In this document: piece by piece, positions 1-57,757 of the stretch
How positions within the stretch are numbered: the stretch's first letter is position 1
Layout of the letters: each line of letters opens with the position of its first letter
Origin: Thiohalobacter sp.
Lineage (GTDB): Bacteria > Pseudomonadota > Gammaproteobacteria > Thiohalobacterales > Thiohalobacteraceae
Direction: 5' to 3'
Assembly (NCBI RefSeq): GCF_027000115.1
Contig: NZ_JALTON010000027.1
Span: 1-57,757, forward strand
DNA: 57,757 bases
The notes under the pieces: generated by a model
The model's database searches: none
What the model saw: the letters and a program-made list of their open reading frames with translations, nothing else
What the model was told of the DNA's origin: nothing
Position numbers and translations under genes: made by a program

Positions 1-61
1 CCCACGCCCCCTGCCAACTGTTATCATCCCCCGCTGGTCCCGGATACCCCCGATCCTGTCC

Positions 62-1501
62 ATGAAGCTGGAACTCCCCGAATTCGGCGATGCCCGCGTG
101 CTGGTGGTGGGCGATCTCATGCTCGACCGCTACTGGCATGGTGCGACCTCGCGCATTTCCCCGGAGGCGCCGGTGCCCGTAGTGCATGTCTCGGGGAGCG
201 AGGAGCGTCCGGGCGGGGCGGGCAACGTGGCCCTGAACATGGCTGCGCTGGGCGGCCGGCCCACCCTGGTGGGCGTGACCGGCGACGACGAGGCCGCGGA
301 TACCCTGGACCAGCGCCTGCGCGCCGCCGGTGTCGAGTGCGACTGTCTGCGGCTGCCGGATCGCCCCACAGTGACCAAGCTGCGGGTCATCAGCCGCCAC
401 CAGCAGCTCATCCGGCTCGACTTCGAGGGCTCGCTGGGTGATTTCGATCACGAAGCGCTGCTCGATCGGGTCCGCGCCCGGCTGCCCGGCTGTGGCGCGC
501 TGGTGCTGTCCGACTACGGCAAGGGCACGCTGGCGCCCCTGCGCGAGCTGATCGCGCTGGCGCGCGAGGCAGGCGTGCCGGTGCTGGTCGATCCCAAGCG
601 CAACGATTTCTCCGCCTATGCCGGCGCCAGCCTGATCACCCCCAACCTGGCCGAGTTCGAGGCTGTGGTGGGAACCTGCCCGGACGAGGCCGCCCTGGTC
701 GAGCGTGGGCAGGCGTTGATCCGTGAGCACCAGCTGGGTGGGCTGCTGGTCACGCGCGGCGAGGCCGGCATGACCCTGCTGCGTGAGGGCCAGCCGGAGT
801 TCCATCTGCCCACCCAGGCGCGCGAGGTGTTCGACGTCACCGGTGCCGGGGATACCGTGATCGCCGCGCTGGCCACGGGCCTGGCCGCCGGCATGCCGGT
901 CGAGTCCGCCACGGCGCTGGCCAATCTGGCAGCCGGTATCGTGGTCGGCAAGCTGGGCACGGCTGCTGCCAGCCTGCACGAGGTGCGCCGTGCGCTGGCC
1001 CAGGCGCAGGAGGCGGGACGCGGGGTGATGAGCGAAGCCCAGCTCGCGATCGCGGTGGCCGACGCCCGCGCCCATGGCGAGCGCATCGTGATGACCAATG
1101 GCTGCTTCGATATCCTGCACGCGGGTCATGTGCAATATCTCAACGAGGCCCGCCGACTGGGCGACCGCCTGATCGTCGCCGTCAACGACGACGACTCGGT
1201 GCGCAGGCTCAAGGGCGAGGGGCGTCCCGTGAATTCCGTCGACCGGCGCATGGCGGTGCTGGCAGCACTGGAGTGCGTGGACTGGGTGGTGCCCTTTTCC
1301 GAGGATACGCCGCGGCGGCTGATCTGCGACATGGCGCCGGACGTGCTGGTCAAGGGCGGCGACTACCGCCCCGAGGAGATCGCCGGCCACGAGTGCGTGG
1401 AGGCGGCAGGTGGCGAGGTGGTGGTGCTGGACTTTGTCGAGGGTGTATCCACGACCGCCATCATCGAGGCATTGAAGGAAGGCATGCGGAGTGAGGAGTG
1501 A
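62..1501 (+). CDS. hldE: Bifunctional heptose-7-phosphate kinase / heptose-1-phosphate adenylyltransferase
   Basis: Cytoplasmic enzyme making ADP-D-glycero-beta-D-manno-heptose for the LPS inner core: phosphorylation at C1, then AMP transfer. 479 aa, close to the 477 aa of the E. coli protein. The N-terminal PfkB/ribokinase domain (about 1-320) has the GGAGNVALN motif (51-59) and the kinase motif DVTGAGDT (about 258-265). The C-terminal nucleotidyltransferase domain (about 345-475) begins with MTNGCFD and carries the HxGH motif HAGH (about 353-356). It is followed by hldD, which acts on its product, and waaA. The last codons (RSEE) and the stop lie in a run of GTGAGG-type direct repeats, so the exact C-terminus may be recently altered. 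Confidence 0.96.
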
Positions 1502-1510
1502 GGCGTGAGG
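1498..1510. repeat. GTGAGGCGTGAGG direct-repeat motif at the hldE 3' end
   Basis: The 13-mer GTGAGGCGTGAGG overlaps the hldE stop and continues a run of GTGAGG-like units from about 1490. The same 13-mer occurs at 14276-14288 just after the SLC13 permease stop. It looks like a short low-complexity repeat associated with gene ends; function unknown. Confidence 0.5.
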
Positions 1511-1544
1511 AGAGTATTCCTCGGCTGGGATGCGGTTGTGTAGT

Positions 1545-1574
1545 ATGGGCAAAGGCGCATGACGCCGTGCCCAT
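1545..1574. repeat. Hairpin repeat, GGGCAAAGGCGC type (copy 1)
   Basis: ATGGGC (1545-1550) pairs with GCCCAT (1569-1574) around AAAGGCGC...GCGCCGT-like inner arms. The core GGGCAAAGGCGC...GCCGTGCCCA matches, in opposite orientation, the hairpin at about 22379-22423. It lies between hldE and hldD. Probably a small interspersed palindromic repeat; it could act as a weak transcription or mRNA-stability element. Confidence 0.55.
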
Positions 1575-1629
1575 CATGATTGTTCGCTCGGCAGGATTTT
1601 CCGGTGCATACAAGGGTTGAACCATTGCC

Positions 1630-2574
1630 ATGATTATCGTTACCGGCGGCGCCGGCTTCATCGGATCCAACATCGTCAAGGCCCTGAACGACCGCGGCGA
1701 GCGGGATGTCGTCGTCGTCGACGACCTCACCGACGGCACCAAGTTCGTCAATCTGGTCGACTGCGAGATCGCCGACTATCTCGACTACCGTGACTTCATC
1801 GAACGCGTGCGCCATGGCCAGGACTTCGGTCGCGTGGACGCCGTGTTCCATGAGGGCGCCTGTTCCGCGACCACCGAGTGGGACGGGCGCTACATGATGG
1901 ACAACAATTACGAATACTCGAAGTCGCTGCTGCACTTCTGCGAGAAGGCAGGGGCGGCCTTCCTGTATGCATCCTCTGCTTCGGTCTACGGTGCGGGTAC
2001 CGTGTTTCGCGAGGCGCGCGAACACGAGGCGCCGCTCAACGTCTACGGCTTCTCCAAGTTCCAGTTCGACCAGTACGTTCGCCGCCTGCTGCCCCGGCTT
2101 GAAATACAGGTGGCCGGTTTCCGCTACTTCAACGTCTATGGCCCACGTGAACAGCACAAGGGTGCCATGGCCAGCGTGGCCTTCCACTTCAACAACCAGA
2201 TCCTTGAACAGGGCCGGGTACGCCTGTTCGAGGGCAGCGATGGTTACCCGGACGGCGAACAGCGGCGTGACTTCATATACGTGGGCGATGCGGTGGACGT
2301 CAATCTCTGGTTCCTCGATCATCCGGAAAAATCCGGTATTTTCAATGTCGGCACCGGGCGCAGCCAGACCTTCAACGATGTCGCACGCGCGGTGATTGCC
2401 TGGCACGGGCGTGGCGAAATCGAGTACATCCCCTTCCCGGAACACCTCAAGGGGCGGTACCAGAGCTTCACCGAGGCGGACATCTCCAGCCTCCGGCATG
2501 CCGGTTACGAACGCCCCTTTCTGACCGTGGAGGAGGGCGTCGCGCGGTACATGGAATGGCTCAACCGCGACTGA
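1630..2574 (+). CDS. hldD: ADP-L-glycero-D-manno-heptose-6-epimerase
   Basis: Epimerises ADP-D,D-heptose to ADP-L,D-heptose, the last step before transfer to the LPS core; cytoplasmic NADP-dependent short-chain dehydrogenase. 314 aa, family-typical. The N-terminal Rossmann motif GGAGFIG is at 6-12 and the catalytic YxxxK appears as YGFSK (139-143). It contains the family signature around [10 protein letters not shown] and [11 protein letters not shown]. The start is the first ATG of the Rossmann strand ([10 protein letters not shown]). It sits directly between hldE and waaA, consistent with one LPS-core gene group. Confidence 0.96.
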
Positions 2575-2587
2575 GTGCCTGGCCGGC

Positions 2588-3853
2588 ATGCGCCGCCTGT
2601 ACACGCTGATCCTCTATCTGGCGCTACCGCTGGTGTTTGCGCGGCTGACCTGGCGCAGCCTGCGCGCACCCGCCTACCGGCAGCGCTGGGGCGAGCGTCT
2701 GGGCCGGGGTCCGGCCCTGCCGGGGCGACCGCTGTGGATACACGCCGTGTCGGTGGGCGAGGTGCAGGCCGCCGAGCCCATTGTGCGGGCGCTGCTCGAA
2801 CGCCATCCCGAGCTGCCGGTCCTGATCACCACCACCACGCCGACGGGGTGCGAGCGGGTGCGGCTGCTGTTCGGCGATCGGGTGCGACATCGCTATCTGC
2901 CTTATGACCTGCCGGGCGCGGTGGCACGCTTTCTCGATGCCGTGCAGCCGCGGTTGGGGCTGGTGATGGAAACCGAGATCTGGCCCAACCTGTTCGCGGC
3001 CACGGCCGCGCGCGGGATCCCGGTGATTCTGGCCAACGCCCGGCTCTCGGCACGCTCTGCCCGCGGCTACCGGCGCCTTGCCGGTCTGACCCGGGATACC
3101 TTGCGCTGCCTCGCCGGCATCGCCGCCCAGTCGCAGGCCGACGCCGACCGCTTCCGGGCGCTGGGGGCGTCTCCCGATGTCCTGCAGGTGCTGGGCAATA
3201 CCAAGTTCGATGTCGGTTTCCCCGCCAGCCTGCGCGAGCAGGCCGAGGGGCTGCGCGCGGCCTGGGGGCGTGATCGCCCCGTCTGGGTGGCCGGCAGTAC
3301 CCACGAGGGCGAGGAGGAGGAGATCCTGGCCGCGCATCGGCGCCTGCTACAGCGCCACCCCGATGCGCTGCTGGTGCTGGTGCCGCGTCACCCCGAGCGC
3401 TTCGACTCGGTCGCGGAGCGACTGCAGGGTGGGGGCTGGCAGGTCGCGCGCCGCAGCGCGCAGGCGCCGGTGACGCGCGACACGCAGGTTCATCTGGGCG
3501 ACACCATGGGCGAGCTGCCGCTGCTCTATGCCGCGGGTGATCTCGCCTTTGTCGGTGGCACCCTGGTGCCGGTCGGCGGGCACAACCCCCTGGAGCCGGC
3601 CGCGCTCGGCCGACCGGTGCTGTTCGGGCCGCATCGCTTCAACAGCGCCGAGATCTCGCGCCTGTTGCTGGAGGCCGGCGCCGCCTTCGAGGTGCAGGAT
3701 GCCGACTCGCTGGCCGAGCGGCTGCGGGTGTTGTTCAGCGACGTGACCGAACGCAATGCGGTGGGCGAGCGCGGCGCCGAGGTGGTGGCTGCCAATCGCG
3801 GCGCGCGCGACCGGCTGCTGGCGTGGGTCGAGGGTCTGCTGGGGAGGGCCTGA
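2588..3853 (+). CDS. waaA: 3-deoxy-D-manno-octulosonic acid (Kdo) transferase
   Basis: Inner-membrane-associated GT30 glycosyltransferase that adds Kdo to lipid A precursor using CMP-Kdo. 421 aa, near the 425 aa of E. coli WaaA. An N-terminal hydrophobic anchor (about 3-20, LYTLILYLALPLVFARL) is followed by the GT-B fold; conserved stretches include VSVGEVQAAEP, METEIWPNL, ARLSARSARGY and, near the C-terminus, VGGTLVPVGGHNPLEPA. It starts 13 nt after the hldD stop, so co-transcription is likely. The 183 nt that follow, up to the hemerythrin gene, hold no gene. Confidence 0.95.
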   Translation: MRRLYTLILYLALPLVFARLTWRSLRAPAYRQRWGERLGRGPALPGRPLWIHAVSVGEVQAAEPIVRALLERHPELPVLITTTTPTGCERVRLLFGDRVRHRYLPYDLPGAVARFLDAVQPRLGLVMETEIWPNLFAATAARGIPVILANARLSARSARGYRRLAGLTRDTLRCLAGIAAQSQADADRFRALGASPDVLQVLGNTKFDVGFPASLREQAEGLRAAWGRDRPVWVAGSTHEGEEEEILAAHRRLLQRHPDALLVLVPRHPERFDSVAERLQGGGWQVARRSAQAPVTRDTQVHLGDTMGELPLLYAAGDLAFVGGTLVPVGGHNPLEPAALGRPVLFGPHRFNSAEISRLLLEAGAAFEVQDADSLAERLRVLFSDVTERNAVGERGAEVVAANRGARDRLLAWVEGLLGRA

Positions 3854-4036
3854 GCCGGCCCTGCGCAGTGCGCGAAAGTTCACGGTGGGGGGATGGCCAC
3901 GGAATCCACTGTATCCACGGGAGGTTTCCGTGCCACAACGTACGCGCACTTTTCCCCTTCGCGGATTCTGTGGGTTCCATGGCGCTTTTTGTGTTTTCCC
4001 GACGGGTTCGCGGCTGTTGCTCGCGAATCCTGCGGT

Positions 4037-4579
4037 TCAGGCGCTGCTGCTCGCGTCCGGAAGCTTGACGTTGCGCCGCCGCGCCATGGCGGTGCCGATC
4101 TGTTGCAGCCGCTGCGCGTCGAGCAGGTGGCCGGCCGGCATGAACAGGTGCTGTTCCTCGCGGCGGATGTGGTCGCGGTAGGCGCTGCAGAAGGTGTCGA
4201 CATGACGGGCGAAGACCTCGGTGTCGCCAATGCGGGTGGGGTTGGCGAGGCCGTCCGCGATTGCGTCCCAGGCCTGTTCAAGCTGCAGGTGCTCGCGTTC
4301 CAGGGTCTCGATCACCGGTTTCAGGTTGGGTGCGGCGGCGGCCAGCGCCGGGTAGACGTCGACCTCCTCGTCCTGGTGGTGCAGGGGTGCCGCGGTGGTG
4401 AAATAGGTGTAGACGTTGCGCGCCGCGTCGCGCGCCTGGCCGTCCACGCCCTTTTCCTGCAAGTGACTCGCCAGTCTTTCCAGTGTTGCGCAGTTGGTGA
4501 GCATGCGCATGTGGCAGGCGCGCAGCAGATCCATGGGGCGGTCGAAGCTCGGCAGTTCGCGCTGGCCGATGTCCAGCAT
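4037..4579 (-). CDS. Hemerythrin HHE-domain protein
   Basis: Putative cytoplasmic di-iron hemerythrin-like protein that may bind or sense oxygen or NO, or buffer iron. 180 aa from the ATG at 4579, chosen because an AGGAGG-like site lies about 8-13 nt upstream; a longer reading frame adds an unlikely N-terminus. Metal-ligand candidates are seen in HMRML, HHQDEEVDVYPAL, EREHLQL and HIRREEQHLFMP, spaced as in four-helix-bundle HHE domains. It ends CDASSSA-like without targeting sequence. It stands alone; the neighbours (waaA upstream on the other strand, tolC-like gene further on) do not suggest a partner. Confidence 0.85.
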   Translation of the reverse strand: MLDIGQRELPSFDRPMDLLRACHMRMLTNCATLERLASHLQEKGVDGQARDAARNVYTYFTTAAPLHHQDEEVDVYPALAAAAPNLKPVIETLEREHLQLEQAWDAIADGLANPTRIGDTEVFARHVDTFCSAYRDHIRREEQHLFMPAGHLLDAQRLQQIGTAMARRRNVKLPDASSSA

Positions 4580-4852
4580 GGGTGGTTCCTCCTCCTGTCG
4601 GTGGGCGCTCGGCCCGCACGCCTCTTCCATGCAGAACGGTGATCAGGCGTGTCGTAGCCCCCGATGGGGCCGAAGGTCACAATCCGGGCGGCTTCGAATA
4701 CTTTCCAGATTGCGGACTTCGCTCGCCGTACCGGGCGCGTTTGTCCGCTGCGCGTCATACGGGCTGCAGCAAGGATGCCTGTGGCCACGCGCCTGCGGCC
4801 TGTTTTCCGTCCGTGCCTTCAGTGGCGTCCGTGGCGCTCTTCCCGGTCCGGA
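4580..4852. other. Intergenic region with no recognisable gene
   Basis: 273 nt between the hemerythrin start and the TolC-family stop. The first 15 nt carry the hemerythrin ribosome-binding site. Reading frames here lack a plausible start and resemble no protein I know. A 'cttccgtggcgct...ttccc' type stretch near 4800-4840 loosely resembles sequence at 3930-4000, suggesting decayed intergenic repeat material. Confidence 0.4.
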
Positions 4853-6184
4853 TCAGCCCGCCGGCCTCAGCCAGCGATCGAGCGCTTCCATGTCGGTGGG
4901 CGCCAGGGCGCCGGCGGCCTGCTTCAGACGCAGGCTGTTCAGCATGTAATCGTAGCGTGCTCGCTGCAGGTCACGCTCGGCACGGTAGCGTTCACGCTGG
5001 GCATTGAGTACGTCGACGATTGTCCGGGTGCCGACCTCGAAGCCGGTTTCGGCGGCCTCCAGCGCGGTCTCGGACGACTTCAGCGCCTGTGCCAGCGCCC
5101 GGACCCGGGCGATGCCGGTGACCACCCCGCGATAGGCGTCCCGTGCCTGACGCGCCACGGTGCGGTTCCGGGCCTCCAGTTGCTGCTGGGCCTCGACCAG
5201 GCGATGGCCGGCAGCACGGGTGCGCGAACTCACCAGCCCGCCCTGATAGAGCGGCACGTTGAGCGACAGACCGATGCTGCCGTCGTTGCGTTCGATGGCC
5301 GCAATGCCGCCGAAGTTGAGATCCTGATAGGTATAGCTGGCGGTGAGATCGACCGTTGGCAGGTGGCCTGCGCGCTGGCGCCGGATCTCCTGGCGGGCGA
5401 TGGCCACGGCCGCGCGCGCCGCGCGCAGCCCCAGATTGTCGGCCAGGGCGCGTTGCACCCAGGCGTCCGCCGAGTCGGGTTCGGGCGGGACCAGGTCGAG
5501 CGGCGGCGCCAGCACGTCCAGTGCCGCCGGCAGCGTGCCCAGAACCTCGCGCAGGGCGTCGCGGGCCGAGTCCAGCCGGTCGCGCGCGGCGATTTCCTGG
5601 GCGACCGCGAGGTCGTAGCGGGCCTGGGCCTCCTGCACGTCGGTGACGGCGATAAGGCCCACCTCGAAACGCTGCTGGGCCTGTTCGTGCTGGCGCGCAA
5701 TGGCTGCCTTTTCCGCCTGTGCGAACTCCAGGTCGTCCTGCGCGCCGAGGACGGCAAAGTAGCGCTCCGCCACCCGCACCATCAGTTCCTGCTCGGCCGC
5801 GGCATACTCGGCCTCGGCCTGGGCAACCTGTTCGCCGGCCTGGGCCAGCGCCACGAAGCGGTCATGGCGATAGATCGGCTGGCTGAGCGACAGGCCATAA
5901 CTCTGGTTGGTGGAGTAGCTGGTCTTCTGGCCCGGTGCGGGATTGCGCGGGTCGTAGCTGTTGCGGGTGTAGCTTCCGGACAGGGCCACGCTGGGCAGCA
6001 GCAGGGCGCGTGCCTGCGGCTCGGCCTCCAGCGCGGCGCGGCGCGCGGCGTCGGCGGCGGCCAGGCCCGGGTCGGTCTCGGCGGCAAGGCGGTAGACGTC
6101 GCCCAGGCCTTCGGCGGCCACCGGCGAGAACGTGCCGCCCAGCAGGGCGACGAGCAGGGTCTTGCGCAGCAGGGGCAGCTTCAT
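4853..6184 (-). CDS. TolC family outer-membrane efflux channel protein
   Basis: Outer-membrane/periplasmic tunnel protein serving type I secretion or RND/ABC efflux. 443 aa from ATG 6184, where a clean signal peptide starts (MKLPLLRKTLLVALLGGTFS...AAE, cleavage near 24). The body has the two tandem OEP repeats typical of TolC: long coiled helices rich in Q, A and R, with LSQPIYRHDRF and LNVPLYQGGLVSSR as the paired beta-strand motifs, and the C-terminal VGTRTIVDVLNAQRERY signature. It is third in the order pcm-rhodanese-tolC on this strand (17 nt after the rhodanese stop), an arrangement known from other gammaproteobacteria. The transported substrate cannot be inferred. Confidence 0.93.
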   Translation of the reverse strand: MKLPLLRKTLLVALLGGTFSPVAAEGLGDVYRLAAETDPGLAAADAARRAALEAEPQARALLLPSVALSGSYTRNSYDPRNPAPGQKTSYSTNQSYGLSLSQPIYRHDRFVALAQAGEQVAQAEAEYAAAEQELMVRVAERYFAVLGAQDDLEFAQAEKAAIARQHEQAQQRFEVGLIAVTDVQEAQARYDLAVAQEIAARDRLDSARDALREVLGTLPAALDVLAPPLDLVPPEPDSADAWVQRALADNLGLRAARAAVAIARQEIRRQRAGHLPTVDLTASYTYQDLNFGGIAAIERNDGSIGLSLNVPLYQGGLVSSRTRAAGHRLVEAQQQLEARNRTVARQARDAYRGVVTGIARVRALAQALKSSETALEAAETGFEVGTRTIVDVLNAQRERYRAERDLQRARYDYMLNSLRLKQAAGALAPTDMEALDRWLRPAG

Positions 6185-6200
6185 GCGGGGTCTCGCGGAG

Positions 6201-6524
6201 TCAGTAGGTCGGCATCTGTGGGTCGAGGTCGCGGGCCCAGGCGGCGACGCCGCCGGCGAGGTTGATGACATTGGAGAACCCGAACTGCCGTTCCAGAAAC
6301 AGCGCAACCTGGTAGCTGCGGACACCATGGTGACAGATGACCACCGTCTCGCGTTCCGGGTCGAGGTCTGCGGCCCGTTCGGGCACCTGGCGCATGGGAA
6401 CCAGTTCCGAGCCCTCGATGCGGCAGACCTCGAACTCCCAGGGTTCGCGCACGTCGAGCAGCAGCGGGGGGTCTGTACTCGCCTCCAGGTGCGCCTTGAG
6501 CTCGGCCGGGCTGAACTGGCGCAT
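6201..6524 (-). CDS. Single-domain rhodanese-like protein
   Basis: Likely cytoplasmic sulfurtransferase moving sulfane sulfur to a thiol acceptor. 107 aa, one rhodanese domain: LLLDVREPWEFE (21-32), the active-site loop CHHGVRS with Cys64, and the C-terminal NLAGGVAAWARDLDP (88-102). ATG 6524 lies 2 nt after the pcm stop (6527-6529), so translation is probably coupled; the longer in-frame extension overlaps pcm and is rejected. A CxxGxR loop with intact Cys indicates a catalytically competent member, resembling GlpE-type proteins. Confidence 0.88.
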   Translation of the reverse strand: MRQFSPAELKAHLEASTDPPLLLDVREPWEFEVCRIEGSELVPMRQVPERAADLDPERETVVICHHGVRSYQVALFLERQFGFSNVINLAGGVAAWARDLDPQMPTY

Positions 6525-6526
6525 GT

Positions 6527-9405
<2,879 letters not shown>

Positions 9406-9447
9406 GTCATTCCTCCCTGATACCGAGCTGGCAAAGGAGCGCGACAC

Positions 9448-10272
9448 ATGTTTTCGGATCTGATTGCGTGGCTGAAGGACAACTGGCACGAAGAATCCAA
9501 TATCGGCAAGGCGAAGCTGGCGGGCCTGGCGCTGCTGGTTTTCCTGCTGTTCGCCGCGTTGCTTCCGAGCGGGGAGGCGCCGCCGGCGGCAGGGGGGGAT
9601 GGCGCCGCCCCGGCCGATACCGGGTCGCAGGCGGTCGGCGAGTCCGCGCCGGAGCCGACGGCGGCGGCGCAGGCGGCCGATGCCTATCGGGCCTACGAGG
9701 CACGCATCGCCGAGCTGGAGCGGGAGAAGGCCGCGCTGGAAAAGGAGGCCTCGCAGCAGGCCGCCGAGGCGTATCGCAGCTACGAGGCCCGTATCGGCGA
9801 GCTGGAGCGCGAGCGCGAGTCGCTGGCCGGCAGAATGGCCGACATCGGCCCGGTGGAAGAGGCCTCGAAGGAAGCGGCCGATGCCTATCGGGCCTACGAG
9901 GCACGCATCGCCCAACTGGAACGGGAGAAGGAGAGTCTGGAGCGGGAGGCCGCGCGGCAGGCCGCGGAGGCTTACCGCAACTACGAGGCCCGCATTGCCG
10001 AGCTTGAGCGCGAGCGCGAGGTACTGGCGGAGAAGGCGGCCGAGCTCGACCGCGCCGAGGCCGAGGCGGCCGAGACCTATCGCAGCTACGAGTCGCGGGT
10101 GGCGGAGCTGGAACGGGAGAACGAGGCCCTGCGCAAGCGCATCCGCGAACTGGAAGCCGCAGCAGGTGGTACGGCAGCCGCGCCGGCGGTGGATCCGGAC
10201 CTGCGCCTCAGGCTCGAGGCCCTGCGCGGTACCCTGGACGACATCCTGGCCACCCTGCCGCCGGCCGACTGA
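9448..10272 (+). CDS. Membrane-anchored coiled-coil protein with five YRxYExR repeats
   Basis: No family recognised. 274 aa: a short cytoplasmic N-terminus, one membrane segment (about 22-40, KLAGLALLVFLLFAALLPS), a Pro/Ala-rich linker (41-72), then a long heptad-rich coiled coil (about 73-240). The coil holds five copies of A[DE]xYRxYE[AS]R[IV]xELERE with the YR at about 80, 109, 147, 176 and 211. The spacing alternates 29/38/29/35, and units 1-2 and 3-4 are near-identical at DNA level (about 9676-9732 vs 9877-9933), indicating a 67-codon duplication. The likely topology puts the coil in the periplasm. A role as a structural spacer or scaffold is inference. RBS AAAGGAGC precedes the ATG. Confidence 0.75.
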   Translation: MFSDLIAWLKDNWHEESNIGKAKLAGLALLVFLLFAALLPSGEAPPAAGGDGAAPADTGSQAVGESAPEPTAAAQAADAYRAYEARIAELEREKAALEKEASQQAAEAYRSYEARIGELERERESLAGRMADIGPVEEASKEAADAYRAYEARIAQLEREKESLEREAARQAAEAYRNYEARIAELEREREVLAEKAAELDRAEAEAAETYRSYESRVAELERENEALRKRIRELEAAAGGTAAAPAVDPDLRLRLEALRGTLDDILATLPPAD

Positions 10273-10280
10273 TCGCTGCC

Positions 10281-11111
10281 ATGCGTCTGGCGGTCCTGTC
10301 CGACGTGCACGGCAATGTGCCTGCGCTGGAGGCGGTGCTGGAGGACCTGGCCGGCTGGTCCCCTGATCGGGTCGTGGTCAACGGTGACCTGGTCAGCCGT
10401 GGCCCGTGCAGCCGCGCGGTGCTGGAATTGCTGGACACGGCCTGTCCGGATGCCGTCTGTCTGCATGGCAACCATGAGGAGTACCTGCTCAGGGTCAGTG
10501 ACACGCCGCCCGATCCCGGCAGTCCCACCTATGACATCGACCGCTTCGCCCTCTGGTGCGCCGCCGAACTGGGCGAAGCGCGCGAGCGGCTGCGCGACTG
10601 GCGCGGTCATCTCGACCTGGAGGACCTCGAGGGCGGGGCCTCGGTGCACATTACCCATGGCTCGCGGCTGGGCAACCGGGACGGCATTTCCGCACGCACC
10701 CCCGACGATGACCTGCCCGGCAAGCTGGGCGCGCCGTGCGACCTGTTCATCGGAGCGCACACTCACAAGCCGCTGCACCGTCATTTCAACGGCACGCTGG
10801 TAGTCAACACCGGCTCGGTCGGGCAGCCCATGGATGGTGACGTGCGCGCCGCCTATGGCCGCTTCACGCTGCGCGATGGCCGCTGGCAGGCCGAGGTCCG
10901 GCGAGTGCCCTACGACCGGCAGCGCGCCTTGCGCGATTTCGAGGACAGCGGCTTCGTCGAGGGCGGCGGGCCGCTGGCCGCCGTCATCCGCCGCGAGCTG
11001 GAGGAGGCGCGCCCGCATCTGGGGCCCTGGCGGCGTCAGTGGCTGGAGGCGGTGCGCCGTGGCGAGATCAGTGTTGCCGACAGTCTGCGCCGCTATTTCG
11101 CGACCCTCTGA
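10281..11111 (+). CDS. Calcineurin-like metallophosphoesterase (YfcE/ApaH-like fold)
   Basis: Putative two-metal phosphoesterase. 276 aa. Metal-binding motifs appear in order: SDVHGN (D8, H10), GDLVSRG (D36), GNHEE (N64, H65), THGSR and GAHTHKP (about 158-164). The C-terminal ~60 residues (FEDSGFVEGGGPLAAVIRRELEEAR...) are a helical extension beyond the core fold. It starts 8 nt after the coiled-coil gene stop, so the two are probably one transcript. Substrate unknown; diadenosine polyphosphates, cyclic nucleotides or phosphoproteins are all possible. Confidence 0.85.
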   Translation: MRLAVLSDVHGNVPALEAVLEDLAGWSPDRVVVNGDLVSRGPCSRAVLELLDTACPDAVCLHGNHEEYLLRVSDTPPDPGSPTYDIDRFALWCAAELGEARERLRDWRGHLDLEDLEGGASVHITHGSRLGNRDGISARTPDDDLPGKLGAPCDLFIGAHTHKPLHRHFNGTLVVNTGSVGQPMDGDVRAAYGRFTLRDGRWQAEVRRVPYDRQRALRDFEDSGFVEGGGPLAAVIRRELEEARPHLGPWRRQWLEAVRRGEISVADSLRRYFATL

Positions 11112-11120
11112 TGTCTTGCC

Positions 11121-11213
11121 CGTAGCGACGGCTACGGCTTGAGCGCCGGCGCGCCCCGAGCCCGGCTGCAAATCCGCCATCATCCGCAGCCCCTGGTGCA
11201 ACATGCGGGCTAG
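11121..11213 (+). repeat. Interspersed palindromic repeat, copy A (right part)
   Basis: Begins at the central hairpin (GTAGCGACGGCTACGGC) and runs to the right terminus GTGCAACATGCGGGCTAG. About 90 nt nearly identical to the right half of copy B (21440-21522). The left half is missing, so this is a truncated copy lying just after the phosphoesterase stop. Its terminal CTAG served as the IS481 target. Confidence 0.9.
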
Positions 11214-12157
11214 GTGTGTAAACCCACCAGGTTGTTCACAGCTGGCAGCCGGCTGATGGGCGGGTGGTAGTCCAGGCTAGCATGAGGGCGATGCCAGTTG
11301 TACTGGTGGAGCCAGCGGGGGAGATGGCTCGCCCGCTGTTCGGAGGTATCGTAGGCGCGGGCATAGGCCCACTCGCGCAGGGCGGTCTGGATGAAACGCT
11401 CCGCCTTGCCGTTGGTGCGGGGCGTATAGGGCCGGGTACGGCGATGAAGCAGCCCGAGGCGACGGCACAGGCGCCGGAAGGCGCGGGAGCGGTAGGCGCT
11501 GCCATTGTCGGTAAGGACCTGTCTGAAGCGGATGCCGAGGCCGGCGTAGTGGCGTACCGCCCTGAGCAGCGCCCGGCAGGCGCTGCGGGCGGTCTCGTCG
11601 GGATGGATCGAGGCGAAGGCGATGCGGCTGTGGTCATCGATGGCCACGTGGACGTACTCCCAGCCGGCGCCGGGCGAGTCCTGGCGGCGGTTGCCGGTTA
11701 CCCGATGACCGGGACGGCGGAAGCGGCCCAGGCGCTTGATGTCCAGATGCAGCATGTCGCCCGGGGCAGCGTGCTCGTAGCGGTTGTCGGGCCGCGGCGG
11801 ATCGAGATGACTGAGGCGATGGAGGCCGGCGGCCTTGAGCAGGCGCGCCACGGTGCTCATGCCGATGCCCAGTTCCCGGGCGATCTGGCGGTAGGTCTGA
11901 CGCTGCCGGCGCCGGGCGAGCACCTGCCGGACGAGCGCCGGCGGCGTGGCGTGGGGGCAGTTTCCAGGACGGGAGCTGCGGTCTTGCAGGCCCGAGGGTC
12001 CTTCCTCGCGGAACCGCCGGAGCCATTTGTAGACGGTGCGGGTGCTGACGCCCATGGCTTGGGCGGCCTCGGCAGGTCGAAGTCCTTCTTCCAGTACGCG
12101 TTTCACCAGCAGGGCTCGACCGTGGACGGTTAATCGGGCATTTTTATGGCTGTTCAT
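11210..12157 (-). CDS. IS481-family transposase
   Basis: DDE transposase of the insertion sequence at 11215-12240. 315 aa from ATG 12157. An N-terminal helix-turn-helix (about 10-50, with RPAEAAQAMGVSTRTVYKWLRRF) is followed by a second HTH (about 85-110) and an rve integrase core. The DDE triad is Asp139 (HLDIKRLG), Asp217 (LTDNGSAYRS) and Glu253 (NGKAERFIQ). The TAG stop codon (11212-11210) lies outside the element's left end, inside the target CTAG: the last sense codon spans the junction. The reading frame is intact, so the element may be active. Confidence 0.95.
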   Translation of the reverse strand: MNSHKNARLTVHGRALLVKRVLEEGLRPAEAAQAMGVSTRTVYKWLRRFREEGPSGLQDRSSRPGNCPHATPPALVRQVLARRRQRQTYRQIARELGIGMSTVARLLKAAGLHRLSHLDPPRPDNRYEHAAPGDMLHLDIKRLGRFRRPGHRVTGNRRQDSPGAGWEYVHVAIDDHSRIAFASIHPDETARSACRALLRAVRHYAGLGIRFRQVLTDNGSAYRSRAFRRLCRRLGLLHRRTRPYTPRTNGKAERFIQTALREWAYARAYDTSEQRASHLPRWLHQYNWHRPHASLDYHPPISRLPAVNNLVGLHT

Positions 12158-12240
12158 TCGGGGTCCTCGAAGCATTGGTTTGGGTCGCACCTCCAATTCT
12201 CCGGGTAAACCCCGAGTGAACAACCTACTGGAAGATCACA
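11215..12240 (-). mobile_element. IS481-family insertion sequence, complete, 1026 bp
   Basis: Imperfect terminal inverted repeats of about 25 bp: left TGTGTAAACCCACCAGGTTG... from 11215, right (reverse complement) TGTGATCTTCCAGTAGGTTG... from 12240; 18 of 25 positions match, ending in a shared AGGTTGTTCAC. The flanks carry a 6-bp target duplication GCTAGG (11209-11214 and 12241-12246). This fits NCTAGN, the consensus reported for IS481. Removing the element and one GCTAGG rejoins the end of repeat copy A to the permease upstream region. Confidence 0.95.
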
Positions 12241-12317
12241 GCTAGGTGCAGATGCATCGTCCTTCAAGTGCCAGTAAACTGCGGGGCTGCATCTTTCGTC
12301 CCTTCCTCGGAGTCTCC

Positions 12318-14270
12318 ATGACATTGCCCATCAAGCCGACCAAGTCCCTGATCGCCGCCCTGGTGTTTGCCCTGGTGGCGGTGTGGCTGGCCGGCAGGGT
12401 GCCGACGGTCGAGATTGCCTGGGTCTGCGCCATACTGCTGCTGACCATCTACCTGTTTGCGTTCGAGATTGTGGAAGTGGATGTGGCCGCGATCTCCATC
12501 ATGGTCCTGCTCGGCCTGACTGAGCTGTTCGCGCCGCTGATGGCGCTGGAGCAGGGGCTGGTATCCAGCAGCCACCTGTTTGACGGTTTTTCCAGTAACG
12601 CGGTCATGTCCATCATCGCGGTGATGATTATCGGGGCCGGCCTGGACAAGACCGGGCTGATGGGGCAGGTGGCCTCCTTCATTCTCAAGGTGGGCGGTAC
12701 CACCGAGAAGCGCGTGATTCCCCTGATCTCGGGCACGGTGGGCATCATCTCGAGCTTCATGCAGAATGTGGGTGCCGCGGCCCTGTTTCTGCCCGTGGTC
12801 AGCCGCATCTCCGCCCGCACCGGGCTGCCGTTGTCGCGGCTGCTGATGCCCATGGGTTTCTGCGCCATTCTCGGCGGCACCGTCACCATGGTCGGTTCCA
12901 GCCCGCTCATTCTGCTCAACGACCTGATCCTGACCTCCAACCGGGCGCTGCCCGAGGATCAGCACATGGCCACCTTCGACCTGTTCTCGGTGACGCCCAT
13001 CGGTCTGGCGCTGGTGGCCACGGGCATCCTCTATTTCGTGCTCGCGGGACGTTACGTGCTGCCGGCCGCTGGTGGTGAGGAGAGCGTGACCAGCGCGACC
13101 TCCACCATGGCGCATTTCAAGGAGGTCTACGGTGTTTCCTATGCGGTGTACGAGGTCGACGTGCCGGCGGAGAGTCCGCTGGCCGGGAAGACCATCGACG
13201 AGATCGAGGTCGGCTACCGCATCCGCATCGTCGCCTTCTACCACGATGGCAACCTGCGCCTCGCGCCCGGCGGGCTGGCGCGTGACGTGGTGGTGGAACC
13301 GGGGACCACGCTGGGTATCCTGGCGTCGGACGACCGCCTGAACTTCTTCATCGAGGAGACCGGCCTCAAGCCCCGCGAACAGCTCGACGTGTTCCAGGAC
13401 GTGCTCAATCCGAACAAGTCCGGCATCGCCGAGGTGCTGATACCGCCCGGCTCGGCTTTCATTGGCAAGTCGGCGCGCGATGTCTGGATGCGCAAGACCT
13501 ATGGCCTGTCCATTCTTGCCATTCACCGGCGCGGCGAAACCCTGCGCGAGGGCACCGGTATTCGTGACCTGCCATTCGAACCGGGTGACGTGCTGGTGGT
13601 GCACACGCACTGGGACACCCTGGCGCGGCTGCAGAAGGACCGCAACTTCGTGGTACTGACCACCGAGTTTCCGCATGAGGAACTGCGTCCGCACAAGGTG
13701 CCGCATGCGCTGGTGTTCTTCTTGATCGCCCTGTCGCTGGTGCTGTTCAGTGACCTGCGGCTGTCGGTTTCCCTGCTTACCGGTGCGCTGGGGATGATCC
13801 TGGCCGGAGTGCTTACCATCGACGAGGCCTACAAGGCGGTGAGCTGGAAGACGGTGTTCCTGCTGGCCTCGCTCATCCCATTGGGGCTGGCGGTGGAGAC
13901 CACCGGCACCGCGGCCTGGATCGCCGAGCAGACGCTGGCGGTGGTCGGGCACATGCCGATGTGGGTCATCCAGGCGGCGATTGCCGCGCTCGCGACCTTC
14001 TTCACCCTGGTGATGTCCAATGTCGGCGCCACTGTGCTGCTGGTGCCGCTGGCGGTGAACATTGCCCTGGGCGCGGGTGCCGATCCGGCGCTGTTTGCGC
14101 TGACGGTTGCCATCTCCACCTCCAACTCCTTCCTGATCCCCACCCACCAGGTCAACGCCCTGATCATGGGGCCGGGCGGCTACCGGGTGGTCGACTTCAT
14201 GCGCGCCGGCGGGATCATGACGCTGCTGTTCCTTGTCGTTTCACTTTCGATGCTGAATCTGGTGTTCTGA
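12318..14270 (+). CDS. SLC13/DASS-family permease with TrkA-C domains
   Basis: Inner-membrane anion transporter, probably sodium-coupled, for sulfate or dicarboxylate-like ions; the substrate is inference. 650 aa from ATG 12318, preceded by GGAG. The N-terminal and C-terminal blocks each hold about five membrane segments, separated by a soluble insert (about 275-450) with two TrkA-C/RCK-C modules (VYEVDVPAESPLAGKTIDEI and EVLIPPGSAFIGKSARDV). Motifs SSFMQNVGAAALFLP and SNVGATVLLVPLAVN plus STSNSFLIPTHQVNALIMGPGGY match the paired re-entrant motifs of the family. The IS481 element sits 77 nt upstream, between the gene and its former upstream region, so its promoter may have changed. Confidence 0.9.
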   Translation: MTLPIKPTKSLIAALVFALVAVWLAGRVPTVEIAWVCAILLLTIYLFAFEIVEVDVAAISIMVLLGLTELFAPLMALEQGLVSSSHLFDGFSSNAVMSIIAVMIIGAGLDKTGLMGQVASFILKVGGTTEKRVIPLISGTVGIISSFMQNVGAAALFLPVVSRISARTGLPLSRLLMPMGFCAILGGTVTMVGSSPLILLNDLILTSNRALPEDQHMATFDLFSVTPIGLALVATGILYFVLAGRYVLPAAGGEESVTSATSTMAHFKEVYGVSYAVYEVDVPAESPLAGKTIDEIEVGYRIRIVAFYHDGNLRLAPGGLARDVVVEPGTTLGILASDDRLNFFIEETGLKPREQLDVFQDVLNPNKSGIAEVLIPPGSAFIGKSARDVWMRKTYGLSILAIHRRGETLREGTGIRDLPFEPGDVLVVHTHWDTLARLQKDRNFVVLTTEFPHEELRPHKVPHALVFFLIALSLVLFSDLRLSVSLLTGALGMILAGVLTIDEAYKAVSWKTVFLLASLIPLGLAVETTGTAAWIAEQTLAVVGHMPMWVIQAAIAALATFFTLVMSNVGATVLLVPLAVNIALGAGADPALFALTVAISTSNSFLIPTHQVNALIMGPGGYRVVDFMRAGGIMTLLFLVVSLSMLNLVF

Positions 14271-14343
14271 GGGCTGTGAGGCGTGAGGCGCAGGCTACGG
14301 CTGGCTGAAGTGCGCGAGGCGTCGGGTGTTGTGCTGCCGCACC

Positions 14344-15108
14344 CTATGGCGTGGCGGCCGACCCCGTGGGGCCGCACACATCGCAGCCGGGATCCGGCCT
14401 CAGCCGCAGGGTCCGGAATTCCAGCGCATCCCCGTCGAAGATGAGCAGCCGGCCGCACAGGGGGTCGCCGATCCCGGTCAGCACCTTGATGGCCTCCAGC
14501 GCCTGCAGGCTGCCGATCACGCCCACCACCGGGGCCAGTACGCCGTTTTCCGCGCAGGTCTGTTCCGCCTCGCTGCCGTCCCGGTACAGGCAGCGGTAGC
14601 AGGGGCTGTCGGGGGTGCCGGGCAGGAACACGGTGAGCTGGCCCTCGTTGCGAATGGCCGCGCCGGAGACCAGCGGCCTGCCTGCGTCAACACAGGCGGC
14701 ATTGATGGAGAAGCGGGTGTCGAAGTTGTCGCTGGCATCGATCACCAGGTCGGCGGCGGCCACCTGTTCGGCCAGTGCCTCGCCCGCGAGCCGTGTCTGC
14801 AGGGCCTCTACCCGGGTGTCGGGATTGATGCGGGCCAGGCTGGCGGCGGCGGACTCGACCTTGGGCCGGCCGATGTCGGCCTGGCCGTGCAGGATCTGGC
14901 GCTGGAGGTTGGACAGGTCCACGCGGTCGTCATCGGCGATCACCAGCCGCCCGACGCCGGCCGCGGCGAGATAGAGCGCGGCAGGCGACCCCAAACCGCC
15001 CGCCCCGACGATGAGCACGCGGCTGTCGAGCAAGCGGTGCTGACCCTCCACGCCAAAGGCGGGCAGCATGATCTGGCGGCTGTAGCGCAGCAGTTGTTCG
15101 TCGTTCAT
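14344..15108 (-). CDS. moeB: Molybdopterin-synthase adenylyltransferase / ThiF-type E1-like enzyme
   Basis: Adenylates the C-terminal glycine of a ubiquitin-like sulfur carrier (MoaD or ThiS). 254 aa, single adenylation domain like E. coli MoeB (249 aa). ATP-binding GAGGLGSPAA at 35-44; the NLQRQILH arginine motif at 67-74; structural zinc ligands Cys170/Cys173 and Cys242/Cys245; the candidate catalytic Cys185 lies in QTCAENGVLAP. MoeB, ThiF and HesA cannot be separated by eye; MoeB is preferred by length and by location beside prmC/prfA/hemA, a common gammaproteobacterial order. Confidence 0.9.
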   Translation of the reverse strand: MNDEQLLRYSRQIMLPAFGVEGQHRLLDSRVLIVGAGGLGSPAALYLAAAGVGRLVIADDDRVDLSNLQRQILHGQADIGRPKVESAAASLARINPDTRVEALQTRLAGEALAEQVAAADLVIDASDNFDTRFSINAACVDAGRPLVSGAAIRNEGQLTVFLPGTPDSPCYRCLYRDGSEAEQTCAENGVLAPVVGVIGSLQALEAIKVLTGIGDPLCGRLLIFDGDALEFRTLRLRPDPGCDVCGPTGSAATP

Positions 15109-15171
15109 GGGGAGGGAAAGCGGCGGTGACCAGCAGTGGCCGACTATACCGCACCCTGGCCGCGCGGCCCA

Positions 15172-15582
15172 TCAGAGATAGCGGCGCCAGTGCTCCGGCC
15201 GTTCGTCGCGGCAGCCATGCGGGCGCTGCCGGTACTGTTCGATGAAGATGGCCTGGGTGCAGTTGCCGCGGCCGCGCCCGCAGTCGAGCTGCGCCCGCTC
15301 CGCATCCTCGCAGTAGTAGTAGAGGGCACGCTTGAGCTTGTTGAGCAGGTTGTTGTCCAGATGGAAGCCCAGTTCCTCCAGCAGCCCTTCGATGATCTGC
15401 AGACCGATGCGGCTGACGTCGTAGGTCACGTGCAATTGATCCGGTCCCTCGGGCCGCACCCGCACCACGCCCTCGACGCAGCTCAGCACCAGTGCCGCTT
15501 TCTGCGCCTGGTCGCCCTCGGCATGCGGGCCGCGGAACAGGATCTCGCGATGCTTCAGGGTGGACGGGTTTTCCTCGTTCAT
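15172..15582 (-). CDS. HMA-like small protein with a Cys-rich C-terminus (unknown function)
   Basis: 136 aa, unknown. Residues about 26-73 read like a heavy-metal-associated (ferredoxin-like) fold: VLSCVEGVVRVRPEG...VTYDVSRIGLQIIEGLLEELGF, but without the CxxC metal site. The C-terminal half has an amphipathic helix (LLNKLKRALYYYCED) and four more cysteines (91, 101, 108, 124) with His in GNCTQAIF and HGCRDERPEHWRRYL, a possible metal-binding set. It is placed between moeB and prmC on the same strand. It could be a metal chaperone or sulfur-transfer partner; this is inference. Confidence 0.7.
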   Translation of the reverse strand: MNEENPSTLKHREILFRGPHAEGDQAQKAALVLSCVEGVVRVRPEGPDQLHVTYDVSRIGLQIIEGLLEELGFHLDNNLLNKLKRALYYYCEDAERAQLDCGRGRGNCTQAIFIEQYRQRPHGCRDERPEHWRRYL

Positions 15583-15631
15583 GCCTCTATCCTAGACCCG
15601 CGGCCCGTTTATTCAAGTCCGGAATGCAGGG

Positions 15632-16483
15632 TTATTCCCCCGGGCGGCCCATCCGGCCGAGACTGACCCGGTCCAGGCCGGCGAGGTCGCGGAGGCACCG
15701 GATTTCCTCGAATCCCCGGGATTTCAACAGGCTGGCGACCGCCTCGGCCTGGTCCATGCCATGCTCGAGCAGCAGCCAGCCACCGGGCTCGAGATGGGCG
15801 GGTGCGCCACTGATGATGTGTTCGAGGTCGTCGAGGCCCTCGGGTCCGGCGGCAAGGGCGGCGCGCGGTTCATGGCGCACGTCGCCCTGGTCCAGGTGCG
15901 GATCGGCCTCGGCGACGTAGGGTGGGTTGGAAACGATGGCGGTGAAGCGCTCGCCGCTGACGGGTACGAACCAGTTGCCCTCGCGCCAGTCGATTGTCAG
16001 TCCAAGCCGCCTGGCATTGCGGCGGGCAACCGCCAGCGCGGCCGGGGCGCGTTCCACGGCGGTCACCGTCCAGAGCGGGCGTTCGTGGCGTACCGCCAGG
16101 GCGATGGCGCCGCTGCCGGTGCCCAGGTCCAGGATGTGTGCCGGCTGTCCGGCCGGCAGCCGTTCCAGCAGGGCTTCCACCAGCAGTTCGGTTTCCGGCC
16201 GCGGGATCAGGGTATCGGGCGTCACCTCCAACGGCAGCGACCAGAACTCGCGTTGCCCGACCAGGTGCGCCACCGGTTTGCCCGCCGCGCGGTGTTCGAT
16301 CAGCGCCGAGAAGCGCAGCGCGGCGGCCTCGTCCAGTTCGGCCTCCGGCCAGGCATGGAGATGGCTGCGGGGTCTGCCGAGCACGTGTGCGAGCAGGATC
16401 TCCGCATCCAGGCCAGGGCTGTCGCTGCGGCCCTCGAGCCGGGCCGCGGCCAGTCTCAGGACCTCGCGAAGCGTCTGCCGCAT
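15632..16483 (-). CDS. prmC: Peptide chain release factor N5-glutamine methyltransferase
   Basis: SAM-dependent enzyme that methylates the glutamine of the GGQ motif of release factors, including the prfA product encoded just upstream. 283 aa from ATG 16483 (MRQTLREVLRLAA), which aligns with the N-terminus of the 277-aa E. coli protein; a start at 16531 would add 16 residues. The SAM motif ILDLGTGSGAIALAV and the catalytic NPPY (about 186-189) are present, as is REFWSLPLEVTPDTLIPRPETE. prfA-prmC adjacency is the usual arrangement. Confidence 0.95.
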   Translation of the reverse strand: MRQTLREVLRLAAARLEGRSDSPGLDAEILLAHVLGRPRSHLHAWPEAELDEAAALRFSALIEHRAAGKPVAHLVGQREFWSLPLEVTPDTLIPRPETELLVEALLERLPAGQPAHILDLGTGSGAIALAVRHERPLWTVTAVERAPAALAVARRNARRLGLTIDWREGNWFVPVSGERFTAIVSNPPYVAEADPHLDQGDVRHEPRAALAAGPEGLDDLEHIISGAPAHLEPGGWLLLEHGMDQAEAVASLLKSRGFEEIRCLRDLAGLDRVSLGRMGRPGE

Positions 16484-16541
16484 GGCGTGCCTGTCGGGGA
16501 CAAGGAGGCGTTCAATCCTGGATCGCTGCATGTCATGCCAG

Positions 16542-17624
16542 TCATTCCTGCAGCGCCGCGAGGCGGTCGGCCTGGTCCTCGGCGATCAGCGGCTCGATGA
16601 TCAGGTCCAGGTTGCCTTCCATGATCTCGTCGAGCTTGTACAGGGTCAGGTTGATGCGATGGTCGGTGACCCGGCCCTGGGGGAAATTGTAAGTGCGGAT
16701 GCGCTCGGAACGGTCACCGGAGCCGACCAGGTTGCGTCGGGTCTGTGCCTGTTCCGAGGCGCGTCGTTCGCGTTCAGCGGCCTCCAGCCGGGCGGCCAGC
16801 AGTGCCAGCGCGCGCGCACGGTTCTTGTGCTGGGAGCGTTCGTCCTGGCATTCCACCACGATGCCGGAGGGCAGGTGGGTGATGCGCACCGCCGAGTCGG
16901 TTTTGTTGACGTGCTGCCCGCCGGCGCCCGATGCGCGGAAGGTGTCGACCTTGAGGTCGGCCGGATTGATGTCCACGGCCTCGGATTCAGGGATCTCGGG
17001 CAGCACGGCGACGGTCGCCGCCGAGGTGTGGATACGGCCCTGGGATTCGGTCTCGGGCACCCGCTGCACCCGATGGGCGCCGGACTCGAACTTCAGTCGG
17101 GAGTAGGCTCCCCGGCCAACGATGCGGGCGATGATCTCCTTGTAGCCCCCGTGTTCGCCGGGGCTCTCGCCGAGCACCTCGACCTGCCAGCCACGGCGTT
17201 CGGCATAGCGGGCGTACATGCGGAACAGGTCGCCAGCGAACAGTGCGGCCTCGTCGCCGCCGGTGCCGGCACGGATTTCCAGGAAGATGTTGCTGTCGTC
17301 GTGCGGATCCCGGGGAAGCAGCAGGGTCTGCAGTTCCTGCGCCAACGCCTCGCGTCGCTCGGCCGCTGCCCGGGCTTCGTCCGTGGCCAGTGCGCGCATC
17401 TCCGGGTCCGGGTCGGCCTGCATGGCCTGGGCCTGGGCCAGGGCCTCCCCGGCCTCGCGCCACGCCCGGTAGCAGCGGCTCACCGGCTCCAGCTGGCTGT
17501 ATTCCACCGAGAGGGCGCGGAAGCGTTCCTGGTCGGCGATCACGTCCGGATCGGACAGCAACGCGCCCACTTCCTCGAAACGGTCGAGCAGGGTATCGAG
17601 CTTGGCCTGGATGGAAGGCTTCAT
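16542..17624 (-). CDS. prfA: Peptide chain release factor 1
   Basis: RF1 recognises UAA and UAG stop codons and releases the peptide. 360 aa, identical to the E. coli length. The ribosome-active GGQ is in [21 protein letters not shown] (GGQ at about 235); [21 protein letters not shown] is the conserved C-terminal block. Located between hemA (21 nt upstream) and prmC. UAG stops are frequent at the repeat-flanked genes in this window, so RF1 would terminate them. Confidence 0.97.
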
Positions 17625-17644
17625 GGTGCAGCGCCGCGGCGGAT

Positions 17645-18907
17645 TCAGGATGGATCGGTATCCATGCCCAGCAGCTGCCGGGCGGTTTCGATGAGTTCCG
17701 CGCGGCCGTCGTAGGCGGCCTCGCGCAGGGCCGCACTGGGTGCATGGATCAGCTTGTTGGTGAGGGTGTTGGCCAGGAATTCCACCACCTGCTGCGGATC
17801 ACGGCCCTGGGCGAGTTGCTGACGGGCCTTTTCCAGAAGCTGATCGCGTTCCCGTTCCGCGCGCTGCCGATAGGCGCGGATGGTGGATACCGCATCCAGC
17901 GAGCGCAGCCAGCCTTCGAAGTGGGCGGTCTGCACGTCGATGATCTCCTCGGCCTGCTGCGCGGCCTCCTGGCGGGAGCGCAGGCCCTCGTCGATGACCT
18001 CGCGCAGATCGTCCACGGTATAAAGGTAGACATCCTCCAGTTCGCCGACCGCGGCATCGATGTCGCGCGGCACCGCGATATCCACCATGAACATGGGCCG
18101 GTGCTTGCGGCGCTTCAGTGCCTGTTCCACGGCCGGGCGGAACAGCAACGGCTCGGGCGCGGCGGTGGAGGCAACCAGAATGTCGGCCTCGGCGAGATGG
18201 GTGTCGATGTCGTCCAGTGCGATGGCGTAGCCGTTGAACTCGGCGGCCAGGCTGTGGGCGCGCTCCACCGTTCGATTGGCAATGATCATGCGCTCCAGCC
18301 CCTGTTCGTGCAGGTGACGCGCGGTCAGCTCGATGGTCTCGCCGGCACCGATCAGCAGCGCGGTCTGTTCACCCAGATCCCCGAAGATCTGCCGGGCCAG
18401 GGACACGGCGGCGAACGCCACCGAGACCGGGCTGGCGCCGATGGCGGTGTCGGTGCGCACCCGCTTGGCGACGGTGAAGGCATGCTGGAACAGGCGATTG
18501 AGCAGGCTGGAGAGGGTGCCGGCCTCGCGTGCCCGCTGGTAGGCCTCCTTCATCTGGCCGAGGATCTGGGGTTCTCCGAGCACCATGGAGTCGAGGCCCG
18601 AGGCCACCCGCAGCATGTGGCGCACGGCCTCGCGGTCGCGGTGCTGGTACAGACAGGGTCGCAGCCGGTTCAACGGCAGGCTGTGCTGCGCCCCCAGCCA
18701 ATCGACCAGTGTGGCGCTGTCGTCCCCCTCCAGCCGGCAATAGAGTTCGGTGCGGTTGCAGGTGGAGAGGATGGCGGCCTCGCAGACCTCCGGCACCGCG
18801 TTCAGCGAGTGCAGGGCGTCGGGCAGCCTGTCCGGCGGAAAGGCGAGCTGCTCACGCACCTCGACGGGCGCAGTGCGGTGGTTGATGCCGAGGGCGATCA
18901 GGGACAT
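17645..18907 (-). CDS. hemA: Glutamyl-tRNA reductase
   Basis: First enzyme of C5-pathway tetrapyrrole synthesis: NADPH reduction of glutamyl-tRNA to glutamate-1-semialdehyde. 420 aa from ATG 18907 ([19 protein letters not shown], the family N-terminus); the 76-residue extension upstream is rejected. Catalytic Cys50 in [11 protein letters not shown]; the S-loop [17 protein letters not shown] and the NADPH-binding [15 protein letters not shown] are present. The C-terminal dimerisation helices end in ARQLLGMD. Divergent from the TPR lipoprotein gene, and upstream of prfA and prmC as in E. coli. Confidence 0.97.
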
Positions 18908-19083
18908 GGGGGCCGGTCTGACTGGAAGGAACCGGAAATTCTGAGCGATGGATGGGGCGATTACAAGCGGGCGCCAGCAGGGGATTCGGATGTCAAGCCG
19001 CCGGTCATCCGTTAAACTGCGGCCTGGATATCCACTCAGACAAGAGGTCCTGCCGGCCCCGTTGCCGGTCCTTCCGCCACGTG

Positions 19084-20808
19084 ATGAGACATGCCCTGAT
19101 TCTGCTCGTTGCCCTGGCACTGGGCGGTTGCGCACGCCTGCAACCCCGGCCCGAGGCCGAGCCGGCCCCTGGCCCGGTTGCCCCCGAAGCGTCGTCGGCG
19201 GCGCTGCCCGCGGGCAGCGCGGCGGGGTCTGAACTGGACAGCGAGCTGCTGTTCAACCTGTTGCTGGGCGAGATGGCTGGCCAGCGCCAGCAGCTCGATG
19301 TGGCCGTGCAGCACTATCTTGCCGCCGCCGCCGAGGCGGACGATGCGCGCATCGCCGAGCGCGCCCTGCGCGTCGCCCTGTACGCCAAGAACGAGGAGGC
19401 CGCACTGGCGGCGGCACGTCGCTGGGTGGAGCTGGCGCCCGACAATGTCGATGCCCGGCAGACGCTGGGCATCCTTGCCCTGCGCGCCGGCATCCAGGAC
19501 GAGGCCTTCGAACAGTTCGAGATCCTGGTCACCCGGCTCGGCGGCGCGCGGGCCTTCCAGTCCATCACGGCCCTGCTGGCGCGGGACCAGGACCGCGGTG
19601 CGGCACTGGCGCTGATGGCGCGGCTGGCGGAGCGCTATCCGGATCTGCCCGAGGCACATCTCGCCTATTCGCGCCTGGCGCTGCATGCAGGTGATCCGCA
19701 ACGGGCGCTGGCCGAGGTCGAACAGGCCCTGCGGCTGCGGCCCGGCTGGGTGCAGGCGCTGGTCCAGCGTGCCCAGGTGCGTATCAAGCTCGGTCAGCCG
19801 GATGAGGCGGCCCGGGAGCTGGCCCAGGCGATCGAGCACACGCCCGATCGTGTCGAGTTGCGGGTGACCTATGCCCGGGTGCTGCTTGAACAGCGCGACA
19901 TCAGCGGGGCCCGTGCCCAGTTCCGCAAGGTCATCGAGCTGCAGCCCGACAATGCCGATGCCCACTACTCGCTGGGGCTGCTGGCACTGGATCAGGGGGA
20001 GCCCCGTGTCGCCGAGGGTCACTTCCGCCGGCTGCTGGCGCTTGGGCAGCGGGAGCAGGAGGCCTACTACTATCTCGGGCGCATTGCCGAGCTGCGGAAC
20101 GACCCCAAGGCGGCGATCGAATGGTACGGCCGGGTGCAGCAGGGCGACTACCTGTTCGATGCCAGGGTCCGCAGCGCGCGCCTGCGCGCCGGCATGGGCG
20201 ACCTGTCCTCGGCGCGGCGCATGCTGCACGAGCTGCGGCTGCGCAATCCCCAACTCGCGGTACGGCTGTACCTCGCGGAGGGTGCCCTGCTGGTCGCGGC
20301 CGGTGAGTACCAGGCGGCCTTTGACATGTACAGCACCGTGTTGGCGGAACTGCCGAACAACAGCGATATCCAGTATGCCCGCGCCCTGGTGGCCGAGAAA
20401 CTGGGCAAGATCGCACTGGCCGAGCAGGACCTGCGCGCCATCACCGAGCGCGAACCCCGGAACGCGCATGCCTGGAATGCGCTCGGCTATACCCTGGCCG
20501 ATCGTACCGGCCGGTTGCAGGAAGCACTGGAATACATCCGCAGGGCGCTGGAGCTGGCGCCCGACGAGCCGGCCATCATCGACAGCATGGGCTGGGTGCA
20601 GTACCGGCTGGGCAATCTCGACGAGGCCGAGGTCTGGCTGCGCAAGGCCTGGGAAAAGAGCAAGGACCCCGAGATCGCCGCCCATCTGGGCGAAGTGCTG
20701 TGGCAATCCGGCAAGCGCGATGAAGCCCGGCGGATCTGGAAGGCGGGGGAGACGCAGGCTGCGGACAATCCCGTGTTGCGCAAGACCCTGGAGCGCTTTC
20801 TGAAGTGA
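19084..20808 (+). CDS. Tetratricopeptide-repeat lipoprotein
   Basis: 574 aa from ATG 19084. A lipoprotein signal with lipobox LGGC (Cys16) is followed by a low-complexity Pro/Ala linker and about ten TPR units from about residue 45 to 570 (for example AEVEQALRLRPGWVQALVQRAQVRIKLG-like units, with A8/G/P27 pattern). The last repeats (AWNALGYTLADRT...YIRRALELAPDEPAIIDSMGWVQYRLG) resemble those of NlpI/PilF/BamD-type periplasmic scaffolds. It overlaps the lolB GTG start by 4 nt, so they are probably translated together, suggesting an outer-membrane-biogenesis context. Molecular partner unknown. Confidence 0.88.
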   Translation: MRHALILLVALALGGCARLQPRPEAEPAPGPVAPEASSAALPAGSAAGSELDSELLFNLLLGEMAGQRQQLDVAVQHYLAAAAEADDARIAERALRVALYAKNEEAALAAARRWVELAPDNVDARQTLGILALRAGIQDEAFEQFEILVTRLGGARAFQSITALLARDQDRGAALALMARLAERYPDLPEAHLAYSRLALHAGDPQRALAEVEQALRLRPGWVQALVQRAQVRIKLGQPDEAARELAQAIEHTPDRVELRVTYARVLLEQRDISGARAQFRKVIELQPDNADAHYSLGLLALDQGEPRVAEGHFRRLLALGQREQEAYYYLGRIAELRNDPKAAIEWYGRVQQGDYLFDARVRSARLRAGMGDLSSARRMLHELRLRNPQLAVRLYLAEGALLVAAGEYQAAFDMYSTVLAELPNNSDIQYARALVAEKLGKIALAEQDLRAITEREPRNAHAWNALGYTLADRTGRLQEALEYIRRALELAPDEPAIIDSMGWVQYRLGNLDEAEVWLRKAWEKSKDPEIAAHLGEVLWQSGKRDEARRIWKAGETQAADNPVLRKTLERFLK

Positions 20809-21368
20809 GGGCCTGGCCACTGGCAGTACCCTTGGTGCTGGTCCTGCTGCTGACCGGCTGTACCCCGGCGCCGGTTGTCCGCGACGCCCTGTTTGTGCCC
20901 CTGGAACTGCTGGTGTGGACGGCGCGGGGGCGGGTCGCTCTCTTTGCCGAAGGTGAAGGCTGGCACGCCGGTTTCGAATGGCGGCAGCAGGGCGAGGATC
21001 TGACCCTGACCCTCAGCGGGCCCTTCGGCCAGGGCGCGCTGCGGCTGCTGCAGGTGCAGGGGCGGGTACGGCTGATCGACGGCCAGGGCGCTGTCCGCGA
21101 GGCGGAGTCCGCCGAATCGCTGGTTGCCGGGGCCACCGGCGTGGCGCTGCCGGTGAGCGGCCTCCGCTACTGGCTGCTCGGCCGGCCCGCGCCGGACCGG
21201 CCCCATCGCTGGCTCGAGGGCGAGGCCTGGCCGCGGCTGGAGCAGGATGGCTGGACCATCGACTACCGCGCCCTTGCCGACGTCGGAGGTCATCGCCTGC
21301 CGACCCGCATCCGGCTCACCCGGCCGGGGATGAAACTGAAACTTGTCATCGATGCCTGGGATGTCTAG
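20805..21368 (+). CDS. lolB: Outer-membrane lipoprotein receptor LolB
   Basis: Accepts lipoproteins from LolA and inserts them into the outer membrane. 187 aa (E. coli 207). Starts with GTG inside the preceding stop (GTGA overlap). Signal peptide with lipobox LTGC (Cys19), then WTARGRVALFAEGEGWHAGFEWRQQGEDLTLTLSGPFGQGALRL, the typical LolB beta-strand pattern, and GWTIDYRALADVGGHRLPTRIRL near the end. lolB-ispE-tRNA-prs is the standard gammaproteobacterial order. Its stop codon TAG (21366-21368) is the first three bases of repeat copy B. Confidence 0.93.
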   Translation: MRAWPLAVPLVLVLLLTGCTPAPVVRDALFVPLELLVWTARGRVALFAEGEGWHAGFEWRQQGEDLTLTLSGPFGQGALRLLQVQGRVRLIDGQGAVREAESAESLVAGATGVALPVSGLRYWLLGRPAPDRPHRWLEGEAWPRLEQDGWTIDYRALADVGGHRLPTRIRLTRPGMKLKLVIDAWDV

Positions 21369-21522
21369 CCTGCATCCTGCTACGGCCCTGGCGGATTTTC
21401 GCTCGGCCTCGGGGGTGCTTCACTCAAGCCGTAGCGACGGCTACGGCTTGAGCGCCAGCCCTCCCCGAGCCCGGCTGCAAATCCGCCATCATCCGCAGCC
21501 CCTGGTGCACTATGCGGGCTAG
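21366..21522. repeat. Interspersed palindromic repeat, copy B (full single module)
   Basis: 157 nt filling the whole lolB-ispE spacer. Left end TAGCCTGCATCCTGCTACGG, right end GGTGCACTATGCGGGCTAG. The arms are imperfect inverted repeats meeting at a perfect central stem, AAGCCGTAGC...GCTACGGCTT (around 21428-21451). Inner arms carry CGGATTTTCGCTCGGCCTCGGGG on the left and CCCCGAGCCCGGCTGCAAATCCG on the right. Its left edge is the lolB stop codon; its right edge contains the ispE start codon. Confidence 0.95.
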
Positions 21523-22369
21523 GCCACCTGAACGGCTCAGCGTTCCCGCGCCGGCCAAGATCAACCTGTTCCTGCATGTCCTCGGGCGCCGTGCCGATGG
21601 CTATCATCTGTTGCAGACCGCCTTCCAGTTTCTGGACTACGCTGACCTGCTGCACTTCCGTCGCCGTGACGATGCCTGCCTCCGGCGGCTCGATGAGGTC
21701 CCCGGGGTTGATCCCGGGACGGACCTGGTGCTGCGCGCAGCCCGTGCGCTGCAACGTCACGCCGGGGTCCGGCTTGGGGTCGATATCGCGCTCGACAAGC
21801 GGTTGCCGCTCGGTGGCGGGCTGGGGGGCGGCAGTTCGGATGCCGCCACCACCCTGCTGGCGCTGAACCGGCTGTGGGGACTGGACCTGCCGATGGAGGT
21901 TCTGGCCCGGATCGGCTTGGAACTGGGCGCCGACGTGCCCGTGTTCGTCCACGGCCGCGCGGCCTGGGCCGAAGGGGTCGGCGAACGGCTCACCCCCATC
22001 GAACCGCCCGAGCCCTGGTACCTGGTGGCCTGGCCGCCGCTAAGCGTATCTACGGCCGCGGTTTTTTCCGACCCGGAATTGACACGCAACACCCCCCCGA
22101 TCAAAATATCCGCCTTTCGCCCGGGCGTTGGCCGCAATGATTGCGAGGCCTTGGTGCGCCGCCGTTTTCCCGAGGTCGGGCAACTGATTGATTGGATGGC
22201 GGAAAGGGCGCCCGCCCGGATGAGTGGAACCGGCGCCTGTGTGTTTGCCGCCTTTGCCGGCGAGGCGGCCGCGCGGGCGGCACTGGCCGAACTGCCGGCG
22301 CCCTGGCAGGGTTTTGTTGCCCGCGGGTGCAACCGTTCGCCGGCCCATGAGGTGTTGGCGAGTCCGTAG
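21512..22369 (+). CDS. ispE: 4-diphosphocytidyl-2-C-methyl-D-erythritol kinase
   Basis: MEP isoprenoid pathway kinase (GHMP superfamily), phosphorylating CDP-ME at the 2-hydroxyl. 285 aa. The conserved N-terminus [24 protein letters not shown] begins at residue 9; the ATP loop [22 protein letters not shown] is at about 99-120; near the end [12 protein letters not shown] is the third GHMP motif. The only in-frame ATG/GTG/TTG before PAPAKINL is ATG 21512, which lies inside repeat copy B (ATGCGGGCTAG), so residues MRAR come from the repeat. No good Shine-Dalgarno precedes it; initiation may be weak or use another codon. Confidence 0.94.
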
Positions 22370-22378
22370 CGAGGCACG

Positions 22379-22423
22379 GTTGTTGGGCACGGCGCTGCGC
22401 GCCTTTGCCCAACCTACGGCCCT
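22379..22423. repeat. Hairpin repeat, GGGCAAAGGCGC type (copy 2)
   Basis: Between ispE and tRNA-Gln. GTTGGGCACGGCGC pairs with GCGCCTTTGCCCAAC to give a long stem-loop. In reverse complement it reads GTAGGTTGGGCAAAGGCGC, matching copy 1 (about 1541-1574). Possibly also the ispE terminator, though no T tract follows. Confidence 0.6.
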
Positions 22424-22478
22424 GCCGGCGGCAGCCGGCCGGGATGGCCACGTGTAGCGAGGAAGGACGACGAGTTAT

Positions 22479-22553
22479 TGGGGCGTCGCCAAGCGGTAAG
22501 GCATCGGCTTTTGGTGCCGACATTCCCAGGTTCGAATCCTGGCGCCCCAGCCA
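22479..22553 (+). tRNA. tRNA-Gln (anticodon TTG)
   Basis: 75 nt including an encoded CCA. Acceptor stem TGGGGCG/CGCCCCA, discriminator G, anticodon loop CTTTTGGT-type with TTG in the centre, T-arm CCCAGGTTCGAATCCTGG. The unpaired-looking weak first pair and G discriminator are usual for bacterial tRNA-Gln. It lies between ispE and prs, where E. coli-like genomes also place tRNA genes. Confidence 0.97.
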
Positions 22554-22581
22554 AACCCAATCAGTCAGCCGAGGAATGCAG

Positions 22582-23541
22582 GTGGCGGACAAGAACGGCC
22601 AGATGATGGTGTTTGCGGGCAATGCGAACCCGCAGTTGGCGCAGGACATCGTCAATCATCTCCGTCTGCCGCTGGGCAAGGCGGTGGTGGGCCGGTTCAG
22701 CGACGGCGAAATCATGGTCGAGATCATGGAGAACGTCCGCGGCCGCGATGTGTTCGTGGTGCAGCCGACCTGCGAGCCGACCAATGACAACCTGATGGAA
22801 CTGCTGGTCATGGTCGACGCGCTGAGGCGAGCCTCGGCGGCGCGGATCACCACGGTGATTCCCTATTTCGGCTATGCCCGCCAGGACCGGCGTCCGCGCT
22901 CGGCGCGCGTGCCCATCACGGCCAAGGTGGTGGCGGACATGATCGGCAAGGTGGGTGCCGACCGGGTGCTGACGGTGGACCTGCATGCGGACCAGATCCA
23001 GGGGTTCTTCGACATTCCGGTGGACAACGTCTATGCGTCGCCCATCCTGCTGGGCGACATCTGGCGGCAGAAGTACCCGAACCTGATGGTGGTGTCACCG
23101 GACGTGGGCGGCGTGGTCCGGGCCCGGGCGCTGGCCAAGCGGCTCGATGATGCCGATCTCGCCATCATCGACAAGCGGCGACCGCGCGCCAACGTGGCCC
23201 AGGTGATGCATATCATCGGTGACGTCGAGGGGCGCGATTGCGTGCTGATCGATGACCTGGTGGACACCGCCGGCACCCTGTGCAAGGCGGCCGGCGCGCT
23301 CAAGGAGCATGGTGCCGCGCGGGTGGTGGCCTACTGTACCCACCCGGTGCTGTCGGGGCCGGCCGTGAAGAACATAGAAACATCCCGGCTCGACGAGCTG
23401 GTGGTGACCGACACCATTCCGCTGAAGCCGGATGCGCAGAAATGTGACCGCATCCGCCAGTTGTCGATAGCCGAGATGCTGGGCGAAACCATTCGCCGCA
23501 TCAGCGACGAGGAGTCGGTGAGTTCGCTGTTCATGGACTAG
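22582..23541 (+). CDS. prs: Ribose-phosphate pyrophosphokinase
   Basis: Makes PRPP from ribose 5-phosphate and ATP for nucleotide, His, Trp and NAD synthesis. 319 aa from GTG 22582, chosen because GAGGA (22571-22575) then has a 6-nt spacing; an ATG at 22576 abuts the GAGGA with no spacer and would add two residues. Motifs: [26 protein letters not shown], the flexible-loop [18 protein letters not shown], and the PRPP loop [13 protein letters not shown] (about 224-236). Follows tRNA-Gln by 28 nt. Confidence 0.96.
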
Positions 23542-23550
23542 TCTTTTCAT

Positions 23551-23601
23551 CCTGCCCCTGGTCGCGGGGGCGGGTTTGGCAACCTGCCGCGAGACGCGGC
23601 A
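23551..23601 (+). promoter_or_regulatory. Paired hairpins in the prs-rplY spacer
   Basis: Hairpin 1 (23551-23574, CCTGCCCC/GGGGCGGG then TTT) and hairpin 2 (23585-23601, TGCCGC/GCGGCA, loop GAGAC) lie directly before the rplY ribosome-binding site. Hairpin 1 may be a weak terminator or attenuator after prs; hairpin 2 could be an L25 autoregulatory site. Both roles are inference. Confidence 0.35.
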
Positions 23602-23618
23602 ACAACCGGAGCAATACC

Positions 23619-24284
23619 ATGAGTGTTTCTTTCGAACTGAACGCCGAGCCGCGTTCCGACCAGGGAAAGGGTGCGAGCCGCCGCCTGCGTCGTGAAGGCA
23701 AGGTCCCGGCGATTCTCTATGGCGGTGGCCAGGATCCGCAGCCGATCACCCTGAGTCACAACGAGCTGTTCCATGCCCTGGAGCACGAGGCCTTCTTCTC
23801 CCATGTGCTCGAGATCAGGCTGGGCGACAGGACCGAGAATGCCGTGCTCAAGGACCTGCAGCGTCATCCCGCCAAGCCGATCATCATGCATGCGGACTTC
23901 CAGCGCGTGGTCAAGGGGCAGGCCATTCGCATGCAGGTGCCGCTGCACTTCACCGGCGAGGAGCGTGCGCCGGGCGTGAAGGAAGGTGGGCTGATTACCC
24001 ATCACATCACGGCCATCGATGTGGAATGCGACCCCACGGCCCTGCCCGAGTACATCGAGGTGGACGTTTCCGGGCTGGGTGTGGGCGACGTGGTGCACCT
24101 GACCGACATCGCCCTGCCCGACGGCGTGGTGCTGGTCGATCTGCTGGGCACCGAAGGCATGTCGGAAGAAGAGCTCGCCGAGGTCAACCAGCCGGTGGTT
24201 TCCATCCACGCCAGGAAGGGGGGTGGCGAGGAAGAGGAAACGGCTGCCGAGGGTGGCGAAGAGGCTGGCGAGGCGACCGAGTAG
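23619..24284 (+). CDS. rplY: 50S ribosomal protein L25 (CTC/TL5 long form)
   Basis: Binds 5S rRNA in the large subunit. 221 aa: N-terminal 5S-binding domain (about 1-92, with [21 protein letters not shown]) and the C-terminal beta-domain of the CTC form (about 100-190), then an acidic Glu/Ala/Gly tail ([18 protein letters not shown]). E. coli has only the short N-terminal domain (94 aa). prs-rplY-pth-ychF is the conserved order. Confidence 0.95.
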
Positions 24285-24307
24285 GGTTGCCCGTTCAGGC
24301 TTGCGCC

Positions 24308-24883
24308 TTGGCCAGCGTGCAGCTCATCGTGGGGCTGGGCAATCCCGGTCCCAGGTACGACGGAACCCGGCACAACGCCGGGTTCTGGCTTCTGGATGCG
24401 CTGGTCGCCCGGTACCACTGCGAACTCCGGCCCGAGTCGCGCTTCAAGGGTGCGGTGGGGCGTTGCATCATCGCCGGGCAGGATTGCCGGCTGCTGCGGC
24501 CCGACACCTTCATGAACCGCAGTGGCGAGTCGGTTGCCGCAGTGGCGCGGTTCTACCGCATACCGCCCGAGGCCATTCTGGTCGCGCATGACGAGCTGGA
24601 TCTGGACCCGGGGGTAGCGCGCCTCAAGCGCGGCGGCGGGCATGGGGGCCACAACGGCCTGCGCGATATCATAGCCCGGCTGGGTTCGAAGGACTTCCTG
24701 CGGCTGCGCATCGGCATCGGCCATCCCGGGCACAGGGACCAGGTGGTCGATTACGTATTGCAACGGCCCTCGGCGGACGACCGCGCGGCGATCCGGCGTG
24801 CCATCGACCGGGCGCTGGACATCGTGCCGGATGTGGTGGCCGGCGATCTGGAGCGGGCCATGAACAGCCTGCATGCGGCCTGA
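24308..24883 (+). CDS. pth: Peptidyl-tRNA hydrolase
   Basis: Cleaves peptidyl-tRNAs released prematurely from ribosomes. 191 aa from TTG 24308, giving MASVQLIVGLGNPG, which matches the family N-terminus; CAGG about 8 nt upstream serves as ribosome-binding site. GTG 24317 is the only other nearby option. Catalytic His22 in TRHNAGFWLLD; DTFMNRSGESV and HDELDLDPG...GGGHGGHNGLRDI are intact. 23 nt after rplY. Confidence 0.95.
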   Translation: MASVQLIVGLGNPGPRYDGTRHNAGFWLLDALVARYHCELRPESRFKGAVGRCIIAGQDCRLLRPDTFMNRSGESVAAVARFYRIPPEAILVAHDELDLDPGVARLKRGGGHGGHNGLRDIIARLGSKDFLRLRIGIGHPGHRDQVVDYVLQRPSADDRAAIRRAIDRALDIVPDVVAGDLERAMNSLHAA

Positions 24884-24944
24884 TGGCCGGGCGGTGGGTG
24901 TCCGGCTTGTATCTTGTATCTTGCATCCTGGACCTTTCTGAAAC

Positions 24945-26036
24945 ATGAGCATTCGCTGCGGTATCGTCGGTCTGCCCAACGTGGGCAAGTCGACCCTCTT
25001 CAACGCGCTGACCAAGGCCGGTATTCAGGCCGAGAACTATCCCTTCTGCACCATCGAGCCCAATGTCGGCATGGTGCCGGTGCCCGATCCGCGGCTCGAG
25101 GTGCTGGCGGAGATCGTCAAGCCGCAGCGGGTGTTGCCCGCCACGGTGGAGTTCGTCGACATCGCCGGTCTGGTCGCGGGCGCCTCCAGGGGCGAGGGGC
25201 TGGGCAACAAGTTCCTGGCCAACATCCGCGAGACCGATGCCATTGCCCAGGTGGTGCGCTGTTTCGAGGACGAGAATGTCGTCCATGTCGCCGGTCGGGT
25301 CGATCCGGTCAGCGACATCGAGGTCATCAACACCGAACTGGCGCTGGCCGACATGGATACGGTCGAGCGGGCCATCAATCGCGTCGCCAAGGTGGCCAAG
25401 AGCGGTGACAAGGACGCGCGGGCGAAACTGGCGGTGCTCGAGCGCACCCGCGAGCATCTGGACCAGGGGCGGCCGGTGCGCGCCATGGCGCTGGGTGAGG
25501 ACGATCGTGGCCACCTCTACGACCTGCATCTGCTGACCATCAAGCCGACGCTGTACATCGCCAACGTTGCCGAGGACGGTTTCGAGAACAATCCCCATCT
25601 GGATGCGGTGCGCGCGCTGGCCGAGCGGGAGGACGCCGAGGTGGTGCCCGTGTGCGCGGCCATCGAGGCGGAACTGGTCGAGCTCGATGACGAGGAGCGG
25701 GATGCCTATCTGCAGGAGCTGGGGCTGGAGGAGCCCGGCCTGAACCGGGTCATCCGCGCTGCCTACCGGCTGCTGGGGCTGCAGACCTATTTCACCGCCG
25801 GCGAAAAGGAGGTCCGGGCCTGGACGGTCCGGGTCGGCGCCACGGCGCCCGAGGCCGCCGGCGTCATCCATACCGACTTCCAGAAGGGCTTCATCCGTGC
25901 CGAGGTGGTGAGCTACGAGGACTTCGTTGCCTTCGGCGGCGAGCAGGGCGCGAGAGAGGCCGGCAGGCTGCGGCTGGAAGGCAAGGAGTACATCGTCCAG
26001 GACGGCGACGTCATGCACTTCCGCTTCAACGTTTAA
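24945..26036 (+). CDS. ychF: Redox-regulated ATPase / ribosome-binding GTPase-like YchF
   Basis: Obg-family P-loop protein that preferentially binds ATP and interacts with ribosomes. 363 aa (E. coli 363). G1 GLPNVGKST (9-17), [20 protein letters not shown] switch region, and the C-terminal TGS domain with [14 protein letters not shown] and the terminal [19 protein letters not shown]. Follows pth; the spacer (24884-24944) contains short TGTATCT direct repeats but no gene. Its TAA stop (26034-26036) is the first triplet of repeat copy C. Confidence 0.97.
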
Positions 26037-26294
26037 CCCGCATATTGCACCAGGAGCTGCGGATGATGGCGGATTTGCAGCCGGGCTCGGGAGGCGCTGG
26101 AGCGAAAGCCGTAGCCGTCGCTACGGCTTGAGTGAAGCGCCCCCGAGGCCGAGCGAAAATCCGCCAGGGCCGCAGCAGGGTGCGGGCGGGCACCAATCGT
26201 GCTCCGGGCCATGGGCAAAAAACCCGGTTCATTGCCCACCAGGACAACAAGCTGCCCGCCGCCCGCTTCCGCCCTGGTGCAATATGCGGGTTAA
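26034..26294. repeat. Interspersed palindromic repeat, copy C (two modules)
   Basis: 261 nt from TAACCCGCATATTGCACCAG to GGTGCAATATGCGGGTTAA. The first part (to about 26180) is the reverse complement of copy B, including the GCCGTAGCCGTCGCTACGGC stem; the second part is a different palindromic module (GGGCGGGCACC...GGGCCATGGGCAAAAAACCCGG...CCCGCCGCCCGC) also seen in copies D, E and H. The left edge is the ychF stop codon. Confidence 0.95.
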
Positions 26295-26379
26295 CCCGCG
26301 CGGGCTGGACAGCGGCCGGGCAAGTCCCTACAATCTCGCCTCTTCCGTCGCCCGGATTCCGCCGGGCGGCAGCGAAAAT

Positions 26380-26456
26380 GGCTACGTAGCTCAGCTGGTT
26401 AGAGCACATCACTCATAATGATGGGGTCGGTGGTTCGAATCCACCCGTAGCCACCA
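26380..26456 (+). tRNA. Elongator tRNA-Met (anticodon CAT)
   Basis: 77 nt with encoded CCA. Acceptor stem GGCTACG/CGTAGCC, discriminator A, D-arm GCTC...GAGC, anticodon loop CTCATAA, T-arm GGTGGTTCGAATCCACC. The Watson-Crick first pair G1-C72 and absence of three consecutive G-C pairs before the anticodon loop argue for an elongator rather than initiator tRNA. tRNA-Ile2 (lysidine-modified CAT) cannot be fully excluded. The tmcA gene follows by 108 nt. Confidence 0.95.
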
Positions 26457-26564
26457 TCTTTTGCCCCGAGCGGCGCGACCGGCTTCTTTCCGCAACAGGC
26501 GGGCGGTCATGCCCGGCAGGCCCTTCTGTGCCATGATGAAGGACCGCCAACCGGTCGGTTGTTC

Positions 26565-28550
26565 ATGAAACCCCATACGTCGACAGCAGCAGGTCCGATT
26601 CGCGCCGACGCCTTGCGGGCCTGGCTGGGCGAACTCCAGCGGTACCTGGGCCGGCGTGGTTGGCGAGAGCTGCTGTTGCTGACGGGCGAGCGTGCGGCGG
26701 TGTACGGGCTTGCGCGTTCGCTGCTGCCGGAATCGGACTGGCTGCCCGCGTTGCCCGGTGCCGACGGGCTGGCGCGGGGCCGCCGCCTGTTGGGACAGTC
26801 CCGTGAACGGCTGGTGTTCGATCTGTGGCGTGGTTTCGATCCCGACCTGTTCGCAGCCGCGGCCGGTGCCCTGGCCGGCGGCGGGGTGTGCCTGCTGCTG
26901 GCGCCACCGCTCGCCCGGTGGGACCGGTTCGATGATCCCTTCGCGGCACGGCTGGCGACACCGGAATTGGCGCAGGCGGCCGTCGCGCGGCGCTTCCTGC
27001 GGCGCTGCGCCCGGCTGTTGGACGCAGCGCCCGCCGGCGTGCGGGTGATCGATTGCGATCGCCCCTTGCCCGTGCTGCCGAAGGCGGAAACGGGGGATGC
27101 CGCCCCGCCCGAGTGGCCCTCCCCGGCGCAGCGCGGGGTCATCGAGGCCGTGGCGCAGCTCGCACAGACCCCCGCGGGCGCCCTGGTACTGACGGCGGAC
27201 CGTGGCCGGGGCAAGAGCACCGCGCTGGGACTGGCCGCGGCGGCACTGGCCGGGAAGATACGGGTGCGGGTCACCGCGCCCCGTCGTTCGGCAACCGATG
27301 CCCTGTATGCGGCGCTGGCGCGCGAGGCCGTGGCGGCGGAGCAGGCGGCCTTCTGCGCACCCGATCGCCTGCTCAGGGAAGGGCCGGGCGCCGATCTGCT
27401 GCTGATCGACGAGGCCGCGGCCATTCCGGTGCCGATGCTGCGCGCCCTTCTGGAGCGCTACCCGCGCTGCGTGTTCGCCACCACGGTACACGGTTACGAG
27501 GGCAGCGGCCGCGGCTTTGCGCTGCGCTTTTCCGCGGAACTCGATCGCCGGCGTCCCGGCTGGCGTCATCTGCATCTCGACACGCCACTGCGCTGGGCGG
27601 CGGACGACCCGCTGGAGCCGCTGCTCAACCGCCTGCTGGTGATGGATGCCGAGCCCGCGAGCGTTTCCTCATCGGCTGTCGTCGACGTCGAGTGGGCGGA
27701 GATCGATCGCGAGCGACTGGCAGACGACGATGCCCTGCTCGACCCGGTGTTCGGTCTGCTGGTGCTGGCGCACTACCGTACCCGGCCCTTCGACCTGCGC
27801 CTGCTGCTGGACGCCCCGGGCATGCGGGTGTTTGCACTGCGCGGGCAGGGTAGGGTGCCGGCGGTGGCGCTGGTGGCGGAGGAGGGCGGCTTTCCCGAAT
27901 CATTGGCCGAGGCCGTGTTCATGGGCCGGCGTCGGGCGCGCGGCCATCTGCTGCCGCAGTCGCTGGCCATGCACCTGGGCGTCGCCGAAGCGCCGCGCCT
28001 CCGCTGCGCGCGGGTGCTGCGCATCGCGGTGCTGCCCGAACTCCAGCGCCGGGGTCTGGGGCAGCGGCTGGTCGCCGGCATCCGCGACGCCCTGGCGGCC
28101 GAGGGCGTGGACCTGTTCGGCGTCGCCTTCGGGGCCAGCGAGGGCCTGGTCCGCTTCTGGCAGGCGGCCCGCATGCAGCCGCTGCGCCTCGGCCGGCGCG
28201 CCCACGCCGCCACCGACCGGACCAGCCTGCTGGCGGCGCAGGCACTGACGCCCGCCGGCGAGCGGGTGCTGGCGCAGGCGCTGCGGGAATTCCGGCGCTC
28301 GGCGGGCGAGGGCGAGGGGTTCGATCCGGAGGCGGCGGGGGACTGGCTGCGTCTGGTCGGCCTGGCCTGGGGCCGGCGCAATCCTCAGGACGACGCCCCT
28401 TTGCTGGCCGCCTGGCCCGGGGCGCGGGGGCTGCCCGGGCGGCCGGGTTCTCCGGCCTGGCGCCGCGCGCTGCAGGCAAGGCTTTTGGCCGTGGCGGATC
28501 TCATGCCCGGGGCGGTGCGGGTCCGGATTCCGGGGCATGTGCCGGGGTGA
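26565..28550 (+). CDS. tmcA: tRNA(Met) cytidine acetyltransferase
   Basis: ATP- and acetyl-CoA-dependent RNA helicase/acetyltransferase that forms N4-acetylcytidine at wobble C34 of elongator tRNA-Met. 661 aa from ATG 26565 (TTG 26559 would add two residues); E. coli TmcA is 671. N-terminal domain, then Walker A ADRGRGKST (about 211-219), Walker B/DEAA LLIDEAAAIP (about 280-290), GNAT domain with RIAVLPELQRRGLGQRL (about 485-502) and a C-terminal tRNA-binding helical region. Only 108 nt from a tRNA-Met gene, i.e. the enzyme beside its substrate. Confidence 0.93.
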   Translation: MKPHTSTAAGPIRADALRAWLGELQRYLGRRGWRELLLLTGERAAVYGLARSLLPESDWLPALPGADGLARGRRLLGQSRERLVFDLWRGFDPDLFAAAAGALAGGGVCLLLAPPLARWDRFDDPFAARLATPELAQAAVARRFLRRCARLLDAAPAGVRVIDCDRPLPVLPKAETGDAAPPEWPSPAQRGVIEAVAQLAQTPAGALVLTADRGRGKSTALGLAAAALAGKIRVRVTAPRRSATDALYAALAREAVAAEQAAFCAPDRLLREGPGADLLLIDEAAAIPVPMLRALLERYPRCVFATTVHGYEGSGRGFALRFSAELDRRRPGWRHLHLDTPLRWAADDPLEPLLNRLLVMDAEPASVSSSAVVDVEWAEIDRERLADDDALLDPVFGLLVLAHYRTRPFDLRLLLDAPGMRVFALRGQGRVPAVALVAEEGGFPESLAEAVFMGRRRARGHLLPQSLAMHLGVAEAPRLRCARVLRIAVLPELQRRGLGQRLVAGIRDALAAEGVDLFGVAFGASEGLVRFWQAARMQPLRLGRRAHAATDRTSLLAAQALTPAGERVLAQALREFRRSAGEGEGFDPEAAGDWLRLVGLAWGRRNPQDDAPLLAAWPGARGLPGRPGSPAWRRALQARLLAVADLMPGAVRVRIPGHVPG

Positions 28551-28590
28551 AGGCTAGCGCAAGCCGCTGGCCGGATTTCGTGGTAGAGTG

Positions 28591-28617
28591 CACCCACCCG
28601 AAATGGGGGTGATTTTT
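28591..28617 (+). terminator. Possible Rho-independent terminator after tmcA
   Basis: CACCCACCC (28591-28599) can pair with GGGGGTG (28605-28611) with one bulge, followed by ATTTTT. Short stem, so strength is doubtful. Confidence 0.4.
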
Positions 28618-28697
28618 CGGTGGCGGCATCCGGGCCCGGTCCCGGCGTCGCCGTAAGGGTCCTGCGGGGCCGTCATGAACCACGGAGATTCGTTTAA

Positions 28698-28997
28698 ATG
28701 AAGAAGATTGCCGCACTTTTTGCCGCTGCCCTGGTGGCGGCGCCGCTGGCCGCAACCGCCGATGGCCAGCAGATCGTCCAGACCAAGTGCTTCGCCTGCC
28801 ACGGCACCGGTGCCGCCGGTGCGCCCAAGATCGGCGACAAGGCCGCCTGGGCGCCGCGCATTGCCCAGGGCATGGATACCCTGGTCAAGCATGCCATCGA
28901 GGGCATCCGCGCCATGCCGCCCAAGGGGGCCTGCATGGACTGCTCGGACGCCGATCTGAAGGCAGCCGTGGAATACATGGTCTCCCAGTCGAAGTAG
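28698..28997 (+). CDS. Cytochrome c5-type monohaem cytochrome
   Basis: Periplasmic electron carrier. 99 aa: signal peptide 1-21 (MKKIAALFAAALVAAPLAATA), haem site CFACH (Cys31, Cys34, His35), axial Met73 in RAMPPKG, and a second cysteine pair Cys79/Cys82 (CMDC) forming the disulfide typical of cytochrome c5. Lone gene between tmcA and a repeat; the TAG stop is 4 nt from repeat copy D. Confidence 0.92.
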   Translation: MKKIAALFAAALVAAPLAATADGQQIVQTKCFACHGTGAAGAPKIGDKAAWAPRIAQGMDTLVKHAIEGIRAMPPKGACMDCSDADLKAAVEYMVSQSK

Positions 28998-29000
28998 GCC

Positions 29001-29148
29001 TTACCCGCATATTGCACCAGGGGCTGCAGCAGGAAGCGGGCGGGCACGCATTGTACTCCGGGCCATGGGCAAAAAACCCGGTTCATTGCCCGCCAGGACA
29101 ACAAGTCGCCCGCCGCACGCTTCCGCCCTGGTGCAATATGCGGGCTTA
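29001..29148. repeat. Interspersed palindromic repeat, copy D (second module only)
   Basis: 148 nt from TTACCCGCATATTGCACCAG to GGTGCAATATGCGGGCTTA. The arms GGAAGCGGGCGGGC and GCCCGCCGCACGCTTCC enclose GGGCCATGGGCAAAAAACCCGGTT. It lacks the GCCGTAGC module of copies A-C. Confidence 0.93.
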
Positions 29149-29173
29149 CCCCCGGGGCGGGTCGCCCCGGGGG
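29149..29173. terminator. Strong GC hairpin downstream of cytochrome c5
   Basis: Perfect 10-bp stem CCCCCGGGGC/GCCCCGGGGG with a five-base loop immediately after repeat copy D. No T tract follows, so it may be a processing or pause hairpin rather than an intrinsic terminator. Confidence 0.45.
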
Positions 29174-29297
29174 CAATCCCCCCCTGCATCATTCGCGCCC
29201 GATGCCGCGTCCGGGCAGGACGACCGGGTAGACCGGTCCCTTTCGTGAATCCTGCAAACACCCTTTCAGTTATCCGGCGGCTGGCCGATGGCCTTGC

Positions 29298-29325
29298 TTG
29301 ACGACCCCGCCCGGCGGGCTATGCT
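29298..29325 (+). promoter_or_regulatory. Sigma-70-like promoter of the peroxidase/GGDEF-EAL operon
   Basis: TTGACG (29298-29303) and TATGCT (29320-29325) with a 16-nt spacer. This leaves a leader of about 130 nt before the peroxidase ATG; the leader contains nested inverted repeats (TTCCTCA...TGAGGAA around CGCAAGGGCTTGCG, about 29370-29408). Confidence 0.55.
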
Positions 29326-29465
29326 CTGTTGATCGATGGACTCCCGGTGTTGCGACCCGCTGACACGTCATTCCTCATTTCGCAAGGGCTTGCGGTTTGC
29401 CTGAGGAAGGGGACCGGCGAGCGCCGCGCGCGCTGCCGGCGAGACCCGAAGATAGGTGCAGGCAC

Positions 29466-30470
29466 ATGATCGCACGCACGGACAGCGGGCGTGACGGTTG
29501 CGCGGGCATCGCCCTGGCCCTGGGCCTTGCGCTCGCAATCGCCTTTCCGGCAATGGCCGGCCTCCATGACGCCGAGCCCATTCGGCCCCTGCCCGTCGAA
29601 ATCGGGGATGTGGATCCCGACCGCGTCGCGCTGGGCGAGCGTCTGTTCAACGATCCGCGCCTGTCCCGTGACGGCCGCCTCGCCTGCGCCACCTGCCACC
29701 ATCTGGACCGGGGTGGCGATGATGGCCTGCCCCGGGGCATCACCAACAGCGGCGAACCCGACATCGTCAACACGCCGACGGTGTTCAACGCCCGCTACAA
29801 CTTCCGCCTCACCTGGCGAGGCAAGTTTCGGACCCTGGAAGCGCAGGCCGAGGGCGCATTGCGCAATCCGCGCCACGGGGCCACCGACTGGCCCGAACTG
29901 CTGCCCAAACTGCGCCAGGATCCCGAGTACCGCCGTGCCTTCGCTAAGGCGTATCCGCAGGGCATCACCCGCGAATCGGTGCTGGATGCCATCGCCAGTT
30001 TCGAACGCACCCTGGTGACCCCGAACGCGCCTTTCGACCGCTGGCTGCGCGGCGATGCCCGTGCCGTGGATGCCGAGGTGCTGCGCGGCTATGAGCTGTT
30101 CCGCTCCTACGGCTGTATCGCCTGCCACCAGGGAATGAACGTCGGCGGCAACATGTTCCAGAAGTTCGGGGTGTTCCGCGAACCGGCGCACGAGCAGGAT
30201 GCCACGCCCATGGACGAGGGGCGCTTCACCCTCACCGGCGACGAGGCTGACCGCGGCGTGTTCCGGGTGCCCTCGCTGCGCAACGTGGCGGTGACCGCCC
30301 CCTATTTCCATGACGGCGAGGTGACGGCGCTGGACGAGGCCATCCGGGTCATGGGCGAGGTGCAGCTCGGCATCGAGATCCCGCCCGCGGACCGGCGACT
30401 CATCAAGGCCTTTCTGCACAGCCTGACCGGGGAGTACCAGGGGCGTTCGCTGGCGGAGGCACGCCCGTGA
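29466..30470 (+). CDS. Di-haem cytochrome c peroxidase / MauG-family protein
   Basis: Periplasmic di-haem enzyme, reducing H2O2 with electrons from cytochrome c, or a MauG-like oxidase. 334 aa from ATG 29466; hydrophobic signal peptide about 12-31. Haem sites CATCH (Cys74, Cys77, His78) and CIACH (Cys217, Cys220, His221). Conserved GERLFNDPRLSRDGRLACATCH, NTPTVFNA and FRVPSLRNVAVTAPYFHDG match bacterial peroxidases. It overlaps the next gene by 4 nt (GTGA), so peroxidase and c-di-GMP sensor are translated as a unit. Confidence 0.92.
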   Translation: MIARTDSGRDGCAGIALALGLALAIAFPAMAGLHDAEPIRPLPVEIGDVDPDRVALGERLFNDPRLSRDGRLACATCHHLDRGGDDGLPRGITNSGEPDIVNTPTVFNARYNFRLTWRGKFRTLEAQAEGALRNPRHGATDWPELLPKLRQDPEYRRAFAKAYPQGITRESVLDAIASFERTLVTPNAPFDRWLRGDARAVDAEVLRGYELFRSYGCIACHQGMNVGGNMFQKFGVFREPAHEQDATPMDEGRFTLTGDEADRGVFRVPSLRNVAVTAPYFHDGEVTALDEAIRVMGEVQLGIEIPPADRRLIKAFLHSLTGEYQGRSLAEARP

Positions 30471-33034
30471 CCGCGGGGGCCGCGCGCCACCTGCTGGCCA
30501 TGGTCCTGCTGGTCGCCGGCCTGGCCTGGACCTATCTGGCCGGCCGCATGGTGGATCCGGTGGAACCGGAGGGTCTGCGCCGCGAGGTATCCGATGTGGC
30601 CGCGGCCGAGGCCAGCCTGCACGAGTACCTGCTCGGACTCTACATCGGGCTGGTGCGGGACTATGACGGGGTCAATCGCGAGCTCGATGCCATCGATTTC
30701 GGACTTCAGGCGGTGGCACAGCGCCTCGATCGGCTGGACACGGGCGATGCCCGGCCGCTGTTCGATGCCGCGCGCCGGCAATATGCCGACAAGCAGGCGG
30801 CGGTCGAACGCTTCAAGAGCGAGAATGCGCTGGTGCGCAACGCAATCAGGTACCTGTTGCTGGCCAGCGAGCGCCTGAGCGAGGCCGGCGACGGAGAACT
30901 GGATCAGGCGATTGCACGGTTGTCGTCCGATCTTCTCAGATTGCTGCGCAACCCCTCGCCACGCAATCGGGCAGCGGTGCGCGACGCGGTGGCAGCGGTC
31001 GCGGCCCTGGATGCGGCGCGACTGCCGGCAGCCTACCGGAGCTGGCTGGCACGCCTGCGCGAGCATGCCGAGCTGGTGGTGATGCGCATGCCCCGCCAGC
31101 TCGAGCAGCTGGATGCGGTCATGGAGGCGGATATCGGTCAGGGCCTGGAGCAGGTTGCCTTGCTTGTCGGACAGGCGCAGGCGCGCCGGGCCGCGGTGGC
31201 CGAGCGTTATCGCATGCTGTCCTATGTTCTGTCCGCGTTGCTGGTCGCCTATGTCACCTACCTGTTCCTGCGCTTGCAGCACAATGCGCGGGTACTGGCC
31301 GACACCGGGCGCAAGCTGCGCCGCGAGAAGGAGCAGGCCGAGACGACCCTGCATGCCATTGCCGACGGCGTGATCACCACCGACGGCGGGGGGCGGATCC
31401 GTTACATGAATCCGGTGGCCGAGGCGCTCAGCGGCTGGTCGGTCACCGAGGCGGCCGGCCGCCCGCTGTCCGAGGTGTTGCCCCTGCTCGACCAGCGCAG
31501 TGGCCGGCCGGTGACCGATCCGGCGCGGCAGGTGGTGGAAACGGACGCCCCCCTTCCGGCAGGCCACAACCGTGTGCTGATCGACCGGAACCGGGATCGG
31601 CACGTGGTGCGGCTGTCGGCCGCGCCGCTGCATGGCGAGGACGGCGAGGTAAGCGGGGCCGTGGTCGTGGTGCACGATGTCAGCGAGACGCAGCAGCTCA
31701 TGGAGCACATCAGCCACCAGGCGCGTCACGACCCGCTCACCGGTCTGCTCAATCGGCGGGGGTTCGAGGTTCGCCTGGAGGCGACCATCCGGGACATCGC
31801 CCGGGAAGGCGGACGCAAGGCGCTGTGCTATCTGGATCTCGACCAGTTCAAGATGATCAACGACAGTTGCGGCCATGTCGCCGGCGACCAGTTGCTGCAG
31901 AATCTGGTGCCCGTCCTGCGCGGCGTGCTCGGGGATCGCGACCTGCTGGCGCGGCTGGGCGGGGACGAGTTCGGCGTGCTGGCGGACGTTGCGGACGAAG
32001 CGCAGGCGCAGGCCACAGCCCAGCGCCTGCTGGACGCGGTGAAGGGTCTCCGCTTTCGCTGGGGACAGCACCTGTTCGAGCCGGGTGCCAGCATCGGGGT
32101 GGTGATGATCGATGCGGCGACGGTCAGTGCCGAGGAGCTGTTCCGTCAGGCCGATCTCGCCTGCTACGCGGCCAAGGACCTGGGGAGAGGCCGCTGGCAT
32201 CTGTATCAGCCCGACGATGCCGAACTGGTGCGCCGCAGCGAGGAACTGCAGCGGGCGGCCGGCATCAGCCGGGCCCTGGAGGAGGACCGCCTGCGCCTGC
32301 ACCTGCAGCCCATCGTGGACATCAGTGGGGGAGGGCACGGTGGCATCGAGCACTTCGAGGTGCTGGTGCGCATGATCGATGAGCACGGCCGCGAGGTGCC
32401 CCCGGGCGTGTTCATCCCCGCGGCCGAGCGTTACAACCTGATGCCGGCCATCGATCGCTGGGTGGTGGCCAATGCGCTGGCGCTGCTGGCCGCGCTGACC
32501 GGGACCGATGAACACGCAGATTGCCACTTTTCCGTCAATCTGTCGGGCAACTCGATCAACGACCCCGAGCTGCCCGGTTTCATCGTCGCCCAGCTGGAGC
32601 GGCACCGCGTGGATCCGTCGCGGATCTGTTTCGAGATCACCGAGACAGCCGTGATCTCGCAACTGTCGGCCGCCATCGCGCTGATCGAACGCCTGCGCGA
32701 TATGGGCTGCAGCTTTGCGCTGGACGACTTCGGCAGTGGCCTGTCCTCGTTCGGCTATCTCAAGGCCTTGCCCGTCGACTATCTCAAGATCGACGGGAGC
32801 TTCGTTCGGGACATGCTCAACGATCCCATCGATCGCGCCATGGTCGAGGCCATCAACCGGCTCGGGCACATCATGGGCAAGAAGACCATCGCCGAGTTCG
32901 TCGAAAGCGAGGCGCTGGTCGGTGCGTTGCAGGCGCTGGGTGTGGACCAGGCCCAGGGCTATGCGCTGGGCAGGCCGAAGCCGGCATCGGAACTGTTCGA
33001 TGTGCGGCCGGCGGTGGAGTCAGTGAGCCTGTGA
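30467..33034 (+). CDS. Membrane sensor with DAHL-like, PAS, GGDEF and EAL domains
   Basis: c-di-GMP signalling protein. 855 aa, GTG start in the preceding stop. Two membrane segments (about 8-27 and 246-268) flank a periplasmic all-helical domain (about 30-245) with VERFKSENALVRNAIRYLLLAS, a motif like that of DAHL ligand-binding domains. Then PAS (about 290-405), GGDEF (motif RLGGDEF intact, about 495) and EAL (about 600-850), where the signature reads EVL (FEVLVRM) but NLSGNS, ITETAV, DDFGSGLSS and DYLKIDGSFV are intact. So both synthesis and hydrolysis are possible. Paired with the di-haem peroxidase, suggesting response to peroxide or redox state; inference. Its last 15 nt overlap the convergent Sel1 gene. 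Confidence 0.92.
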   Translation: MTAGAARHLLAMVLLVAGLAWTYLAGRMVDPVEPEGLRREVSDVAAAEASLHEYLLGLYIGLVRDYDGVNRELDAIDFGLQAVAQRLDRLDTGDARPLFDAARRQYADKQAAVERFKSENALVRNAIRYLLLASERLSEAGDGELDQAIARLSSDLLRLLRNPSPRNRAAVRDAVAAVAALDAARLPAAYRSWLARLREHAELVVMRMPRQLEQLDAVMEADIGQGLEQVALLVGQAQARRAAVAERYRMLSYVLSALLVAYVTYLFLRLQHNARVLADTGRKLRREKEQAETTLHAIADGVITTDGGGRIRYMNPVAEALSGWSVTEAAGRPLSEVLPLLDQRSGRPVTDPARQVVETDAPLPAGHNRVLIDRNRDRHVVRLSAAPLHGEDGEVSGAVVVVHDVSETQQLMEHISHQARHDPLTGLLNRRGFEVRLEATIRDIAREGGRKALCYLDLDQFKMINDSCGHVAGDQLLQNLVPVLRGVLGDRDLLARLGGDEFGVLADVADEAQAQATAQRLLDAVKGLRFRWGQHLFEPGASIGVVMIDAATVSAEELFRQADLACYAAKDLGRGRWHLYQPDDAELVRRSEELQRAAGISRALEEDRLRLHLQPIVDISGGGHGGIEHFEVLVRMIDEHGREVPPGVFIPAAERYNLMPAIDRWVVANALALLAALTGTDEHADCHFSVNLSGNSINDPELPGFIVAQLERHRVDPSRICFEITETAVISQLSAAIALIERLRDMGCSFALDDFGSGLSSFGYLKALPVDYLKIDGSFVRDMLNDPIDRAMVEAINRLGHIMGKKTIAEFVESEALVGALQALGVDQAQGYALGRPKPASELFDVRPAVESVSL

Positions 33035-33943
33035 GGGCGCGGGCCGGCCCTGGCCGACGAGCAGCGCACGCATCGATGCCACCGACCGCACAAAGGCCCC
33101 GCCACGGCGCACGTCGGCGGGCAGGGTTTGGAGTGCGCGCGTCGCGGCATCGCGGTCGGGAAAGGGACCCAGCAGCAGCAAGTGCCAGGGCTGGCCGCGC
33201 CGGAGATGGTTGCAGAGCAGGGTGTCGCGCAGCCGGTGGCGACGCACGAAGGCGCTGGCCGACTCCGGCCGGCGGCTGGCCATGAGTTGAACGAGATGGC
33301 CGTCGGGCCATTCGGCGAGGCGATGCGCACAATGTTCGGCCGGGGGCGCGCCGGGCAGCTTGCCCCGTGCAGCCCCGGCGCCGGCAGGGGGGCTGACTTC
33401 CGCTCCGGGCATGGGTTGAATGCCTTCGACGATCGCCTGCGCCACCGGGTGACCGGCGGCGGCCGCGCGCCGGTAGAAGTCCAGGGCGCGCGTGCGATCA
33501 GGGGGTATGCCCTCGCCCAGGGCGAAGGTAGTGGCCAGATTGTACAGCGCCGGTCCGAAGTCCTGTTTGGCCGCCTGTTCCCACCAGTAGATGGCGCGCC
33601 GCGGGTCCGGCGTGACGCCGGTGCCGTGACGGTAGGCGTTGCCCAGGTTGTACTGCGCCGGCGCGAAGCCCTGTTCGGCGGCGAGCAGGAACCAGTAGTT
33701 GGCCTCCTCGTAGTCCCGGGGTACCACGATGCCTTCGTGGTACATGATTCCCAGGCCGAACTGCGCATTCGGATGGCCAGCCTCGGCCAATGGCTTCCAG
33801 AGTTCGAAGGCGCGTTGGAGGTCGCCGTGGTCCAGTGCGGCCATGCCGCGCTCGAAGTCGTCCGCGAGCGCGGACAGTGTGCAGCTCAGCAGCAACAGCA
33901 GGCAAAGGTGATGTAGCACGTTCCGGTGGCGGCATCGGCCCAT
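33020..33943 (-). CDS. Sel1-repeat protein with C-terminal SPOR-like domain
   Basis: 307 aa from ATG 33943 (an ATG at 33979 would overlap the MFS gene). Signal peptide (LHHLCLLLLLSCTLSALA), four Sel1/TPR-like repeats between about 30 and 170 (AEAGHPNAQFGLGIMYHEG, AEQGFAPAQYNLGNAYRHG, AKQDFGPALYNLATTFALG, AAAGHPVAQAIVEGI), and a C-terminal domain (about 215-295; VQLMASRRPESASAFVRRH...LLLGPFPDRDAATRALQTLP) with the SPOR pattern, a peptidoglycan-binding fold. Probably periplasmic, perhaps at the division septum. Last gene of the strand run from 38999; overlaps the convergent sensor gene by 15 nt. Confidence 0.85.
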   Translation of the reverse strand: MGRCRHRNVLHHLCLLLLLSCTLSALADDFERGMAALDHGDLQRAFELWKPLAEAGHPNAQFGLGIMYHEGIVVPRDYEEANYWFLLAAEQGFAPAQYNLGNAYRHGTGVTPDPRRAIYWWEQAAKQDFGPALYNLATTFALGEGIPPDRTRALDFYRRAAAAGHPVAQAIVEGIQPMPGAEVSPPAGAGAARGKLPGAPPAEHCAHRLAEWPDGHLVQLMASRRPESASAFVRRHRLRDTLLCNHLRRGQPWHLLLLGPFPDRDAATRALQTLPADVRRGGAFVRSVASMRALLVGQGRPAPSQAH

Positions 33944-33950
33944 CTCCGGA

Positions 33951-35219
33951 TTATGACCGCCGGTCGCCAGTCGCCGCAATCCGCGCCTCCGGGACCCGCC
34001 GCAGCAGCAGCGCGCCGGCCAGGAAGAGTACCAGCACCGACAGCAGGCCCAGCCGCGGTTCGCCGCTCAGCCAGCTCACCCAGCCCACCAGGAAGGGACC
34101 GAACACCGCGGCGAACTTGCCCAGCAGGTTGTAGAAGCCGAAGAACTCGGCCTGCGCCCCGGCGGGCACCAGGCGCGCGAACAGGGAGCGGCTGAGCGCC
34201 TGGATGCCGCCCTGCACCAGACCCACGCCGGTGGCGAGCAGATAGAACTCCAGTGCGCTGTTCATGCGCGCAGCCCACAGGGTGATGGCCACGTAGACAC
34301 CGAGGGCGATGAAGATTCCGCGGCGTGGCCCCAGTCGCCGGCCGATCCGCCCGAACACCAGCGCTGCGGGAAAGCCGATGAACTGAGTGATCAGCAGGGC
34401 GATGATGAGATGCCGTGCGGCGAGACCGATGGACAGGCCATAGTCCACGGCCATGCGCACGATGGTGTCCACGCCGTCGATGTACAGCCAGTAGGCGAGC
34501 AGGAACCAGGCCGCGTCCCGGTGTGCGCGCAGGTTGGCCAGGCGTTCACGGACCTGGCGCAGCGCCATGCGCAGCGGATTCGGGCGAACGGGCCAGGGGA
34601 CGGGTGGCGTGTCCGCTACCCAGAACAGCAGGGGCAGGCTGAACAAGGCCCACCACAGGCCGACGCTGAGAAAGGACAGGCGCACCGCGGCCGCGGTGTC
34701 GGCTAGACCGAAGGCCTCTGGCCACCGGGTCATGGCGACGTTGAAGGCGAACAGCAGGCCGCCGCCCAGATAGCCCAGGGCATAACCGCGCGCCGACAGG
34801 GCGTCGAACTGGTCCTCGCGGGCGACCGAGATGAGCAGGGCGTCATAGAACAGGTTGGCGCCGCTGAAGCCGAGCACCGCCAGCCCGTAGCACAGTGCCG
34901 CGAGCTGCCACTGGCCCTGCTCGATGCCCCAGAGGGCCAGGGTCGAGGCGATGCCCAGGGCGGCAAAACGGATCAGATAGGCCTTGCGCCGGCCGAGACC
35001 GTCGGCCAGCGCCCCGAGCAGCGGCGCGGACAGGGCCACCGCCAGGCTGGCGAGGGCATTGGTCGTGCCCAGGCGGAAGGTCGACAGGATGGGATCGACG
35101 CCCGCACTCCAGTACTGCTTGAAGAACAGCGGGAAGAAGCCGGCCATGACGGTGGTGGCGAAGGCCGAATTGGCCCAGTCGTACAGGGCCCAGGCCCACT
35201 GGCTGCGGGAATCGTTCAT
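33951..35219 (-). CDS. MFS transporter, UMF1/Atg22-like family
   Basis: Inner-membrane transporter, 422 aa with about 12 hydrophobic segments. N-terminal WALYDWANSAFATTVMAGFFPLFF is the family hallmark, as is the MFS A-motif-like LLGALADGLGRRKAYL and, in the second half, GGIQALSRSLFARLVPAGAQAEFFGFYNLLGKFAAV. Substrate unknown; related proteins are assigned to amino-acid or solute efflux. 8 nt before the Sel1 gene start, likely co-transcribed. Confidence 0.9.
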   Translation of the reverse strand: MNDSRSQWAWALYDWANSAFATTVMAGFFPLFFKQYWSAGVDPILSTFRLGTTNALASLAVALSAPLLGALADGLGRRKAYLIRFAALGIASTLALWGIEQGQWQLAALCYGLAVLGFSGANLFYDALLISVAREDQFDALSARGYALGYLGGGLLFAFNVAMTRWPEAFGLADTAAAVRLSFLSVGLWWALFSLPLLFWVADTPPVPWPVRPNPLRMALRQVRERLANLRAHRDAAWFLLAYWLYIDGVDTIVRMAVDYGLSIGLAARHLIIALLITQFIGFPAALVFGRIGRRLGPRRGIFIALGVYVAITLWAARMNSALEFYLLATGVGLVQGGIQALSRSLFARLVPAGAQAEFFGFYNLLGKFAAVFGPFLVGWVSWLSGEPRLGLLSVLVLFLAGALLLRRVPEARIAATGDRRS

Positions 35220-35339
35220 GGAACCCGTTTATACCCGCTGCGGACTGCGATCACCATGCAACGCGGGTGATACCGGATGCGGCGGCGCACCGCGGATCGC
35301 AGTCTTCGGCCTGCATCCGTGCCGGGGAACTGCGGGGGG

Positions 35340-36134
35340 TCAGGCGAGCATGTTGCGGATCATCTGCTTGACGGTGACAGGGTCGAAGGGCTTGTCGCAG
35401 ATGCCCGAGATGCCGGCCTGCTGCACCGCGGCCAGCCGGCTGCTGTCGCCCTCGCTGGTGACCATCAGTACCGGGATGGCGCGCTGCGAGCTGTGTTCGC
35501 GGATGTAGCGGGTGAGCATCTCGCCGTCCATCTCGGGCATGTTGTAGTCGGTGACCACCAGGTCGAAGAAGCGTTCCTCGATCAGGGCCACCGCCTCGCG
35601 GCCGTTCTCGGCGGTGGTGATGTCGTGGATGCCGAGATTGCGCAGCACCCGAGCGATGTGCTTGCGTGCCAGCGGACTGTCATCGACCACCAGCGTCACC
35701 AGGTCGTCCAGCACCACATCGGCGAGCGCGGCACTGTCGGGATTGACGAATTCCAGCGTCGCCCCCAGGGCGCGCTTGAGGTCACCCGGTTCGAAGGGCT
35801 TGGGCAGGATGGCTACCACGCCGGCCTGGCGGATGGGGTCCAGTTCCGAGAAGGCCGTCTCGCTGGAGATCATCATGAAGGGGGTTTCCGCGAGTGCCGG
35901 GTCCTGGCGCATGGCGTGGATGAGATCGGATGCGGTCATGTCCGGCAGGTACATGGCGCTGATCACCAGATCGGGCGGAAACTGACGCATCTGCTCCAGG
36001 GCATCGGCGCCCTTCCCGTGGCACTGCACATCACGCACCTTCGCGCCCTCGAGGTGGCCGCGGATGATCTGTGCCTGCACGCCCGAGGGTTCGACGAGCA
36101 CGATGGAGAGATCCTGGATGGAGAGTGCCTGCAT
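35340..36134 (-). CDS. Double-receiver response regulator with degenerate first receiver
   Basis: 264 aa from ATG 36134, two CheY-like domains in tandem and no output domain. REC1 (about 8-125) lacks the phosphorylation site: the acidic pair is Glu15-Pro16 and the phosphoacceptor position is Ala60 (VISAMYLPDM), though the KPF lysine (Lys112) remains. REC2 (about 146-263) is intact: Asp151/Asp152, Asp196 (VVTDYNMPEMDG), Thr226, Lys248. Last of the ParA-CBM48 gene group, so it may transmit a phosphorylation signal to that system; no cognate kinase is in the window. Confidence 0.9.
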   Translation of the reverse strand: MQALSIQDLSIVLVEPSGVQAQIIRGHLEGAKVRDVQCHGKGADALEQMRQFPPDLVISAMYLPDMTASDLIHAMRQDPALAETPFMMISSETAFSELDPIRQAGVVAILPKPFEPGDLKRALGATLEFVNPDSAALADVVLDDLVTLVVDDSPLARKHIARVLRNLGIHDITTAENGREAVALIEERFFDLVVTDYNMPEMDGEMLTRYIREHSSQRAIPVLMVTSEGDSSRLAAVQQAGISGICDKPFDPVTVKQMIRNMLA

Positions 36135-36215
36135 GGGTGGTCGGGCGTCTGTCCTGCCGGTTACCGGCTTATCGGCCGGCCACACCGCTCGCTGAAGGCC
36201 GTGTAACGGCGGGGT

Positions 36216-36722
36216 CTACAGGTGGTCGAAGAAGGCGGATTCCTCGGGCGACAGGGGGGTGCCGTCCTCGTCGCGCGGTGCGGGGCGCAGGCGGGCGGGC
36301 TCGCTGGGGATGTCCGCCGGCGGCTCCACCAGCAGGCCCAGCCGGCCATCGATGTCCAGCAGCTTGCAGGGCCGCCACTGGAAGCCGCGGAGCCGGGACA
36401 GCAGGCTGTTGCCGGCGGGTGGCGCGGGGCTGAGCACCATCAGGTCCGGCAGCGCCGACTCGCCGGTCTCCGCATCGGCGTTCGCGTGGGCCATCTGGTC
36501 CAGCGCCACCAGGCCCTGCAGCAGGGCCCGGTTCGGGTCTTCCAAGTCGAAGGCCACCAGCACCTGTTCATGATCGCCGCAGCGCACCAGCAGCGCGTGA
36601 TCGCTGTCGAGTTCGGGATGGGCTTCGATGCGCGCGTCCTCGCCGCACAGCCGGGGGACCTGTTCGATGATCAGGTCACGGAAGGCCTCCTGGGTGACAT
36701 TGCCGGCCAGTTGGATCTCCAT
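36216..36722 (-). CDS. Conserved-looking protein of unknown function (168 aa) in the ParA-CBM48 cluster
   Basis: Not recognised. 168 aa from ATG 36722, with an AGAGG site about 10 nt upstream; the longer frame overlaps the preceding gene and is rejected. Mixed alpha/beta, no signal or membrane segment. Residues about 40-75 (HALLVRCGDHEQVLVAFDLEDPNRALLQGL) and 100-150 (LPDLMVLSPAPPAG...GFQWRPCKLLDIDGRLGLLVEPP) look like buried strands; the C-terminal 25 residues are acidic and Pro-rich. It starts 14 nt after the MinD-like gene ends, which argues for shared function. Confidence 0.65.
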   Translation of the reverse strand: MEIQLAGNVTQEAFRDLIIEQVPRLCGEDARIEAHPELDSDHALLVRCGDHEQVLVAFDLEDPNRALLQGLVALDQMAHANADAETGESALPDLMVLSPAPPAGNSLLSRLRGFQWRPCKLLDIDGRLGLLVEPPADIPSEPARLRPAPRDEDGTPLSPEESAFFDHL

Positions 36723-36735
36723 CTCACTGCATCCT

Positions 36736-37350
36736 CTACTGCGGGTCGGATTTGCGGAACAGCCGCTGTGGGCGGGTACCCTGCGGCTGGCTGTGGACCA
36801 GGCTGGCCAGTCGGGCCAGTGCCTGGCTGAAGTCGGGGCCGGGGGTGGGGAGTTCGCCCAGATGTGCCAGCGGCAGGTCCAGGAAACGCAGCGTGCCCAC
36901 GGCCAGCCGCCGGTAGCAGCGTCGCGCGGCGAAACGGTCCCGGGCACCGACCATCAGCACGCCCAGGGATTCGGGCCGTTCCGGCCAGTGCTTGATCCGG
37001 GCATAGGCGTGGCGGATGCCGGGCAGGCTGGCCTCCACCAGCAACAGCCCCCAGGCATTGCGCGGCAGGTTGGTGGTCTCCCGGCTGCTTTCGAGGGTCC
37101 AGGCGTGACGCGCGTCGGCGGCCTGGTTGTGCAGTTCGAGCTGTCGCGCGAGGGCATCGAGGAAATAGCGCACCTCGGTCCGGTCCGGCTGCCGTTCCAG
37201 CGCCACCAGCACCGGCAGGCGTCGGCTGCGCCCATCGTCGCCCTTTCCGGTTCCGGTGGCCGTCTCGGGCGCCTCGCCCAGTAACTGGTCGGCGAGGCGC
37301 CCCAGCGAGGACGTCTCCCGGCGTGCGGGCTTCCATGCGGGATTCATCAT
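36736..37350 (-). CDS. MinD/FlhG-like protein without Walker A
   Basis: 204 aa. The N-terminal SLGRLADQLLGE segment is followed by a region (about 60-188) that matches the second half of MinD/FlhG ATPases: LLLVEASLPGIRHAYARIKHW corresponds to the 'tpea..aYaliK' helix, VLMVGARDRFAARRCYRRL to the 'N' strand and helix, and RFLDLPLAHLGELPTPGPDFSQAL to the conserved C-terminal region. The N-terminal P-loop and switch motifs of a ParA/MinD protein are absent; VLVALERQPDR sits where a nucleotide loop would be. So it is probably a non-catalytic partner. It begins 15 nt after the ParA-CBM48 stop. Confidence 0.65.
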   Translation of the reverse strand: MMNPAWKPARRETSSLGRLADQLLGEAPETATGTGKGDDGRSRRLPVLVALERQPDRTEVRYFLDALARQLELHNQAADARHAWTLESSRETTNLPRNAWGLLLVEASLPGIRHAYARIKHWPERPESLGVLMVGARDRFAARRCYRRLAVGTLRFLDLPLAHLGELPTPGPDFSQALARLASLVHSQPQGTRPQRLFRKSDPQ

Positions 37351-37365
37351 CGAGTGCCGTCCCCC

Positions 37366-38406
37366 TCAGACCCGCAGCAACGAATTGTTGCCGCCCAGCG
37401 CGTTGGGTATTTCCACCGGATTGGTCGGATCCTGCTGCCAGACGCCATCGATGATGACCCGATATTCATAGGCGCCGGGCCGCACCCGCAGCTTCTTGAT
37501 CCAGATGCCGTCCCGCTGTTCGGTCTCGACGCCGGCGTCCGGCTGCCAGTCGTTGAAGTCGCCGGCGATCTGCAACCGGTGCGCGTCCAGTTGTTCGAAG
37601 CGCAGGGTGATCTCGCGCTCGCTGTCACGGGTGGTCTGCCGTTCCGTCAGGCCGAAATGCTCGACGACCTCAGTGGCCAGTTCGCGGTAGTCGGCAGTGA
37701 CCGGGGCCTGCGGCGCCAGCCGGGTCAGCGGCACGCCGAGATAGGCTGCCTCGCGCACCCGGACGCTGGGGCGGATGCGGCTGGCACAGCGGGGTGTGTC
37801 GATCTCCTGCTCGATCGTCTCCATCATTTGCCGGCCCATGCGGGTACGGAGGTCGAACATCACCGGCAGCAGCCGCTGCGGAATGTCGATGTGATAGCGC
37901 TCGGTGATCATCTGCAGGGTCTCGCGCAGGCGTTCGATGCCATCCAGCGAGAACAGGCTGGGCTCGACCGGTGTCAGCACCAGGTCCGAGGCGCGCAGGG
38001 CATTGACAGACAGCAGTCCAAGCGACGGCGGGCAGTCGAGGATGGCGAAATCATAGCGGCTGCGCAGCCTGCTCAATTCCGTCAGCAGCTTGCGGTCGCG
38101 TTCCGGGTCGTTGGCGAGCTGGGCCTCGAGGCCGGCCAGCCAGATGCTGGCGGGAATCAGATCCAGGCCGCTGCCCTCCTGGGTGAGCAGGGTGGCACCG
38201 ATCTCGCATTCGCCGCCGAAGACTGCCTCCAGCCCGGGTTGTCCGGCATCCCGGGCGGCGCCCAGTCCCAGGGTGGCATGCGCCTGTGGATCGAGATCGA
38301 CCAGCAGTACCCGATGGCCAGCCTCGGCCAGGCAGGCGGAGAGTTGTATGGCGGTGGTGGTCTTGCCGCAGCCACCCTTCTGGTTGGCAATGCTGATGAC
38401 GTTCAT
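37366..38406 (-). CDS. ParA-family ATPase fused to an AMPK-beta-type CBM48 domain
   Basis: 346 aa. Residues 1-250 are a ParA ATPase: deviant Walker [10 protein letters not shown] (10-18), [11 protein letters not shown] (38-48, switch I), and Walker [11 protein letters not shown] (121-130). Residues about 262-346 form a separate beta-rich domain with AGDFNDWQP (281-289), [17 protein letters not shown] (311-327) and GGNNSLLRV (338-346). This is the AMPK-beta/isoamylase N-terminal glycogen-binding pattern, with Trp287, Trp323 and Asn341 at the sugar-contact positions known from AMPK-beta. The start has a strong GAGGAGGT. Downstream are the MinD-like, 168-aa and double-receiver genes. Role inferred: nucleotide-driven positioning of a polyglucan-bearing or envelope cargo. 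It is not next to parB or an origin, so chromosome partition is unlikely. Confidence 0.9.
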
Positions 38407-38424
38407 ATCTGTCTCTACCTCCTC

Positions 38425-38442
38425 GGTCGGCCCAGGCCGACC
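38425..38442 (-). promoter_or_regulatory. Perfect dyad abutting the ParA-CBM48 ribosome-binding site
   Basis: GGTCGGCC-TG-GGCCGACC, a perfect 8-bp inverted repeat that ends exactly where the GAGGAGGT Shine-Dalgarno (38424-38417) begins. It could be an RNA hairpin setting access to the ribosome-binding site, or an operator. Function not proven. Confidence 0.55.
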
Positions 38443-38540
38443 CCTCGGTCAGTGTGCAAGGTCGGGCGGCCAGCGCCGCCATGCTCCCCAGACTTGAACG
38501 TTATTCTTGTTGTGGCCGCCGGCGGGGGCCGGCGCGAACA

Positions 38541-38999
38541 TCAGCATCCCTGCGGTAAGACCTCCCTGAGTTCGGGGAAGAGTTCGGCCTGCTCGGGTGC
38601 GTTCAGGCCCAGCTCGGTCTCGATGTCGCGTGCGAAGCGGGCAATGGGCAGCACCCAATGCTGGCCGCTCATGACATCGAAGGCATCGTCGCCGCGGATG
38701 GCGAGAATCACCTCGCCGGCGACCACCAGTGAATATTCGCTCAGGGGGTGGGCGACGTCCGGGAGCAGGCGTCGCAGGGAATCCAGGCAACGCCGTATCC
38801 GCTGCAGGGAGAGGCCCTGGTCCAGCAGTTCGCGTGCGGTACGCAGCGCGATCAGGTCAGTGAAACTGTAGCGGGCGTGGCCGCCGGGTGTGCGGGCGTC
38901 GGGGGCGAGGAAGCCGGAGTCACGCCAGTAGCGCAACTGGCGCTCGGTGAGGCCCGAGAGTCGGGCGGCCTGTCGACTGGAGAACCCCTTGTCCGCCAA
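38541..38999 (-). CDS. MerR-family transcriptional regulator
   Basis: 152 aa from TTG 38999, chosen because GGAGG (39009-39005) lies 5 nt upstream; a GTG two codons earlier overlaps that site. N-terminal winged HTH: FSSRQAARLSGLTERQLRYWRDSGFLAPDARTPGGHARYSFTDLIAL, with a Tyr-Trp wing typical of MerR. A short helix (ARELLDQGLSLQRIRRCLDSLRRL) follows; the C-terminal ~75 residues (LVVAGEVILAIRGDDAFDVMSGQHWVLPIARFA) form an effector-like domain without metal-binding Cys pairs. 134 nt upstream of the ParA-CBM48 gene on the same strand, so it is a candidate regulator of that group. Confidence 0.85.
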   Translation of the reverse strand: MADKGFSSRQAARLSGLTERQLRYWRDSGFLAPDARTPGGHARYSFTDLIALRTARELLDQGLSLQRIRRCLDSLRRLLPDVAHPLSEYSLVVAGEVILAIRGDDAFDVMSGQHWVLPIARFARDIETELGLNAPEQAELFPELREVLPQGC

Positions 39000-39059
39000 G
39001 CGCACCTCCGCGATGCCGGGAAGGCAGATTTGAGGGAAGTCTTGCAGAGGATTCCGGCT

Positions 39060-39107
39060 TGTCAAGGAAAGTCGGACAGAAATTGCGCAGGATTGTCCGA
39101 ATTTCGG
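39060..39107 (-). promoter_or_regulatory. Candidate promoter and operator region of the MerR gene
   Basis: Reading on the minus strand, TTGACA lies at 39065-39060 but no good -10 box follows at 16-18 nt, as in activator-dependent promoters. Just upstream (39072-39100) is a 7-bp inverted repeat TCGGACA...TGTCCGA with a 15-nt spacer, and an adjoining short palindrome CCGAATTTCGG (39097-39107). Both are plausible binding sites for the MerR-like protein. Confidence 0.45.
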
Positions 39108-39118
39108 ATATTGGGCCA

Positions 39119-39145
39119 CAAAAAACCGCACCCGAGGGTGCGGTT
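39119..39145 (-). terminator. Rho-independent terminator of the cytochrome c genes
   Basis: On the minus strand AACCGCACC (39145-39137) pairs with GGTGCGGTT (39132-39124), loop CTCG, followed by a T tract (39125-39119). It stands 21 nt after the 115-aa cytochrome stop. Confidence 0.85.
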
Positions 39146-39165
39146 CGAATAACCACAAGCCGGGT

Positions 39166-39513
39166 TCAGGGCTGGACGGTCTTGGGAGCCTCCGGTACCA
39201 CCAGGCCGCGCTGGCGGCTGAAATAGGCCGCCAGGTCTTCCATGTCCTGCTCCGACAGGCCGGCGGCGAAGCCTTTCATGATGGGGTTGTTGCGGGCGCC
39301 GGACTTGTAGTCCTTCAGGGCCTGTACCAGGTAGTCGGCATACTGGCCGGCCAGCCGCGGGTACTGGGGATCGACGCTGTTGCCATCGGGGCCGTGACAG
39401 GCCTGGCAGGTGGCGGCCTTGGTCTTGCCGGCATTGGCGTCGCCGGCGGCGTGGACCGGGAGGCAGACGGCCAGCGCCAGCGGCGCGGCCAGAAGTGCGA
39501 TGCGCTTGTTCAT
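39166..39513 (-). CDS. Class I monohaem cytochrome c (c4/c553-like)
   Basis: Periplasmic cytochrome, 115 aa from ATG 39513. Signal peptide 1-23 (MNKRIALLAAPLALAVCLPVHA), haem site CQACH (Cys36, Cys39, His40) with GPDGNS after it, axial Met candidate in NNPIMKGFAAGLSEQDMEDLAAYFS. Similar in length and sequence to its neighbour at 39557-39880 (both have YKSGAR..P.M..fAa.LSEQDM), so one likely arose by duplication. Together they resemble the two halves of a cytochrome c4. Confidence 0.9.
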   Translation of the reverse strand: MNKRIALLAAPLALAVCLPVHAAGDANAGKTKAATCQACHGPDGNSVDPQYPRLAGQYADYLVQALKDYKSGARNNPIMKGFAAGLSEQDMEDLAAYFSRQRGLVVPEAPKTVQP

Positions 39514-39556
39514 GATTCGATTTCCCTGTTCACTCGATCTGTGCATGGGGCACCTT

Positions 39557-39880
39557 TCACTGGCCGTAGCCGGCGAAGAAGGCGGCAATATCGGCCATGT
39601 CCTGCTCGCTCAGGCTGGCGGCCTGCGCGCGCATGGTCGGGTGCTGGCGGGCACCACTCTTGTAGGCCTGCAGCGCGGATACCAGGTACTGCGCATGCTG
39701 GCCGCCCAGCCTGGGCACATGGTAGGTGGGGTAGACGTTGGTGTAGCTGGGCACACCATGGCAGCCCATGCAGGTGAATGCCTTCTGCTTGCCCGCAGCG
39801 GCATCGCCGGCGGCAAGCGCGGGTGCGGACAGCGCCGCACACAGGCTCGTGGCCATCAGGGTCATCGCTGTTCTGTTCAT
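39557..39880 (-). CDS. Class I monohaem cytochrome c (c4-like half)
   Basis: 107 aa. Signal peptide 1-24 (MNRTAMTLMATSLCAALSAPALA), haem site CMGCH (Cys37, Cys40, His41), axial Met candidate in RQHPTMRAQAASLSEQDMADIAAFFAGYG. A GAGCGAGGA ribosome-binding site precedes ATG. First of two tandem cytochrome genes; the 43-nt spacer to the next gene suggests one transcript ending at the terminator at 39119-39145. Probable partner of a sulfur or oxygen redox enzyme; not determinable here. Confidence 0.9.
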   Translation of the reverse strand: MNRTAMTLMATSLCAALSAPALAAGDAAAGKQKAFTCMGCHGVPSYTNVYPTYHVPRLGGQHAQYLVSALQAYKSGARQHPTMRAQAASLSEQDMADIAAFFAGYGQ

Positions 39881-39986
39881 GGTCCTCGCTCTTGATGGTT
39901 GGTCTGTCCCGTTGCGGGATGGTGGCGGCTCTGACGCCGGTTTCCTGTTGTTCCCGGCGGCATCCCCCGATGCGCCGGATGGGCGG

Positions 39987-39992
39987 AGTATA
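39987..39992 (-). promoter_or_regulatory. Possible -10 element of the cytochrome c operon
   Basis: TATACT on the minus strand, about 107 nt before the 107-aa cytochrome ATG. The matching -35 (GACCGC at 17 nt) is poor. Confidence 0.3.
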
Positions 39993-40019
39993 GCAAGCCC
40001 CTGCTGGCCGCGGTCCGCG

Positions 40020-40484
40020 TTACCAGCTTATGTAGGCATAACCGCGTTCTTGGAGCTCCATGAGGTCGGCGGCGCCGACCTCGACCACGGTCGCGAAATC
40101 GAGCAGATCGTCCTGCGTCCAGCCCAGCGACTTCATGGTGTTGCCGCAGGCGTGAAACTCCACGCCGTACATGGCCAGGCTCTCGGCACGCTGGCGCAGC
40201 AGCTTGGGAATGGGGCGGGTGGGATTGCGTCCGAGCAGGTGGATGCCGGGGCCAATGACGGTGACCACGATATGGATGTCGTCGCCATACTTGCGCAGCA
40301 TGGCGCCGACCGAGAACAGGATGTGGTCGATGTAGTCCTCGTCGGCCTTGTTGAGCTGGTAGACCAGCTTGTGGGCCGGTTCACCGAACAGAGAGGTTTC
40401 CACCGGCGACGCGCTGGGATCGGCGCGCGCCGGGGTCAGTGTCATGGTGGAAAATAACAAAAGGAACAGGATGATACGTTTCAT
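40020..40484 (-). CDS. DsrE/F-like protein, exported
   Basis: 154 aa from ATG 40484, with GGAG 7 nt upstream. Signal peptide 1-21 (MKRIILFLLLFSTMTLTPARA). The mature part has the DsrE-like fold: YQLNKADEDYIDHILFSVGAMLRKYGDDIHIVVTVIGPGIHLL, then FHACGNTMKSLGW with the conserved single Cys113 of DsrE-like sulfur-relay proteins. Likely periplasmic, in contrast to the cytoplasmic DsrEFH complex. Divergent from the double thioredoxin gene, so a periplasmic sulfane-sulfur or thiol role is plausible. Confidence 0.85.
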   Translation of the reverse strand: MKRIILFLLLFSTMTLTPARADPSASPVETSLFGEPAHKLVYQLNKADEDYIDHILFSVGAMLRKYGDDIHIVVTVIGPGIHLLGRNPTRPIPKLLRQRAESLAMYGVEFHACGNTMKSLGWTQDDLLDFATVVEVGAADLMELQERGYAYISW

Positions 40485-40569
40485 TTGCGATCTCCGGTCA
40501 TGTGCCTGCGACACCCGTATCTGGCAGTTGGATACCCCTCGGGGCCAAAACATTCCCTGGCAGCCTGTC

Positions 40570-40598
40570 TTGGGCGTCCTGCCGCGATCTGGTAGGGT
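40570..40598 (+). promoter_or_regulatory. Possible promoter of the double-thioredoxin gene
   Basis: TTGGGC (40570-40575) and TAGGGT (40593-40598) with a 17-nt spacer, 37 nt before the GTG start. Match to consensus is moderate. Confidence 0.4.
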
Positions 40599-40634
40599 CT
40601 GCACCCTGCACGCCTTCCCTGATCGAGCCCGAAC

Positions 40635-41681
40635 GTGACCCTGTTCCGAATCCTTTGCCCGTTCCGACTGCTGTCGGTGGTATTGCTGCTTCTCGTACCG
40701 AACCTCGTCGTGCTGGCGAATATTGCCGCCGGGGGCGGGGCGCTGACGGTGTTCGGTGACCGCCCGCTGCCGGAGCCGGTCCAACACCCGGCCTGGTTCA
40801 GGCTCAGTTTCCTGGACCTGGCGGAGGATCTCGACGAGACGCGCGCGGCCGGCAAACAGGGGCTCATCGTCTACCTGGGCCAGAAGGACTGCGCCTATTG
40901 CCAGGCCCTGCTGGAGGGCAACTGGGGCAAGGCGGACATTGTCGCCTATACCCGCGAACACTTCGAGGTGGTCGCCATCGACATCCATGGCGACCGCCTG
41001 GTCACCGATTTCGACGGCCAGGAGATGAGCGAACGGGACTATGCCCTCCGCCATCAGGTGAACTTCACTCCGACGCTCCTCTTCTACGATACCGAGGGGC
41101 GGGTGGCGCTGCGTCTGCCCGGCTATTATCCGCCCTACAAGTTCCGCGCGGCCCTGACCTATGTTGCCGAGGGCTACTACCGCAGCGAGTCCCTGCGCGA
41201 CTACCTGGGTCGGGCGGACATCGGCATGGTGTTCGAGCCCGGCGGGCTCAACCAGGAGTCCTTCTTTCAGCCTCCGCCCTTTGCCCTCGATCGCAGCCGT
41301 ATCCCGGGCGAACGTCCCTTGCTGGTGTTCTTCGAGCAGCCGGACTGTCACGCCTGCGACATCCTGCACACGGGTCCGCTGGCCGATCCCCGGATCCGTG
41401 GCCGGCTGGGCAGCTTCGACGTGGTGCAACTCGGGCTGTGGGACGACAGCCCGGTGATCACGCCCGATGGCCGCCGTACCCGGGCGCGCGACTGGGCGGC
41501 CGAGCTGGGGCTGTTCTACGCGCCCAGCCTGCTGTTCTTCGACGAACGCGGGCGCGAGATTCTCAGGGTCGATTCGGTGGTGCAGTTCTATCGGCTGCGC
41601 AACGTGCTCGATTACGTGCTCAGCCGCGCCTACGAGCGTTATCCCACCTTCCAGGCCTGGCGCAAGGCCGGCAGTCCCTGA
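40635..41681 (+). CDS. Protein with two thioredoxin-like domains (SoxW-like)
   Basis: 348 aa, GTG start. An N-terminal hydrophobic segment (about 8-32, LLSVVLLLLVPNLVVLANIAA) acts as a signal or anchor. Domain 1 (about 55-170): redox motif CAYC (Cys86, Cys89) and cis-Pro FTPTLLFYD. Domain 2 (about 205-330): CHAC (Cys238, Cys241) and FYAPSLLFFD. Both CxxC motifs are intact, so it is a probable two-site thiol-disulfide protein in the periplasm. SoxW-like thioredoxins keep sulfur-oxidation proteins reduced; the neighbouring DsrE-like and cytochrome genes fit that, as inference. hrpA follows by 16 nt. Confidence 0.85.
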   Translation: MTLFRILCPFRLLSVVLLLLVPNLVVLANIAAGGGALTVFGDRPLPEPVQHPAWFRLSFLDLAEDLDETRAAGKQGLIVYLGQKDCAYCQALLEGNWGKADIVAYTREHFEVVAIDIHGDRLVTDFDGQEMSERDYALRHQVNFTPTLLFYDTEGRVALRLPGYYPPYKFRAALTYVAEGYYRSESLRDYLGRADIGMVFEPGGLNQESFFQPPPFALDRSRIPGERPLLVFFEQPDCHACDILHTGPLADPRIRGRLGSFDVVQLGLWDDSPVITPDGRRTRARDWAAELGLFYAPSLLFFDERGREILRVDSVVQFYRLRNVLDYVLSRAYERYPTFQAWRKAGSP

Positions 41682-41697
41682 AGCGCCGTTGCCGGGC

Positions 41698-44600
41698 ATG
41701 GTCGTGGACGCGCTCGACGCCCTCGAACGGCAGCTCGATGAGTGTCGCACTGCCGATGTGGCACGACTGTCGCGGCGCCTGTCGGGCCTGAGGCGACGAC
41801 TGGGCCGCGGCCAGCCGATCGATCGCGGCCTGACCGGGCTGGCGGCCGCGATCGAGGCCTCGCGCGCGGCACGCGCCGCGCGGCTGGCACGGCTGCCACG
41901 GCCCGACTATCCCGCCGGTCTGCCGGTGGTCGAACATCGTGTCGCCATCGCCGAGGCCATCGCCCGCCATCCCGTGGTGATCGTCTGCGGCGAGACCGGC
42001 TCCGGCAAGACCACCCAGTTGCCCAAGATCTGTCTCGAACTCGGGCGCGGTGCCGCCGGCCTCATCGGCCACACCCAGCCGCGACGCATCGCCGCCCGCA
42101 GCCTTGCCGCGCGCATCGCCGAGGAGCTGGGGGTGCCGCTCGGCGGGCCGGTGGGCTACAAGGTGCGCTTCTCCGACCGGGTGGGCACGGAGACGGCGGT
42201 CAAGGTGATGACCGACGGCATCCTGCTCGCCGAGACCCGCGGCGATCCCGATCTGCGCGCCTACGACACCCTGATCATCGACGAGGCCCACGAGCGCTCG
42301 CTCAACATCGATTTCCTGCTCGGCTACCTCCGGCGCCTGCTGCCGCGCCGCCCGGACTTGCGGGTGGTGATCACTTCGGCCACCATCGACACCGAGCGCT
42401 TCTCCCGCCATTTCGACGATGCGCCGGTGATCGAGGTCTCGGGCCGGGGCTACCCGGTGGAGATCCGCTATCGCCCGCTCAGGGGCGAGGACGAGGCGGC
42501 GCAGGATCGCGACCGCGAGCAGGCCCTGCTCGACGCCGTCGATGAACTGGCCGCCGAGGGGCCGGGCGACATGCTGGTGTTCCTCCCCGGCGAACGCGAG
42601 ATCCGCGAGGCTGCGGAACTGTTGTGCAAGCATCATCCGCCGGAGACCGAGATCCTGCCGCTGTACGGCCGGCTGTCGGCGGCGCAGCAGAACCGGGTGT
42701 TCCAGACCCATGGCGGGCGGCGCATCGTGCTGGCCACCAATGTCGCCGAGACCTCGCTCACCGTGCCCGGCATCCGCTACGTGATCGACACCGGGCTGGC
42801 CCGCATCAGCCGCTACGCCTGGCGCAGCAAGGTGCAGCGGCTGCCCGTCGAGCCTGTGTCCCGGGCCTCGGCCGACCAGCGCGCCGGGCGTTGCGGCCGC
42901 ACCGGCCCCGGCATCTGCATCCGCCTCTACGATGAGGCGGACTATCTGGCACGTCCGCGCTTCACCGACCCGGAGATCCTGCGCACCAACCTGGCCGCGG
43001 TCATCCTGCAGATGCTGGCGCTGCGGCTGGGCGAGGTGGACGACTTTCCGTTTCTCGACCGCCCCGATCCGCGCCACGTGCGCGCGGGCTTTCGCCTGTT
43101 GCAGGAACTGGGCGCGGTGGATGCGCGCCACCGTATCACCGAACTCGGCCAGCGGCTGGCGCGGTTGCCGGTCGATCCGCGGATCGGACGCATGCTGCTG
43201 GCCGCAGGGGAGGAAGGCAGTCTTCGCGAGGTACTGGTCATTGCCGCGGCCCTGTCGGTGCCCGATCCGCGGGAACGCCCGCTGGACAAGGCCCAGGCCG
43301 CCGACGAGCGCCACGCCCTGTTTGCCGACGAGCGTTCCGACTTTCTCGGTTTCGTGCGTCTGTGGACGGCCTACCGGGAGCAGCGGCGGCGGCTGTCCCG
43401 CAATCGCCTGCGCGACTGGTGCCGGCAGCACTTCCTGTCCGTGGTGCGCATGCGCGAATGGCACGACATCCATCAGCAACTGCTGGCGCTGGTGCACGAC
43501 ATGGGGCTGCGTCCCAACAGCGACGAAGCGAGCTACGAAGCGGTGCACCGGGCGCTGCTGGCCGGGCTGCTGGGCCAGGTTGCCTTCCGCAGCGATGCCA
43601 GCGAGTACACCGGCGCGCGCGACCTGCGCCTGCAGATGTTTCCGGGCTCGGTGCTGTTCCGTCGCCGGCCGAAGTGGATCCTGGCCGCCGAGCTGGTGGA
43701 AACCGGCCGGCGCTATGCACGCATCTGCGCCATGATAGAACCGCAGTGGGTGGAATCGCTGGCCGGCCCGTTGCTCAAGCGCCATCACGCCGATCCGCAC
43801 TGGGAAAATCGCGGCGGCCGGGTGGTGGCGCTGGAACAGGTGAGCCTGTACGGGCTGGTGCTGGCGCGCAACCGGCGGGTGGACTACGGTCGCATCGACC
43901 CTGCCGCCGCGCGCGAGATCTTCATTCGCGAGGCGCTGGTTCGCGGCGATCTCGACAGCCGCTTGCCCTTCGTGGCCCACAACCGCGAGCTGCTGCGGGA
44001 GATCGAGGGCCTGGAGGCACGCTCGCGGCGGCGTGACGTGCTGGTGGACGAGGCGCTGCTGGCGCGCTGGTTCGACGAGCGCCTGCCGCAGGCGGTGCGC
44101 GACCGCCGCACGCTGGAACGCTGGTGGCGCAGGGCCGGGGAGGCCGAGCGGGCGCGGCTGTTCCTGGATCGCGACACCCTGATGCAGCACGGTGCGGCCG
44201 GCATCACCGAGACCCGGTTTCCGACCCGCTTCGCGACCGGCGGGCTGTCGCTGGCGTTGAGCTACCGCTTCGAGCCCGGCCACGCGGACGACGGCGTGAC
44301 CCTGGAAATCCCGCTGGCCGCGCTGGGTCAGCTGCGTGCCGAGATCTTCGAATGGCTGGTGCCGGGGTTGATCGAGGACAAGGTCACGGCGCTGATCCGT
44401 GGACTGCCCAAGCCGCTGCGCCGGCATTTCGTGCCGGCGCCCGACTATGCCCGCGCCGCGCTGGAGGCGCTGCTGCCCGCGCAGGGCTCGCTGTTCGAGC
44501 GGCTGTCGCAACAGCTCGCGCGCATGACCGGTGTCGAGGTTCCGGCCGAGGCCTGGGCGGCAGTCGAGTTGCCGGCCCACCTGCGCATGAACTTCAGGCT

Positions 44601-45582
44601 GGTGGATGCCGATGGCGGCGTGCTGGCGCAGGGGCGGGATCTCGCGGCCCTGCAGCAGGCCTGGCAGGACCGCGCCAGCGCGGCCTTTTCCGGCCTGCCG
44701 GCATCGGGGCTGGAGCGCGCGGACGTCCAGGACTGGGACTTCGGAACGCTGCCGGAAGTCATCGAGCGCGAACAGGCGGGCTTGCGGCTGCGGGCCTGGC
44801 CGGCGCTGGTGCCGAGCGAGGATGGAAGCCGTATCGAGCTGCGCCTGCTCGATCGCGCCGAGGCCGCGCGTCGCGCCCACGGCGCGGGCGTGGCGGCCCT
44901 GTTCCGACGTCGTGCCGCGCGTGCCGTGCGTCACCTGGAACGCAATCTGCCGCGTATCGACCGCCTGTGCCTGGACTTCGCGCCCCTGGGGCGTTGCGAG
45001 CAGCTGCGCGCGGACCTGGTGGCGCGGGTGATCGAACTGGCGCTGCCGGAGGCGGCCGATATCCGCGATGCGGAGGCCTTCGAGGCCGCCCGCGCGCGGG
45101 CCGAGCCGGCGCTGATGGGGCTGGCGCAACGGCTGTGCGAGCCGCTGGCCGATGTGCTGGCCCGGCATCGCGCCCTGGGACGGCAGCTCAAGGGCAGCCT
45201 CCCGCCGGCCTGGCTGGCGGCAGTGTCCGACATCCGGGATCAGCTGCAATGGCTGGTGCAGCCGCGGCTGGCGCGCGACCTGCCCGTGGAAATCATCGAG
45301 TCGCTGCCCCGCTGGCTGGCCGCGGTGGAGCGGCGTCTGCAGCGGCTGGCGCAGGATCCGGCGCGGGATCGCCGCGACATGGCCGCGGTCGAGCCCTGGT
45401 GGGCGCGGGCGCGAGAACGCCTGGCGCGCGATCCGCACGCCCTCGAGGACGCGGACTTCGCGCGCTATCGCTGGTTGGTGGAGGAGTACCGGGTATCGCT
45501 GTTCGCGCAGGAACTGGGGACGCGCGAGAAGGTATCGCCCCAGCGGCTGGAGCGGGCCTGGCGGGCGCTCAGCCCAGCCTGA
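41698..45582 (+). CDS. hrpA: ATP-dependent RNA helicase HrpA
   Basis: DEAH-box RNA helicase, 1294 aa (E. coli HrpA 1300). ATG 41698 follows the thioredoxin gene by 16 nt; an in-frame extension into that gene is rejected. Motif I GETGSGKTTQLPK (about 97-109), Ia TQPRRIAARS, motif II DEAH in LIIDEAHERSLNIDF (about 194), motif III SATIDTERF, motif V TNVAETSLTVPGI, motif VI QRAGRCGRTGPG. OB-fold and the C-terminal HrpA-specific domain (about 700-1294) are complete. E. coli HrpA acts on stalled ribosomes. Its last 14 nt overlap the convergent cyaY gene. Confidence 0.96.
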   Translation: MVVDALDALERQLDECRTADVARLSRRLSGLRRRLGRGQPIDRGLTGLAAAIEASRAARAARLARLPRPDYPAGLPVVEHRVAIAEAIARHPVVIVCGETGSGKTTQLPKICLELGRGAAGLIGHTQPRRIAARSLAARIAEELGVPLGGPVGYKVRFSDRVGTETAVKVMTDGILLAETRGDPDLRAYDTLIIDEAHERSLNIDFLLGYLRRLLPRRPDLRVVITSATIDTERFSRHFDDAPVIEVSGRGYPVEIRYRPLRGEDEAAQDRDREQALLDAVDELAAEGPGDMLVFLPGEREIREAAELLCKHHPPETEILPLYGRLSAAQQNRVFQTHGGRRIVLATNVAETSLTVPGIRYVIDTGLARISRYAWRSKVQRLPVEPVSRASADQRAGRCGRTGPGICIRLYDEADYLARPRFTDPEILRTNLAAVILQMLALRLGEVDDFPFLDRPDPRHVRAGFRLLQELGAVDARHRITELGQRLARLPVDPRIGRMLLAAGEEGSLREVLVIAAALSVPDPRERPLDKAQAADERHALFADERSDFLGFVRLWTAYREQRRRLSRNRLRDWCRQHFLSVVRMREWHDIHQQLLALVHDMGLRPNSDEASYEAVHRALLAGLLGQVAFRSDASEYTGARDLRLQMFPGSVLFRRRPKWILAAELVETGRRYARICAMIEPQWVESLAGPLLKRHHADPHWENRGGRVVALEQVSLYGLVLARNRRVDYGRIDPAAAREIFIREALVRGDLDSRLPFVAHNRELLREIEGLEARSRRRDVLVDEALLARWFDERLPQAVRDRRTLERWWRRAGEAERARLFLDRDTLMQHGAAGITETRFPTRFATGGLSLALSYRFEPGHADDGVTLEIPLAALGQLRAEIFEWLVPGLIEDKVTALIRGLPKPLRRHFVPAPDYARAALEALLPAQGSLFERLSQQLARMTGVEVPAEAWAAVELPAHLRMNFRLVDADGGVLAQGRDLAALQQAWQDRASAAFSGLPASGLERADVQDWDFGTLPEVIEREQAGLRLRAWPALVPSEDGSRIELRLLDRAEAARRAHGAGVAALFRRRAARAVRHLERNLPRIDRLCLDFAPLGRCEQLRADLVARVIELALPEAADIRDAEAFEAARARAEPALMGLAQRLCEPLADVLARHRALGRQLKGSLPPAWLAAVSDIRDQLQWLVQPRLARDLPVEIIESLPRWLAAVERRLQRLAQDPARDRRDMAAVEPWWARARERLARDPHALEDADFARYRWLVEEYRVSLFAQELGTREKVSPQRLERAWRALSPA

Positions 45583-45892
45583 CGGGTATGCCCAGCTTGC
45601 CGCTCAGCGCCTCCTCGAGCGTCGCGAGCAGGGGCCTGCCGGTGCGATCGTCGCGCCATTCGCCATCGGCTTCGGACCAGGCGAAGTGCGCGGGTCCCAG
45701 CGGCGAGGCCACCCAGATCTGTTCCAGCGACTCCTGGCGATTGACGATGATCTGGCTGCCGTCCTCGAGTTCGAGGGTGAGCACGCCGTCGACGATGTCC
45801 ATGTCGGCGTCCTCCAGCGCCTCGCAGGCCTCGAAGCGGTCGAGCAGGTCCTCGAGGGTCTCGCTGGCACGTACGGCGAAGGATTTGCTCAT
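45569..45892 (-). CDS. cyaY: Iron-sulfur cluster assembly protein CyaY (frataxin)
   Basis: Bacterial frataxin, an iron-binding regulator of Fe-S assembly by IscS. 107 aa from ATG 45892, near the usual 105. The acidic ridge is visible in ASETLEDLLDRFEACEALEDADMDIVDGVLTLELEDGSQIIVNRQ; the sheet residues SLEQIWVASPLGPAHF and the W in EWRDDRTGRPL are family-typical. Tail-to-tail overlap with hrpA (45569-45582). Confidence 0.93.
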   Translation of the reverse strand: MSKSFAVRASETLEDLLDRFEACEALEDADMDIVDGVLTLELEDGSQIIVNRQESLEQIWVASPLGPAHFAWSEADGEWRDDRTGRPLLATLEEALSGKLGIPVRLG

Positions 45893-46056
45893 GGACGTGA
45901 ATCCGGATTCCTGACAGGCGGACTGCGGATAATGGGCGAGGGTGCCCGGCAAATCAAGCCGGGCTCGCCGCGCTTCATGCCTCCCGGCGGCTGGGCTACA
46001 ATACCGGCCGCATTATTCCGGTGCCACCGGCACGCCAGACAGAGATCCCGAGTTTC

Positions 46057-46590
46057 ATGACCCAGTCCCCCGCCGAGATCCGGCCGGATCACTACGATTA
46101 CGACGACCTCATTGCCTGTGGCCACGGCCAGCTGTTCGGGCCGGGCAATGCCCAGTTGCCGCTGCCGCCGATGCTCATGTTCGACCGCATCACCCACATC
46201 AGCGAGCAGGGCGGTGCCCACGGCAAGGGCCAGATCCGGGCCGAACTCGACATCCGCCCCGATCTCTGGTTTTTCGACTGTCACTTCGAGGGCGATCCGG
46301 TCATGCCCGGCTGCCTGGGGCTGGATGCCATGTGGCAGCTTATTGGCTTCTTCCTGGGCTGGGCCGGTGGTCCGGGGCGCGGCCGCGCCCTGGGCGCGGG
46401 CGAGGTCAAGTTCACCGGCCAGGTGACGCCGGCGAACAGCAGGGTCACTTACGAAGTCGACATGAAGCGGGTGGTGAAGCGCAAGCTGTTCATGGGCATC
46501 GCCGACGCCCGCATGCTGGTCGATGGCCGCGAGATCTACACGGCAAAGGATCTCCGGGTCGGCCTGTTCACTTCCACCGAAGGCTTCTGA
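46057..46590 (+). CDS. fabA: 3-hydroxydecanoyl-ACP dehydratase/isomerase
   Basis: Introduces the double bond of unsaturated fatty acids by isomerising trans-2- to cis-3-decenoyl-ACP. 177 aa from ATG 46057 ([18 protein letters not shown]). Hot-dog fold with the catalytic His76 in [21 protein letters not shown] and Asp90 (E. coli His70/Asp84). 10 nt before fabB; the fabAB pair is the mark of the anaerobic unsaturated-fatty-acid route. Confidence 0.97.
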
Positions 46591-46600
46591 GGCAGTCCTC

Positions 46601-47818
46601 ATGCGCAGGGTCGTGATTACCGGTCTCGGCATCGTCTCTTCCATCGGCAACGACCGTGCTACGGTCGTGGACAGTCTGCGCGCGGGGCGTTCCGGCGTGC
46701 GTTTCAGCGAGGCGTATCGCGAGCTGGGTTTCCGCAGCCAGGTTCATGCCCCGCTGGAGGTCGACATAGAGGGGCAGATCGATCGCAAGCTGCGCCGCTT
46801 CATGGGCGATGCCGCGGCCTATGCCTGGCTGGCCATGCGCGATGCCATCAACGATGCCGGCCTGTCGCCGGAGGATGTCTCCAGTCCGCGCACCGGCCTG
46901 ATCGTCGGCTCCGGCGGTGCCTCCACCGCCAGCGTGGTCGAGGCCGCCGACACCCTGCGCAGCCGCGGTGTGAAGCGCATCGGACCCTACGGCGTCACCA
47001 AGACCATGTCGTCGACCACCTCGGCCATTCTGGGGACCGCGTTCGGCATCAAGGGCGTGGGCTACTCCATCAGCTCGGCCTGTTCCACCAGCGCGCATTG
47101 CATCGGGCATGCCGCCGAGCTGATCCAGATGGGCAAGCAGGACATCGTGTTCGCGGGCGGCGGCGAGGAACTGCACTGGTCCATGAGTTGCCTGTTTGAC
47201 GCCATGGGCGCCCTGTCCTCGAAGTACAACGAGACACCGGAGAAGGCCTCGCGGCCCTACGATGCCGACCGTGATGGCTTCGTCATCTCCGGTGGCGGTG
47301 GCGTGGTGGTGGTGGAGGAACTCACCCGTGCACTGGCGCGCGGTGCGCCCATCTACGCCGAGCTGGTCGGTTATGGCGCGACCTCGGATGGCTACGACAT
47401 GGTCGCCCCCTCCGGAGAAGGTGCGGTGCGCTGCATGCAGCAGGCGCTGGCCACGGTCGAGGGACCGATCGACTACATCAATGCCCACGGTACCAGCACG
47501 CCGGTCGGCGACACCAGGGAACTTGAAGCGGTGCGCGAGGTATTCGGTGACGAGGTGCCGGTGATCGCCTCGACCAAATCGCTCACCGGACATGCCCTGG
47601 GCGCCGCCGGCGTGCACGAGGCCATCTATTCGCTGCTGATGATGCAGGAAGGCTTCATCGCCGCCAGTGCCAACATCGAGAACCTGGACCCGAAGGCCGA
47701 GGGGCTGCCCATTGCGCGGGAGAGGGTCGAGCCGGCCGAGCTCACCCAGGTGATGTCCAACAGTTTCGGCTTCGGTGGTGCCAACGCCACCCTCGTGTTC
47801 CGGAAGTACACCGGCTGA
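46601..47818 (+). CDS. fabB: 3-oxoacyl-ACP synthase I
   Basis: Condensing enzyme that elongates the cis-3-decenoyl-ACP made by FabA. 405 aa (E. coli 406). Cys161 in [16 protein letters not shown]; the His residues lie in [14 protein letters not shown] (about 297) and [12 protein letters not shown] (about 332). [11 protein letters not shown] is the C-terminal KS loop. ATG 46601 is the first codon of [17 protein letters not shown]. Probably one transcript with fabA. Confidence 0.97.
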
Positions 47819-47894
47819 GCGCCGCCCGCGCGGATGCATTGCCCCCTGCCTTGGTGCGCGGGCGAGGACGACAGTATGCCGGACCAGGGGCGGG

Positions 47895-49148
47895 TCAGGA
47901 ACGACCGGTTGCAGCGGGCGTCGCGTTTTCCACTGTCTCGGATGCCTGCTGCCTGTGCTGCCACAGCGTCAGCAGCGGCTGCAGTTCGTCAATCAGCGAA
48001 TCCAGGTGTGGCGCCAGCGCGTCGGCCCGGCCCTCGGCGATCAGTCGCAGTGCCTCCTCGATGGAAGGCCGCGGGATGGGTGCCTCGGCAGGCGCCGGTT
48101 CCGCTGCCGGCGGGACGCCTGCCCGCGTTTCGATGGGCGGGTGTTCCTCGGCGGCGGGCGCCTCGGCCTCGGTGGTGGCCTGGGCGGTGGTGGCCACCGG
48201 ACGCTGGTCGTAGACCACCCGGTTGCCGCCGGCCTTCGCTGCCCTTCCCAGCAGACGCTGTCCTTCCTCGAGCAGTCCCTCGAAACGGGTCTCGCGGTTG
48301 ATGATGGGCGTGAGCACGGCGGCGCTGGCCGTCAGGCGCAGGGTCTCGCCCCCGATCCTGAAGGCGCGGGAGGCGATCTGCTGGCAGATGCGGGCGGCCA
48401 GCTTGCGTGCCCCCACCGGGTTGGCCGAGGGCAGCAGCAGGCCGAAACGGGCCAGACCGACCCGGCCGCCGGTGTCCTCGCGACGCACCGCATCCTTCAC
48501 GATCTGGGCGAAGATCTTCAGTATGGCCTCGCCGGCGGGGCGCCCGTACTTGATGAAGGCCTTGTCGAAGTTGTCGACGTCGATCAGCAGCAGCGCCAGG
48601 TCCGAGCGGTGGCGGATGGCGTAGGCCAGGTCCTGGTGGCCGCGCTCGGTGAAGGCCCGCTGGTTGACCAGGCCGGTGATCTTGTCGATGGTGGGTTCCG
48701 CGGCGATGGCGGTCCGGGTCTGTTCCAGCTTCGTTTCCGTCTCCGCCAGCCTGATGTGCGAGCGGGTGTGGGCGAGCAGTTGTACCGAATCGAAGGGCTT
48801 GCTGAGGAAATCGGAGGCCCCGGCGGCGAAGGCCCGCGACTTGGCGTCCTCGTCGTCCTCGGCCCCGGTGACGATGATCACCGGCATGTTGGCGATGTGC
48901 GCGACATCGCTTTCGCGCATGCGCCGCATCAGGCCCATGCCGTCCAGGTAGGGCATGGACAGGTCGGAAATCACCAGCGCAATGTCGTCGTTGGCGGTGA
49001 GCTGTTCCCAGGCGGATTCGCCATCCCCGGCCTCGAGGACGTCGAATTCCTTGCTCAGAATCTTTTTGGCGGCGATACGGATGACGCGGGAGTCGTCCAC
49101 GACGAGGACGCGCGGCCTGTCCGCCACTTCGCTGGCCTGCTCCGACAT
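47895..49148 (-). CDS. Response regulator with degenerate GGDEF domain
   Basis: 417 aa. REC domain intact (Asp18/19, Asp62 in VISDLSMPYLDG, VTGAE, Lys117 in SKPF). A GGDEF-fold domain (about 155-320) has TGLVNQRAFTE and LLLIDVDNFDKAFIKYG, but the signature position reads GLARF (231-235), so diguanylate cyclase activity is unlikely. A long Ala/Pro/Glu linker (about 325-370) leads to a C-terminal helical tail (IEEALRLIAEGRADALAPHLDSLIDELQPLLTLWQHR). Probably an effector or scaffold receiving a phosphorylation signal. Convergent with fabB, 76 nt apart. Confidence 0.85.
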   Translation of the reverse strand: MSEQASEVADRPRVLVVDDSRVIRIAAKKILSKEFDVLEAGDGESAWEQLTANDDIALVISDLSMPYLDGMGLMRRMRESDVAHIANMPVIIVTGAEDDEDAKSRAFAAGASDFLSKPFDSVQLLAHTRSHIRLAETETKLEQTRTAIAAEPTIDKITGLVNQRAFTERGHQDLAYAIRHRSDLALLLIDVDNFDKAFIKYGRPAGEAILKIFAQIVKDAVRREDTGGRVGLARFGLLLPSANPVGARKLAARICQQIASRAFRIGGETLRLTASAAVLTPIINRETRFEGLLEEGQRLLGRAAKAGGNRVVYDQRPVATTAQATTEAEAPAAEEHPPIETRAGVPPAAEPAPAEAPIPRPSIEEALRLIAEGRADALAPHLDSLIDELQPLLTLWQHRQQASETVENATPAATGRS

Positions 49149-49456
49149 GGGGGAGCGCTCCTTGACTCAGGGTGTCCAGCAGGGGAATCGGCGCCGCAGT
49201 GACATTCTTTAACCCGCCTATTGCGCCAGGGGCTGAAAATCCGCCAGGGCCGCCGCAGGAAGCGGGCGGGCGCAAATCGTACTCCGGGCCATGGGCAACA
49301 AACCCAGTTCATTGCCTGCCAGGACAACAAGTGTTGCCTGCCGCCCGCTTCCGCCCTGCTGGGAGATGCGGGTTAACCCGAAAGCACATCGGCGCGGCTG
49401 TCCGGCTGGTCCGCGATATCGGGGAGGTTTCCTTTTTGCAACAGCTGGTTGGTGGC
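49149..49456. other. Intergenic region holding repeat copy E
   Basis: About 300 nt between the response-regulator start and the MIP18-type gene stop. It contains repeat copy E (49210-49376) and, at about 49425-49450, a short T-rich tract; I see no gene. Confidence 0.5.
49210..49376. repeat. Interspersed palindromic repeat, copy E (second module)
   Basis: 167 nt from TAACCCGCCTATTGCGCCAG to GAGATGCGGGTTAA. Contains GAAGCGGGCGGGC, GGGCCATGGGCAA and a degenerate right terminus (CTGCTGGGAGATGCGGG instead of CTGGTGCAATATGCGGG). It also has a short stretch of the first module (AAAATCCGCCAGGGCCGC). The most diverged copy; it does not touch a stop codon. Confidence 0.9.
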
Positions 49457-49708
49457 TCAGGCGTCGCCGGTGCAGGGGCGGTTGATGGAAACCTCTTCGA
49501 CCCCGTCCAACGCCAGCAAGGCATCGCGGATGCTGGCCTCGATCTGGGCCGCGAAGGGGCAGTGCGGGGTGGTAAGCTGGACTTCCACGTGGACCCGGCC
49601 GTCGTCCACGTCCACCTCGCGGATCAGCCCCAGTTCGACCAGGCTGTGGGCGAGTTCCGGGTCCTGTACGCGGTCGAGTGCGGCGTAGACCTCGGTTTCG
49701 GTGACCAT
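49457..49708 (-). CDS. MIP18/DUF59-type iron-sulfur assembly factor
   Basis: 83 aa from ATG 49708, with GGAGAAGGA upstream; the 401-aa frame in which it lies is spurious. One DUF59 domain: VYAALDRVQDPELAHSLVELGLIREVDV, then the conserved TTPHCPFAAQIEASIRDALLALDGVEEV with the reactive-site Cys. Members (SufT/PaaD-like) assist Fe-S cluster maturation. Divergent from the M42-like peptidase gene; a 7-bp inverted repeat ACATATT...AATATGT lies in the shared promoter region. Confidence 0.88.
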   Translation of the reverse strand: MVTETEVYAALDRVQDPELAHSLVELGLIREVDVDDGRVHVEVQLTTPHCPFAAQIEASIRDALLALDGVEEVSINRPCTGDA

Positions 49709-49744
49709 CGGTCCTTCTCCCTGTGTTCGCTTCCCCGTGTCCGA

Positions 49745-49774
49745 ACATATTATTAACCCGGCGACCAAATATGT
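49745..49774. promoter_or_regulatory. Candidate operator between the Fe-S factor and peptidase genes
   Basis: ACATATT (49745-49751) and AATATGT (49768-49774) form an inverted repeat with a 16-nt spacer in an AT-rich pocket of an otherwise GC-rich region. It is centred between the two divergent starts. Confidence 0.35.
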
Positions 49775-49834
49775 CGTGGCTTCGGCTGGGGTACACTTGG
49801 GCATCCCGTCGTTGCGACCCTTCATGGAGAGTTC

Positions 49835-51010
49835 ATGCTTGAATCCGATCAGCGCCGCCGCCTGCTCGAACTGCTGCGCATCCCCACGGCTCCCTTCCGC
49901 GAACAGCGGGTGCGTGCCTGGGCCGAGGCCTGTCTCGATGACTGGCGTATCCCGCATTTTCGCGATCCTCACGGCAACCTGCTGGTGGGCGTGGCCAGCC
50001 GCGGTGACTATCGCCAGCTGCTGGCGGCTCGCAGCCGCGAGCCGGTGCGCCTCTACATCGCGCACATGGATCATCCGGGCTTCCACGGTGTGCGCTGGCT
50101 GGACGATACCCGTCTCGCGGTGCGTTGGCTGGGCGGCAGCCCGACCCGCTACCTCTCCGGTGCCGCGGTCTGGCTGTGCGACGCGGAGGGCGAGCGGATT
50201 CCGGGGCGGCTGTACCGGCCAGTGACCCATCCGCAGGGCTACGGCATCACTGCCGCCGAAGTGCGTGTGCATCGTCGGGATCGCGCCCGCCTGCCGCGTG
50301 CGGCATCGCGGGTGTTCGGGGGCTGGGCCTTCCGGGCGCCGGCCTGGCGCAGCGGCCGACGCATCCATGCCTGTGCCGTGGATGATCTGGCGGGCGTGTT
50401 CGCCATTCTGGAGACGGCGCGGACACAGTTCGCGAGCCGTCGGCGTCCGCCTTTCATCGGCCTGCTGACCCGCGCCGAGGAGGTCGGATTCGTGGGTGCG
50501 ATCGCCCATTTGCAGCTCGGCTGGTGGCGCGCGGCGCGCCAGCGGCCGCTGGTGTGCGTCAGCCTGGAGGCCTCCCGGACCCTGCCGGGCGCCGAGATCG
50601 GCAAGGGGCCGGTGGTGCGGCTGGGCGATCGCCGCAGCCTGTTCGATCCAGGCGGCATGCATCTGCTGTCACAGCTCGCGGAGCAGGAACTGCCGGGTCG
50701 TCATCAGCGCCGCATCATGGATGGCGGCAGCTGCGAGGCAACGGCGACCACGGCCTTCGGGCTGCGCACGCTGGGCCTGACGGTGCCGCTGGGCAACTAT
50801 CACAACGAGGGCTACGAGGGCGGCCCAGACTGTCGGCGGCCGCGCGGACCGGCGCCCGAGTTCGTGCACGAGGGTGATGTGGCCGGCATGCTCGCCCTGT
50901 GCGAGGCGTTGATGGCACCGCGTCTGCCCTGGCACGATCCCTGGCGCACGCTGCGGGAGCGCCTGATCGGCAACCGCGAGCGTCATGCGCGGCTGCTGCT
51001 GACGGACTGA
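49835..51010 (+). CDS. M42/M28-like zinc aminopeptidase family protein
   Basis: 391 aa. Metal-site motifs of di-zinc aminopeptidases are visible: IAHMDHPGF (His77, Asp79 region), VDDLAGV (about 183-184, bridging Asp), and LTRAEEVGF (about 213-217, catalytic Glu pair), plus a late His in NYHNEGYE. The spacing resembles M42 glutamyl aminopeptidases but the middle domain has a large insertion of strands (RYLSGAAVWLCDAEGERIPGRLYRP). Probably a cytoplasmic peptidase or amidase; substrate unknown. A lipoprotein gene follows by 10 nt. Confidence 0.8.
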   Translation: MLESDQRRRLLELLRIPTAPFREQRVRAWAEACLDDWRIPHFRDPHGNLLVGVASRGDYRQLLAARSREPVRLYIAHMDHPGFHGVRWLDDTRLAVRWLGGSPTRYLSGAAVWLCDAEGERIPGRLYRPVTHPQGYGITAAEVRVHRRDRARLPRAASRVFGGWAFRAPAWRSGRRIHACAVDDLAGVFAILETARTQFASRRRPPFIGLLTRAEEVGFVGAIAHLQLGWWRAARQRPLVCVSLEASRTLPGAEIGKGPVVRLGDRRSLFDPGGMHLLSQLAEQELPGRHQRRIMDGGSCEATATTAFGLRTLGLTVPLGNYHNEGYEGGPDCRRPRGPAPEFVHEGDVAGMLALCEALMAPRLPWHDPWRTLRERLIGNRERHARLLLTD

Positions 51011-51020
51011 GGAGGGCATC

Positions 51021-51512
51021 ATGAAGCGCGCATCGATGGTGGTGGTGACAATGCTGCTGGTGGCGGGCTGTACGCTGCCGCAACCGCAGGGGAGCGACGT
51101 GGCCTGGATTGCGGCGGGCGATCGCATTCGTCTGCTACAGCCGGTCGCCTTTCCGGCGAACGAGTCGCGCGTCCACCTGCAGGGCAAGGGTGTGGTATCG
51201 GCGCGGGATGTGACGGTGTGGGAGCCGGTCTGTTCGTTGCAACTGGACCATGCCTTTGCCGAGGGCAAGATCTTGCCGGCGCAGGTGTTCAATGTTGCGT
51301 CAGTACAACGTCTGGAAGAGGACGGCAGCTGGGAGCGTGGGGTGATCAACTACGTGACCCGCATCCTGTTCACGCCCGACGCGCTGCCCCTGCGTGCGCT
51401 CGAATGTGAGGTCTGGGCATTCGGCTACGATCCTTCACAGCATGTCGATGCGGCTGCCTTCGAGCGCGCAACGCTGGGTGTGCTGTTGCTTGAACGCGCG
51501 CGCCATCGCTGA
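51021..51512 (+). CDS. Predicted lipoprotein of unknown function
   Basis: 163 aa; signal peptide with lipobox VAGC (Cys17). The mature chain is beta-rich (VHLQGKGVVSARDVTVWEPVCSLQLDHAF, SVQRLEEDGSWERGVINYVTRILFTP) with cysteines at about 71 and 134 that could form a disulfide. RBS GAGGAGGG-like precedes ATG. Follows the M42-like gene by 10 nt. No family recognised. Confidence 0.75.
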   Translation: MKRASMVVVTMLLVAGCTLPQPQGSDVAWIAAGDRIRLLQPVAFPANESRVHLQGKGVVSARDVTVWEPVCSLQLDHAFAEGKILPAQVFNVASVQRLEEDGSWERGVINYVTRILFTPDALPLRALECEVWAFGYDPSQHVDAAAFERATLGVLLLERARHR

Positions 51513-51569
51513 TGCCGGCGGCCTCCTCCGGCGCCGCCTCCTTTCTTGTAACTTATTGTACAAACAAAT

Positions 51570-51595
51570 AAAAAAGGCCCGCCGAGGCGGGCCTT
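51570..51595 (-). terminator. Rho-independent terminator of the H1-like gene
   Basis: On the minus strand AAGGCCCGC/GCGGGCCTT (51595-51587 with 51582-51574), loop CTCG, followed by TTTTTT. It is 27 nt after the H1-like stop codon. The stem is symmetrical, so it could also stop transcripts from the lipoprotein gene, though with fewer Ts. Confidence 0.88.
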
Positions 51596-51621
51596 CAAGG
51601 CCGTTGCAGGCGCCCTTGCCG

Positions 51622-52029
51622 TTACCGGCGGGCGCGCTTTTTGGTCGCACGCTTTTTGGTAGCGCGCTTCTTGGTGGCCTTCTTCTTTGCAGTCTTCTTT
51701 CGGGTAGCCTTCTTCTTCGCGGCCTTCTTCTTGGCCGGACGCTTCTTGGCGGCCTTCTTCTTGGCAGTGCGCTTCTTTGCTGCCTTCTTCTTCGCTACCT
51801 TCTTCTTGGCGGTGCGCTTCTTGGCGGCCTTCTTCTTCGCGGCCTTCTTCTTGGCCGGACGCTTCTTGGCTGCCTTCTTCTTTGCTACCCGCTTCTTGGT
51901 AGCGCGCTTTTTGGTGGCCGTCTTCTTGCGAGTGGCGACCTTCTTCTTCGCGGTTGCCTTCTTCCGAGTGGCGGTCTTTTTACGGGCCGCCGTCTTCTTC
52001 CGTGTACTGGTTTTCTTCTTCACTGCCAT
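51622..52029 (-). CDS. Lysine-rich histone H1-like protein
   Basis: 135 aa built almost wholly of K/R, A and T: runs of KKKAAKKRPAK, KKRTAKKK, TRKKTA. More than half the residues are basic. Such eukaryotic-H1-like or AlgP-type proteins bind and condense DNA or act as nucleoid-associated proteins. The coding DNA is a tandem array of 15- and 24-nt units (GGCCTTCTTCTTGGC on this strand's complement). It has its own strong ribosome-binding site (GGAGGG) and a TATAAT box, and a terminator, so it is probably a monocistronic abundant protein. Confidence 0.88.
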   Translation of the reverse strand: MAVKKKTSTRKKTAARKKTATRKKATAKKKVATRKKTATKKRATKKRVAKKKAAKKRPAKKKAAKKKAAKKRTAKKKVAKKKAAKKRTAKKKAAKKRPAKKKAAKKKATRKKTAKKKATKKRATKKRATKKRARR

Positions 52030-52379
52030 GAGGAAACCCTCCTGTTCAATGGTTCGCGCAACTTAACGGCATTTGATTATAGAAACTTTAACGAAAAATA
52101 AAAGATTAGAATCGAAAAATAATGTCGCGCTCGATCAATTCAACATAACACCGAACAACTTCTGCGTGCCCGCGATGATCCTCGCGTTGCCGTGTGCATG
52201 CGCCGAGACGCGTCCGCATCACCGTGTGTGCGAGCGCTGTGGAGGTGTAAAAAAACCTGTCATCGCAGGCCATGCAAGTCTTGCAGTACAAGTCGGGCCG
52301 AAGACAGCAGTTGCGCTTTTCGTGCGCGCAGGCGCTGCAATGGATATAGTTGCGGCAATCCGAAACAGAGATCCGAGGC
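52030..52379. other. AT-rich divergent intergenic region
   Basis: 350 nt between the H1-like and yihY starts. Besides the promoter at 52076-52081 I see no convincing gene: a 93-codon frame on the minus strand (52106-52387) has no ribosome-binding site and no family resemblance. The 52320-52379 part precedes yihY and includes GGATATAGT, a possible -10. Confidence 0.5.
52076..52081 (-). promoter_or_regulatory. -10 box of the H1-like gene promoter
   Basis: TATAAT on the minus strand, 47 nt before the ATG; the -35 region reads CTTTTA at 17 nt. The 60 nt upstream are AT-rich (UP-element-like), in sharp contrast to the flanking GC-rich DNA. Confidence 0.6.
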
Positions 52380-53726
52380 ATGGCCAACCCGCTTTCGAAC
52401 CTGATCGAATCGGCACAGACCCTGATCTGGAAAGACGATCTGCGCCAGCTTTCTCCGCCCCGGCGACTGCTGATGCAGACACTGCGGGTGCTCTACGTGC
52501 TGTTGCGCGACCTGTTGGCCGGCGAACTCAACCTGCGGGCGATGAGCCTGGTCTACACCACCCTGCTGTCGCTGGTGCCGCTGCTGGCGCTGAGTTTCTC
52601 GGTGCTGAAGGGCTTCGGGGTGCACAACCAGATTCAGCCCCTGCTGTACCGTTTTCTGGAGCCGCTGGGTCCCAAGGGTGTGGAGCTGGCCGGCCTCGTG
52701 GTCAATTTCGTGGAAAACGTGAAGGTCGGGGTGCTGGGTGCCCTGGGCCTGATCTTTCTCATCTACACCGTGCTGTCGCTGCTGCAGAAGATCGAGTCGG
52801 CCTTCAACTATGTCTGGCGGGTGGAGCGGCTGCGCAGTTTTGGCCAACGCTTCTCCAGCTACCTGAGCGTCGTGCTGATCGGTCCGGTGCTGGTATTCGC
52901 CTCGGCCGGCATGACCGCCACGGTGATGAACCACGAGCTGGTGCGGGCGCTGGCGGAGGTCGAGCCCTTCGGGACCCTGCTGCTCGCGGCCTCGAAGCTG
53001 GTGCCCTATCTGCTGGTGGCGCTGGCTTTCACTGTGGTCTACATCTTCATCCCCAATACCCGGGTGCGGGTCGGGCCGGCCGGGATCGGCGGTCTGGTGG
53101 CGGGTTTCCTCTGGCATACCGCCTTCTGGGCCTTTGCCGCCTTCATCGCCTCGTCCACCAAGTACACCGCCATCTATTCCGGCTTCGCCATACTGGTGCT
53201 GCTGCTGATCTGGCTGTACGTGAACTGGCTGGTGCTGCTGCTGGGCTCGCAGATCGCCTTTTATGTCCAGCATCCGCAATACGTCACCCAGCACCGTGTG
53301 CGGCTGGTGTTGAGCAACCGGCTCAAGGAACAGCTGGCACTGGCGGTGATGTACGAAGTGGGGCGCAATCACCACCTGTCGCGTGCTCCCTGGACGCTGG
53401 AGGCATTGACCGAGCACTTGCGGGTGCCCGCGGAACCCCTGGCGCGACTGCTGGCGACGCTGCAGGCCACCGGGTATCTCGCGGAGACGGCCGACGAGCC
53501 GCCGGCCTATCTGCCGGCCCGTGACATCGCCACCGTGACCCTGTATGAACTGCTGAGCGACGTGCGCCGCGCCGACGAGTCACGCTTCGTGCGGCCCGAC
53601 CGCATGCTGCGGCTGGTGCCGGTGGAGTCGGTGATGGACCGGCTGGATGCGAGCTGGCGCGAATCGCTGGATGGGCTGACGCTCGGGGAACTGGTGCGGC
53701 AGGGCGAGGGCACAGAGGATGGCTGA
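52380..53726 (+). CDS. yihY: YihY/RNase BN-like inner-membrane protein
   Basis: 448 aa. About six membrane segments between residues 30 and 310; conserved SLVYTTLLSLVPLLALSFSVLKGFG and the RVGPAGIGGLVAGFLWHTAFWAFAAF, YTAIYSGFAILVLLLIWLYVNWLVLLLGSQIAFY blocks match the YihY/virulence-factor BrkB family. A C-terminal soluble domain (about 335-448), seen in longer family members, reads like a winged helix (LEALTEHLRVPAEPLARLLATLQATGYL). The old name RNase BN is not supported. ATG 52380 gives MANPLSNLIE. Confidence 0.9.
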   Translation: MANPLSNLIESAQTLIWKDDLRQLSPPRRLLMQTLRVLYVLLRDLLAGELNLRAMSLVYTTLLSLVPLLALSFSVLKGFGVHNQIQPLLYRFLEPLGPKGVELAGLVVNFVENVKVGVLGALGLIFLIYTVLSLLQKIESAFNYVWRVERLRSFGQRFSSYLSVVLIGPVLVFASAGMTATVMNHELVRALAEVEPFGTLLLAASKLVPYLLVALAFTVVYIFIPNTRVRVGPAGIGGLVAGFLWHTAFWAFAAFIASSTKYTAIYSGFAILVLLLIWLYVNWLVLLLGSQIAFYVQHPQYVTQHRVRLVLSNRLKEQLALAVMYEVGRNHHLSRAPWTLEALTEHLRVPAEPLARLLATLQATGYLAETADEPPAYLPARDIATVTLYELLSDVRRADESRFVRPDRMLRLVPVESVMDRLDASWRESLDGLTLGELVRQGEGTEDG

Positions 53727-53753
53727 CCACTGACAGGCAAGGGCGCCACCAAT

Positions 53754-53780
53754 TCCGCCCTGGTGCAATATGCGGGCTAG
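53754..53780. repeat. Interspersed palindromic repeat, copy F (right terminus only)
   Basis: 27 nt, TCCGCCCTGGTGCAATATGCGGGCTAG, i.e. just the right end of the family. Its CTA (53777-53779) is, on the minus strand, the TAG stop of the lipoprotein gene 53777-54313. Confidence 0.85.
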
Positions 53781-54313
53781 CCGCGCGGTGCGGCGGGTGC
53801 CTGTTCGGCGTAGCGGTAGGGGCTGATCCGGGTGATGGCCACGCCGCGATGGTACATGGCGATGGGGGCCGGTGTCTGGAGCATCATCCAGTCGGGCAGG
53901 TGCCGGCTCAGGGTGCGGTAGTAGGTGGCGGCGTCGGCCTGTGAGCACGCCGGCAGTTCCGGGTTCCAGTCGATGCGATAGTGCCAGGCACGGAAGCCGC
54001 CCAGCAGTGCAGGTGCGGTGTCCGGATCGGGTGCGCGCACCTCGCTGACATCGCCGGTGAACACCCAGGTGCCGCCGCAGAGTTCGGCCTCGGTGCGGCG
54101 CTTGGCCTCGCCCAGTGCCACGTGGGCCATGGCGCGCGCCACCGCCGGCGTTTCCGCCTGCTCGCGCGGCACCCAGGCAAGCACCTGGTTGCGACCCAGC
54201 TCCACCGCGGGCAGACTGCCCTCGGCCTGCGCACCGGGGCCCTGGCTGGCGCAACCGCCGAGCAGCCCGGCAAGGGCGAGGCAGATCAGCAATGGACGGG
54301 TGCGGTCGGGCAT
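53777..54313 (-). CDS. Predicted outer-membrane lipoprotein of unknown function
   Basis: 178 aa from ATG 54313. Signal peptide with lipobox LGGC (Cys21). The chain has VALGEAKRRTEAELCGGTWVFTGDV, FRAWHYRIDWNPELPACSQADAATYYRTLSRHLPDWMMLQTPAPIAMYHRG; no family recognised. Its last codons and TAG stop come from repeat copy F: the C-terminal residues ...APRG end exactly at the repeat edge. Divergent from the TlpA-like gene. Confidence 0.75.
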   Translation of the reverse strand: MPDRTRPLLICLALAGLLGGCASQGPGAQAEGSLPAVELGRNQVLAWVPREQAETPAVARAMAHVALGEAKRRTEAELCGGTWVFTGDVSEVRAPDPDTAPALLGGFRAWHYRIDWNPELPACSQADAATYYRTLSRHLPDWMMLQTPAPIAMYHRGVAITRISPYRYAEQAPAAPRG

Positions 54314-54378
54314 GGTGGTCGACGGATTCCGTTGTGGCCTGGTGATCAGGTTAGCGACCTTCGGGCCGCGGCGTTGTG

Positions 54379-54395
54379 AACATGTGTCACATTCC
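54379..54395. promoter_or_regulatory. CRP/FNR-like inverted repeat in the lipoprotein/TlpA spacer
   Basis: TGTGAACATGTGTCACA resembles the TGTGA-N6-TCACA site of CRP-type regulators but has a 7-nt spacer. It lies between two divergent genes. Not enough to name a regulator. Confidence 0.3.
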
Positions 54396-54478
54396 CGACA
54401 CGGCAGGTCGCGACCACGGGCAAACTGTGACAGGGTTGGCGCCGGGCACATGAACGGCGTCTCGCAGGCGGGAGTGCA

Positions 54479-55018
54479 ATGGCAGGGAAATCGGATTCGA
54501 ACCGGCAGCGGGGTGCGCCGCAGCGCCTCGGCCGTGCCGCCTGGCAGGCCGGACTGGTGGTGCTGGTGCTCTATGCCCTGCACCTCTACCAGGTGCGGGA
54601 CACGGTGGAAGGCCCGGCGCCGGCATTCGCCGGGGTCGATCTGGACGGCAGGTCACTGTCGCTCGCCGAACACGCGGGGCGGCCGGTGCTGGTGCACTTC
54701 TGGGCGACCTGGTGTCCGGTCTGTCGTGCCGAGGCCGGCAACATCAGTGATCTCGCCGAGGATCATGCGGTGATCACCATCGCCCTCGAGGACACGCCGC
54801 CGGCGCAATTCAAGCGCTTCCTCGCCGAGCGCGAACTCGCCTATCCGGTGATTCGCGACCCGGAGGGCGAGTTGGCCGCGCGCTATGGGGTGCGCGGGGT
54901 GCCGGCGAGTTTTGTCGTGGACGCTGATGGGAACATCCGTTTCACCACCATCGGTTACACCACCGAGGCGGGGTTGCGTCTGCGCATGTGGTGGGCGGAG
55001 CGGCAGCGTGACGGGTAA
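54479..55018 (+). CDS. TlpA-like thioredoxin, membrane-anchored
   Basis: 179 aa; GGGAG precedes ATG 54479. One N-terminal membrane anchor (about 23-40, WQAGLVVLVLYALHLYQV) and a periplasmic thioredoxin fold with active site WCPVC (Cys79, Cys82), cis-Pro GVPASFVVD and GRSLSLAEHAGRPVLVHFWATW. TlpA/ResA/DsbE-type proteins keep cytochrome c apoproteins or oxidase copper sites reduced. Overlaps the 66-aa gene by 11 nt, so the two products may work together. Confidence 0.9.
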   Translation: MAGKSDSNRQRGAPQRLGRAAWQAGLVVLVLYALHLYQVRDTVEGPAPAFAGVDLDGRSLSLAEHAGRPVLVHFWATWCPVCRAEAGNISDLAEDHAVITIALEDTPPAQFKRFLAERELAYPVIRDPEGELAARYGVRGVPASFVVDADGNIRFTTIGYTTEAGLRLRMWWAERQRDG

Positions 55019-55208
55019 CGAGCGCGTGGATCGCACGATTGACGTCATCTGCCACCAGGGCTGCCGGGCGGTGTGGGGCTTCATCGATGCGCTGGAGGCG
55101 GGAACGCTGCGCCCGGAATACGCGCATCTGGATGCGGCGGAGCGGGCGCTGCTGCTGGCCGAGCTGCACGACATCATGCAGGTCTACGGAGATCGTTGCG
55201 ATCTTTAG
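55008..55208 (+). CDS. Small Cys-containing protein overlapping the TlpA-like gene
   Basis: 66 aa, GTG start inside the TlpA-like gene, with GGAG 7 nt upstream. Cysteines at 15, 19 (CHQGC, a CxxxC) and 64. The rest is helical (AVWGFIDALEAGTLRPEYAHLDAAERALLLAELHDIMQVYG). No signal peptide, hence cytoplasmic. Translational coupling with a thiol-disulfide gene suggests a redox role; no family recognised. The TAG stop (55206-55208) is the left edge of repeat copy G. Confidence 0.7.
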   Translation: MTGNERVDRTIDVICHQGCRAVWGFIDALEAGTLRPEYAHLDAAERALLLAELHDIMQVYGDRCDL

Positions 55209-55248
55209 CCCGCATCCTGCCGCGGCCCTGGTGCAATATGCGGGTTAG
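55206..55248. repeat. Interspersed palindromic repeat, copy G (minimal, 43 bp)
   Basis: Left terminus TAGCCCGCATCCTGCCGCGG joined to right terminus CCCTGGTGCAATATGCGGGTTAG, without internal modules. It may be a solo end pair left after deletion of the interior. Confidence 0.9.
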
Positions 55249-55270
55249 ATCTCCCCAGGCGCAGCATGCT

Positions 55271-57088
55271 TCAGGAGGCCGCGCGCGCGGCCTTCTTGCG
55301 CTCGTGTTCCTTGAGCAGCTTCTTGCGCAGGCGGATGCTGTGCGGCGTGACCTCCACCAGCTCATCGTCGTCGATGAACTCCAGCGCCTGCTCCAGGCTC
55401 ATGCGGATGGGCGGGGTGAGCAGGATGTTTTCGTCCGAGCCGGCGGCGCGGATGTTGGTGAGCTGCTTGGCCTTGAGCGGGTTGACCACCAGGTCATTGT
55501 CGCGGGAATGGATACCGATGATCATGCCCTCGTAGACCTCGGTGCCCGGCTCGATGAACAGCCGGCCGCGCTCCTGCAGGTTGAACAGGGCGTAGCCCAG
55601 CGCCTTGCCCGCGCCGTTGGAGATCATGACGCCGTTGATGCGCTGTCCGTAGTTGCCCGGCTTGACCGGGCCATAGTGGTCGAACACCGAATACAGCAGG
55701 CCGGTGCCCTGGGTGGCGGTGAGGAACTCGGTGCGGAAGCCGATCAGGCCGCGGGAGGGAATGATGTAGTCCAGGCGCACCCGGCCCTTGCCGTCGGGCG
55801 CCATGTCCTTCAGTTCGCCGCCGCGGGTGCCCAGCCGTTCCATGACCGTGCCCTGGTGCTGTTCCTCGACGTCGACGGTGAGTTGTTCGTAGGGCTCGCG
55901 GCGTTCGCCGTCGATCTCGCGCACGATGACCTCGGGACGCGACACGCCCAGCTCGTAGCCCTCGCGGCGCATGTTCTCGATCAGGATGGACAGGTGCAGT
56001 TCGCCGCGGCCCGACACCCGGAACTTGTCCGGGTCCTCGGTGTTCTCCACCCGCAAGGCGACGTTGTGTACCAGCTCGCGGTCGAGGCGCTCACGGATCT
56101 GGCGCGAGGTGATGAACTTGCCGTCCTTGCCGGCGAAGGGCGAGTTGTTGACCTGGAAGGTCATGCTGACCGTGGGCTCGTCCACCGTCAGCGGCGGCAG
56201 CATCTCCGGGTGCGCCGGATCGCACAGGGTATCCGAGATGTTCAGGCCGTCGATGCCGGTGAAGGCGACGATGTCGCCGGCCTGCGCCTCGTCCACCTCC
56301 ACCCGCTCCAGGCCCAGGAAGCCCAGCAGCTGCAGGATGCGCCCGGAGCGCTTGCTGCCGTCGCGGGCGAGCAGGGTCACCGGGGTGTTGGGCTTCACCC
56401 GGCCGCGGCTGATGCGGCCGATGCCGATCACGCCGACGTAGCTGTTGTAGTCCAGCGAGCTGACCTGCATCTGGAAGGGGCCGTCCGGGTCCACGGCCGG
56501 TGGCGGTACCTTATTGATGATGGTCTCGACCAGCGGCTGCATGTCGCCGTCGCGGGCATCGGCGTCGAGGCTGGCGTAGCCGTTCAGGCCGGAGGCATAA
56601 ACCACCGGGAAATCGAGCTGTTCGTCCGTCGCGCCGAGGCGGTCGAAGAGATCGAAGGTCTGGTCCAGCACCCAGTCCGGGCGGGCCCCGGGACGGTCGA
56701 TCTTGTTGATGACCACGATCGGCCTCAGCCCGCGCTCCAGCGACTTCTGGGTCACGAAGCGGGTCTGGGGCATGGGACCCTCGACCGCGTCCACCAGCAG
56801 CAACACCGAATCCACCATCGACAGCACCCGCTCCACCTCGCCGCCGAAGTCGGCGTGGCCGGGGGTGTCGACAATGTTGATGCGGTAATCGTCCCAGCGG
56901 ATGGCCGTGTTCTTGGACAGGATGGTGATCCCGCGCTCGCGCTCCAGGTCGTTGGAGTCCATCACCCGTTCCGGCACCGCGGCCCGGTCGCCCAGCGTGC
57001 CCGATTGCGCAAGCAGCTGATCGACGAGGGTGGTTTTCCCATGGTCGACATGGGCGATGATGGCGATGTTGCGAAGGTTCTGGATCAC
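55271..57088 (-). CDS. typA: Ribosome-associated GTPase TypA/BipA
   Basis: Translational GTPase that binds ribosomes and aids 50S assembly at low temperature. 605 aa; GTG start at 57088. G1 HVDHGKTTL (13-21), G2 RGITI, G3 [17 protein letters not shown]4 NKIDRPGA; C-terminal TypA-specific domain complete ([31 protein letters not shown]-like block). The 105-nt gap to yjbQ contains the shared promoter region. Confidence 0.96.
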
Positions 57089-57194
57089 GACGAATTCCCG
57101 GCGGGTAAAAGGCGAGCGATTATACAGTAGAATCGGCGACCGCGACGGCCGGCGTCGCCGGCCACTGCCAAGCCCTTGATTCGGGACAATCGGA

Positions 57195-57611
57195 ATGGTG
57201 ATTCAGGAAACGTTCGAGGTGGCCACCCGCGGCCGCGGTACCCACGATCTCACCCGCGAGATCCAGCAGCGGGTTGCCGCCAGCGGCATCCGCACCGGCA
57301 TCGCTCAGCTGTTCGTGCACCACACCAGCGCCTCGCTGATGCTGTGCGAGAACGCCGATCCGGACGTGCGCGCCGATCTCGAACGCTTCATGTCACGGCT
57401 GGTGCCGGACGGTGACCCCCTGTTCGCGCACGATGCCGAAGGCCCCGACGACATGCCCGCCCATGTGCGCACCCTGCTGACCGACAGCAGCCTCTCCCTG
57501 CCCATCAGCGGCGGGCGCTGTGCGCTCGGCACCTGGCAGGGGATCTATCTCTGGGAACATCGCACCCGCGGTCACCGCAGGCGGCTGACGCTGACCCTGA
57601 TCGGGGAATAG
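57195..57611 (+). CDS. yjbQ: YjbQ (UPF0047) family protein
   Basis: 138 aa, family-typical. Conserved GIAQLFVHHTSASLMLCENADPDVRADLERF, DDMPAHVRTLLTDSSLSLPISGGRCALGTWQGIYLWEHRT, with the His and Asn/Asp residues thought to form the active site. YjbQ has been reported to have weak thiamin-phosphate synthase activity, but its main role is unsettled. Divergent from typA. The stop TAG (57609-57611) is the left edge of repeat copy H. Confidence 0.93.
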   Translation: MVIQETFEVATRGRGTHDLTREIQQRVAASGIRTGIAQLFVHHTSASLMLCENADPDVRADLERFMSRLVPDGDPLFAHDAEGPDDMPAHVRTLLTDSSLSLPISGGRCALGTWQGIYLWEHRTRGHRRRLTLTLIGE

Positions 57612-57757
57612 CCCGCATATTGCACCAGGCCGGAAGCGGGCGGGAGCCAACTTGTTGTCCTGGTACGTAATGAACCGGATTTTTTGCCCATGGCCCGGAG
57701 TACGATTTGTGCCCGCCCGCGTCCTGCTGCGGCCCTGGCGGATTTTCGCTCGGCCTC
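57609..57757. repeat. Interspersed palindromic repeat, copy H (runs off the window)
   Basis: TAGCCCGCATATTGCACCAG, then the second module in reverse orientation (CGGGCGGGA...GATTTTTTGCCCATGGCCCGGAG...CCCGCCCGCG) and the start of the first module (CTGCTGCGGCCCTGGCGGATTTTCGCTCGGCCTC). Order and orientation are the mirror of copy C. At least 149 nt; the remainder lies beyond position 57757. Confidence 0.93.

Follow-up and report, generated by a model that had tools for sequence, protein, structure and literature searches.

A conserved gene cassette, apparently undescribed until now, occurs in many bacteria and has as its central member a ParA-type ATPase fused to a glycogen-binding module of the CBM48 family. 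It may constitute a ParA-type positioning system with glycogen or a related alpha-glucan as its cargo, a reading to which we assign a probability of roughly 0.45. ATPases of the ParA/MinD group position chromosomes, carboxysomes, flagella and chemotaxis clusters; we know of no report of a storage polysaccharide being handled in this way. Neither a ParA positioning system nor a CBM48 domain is in itself new; their fusion, accompanied by this set of partners, appears to be so on a search of open-access papers, and glycogen would be a possible new cargo. The example described here lies in a 57,757 nt stretch of the genome of a Thiohalobacter species (the window), and its features are listed in Table 1.

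Table 1. Positions in the window of the cassette genes and of the two domains of the fusion protein
Feature	Coordinates	Strand	Remarks
F3, MerR-type helix-turn-helix protein with conserved C-terminal region	38541..38990	minus	MerR_1 E 1.9e-17; start codon approximate
F0, ParA-CBM48 fusion, 346 aa	37366..38406	minus	AAA_31 E 1.4e-50; AMPK1_CBM above cut-off
ParA ATPase domain, approximately residues 1-255, with deviant Walker A	37630..38406	minus	
CBM48 (AMPK-beta type) domain, approximately residues 263-346, including W287, W323 and N341	37366..37620	minus	
F1, FleN/FlhG-like protein lacking a P-loop, 204 aa, with N-terminal motif resembling a ParA contact (divergent: SLGRLADQLLG)	36736..37350	minus	
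F2, protein of NucS/EndoMS-like fold lacking nuclease residues, with C-terminal tail LSxEExxFFxxL	36216..36722	minus	

The ParA-CBM48 fusion protein

The gene is real and had been placed correctly in the preliminary description, its reading frame running from an ATG at 38406 to a stop codon at 37366. The N-terminal part, said there to carry the ParA motifs, matches the Pfam family AAA_31 over residues 1-172 and contains the deviant Walker A motif KGGCGKTTT, the A' residues D37 and D39 and the Walker B residue D124. Across 16 orthologues K10 and K15 of the Walker A motif (including the signature lysine), D37, D39 and D124 are invariant, with one Cys/Val variant elsewhere in the Walker A motif. 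The nearest PDB chains to the ATPase part are those of ParA/Soj (E 6e-39 to 5e-31), MinD being further off (2e-16), and MinD models match it weakly. By homology with nucleoid ParA proteins, the domain would be expected to bind ATP, to dimerise and to bind the nucleoid. A separate ParA gene adjoins parB in the same genome, on contig C40, hence the possibility that the fusion is the chromosomal ParA was rejected. Inspection of the protein sequence by eye revealed neither a signal peptide nor a membrane segment.

The assignment of the C-terminal region to CBM48 is borne out by profile searches. AMPK1_CBM (PF16561) covers residues 267-340, its score of 32.0 bits exceeding the cut-off of 26.8 (E 1.5e-7), and a profile built from 14 orthologous regions matches the glycogen-binding domains of AMPK beta-2 and beta-1 in the PDB with E values of 1e-12 to 6e-11; the weaker PDB matches (pullulanase, SEX4 and LSF1) are also linked to alpha-glucans. 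W287, W323 and N341, which had been proposed to occupy the sugar-contact positions, are present in all 16 orthologues, and in the best 80 of 415 relatives retrieved from genome sequences they occur at frequencies of 0.91, 0.91 and 0.90 respectively, the remainder being nearly all alignment gaps. Hence the loss of these residues across orthologues, named beforehand as a test of the assignment, was not seen. The likeness to the AMPK beta domain, both in the E value of 1e-12 and in the retention of the two tryptophans and the asparagine, is accompanied by two differences: the module is attached here to a ParA ATPase rather than to a kinase scaffold, and two further positions, the counterparts of AMPK-beta K126 and T148, which we take to be sugar contacts, are occupied by R316 and G339 or by other residues.

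Distribution of the fusion

The C-terminal region was found in five of 11 genomes of Thiohalobacterales, the order to which the window belongs, and the fusion or its cassette in 15 of the 369 genomes of the class sample, spread over ten families. When 84,980 species genomes were scanned, 415 CBM relatives emerged, the best 80 of which were examined for the fusion; it was intact in 71 of these 80, from at least six phyla. With such recurrence it is neither a chance fusion nor an assembly join. Its holders belong to the Gammaproteobacteria, Muproteobacteria, Nitrospirota, Rokuibacteriota, Myxococcota, Acidobacteriota and Planctomycetota, the last two represented by one genome each; nearly all are metagenome-assembled genomes, such that single placements may be wrong. 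The ParA-CBM48 fusion is an old one.

Some carriers have unusual architectures or neighbours. In three Nitrospirota proteins (L061, L063 and L080) some 400 aa of linker with many acidic residues stand between the ParA and CBM domains; in L080 this linker also includes tandem repeats of DEDDEELLAA. In two loci of family f82 (L043:14140-18697 and L045), the upstream neighbours of the fusion include, at a distance of a few genes, those for sucrose synthase and sucrose-phosphate synthase/phosphatase. An aldose-1-epimerase-family gene is directly downstream of it in two carriers that have no cassette, of which one is a Sulfuricaulis (L097:6537-7442, and L091:4081-4998, the latter identified by eye). 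In a member of the Phycisphaerales a stand-alone CBM48 protein is encoded immediately after a gene for a GH57 glycoside hydrolase (L124:4561-6219).

A conserved four-gene cassette

Comparison of 18 neighbourhoods, made independently of annotation, revealed four families in a single order: F3, a MerR-type helix-turn-helix protein; ParA-CBM; F1; and F2. All four are present in the window, where ParA-CBM, F1 and F2 are separated by 13-15 bases; a tandem CheY-like receiver protein, encoded after the cassette on the minus strand (35340-36185), was found only within the window's own family. Searches with family HMMs detected the cassette in the majority of gammaproteobacterial loci and in several of those from Nitrospirota. 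In other Nitrospirota and in Myxococcota an F1-like gene is beside ParA-CBM, and in Rokubacteria an F2-like gene adjoins it; several carriers lack F3, and in some lineages (Sulfuricaulis, Muproteobacteria and family f82) these partners are not nearby. F1 and F2 are merged into one reading frame of 462 aa in locus L089, which suggests that they work together. Pfam, profile and fold searches identified no ParB-fold protein among the conserved partners. The preliminary description knew of no characterised ParA with such a domain, and our search of open-access papers likewise found none, nor any description of the fusion with this partner set. The conserved partners, the ParB-like motif of F1 and the loci that have lost ParA but retain the CBM (both treated below) did not feature in the preliminary description.

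F1 has no significant match in Pfam or NCBIfam. Its profile matches structures of FleN/FlhG (7.7e-8), which are also the best fold matches to its AlphaFold model (pLDDT 78; 5e-5), with TM-scores of only about 0.4. The protein differs from FleN/FlhG in its length of approximately 200-300 aa, in the absence of the P-loop from all 38 F1 proteins checked, and in an additional motif at the N terminus. This reads RLxxISHHFLS in Gammaproteobacteria, LGRGLEDISHYFIS (also given as KRLGRGLEDISHYFIS) in Nitrospirota and RRRGLGDVLHYFIP in Myxococcota, the copy in the window being divergent. The chromosomal ParB proteins of four related genomes start KKxGLGRGLxAL, comparable with the F1 motif of these three phyla. 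Proteins that partner ParA/MinD ATPases act by means of charged, disordered N termini (PMC10241942; PMC12204374); F1 is the cassette member with a peptide of this charged or ParB-like kind, and the motif is a putative ParA contact. The resemblance to ParABS and Soj-Spo0J systems extends to the ParA/Soj type of the ATPase and to the LGRGL of the ParB N terminus; unlike those systems, the cassette has no ParB-fold protein and has CBM48 fused to the ATPase, in a genome with its own parA-parB pair. Among the 369 class genomes, full-length F1 matches outside the carriers were confined to a contig edge (G188) and a degraded cassette (G006); the other matches for the most part span only the FlhG-like segment. 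In five Rokubacteria loci (L111, L116, L122, L127 and L131) a ParB-like motif, PLGRGLEDVSHLFLS, is found on the F2-like protein rather than on F1, as if the putative ParA-contact peptide had moved between partners.

F2 likewise has no significant match in Pfam or NCBIfam. The top folds for its model (pLDDT 90) are NucS/EndoMS, with a borderline E value of 1.1e-3, a probability of 1.0 and a TM-score of about 0.46. It differs from these in its lack of nuclease residues: inspection by eye of 41 F2 proteins revealed no conserved acidic/Lys set corresponding to the catalytic D...E-x-K, the Rokubacteria F2-like proteins reading EIDLLAVD...IIDFE in this region (by eye). F2 looks like a catalytically dead protein of the NucS fold, as judged from the model. 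The C-terminal tail LSxEExxFFxxL (36216-36260 in the window) is kept in most homologues, including those at loci without ParA, and looks like a binding peptide for some partner.

Repeated loss of the ATPase domain

In six loci of Thiogranum/Thiohalobacter type (L038, L065, L070, L075, L076 and L083) the ParA domain is missing and the CBM is kept between F3 and F1, standing as a protein of 97-143 aa (at 9569-9916 in L038, which seems to have a short ParA remnant). The ParA-like gene situated downstream in L065 was set aside as a different, generic gene. On a tree built from F3, CBM, F1 (leaving out the motif) and F2, the best topology has five losses of ParA, at least three of them on well-supported branches. 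In the degraded cassette of G006 (L151), F3, ParA-CBM and the N terminus of F1 are gone, and the F1 core and F2 remain.

The F1 motif is found in 48 of 52 loci containing ParA and in two of seven lacking it (Fisher p 5e-4), a pattern recognised post hoc among related loci. The tree shows three losses of the motif, all of them in ParA-less rows, numbers too small for a paired test to reach significance. The decay of the motif with ParA is suggestive only; because it usually accompanies the loss of ParA, the motif is probably a ParA contact. The intact CBM at these loci suggests that this module also serves F1, F2 or F3, and the persistence of CBM, F1 and F2 after the loss of ParA points to a role for the module beyond positioning.

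Association with glycogen metabolism

Both GlgA and GlgB were detected over their cut-offs in every one of the 18 genomes that carry the fusion or cassette; 15 of these genomes belong to the class sample. Within that sample, all 15 carriers have GlgA, compared with 199 of the 369 genomes overall, a contrast inflated by relatedness; non-carriers in the window's family have GlgA too. PHA synthase (PhaC) exceeded the cut-off in only two of the 18, which led us to reject an association with PHA granules. The genome containing the window has GlgA on contig C58 and GlgB on C47, the latter with an apparent GlgC, GH57 protein and MalQ (all three by eye), so that, of the genes which the preliminary description had listed to be looked for, glgA and glgB are present and glgC appears to be.

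Of 46 genomes reached via the named loci, 36 have GlgA over the cut-off. Nine carriers (five Rokubacteria, three Myxococcota and one of the Phycisphaerae) lack it, and it is present only as a contig-edge fragment in one Sulfuricaulis genome; GlgB exceeded the cut-off in two of the nine. These distant carriers may have a different alpha-glucan as the ligand, or their genomes may be incomplete. The neighbourhoods were also searched for glgA and glgB, and neither gene was found beside the cassette. The connection with polyglucan proposed in the preliminary description appears likely from the constancy of GlgA and GlgB and the scarcity of PhaC in the 18 genomes, whilst the Rokubacteria and Myxococcota without GlgA, and the absence of these genes from the cassette's surroundings, count against it.

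Functional interpretation

A positioning role is supported by several lines of evidence: a CBM of AMPK-beta type with conserved contact residues; an ATPase closest to ParA/Soj and distinct from the chromosomal ParA; a conserved cassette in which F1 has a ParB-like motif, in three phyla, that is mostly gone where ParA is gone; the co-occurrence with GlgA and GlgB, and seldom with PhaC; and the precedent of ParA/MinD partners acting through charged N termini (PMC10241942; PMC12204374). By analogy with known ParA proteins, an ATP-bound dimer would reside on the nucleoid, and CBM48, given its AMPK-beta homology and conserved contacts, would hold an alpha-glucan particle. On meeting the dimer, the ParB-like peptide of F1 might stimulate ATP hydrolysis and release, as its sequence and its decay upon ParA loss would suggest, and the resulting cycle could form a gradient that moves or spreads the glucan cargo. 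F1 would act with F2, its fusion partner in one genome, and probably with the CBM as well, whilst F3 may control the operon or anchor the complex to DNA. In its fullest form, that of a machine dedicated to positioning or partitioning glycogen, activated by a pseudo-ATPase partner with a ParB-like peptide and conserved across several phyla, this proposal is put forward tentatively, as possible but short of probable.

Other observations argue against positioning: CBM, F1 and F2 are kept after ParA loss; GlgA is absent and GlgB mostly absent from the Rokubacteria, Myxococcota and Phycisphaerae carriers, with no glg gene beside the cassette; and the ATPase itself bears the cargo binder, an arrangement unlike that of any system known to us. 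The McdAB system is similar in pairing a ParA-family ATPase with a small partner whose N terminus mediates its action (PMC12204374), and in having a metabolic body as its cargo, as may be the case here; it differs in that McdA has no cargo domain and reaches its cargo via McdB, whereas the presumed cargo binder of the cassette is within the ATPase.

The main rival, a serious one that we consider somewhat less likely than positioning, is that the cassette is a regulatory switch. FleN acts on FleQ as an antagonist, and AMPK beta senses glycogen; CBM48 might similarly sense glycogen or maltodextrin, with the ParA dimer and the FleN-like F1 forming an ATP-dependent switch on a transcription factor, perhaps F3. 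The presence of a MerR-type protein within the same gene order and the resemblance of F1 to FleN are in keeping with such a sensor, which is also somewhat favoured by the retention of CBM, F1, F2 and F3 together in loci without ParA. However, a ParA activation cycle is indicated by the ParB-like peptide of F1 and by the way this peptide decays alongside ParA; several carriers are without F3, and no target genes are known.

It is less probable still that CBM48 has lost sugar binding and become a protein-interaction module that docks F1 or F2, with something else as the cargo. The domain does stay beside F1 and F2 after ParA loss, two of the AMPK-beta contact positions are substituted, and distant carriers lack a classical GlgA; yet a pure docking surface would not require both tryptophans and the asparagine to be near-invariant across phyla, and GlgA and GlgB are constantly present in those gammaproteobacterial carriers that belong to the class sample. 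A carbohydrate sensor linked to the envelope, as the preliminary description had suggested, or a MinD-like membrane system is very improbable: the weak match of the ATPase to MinD models and the resemblance of F1 to the MinD-type FlhG are outweighed by its best solved relatives being ParA/Soj, by the CBM occupying the C terminus, where MinD has its membrane helix, and by the lack of any signal peptide or membrane segment evident in the sequence.

Should the cassette indeed position glycogen, it would provide the first known instance of a storage polysaccharide being actively placed. It also illustrates how a presumed cargo-binding domain can be joined to the ATPase, brings three protein families of unknown role into a common context, and makes the active placement of glycogen, and its sharing between daughter cells, a directly testable question.
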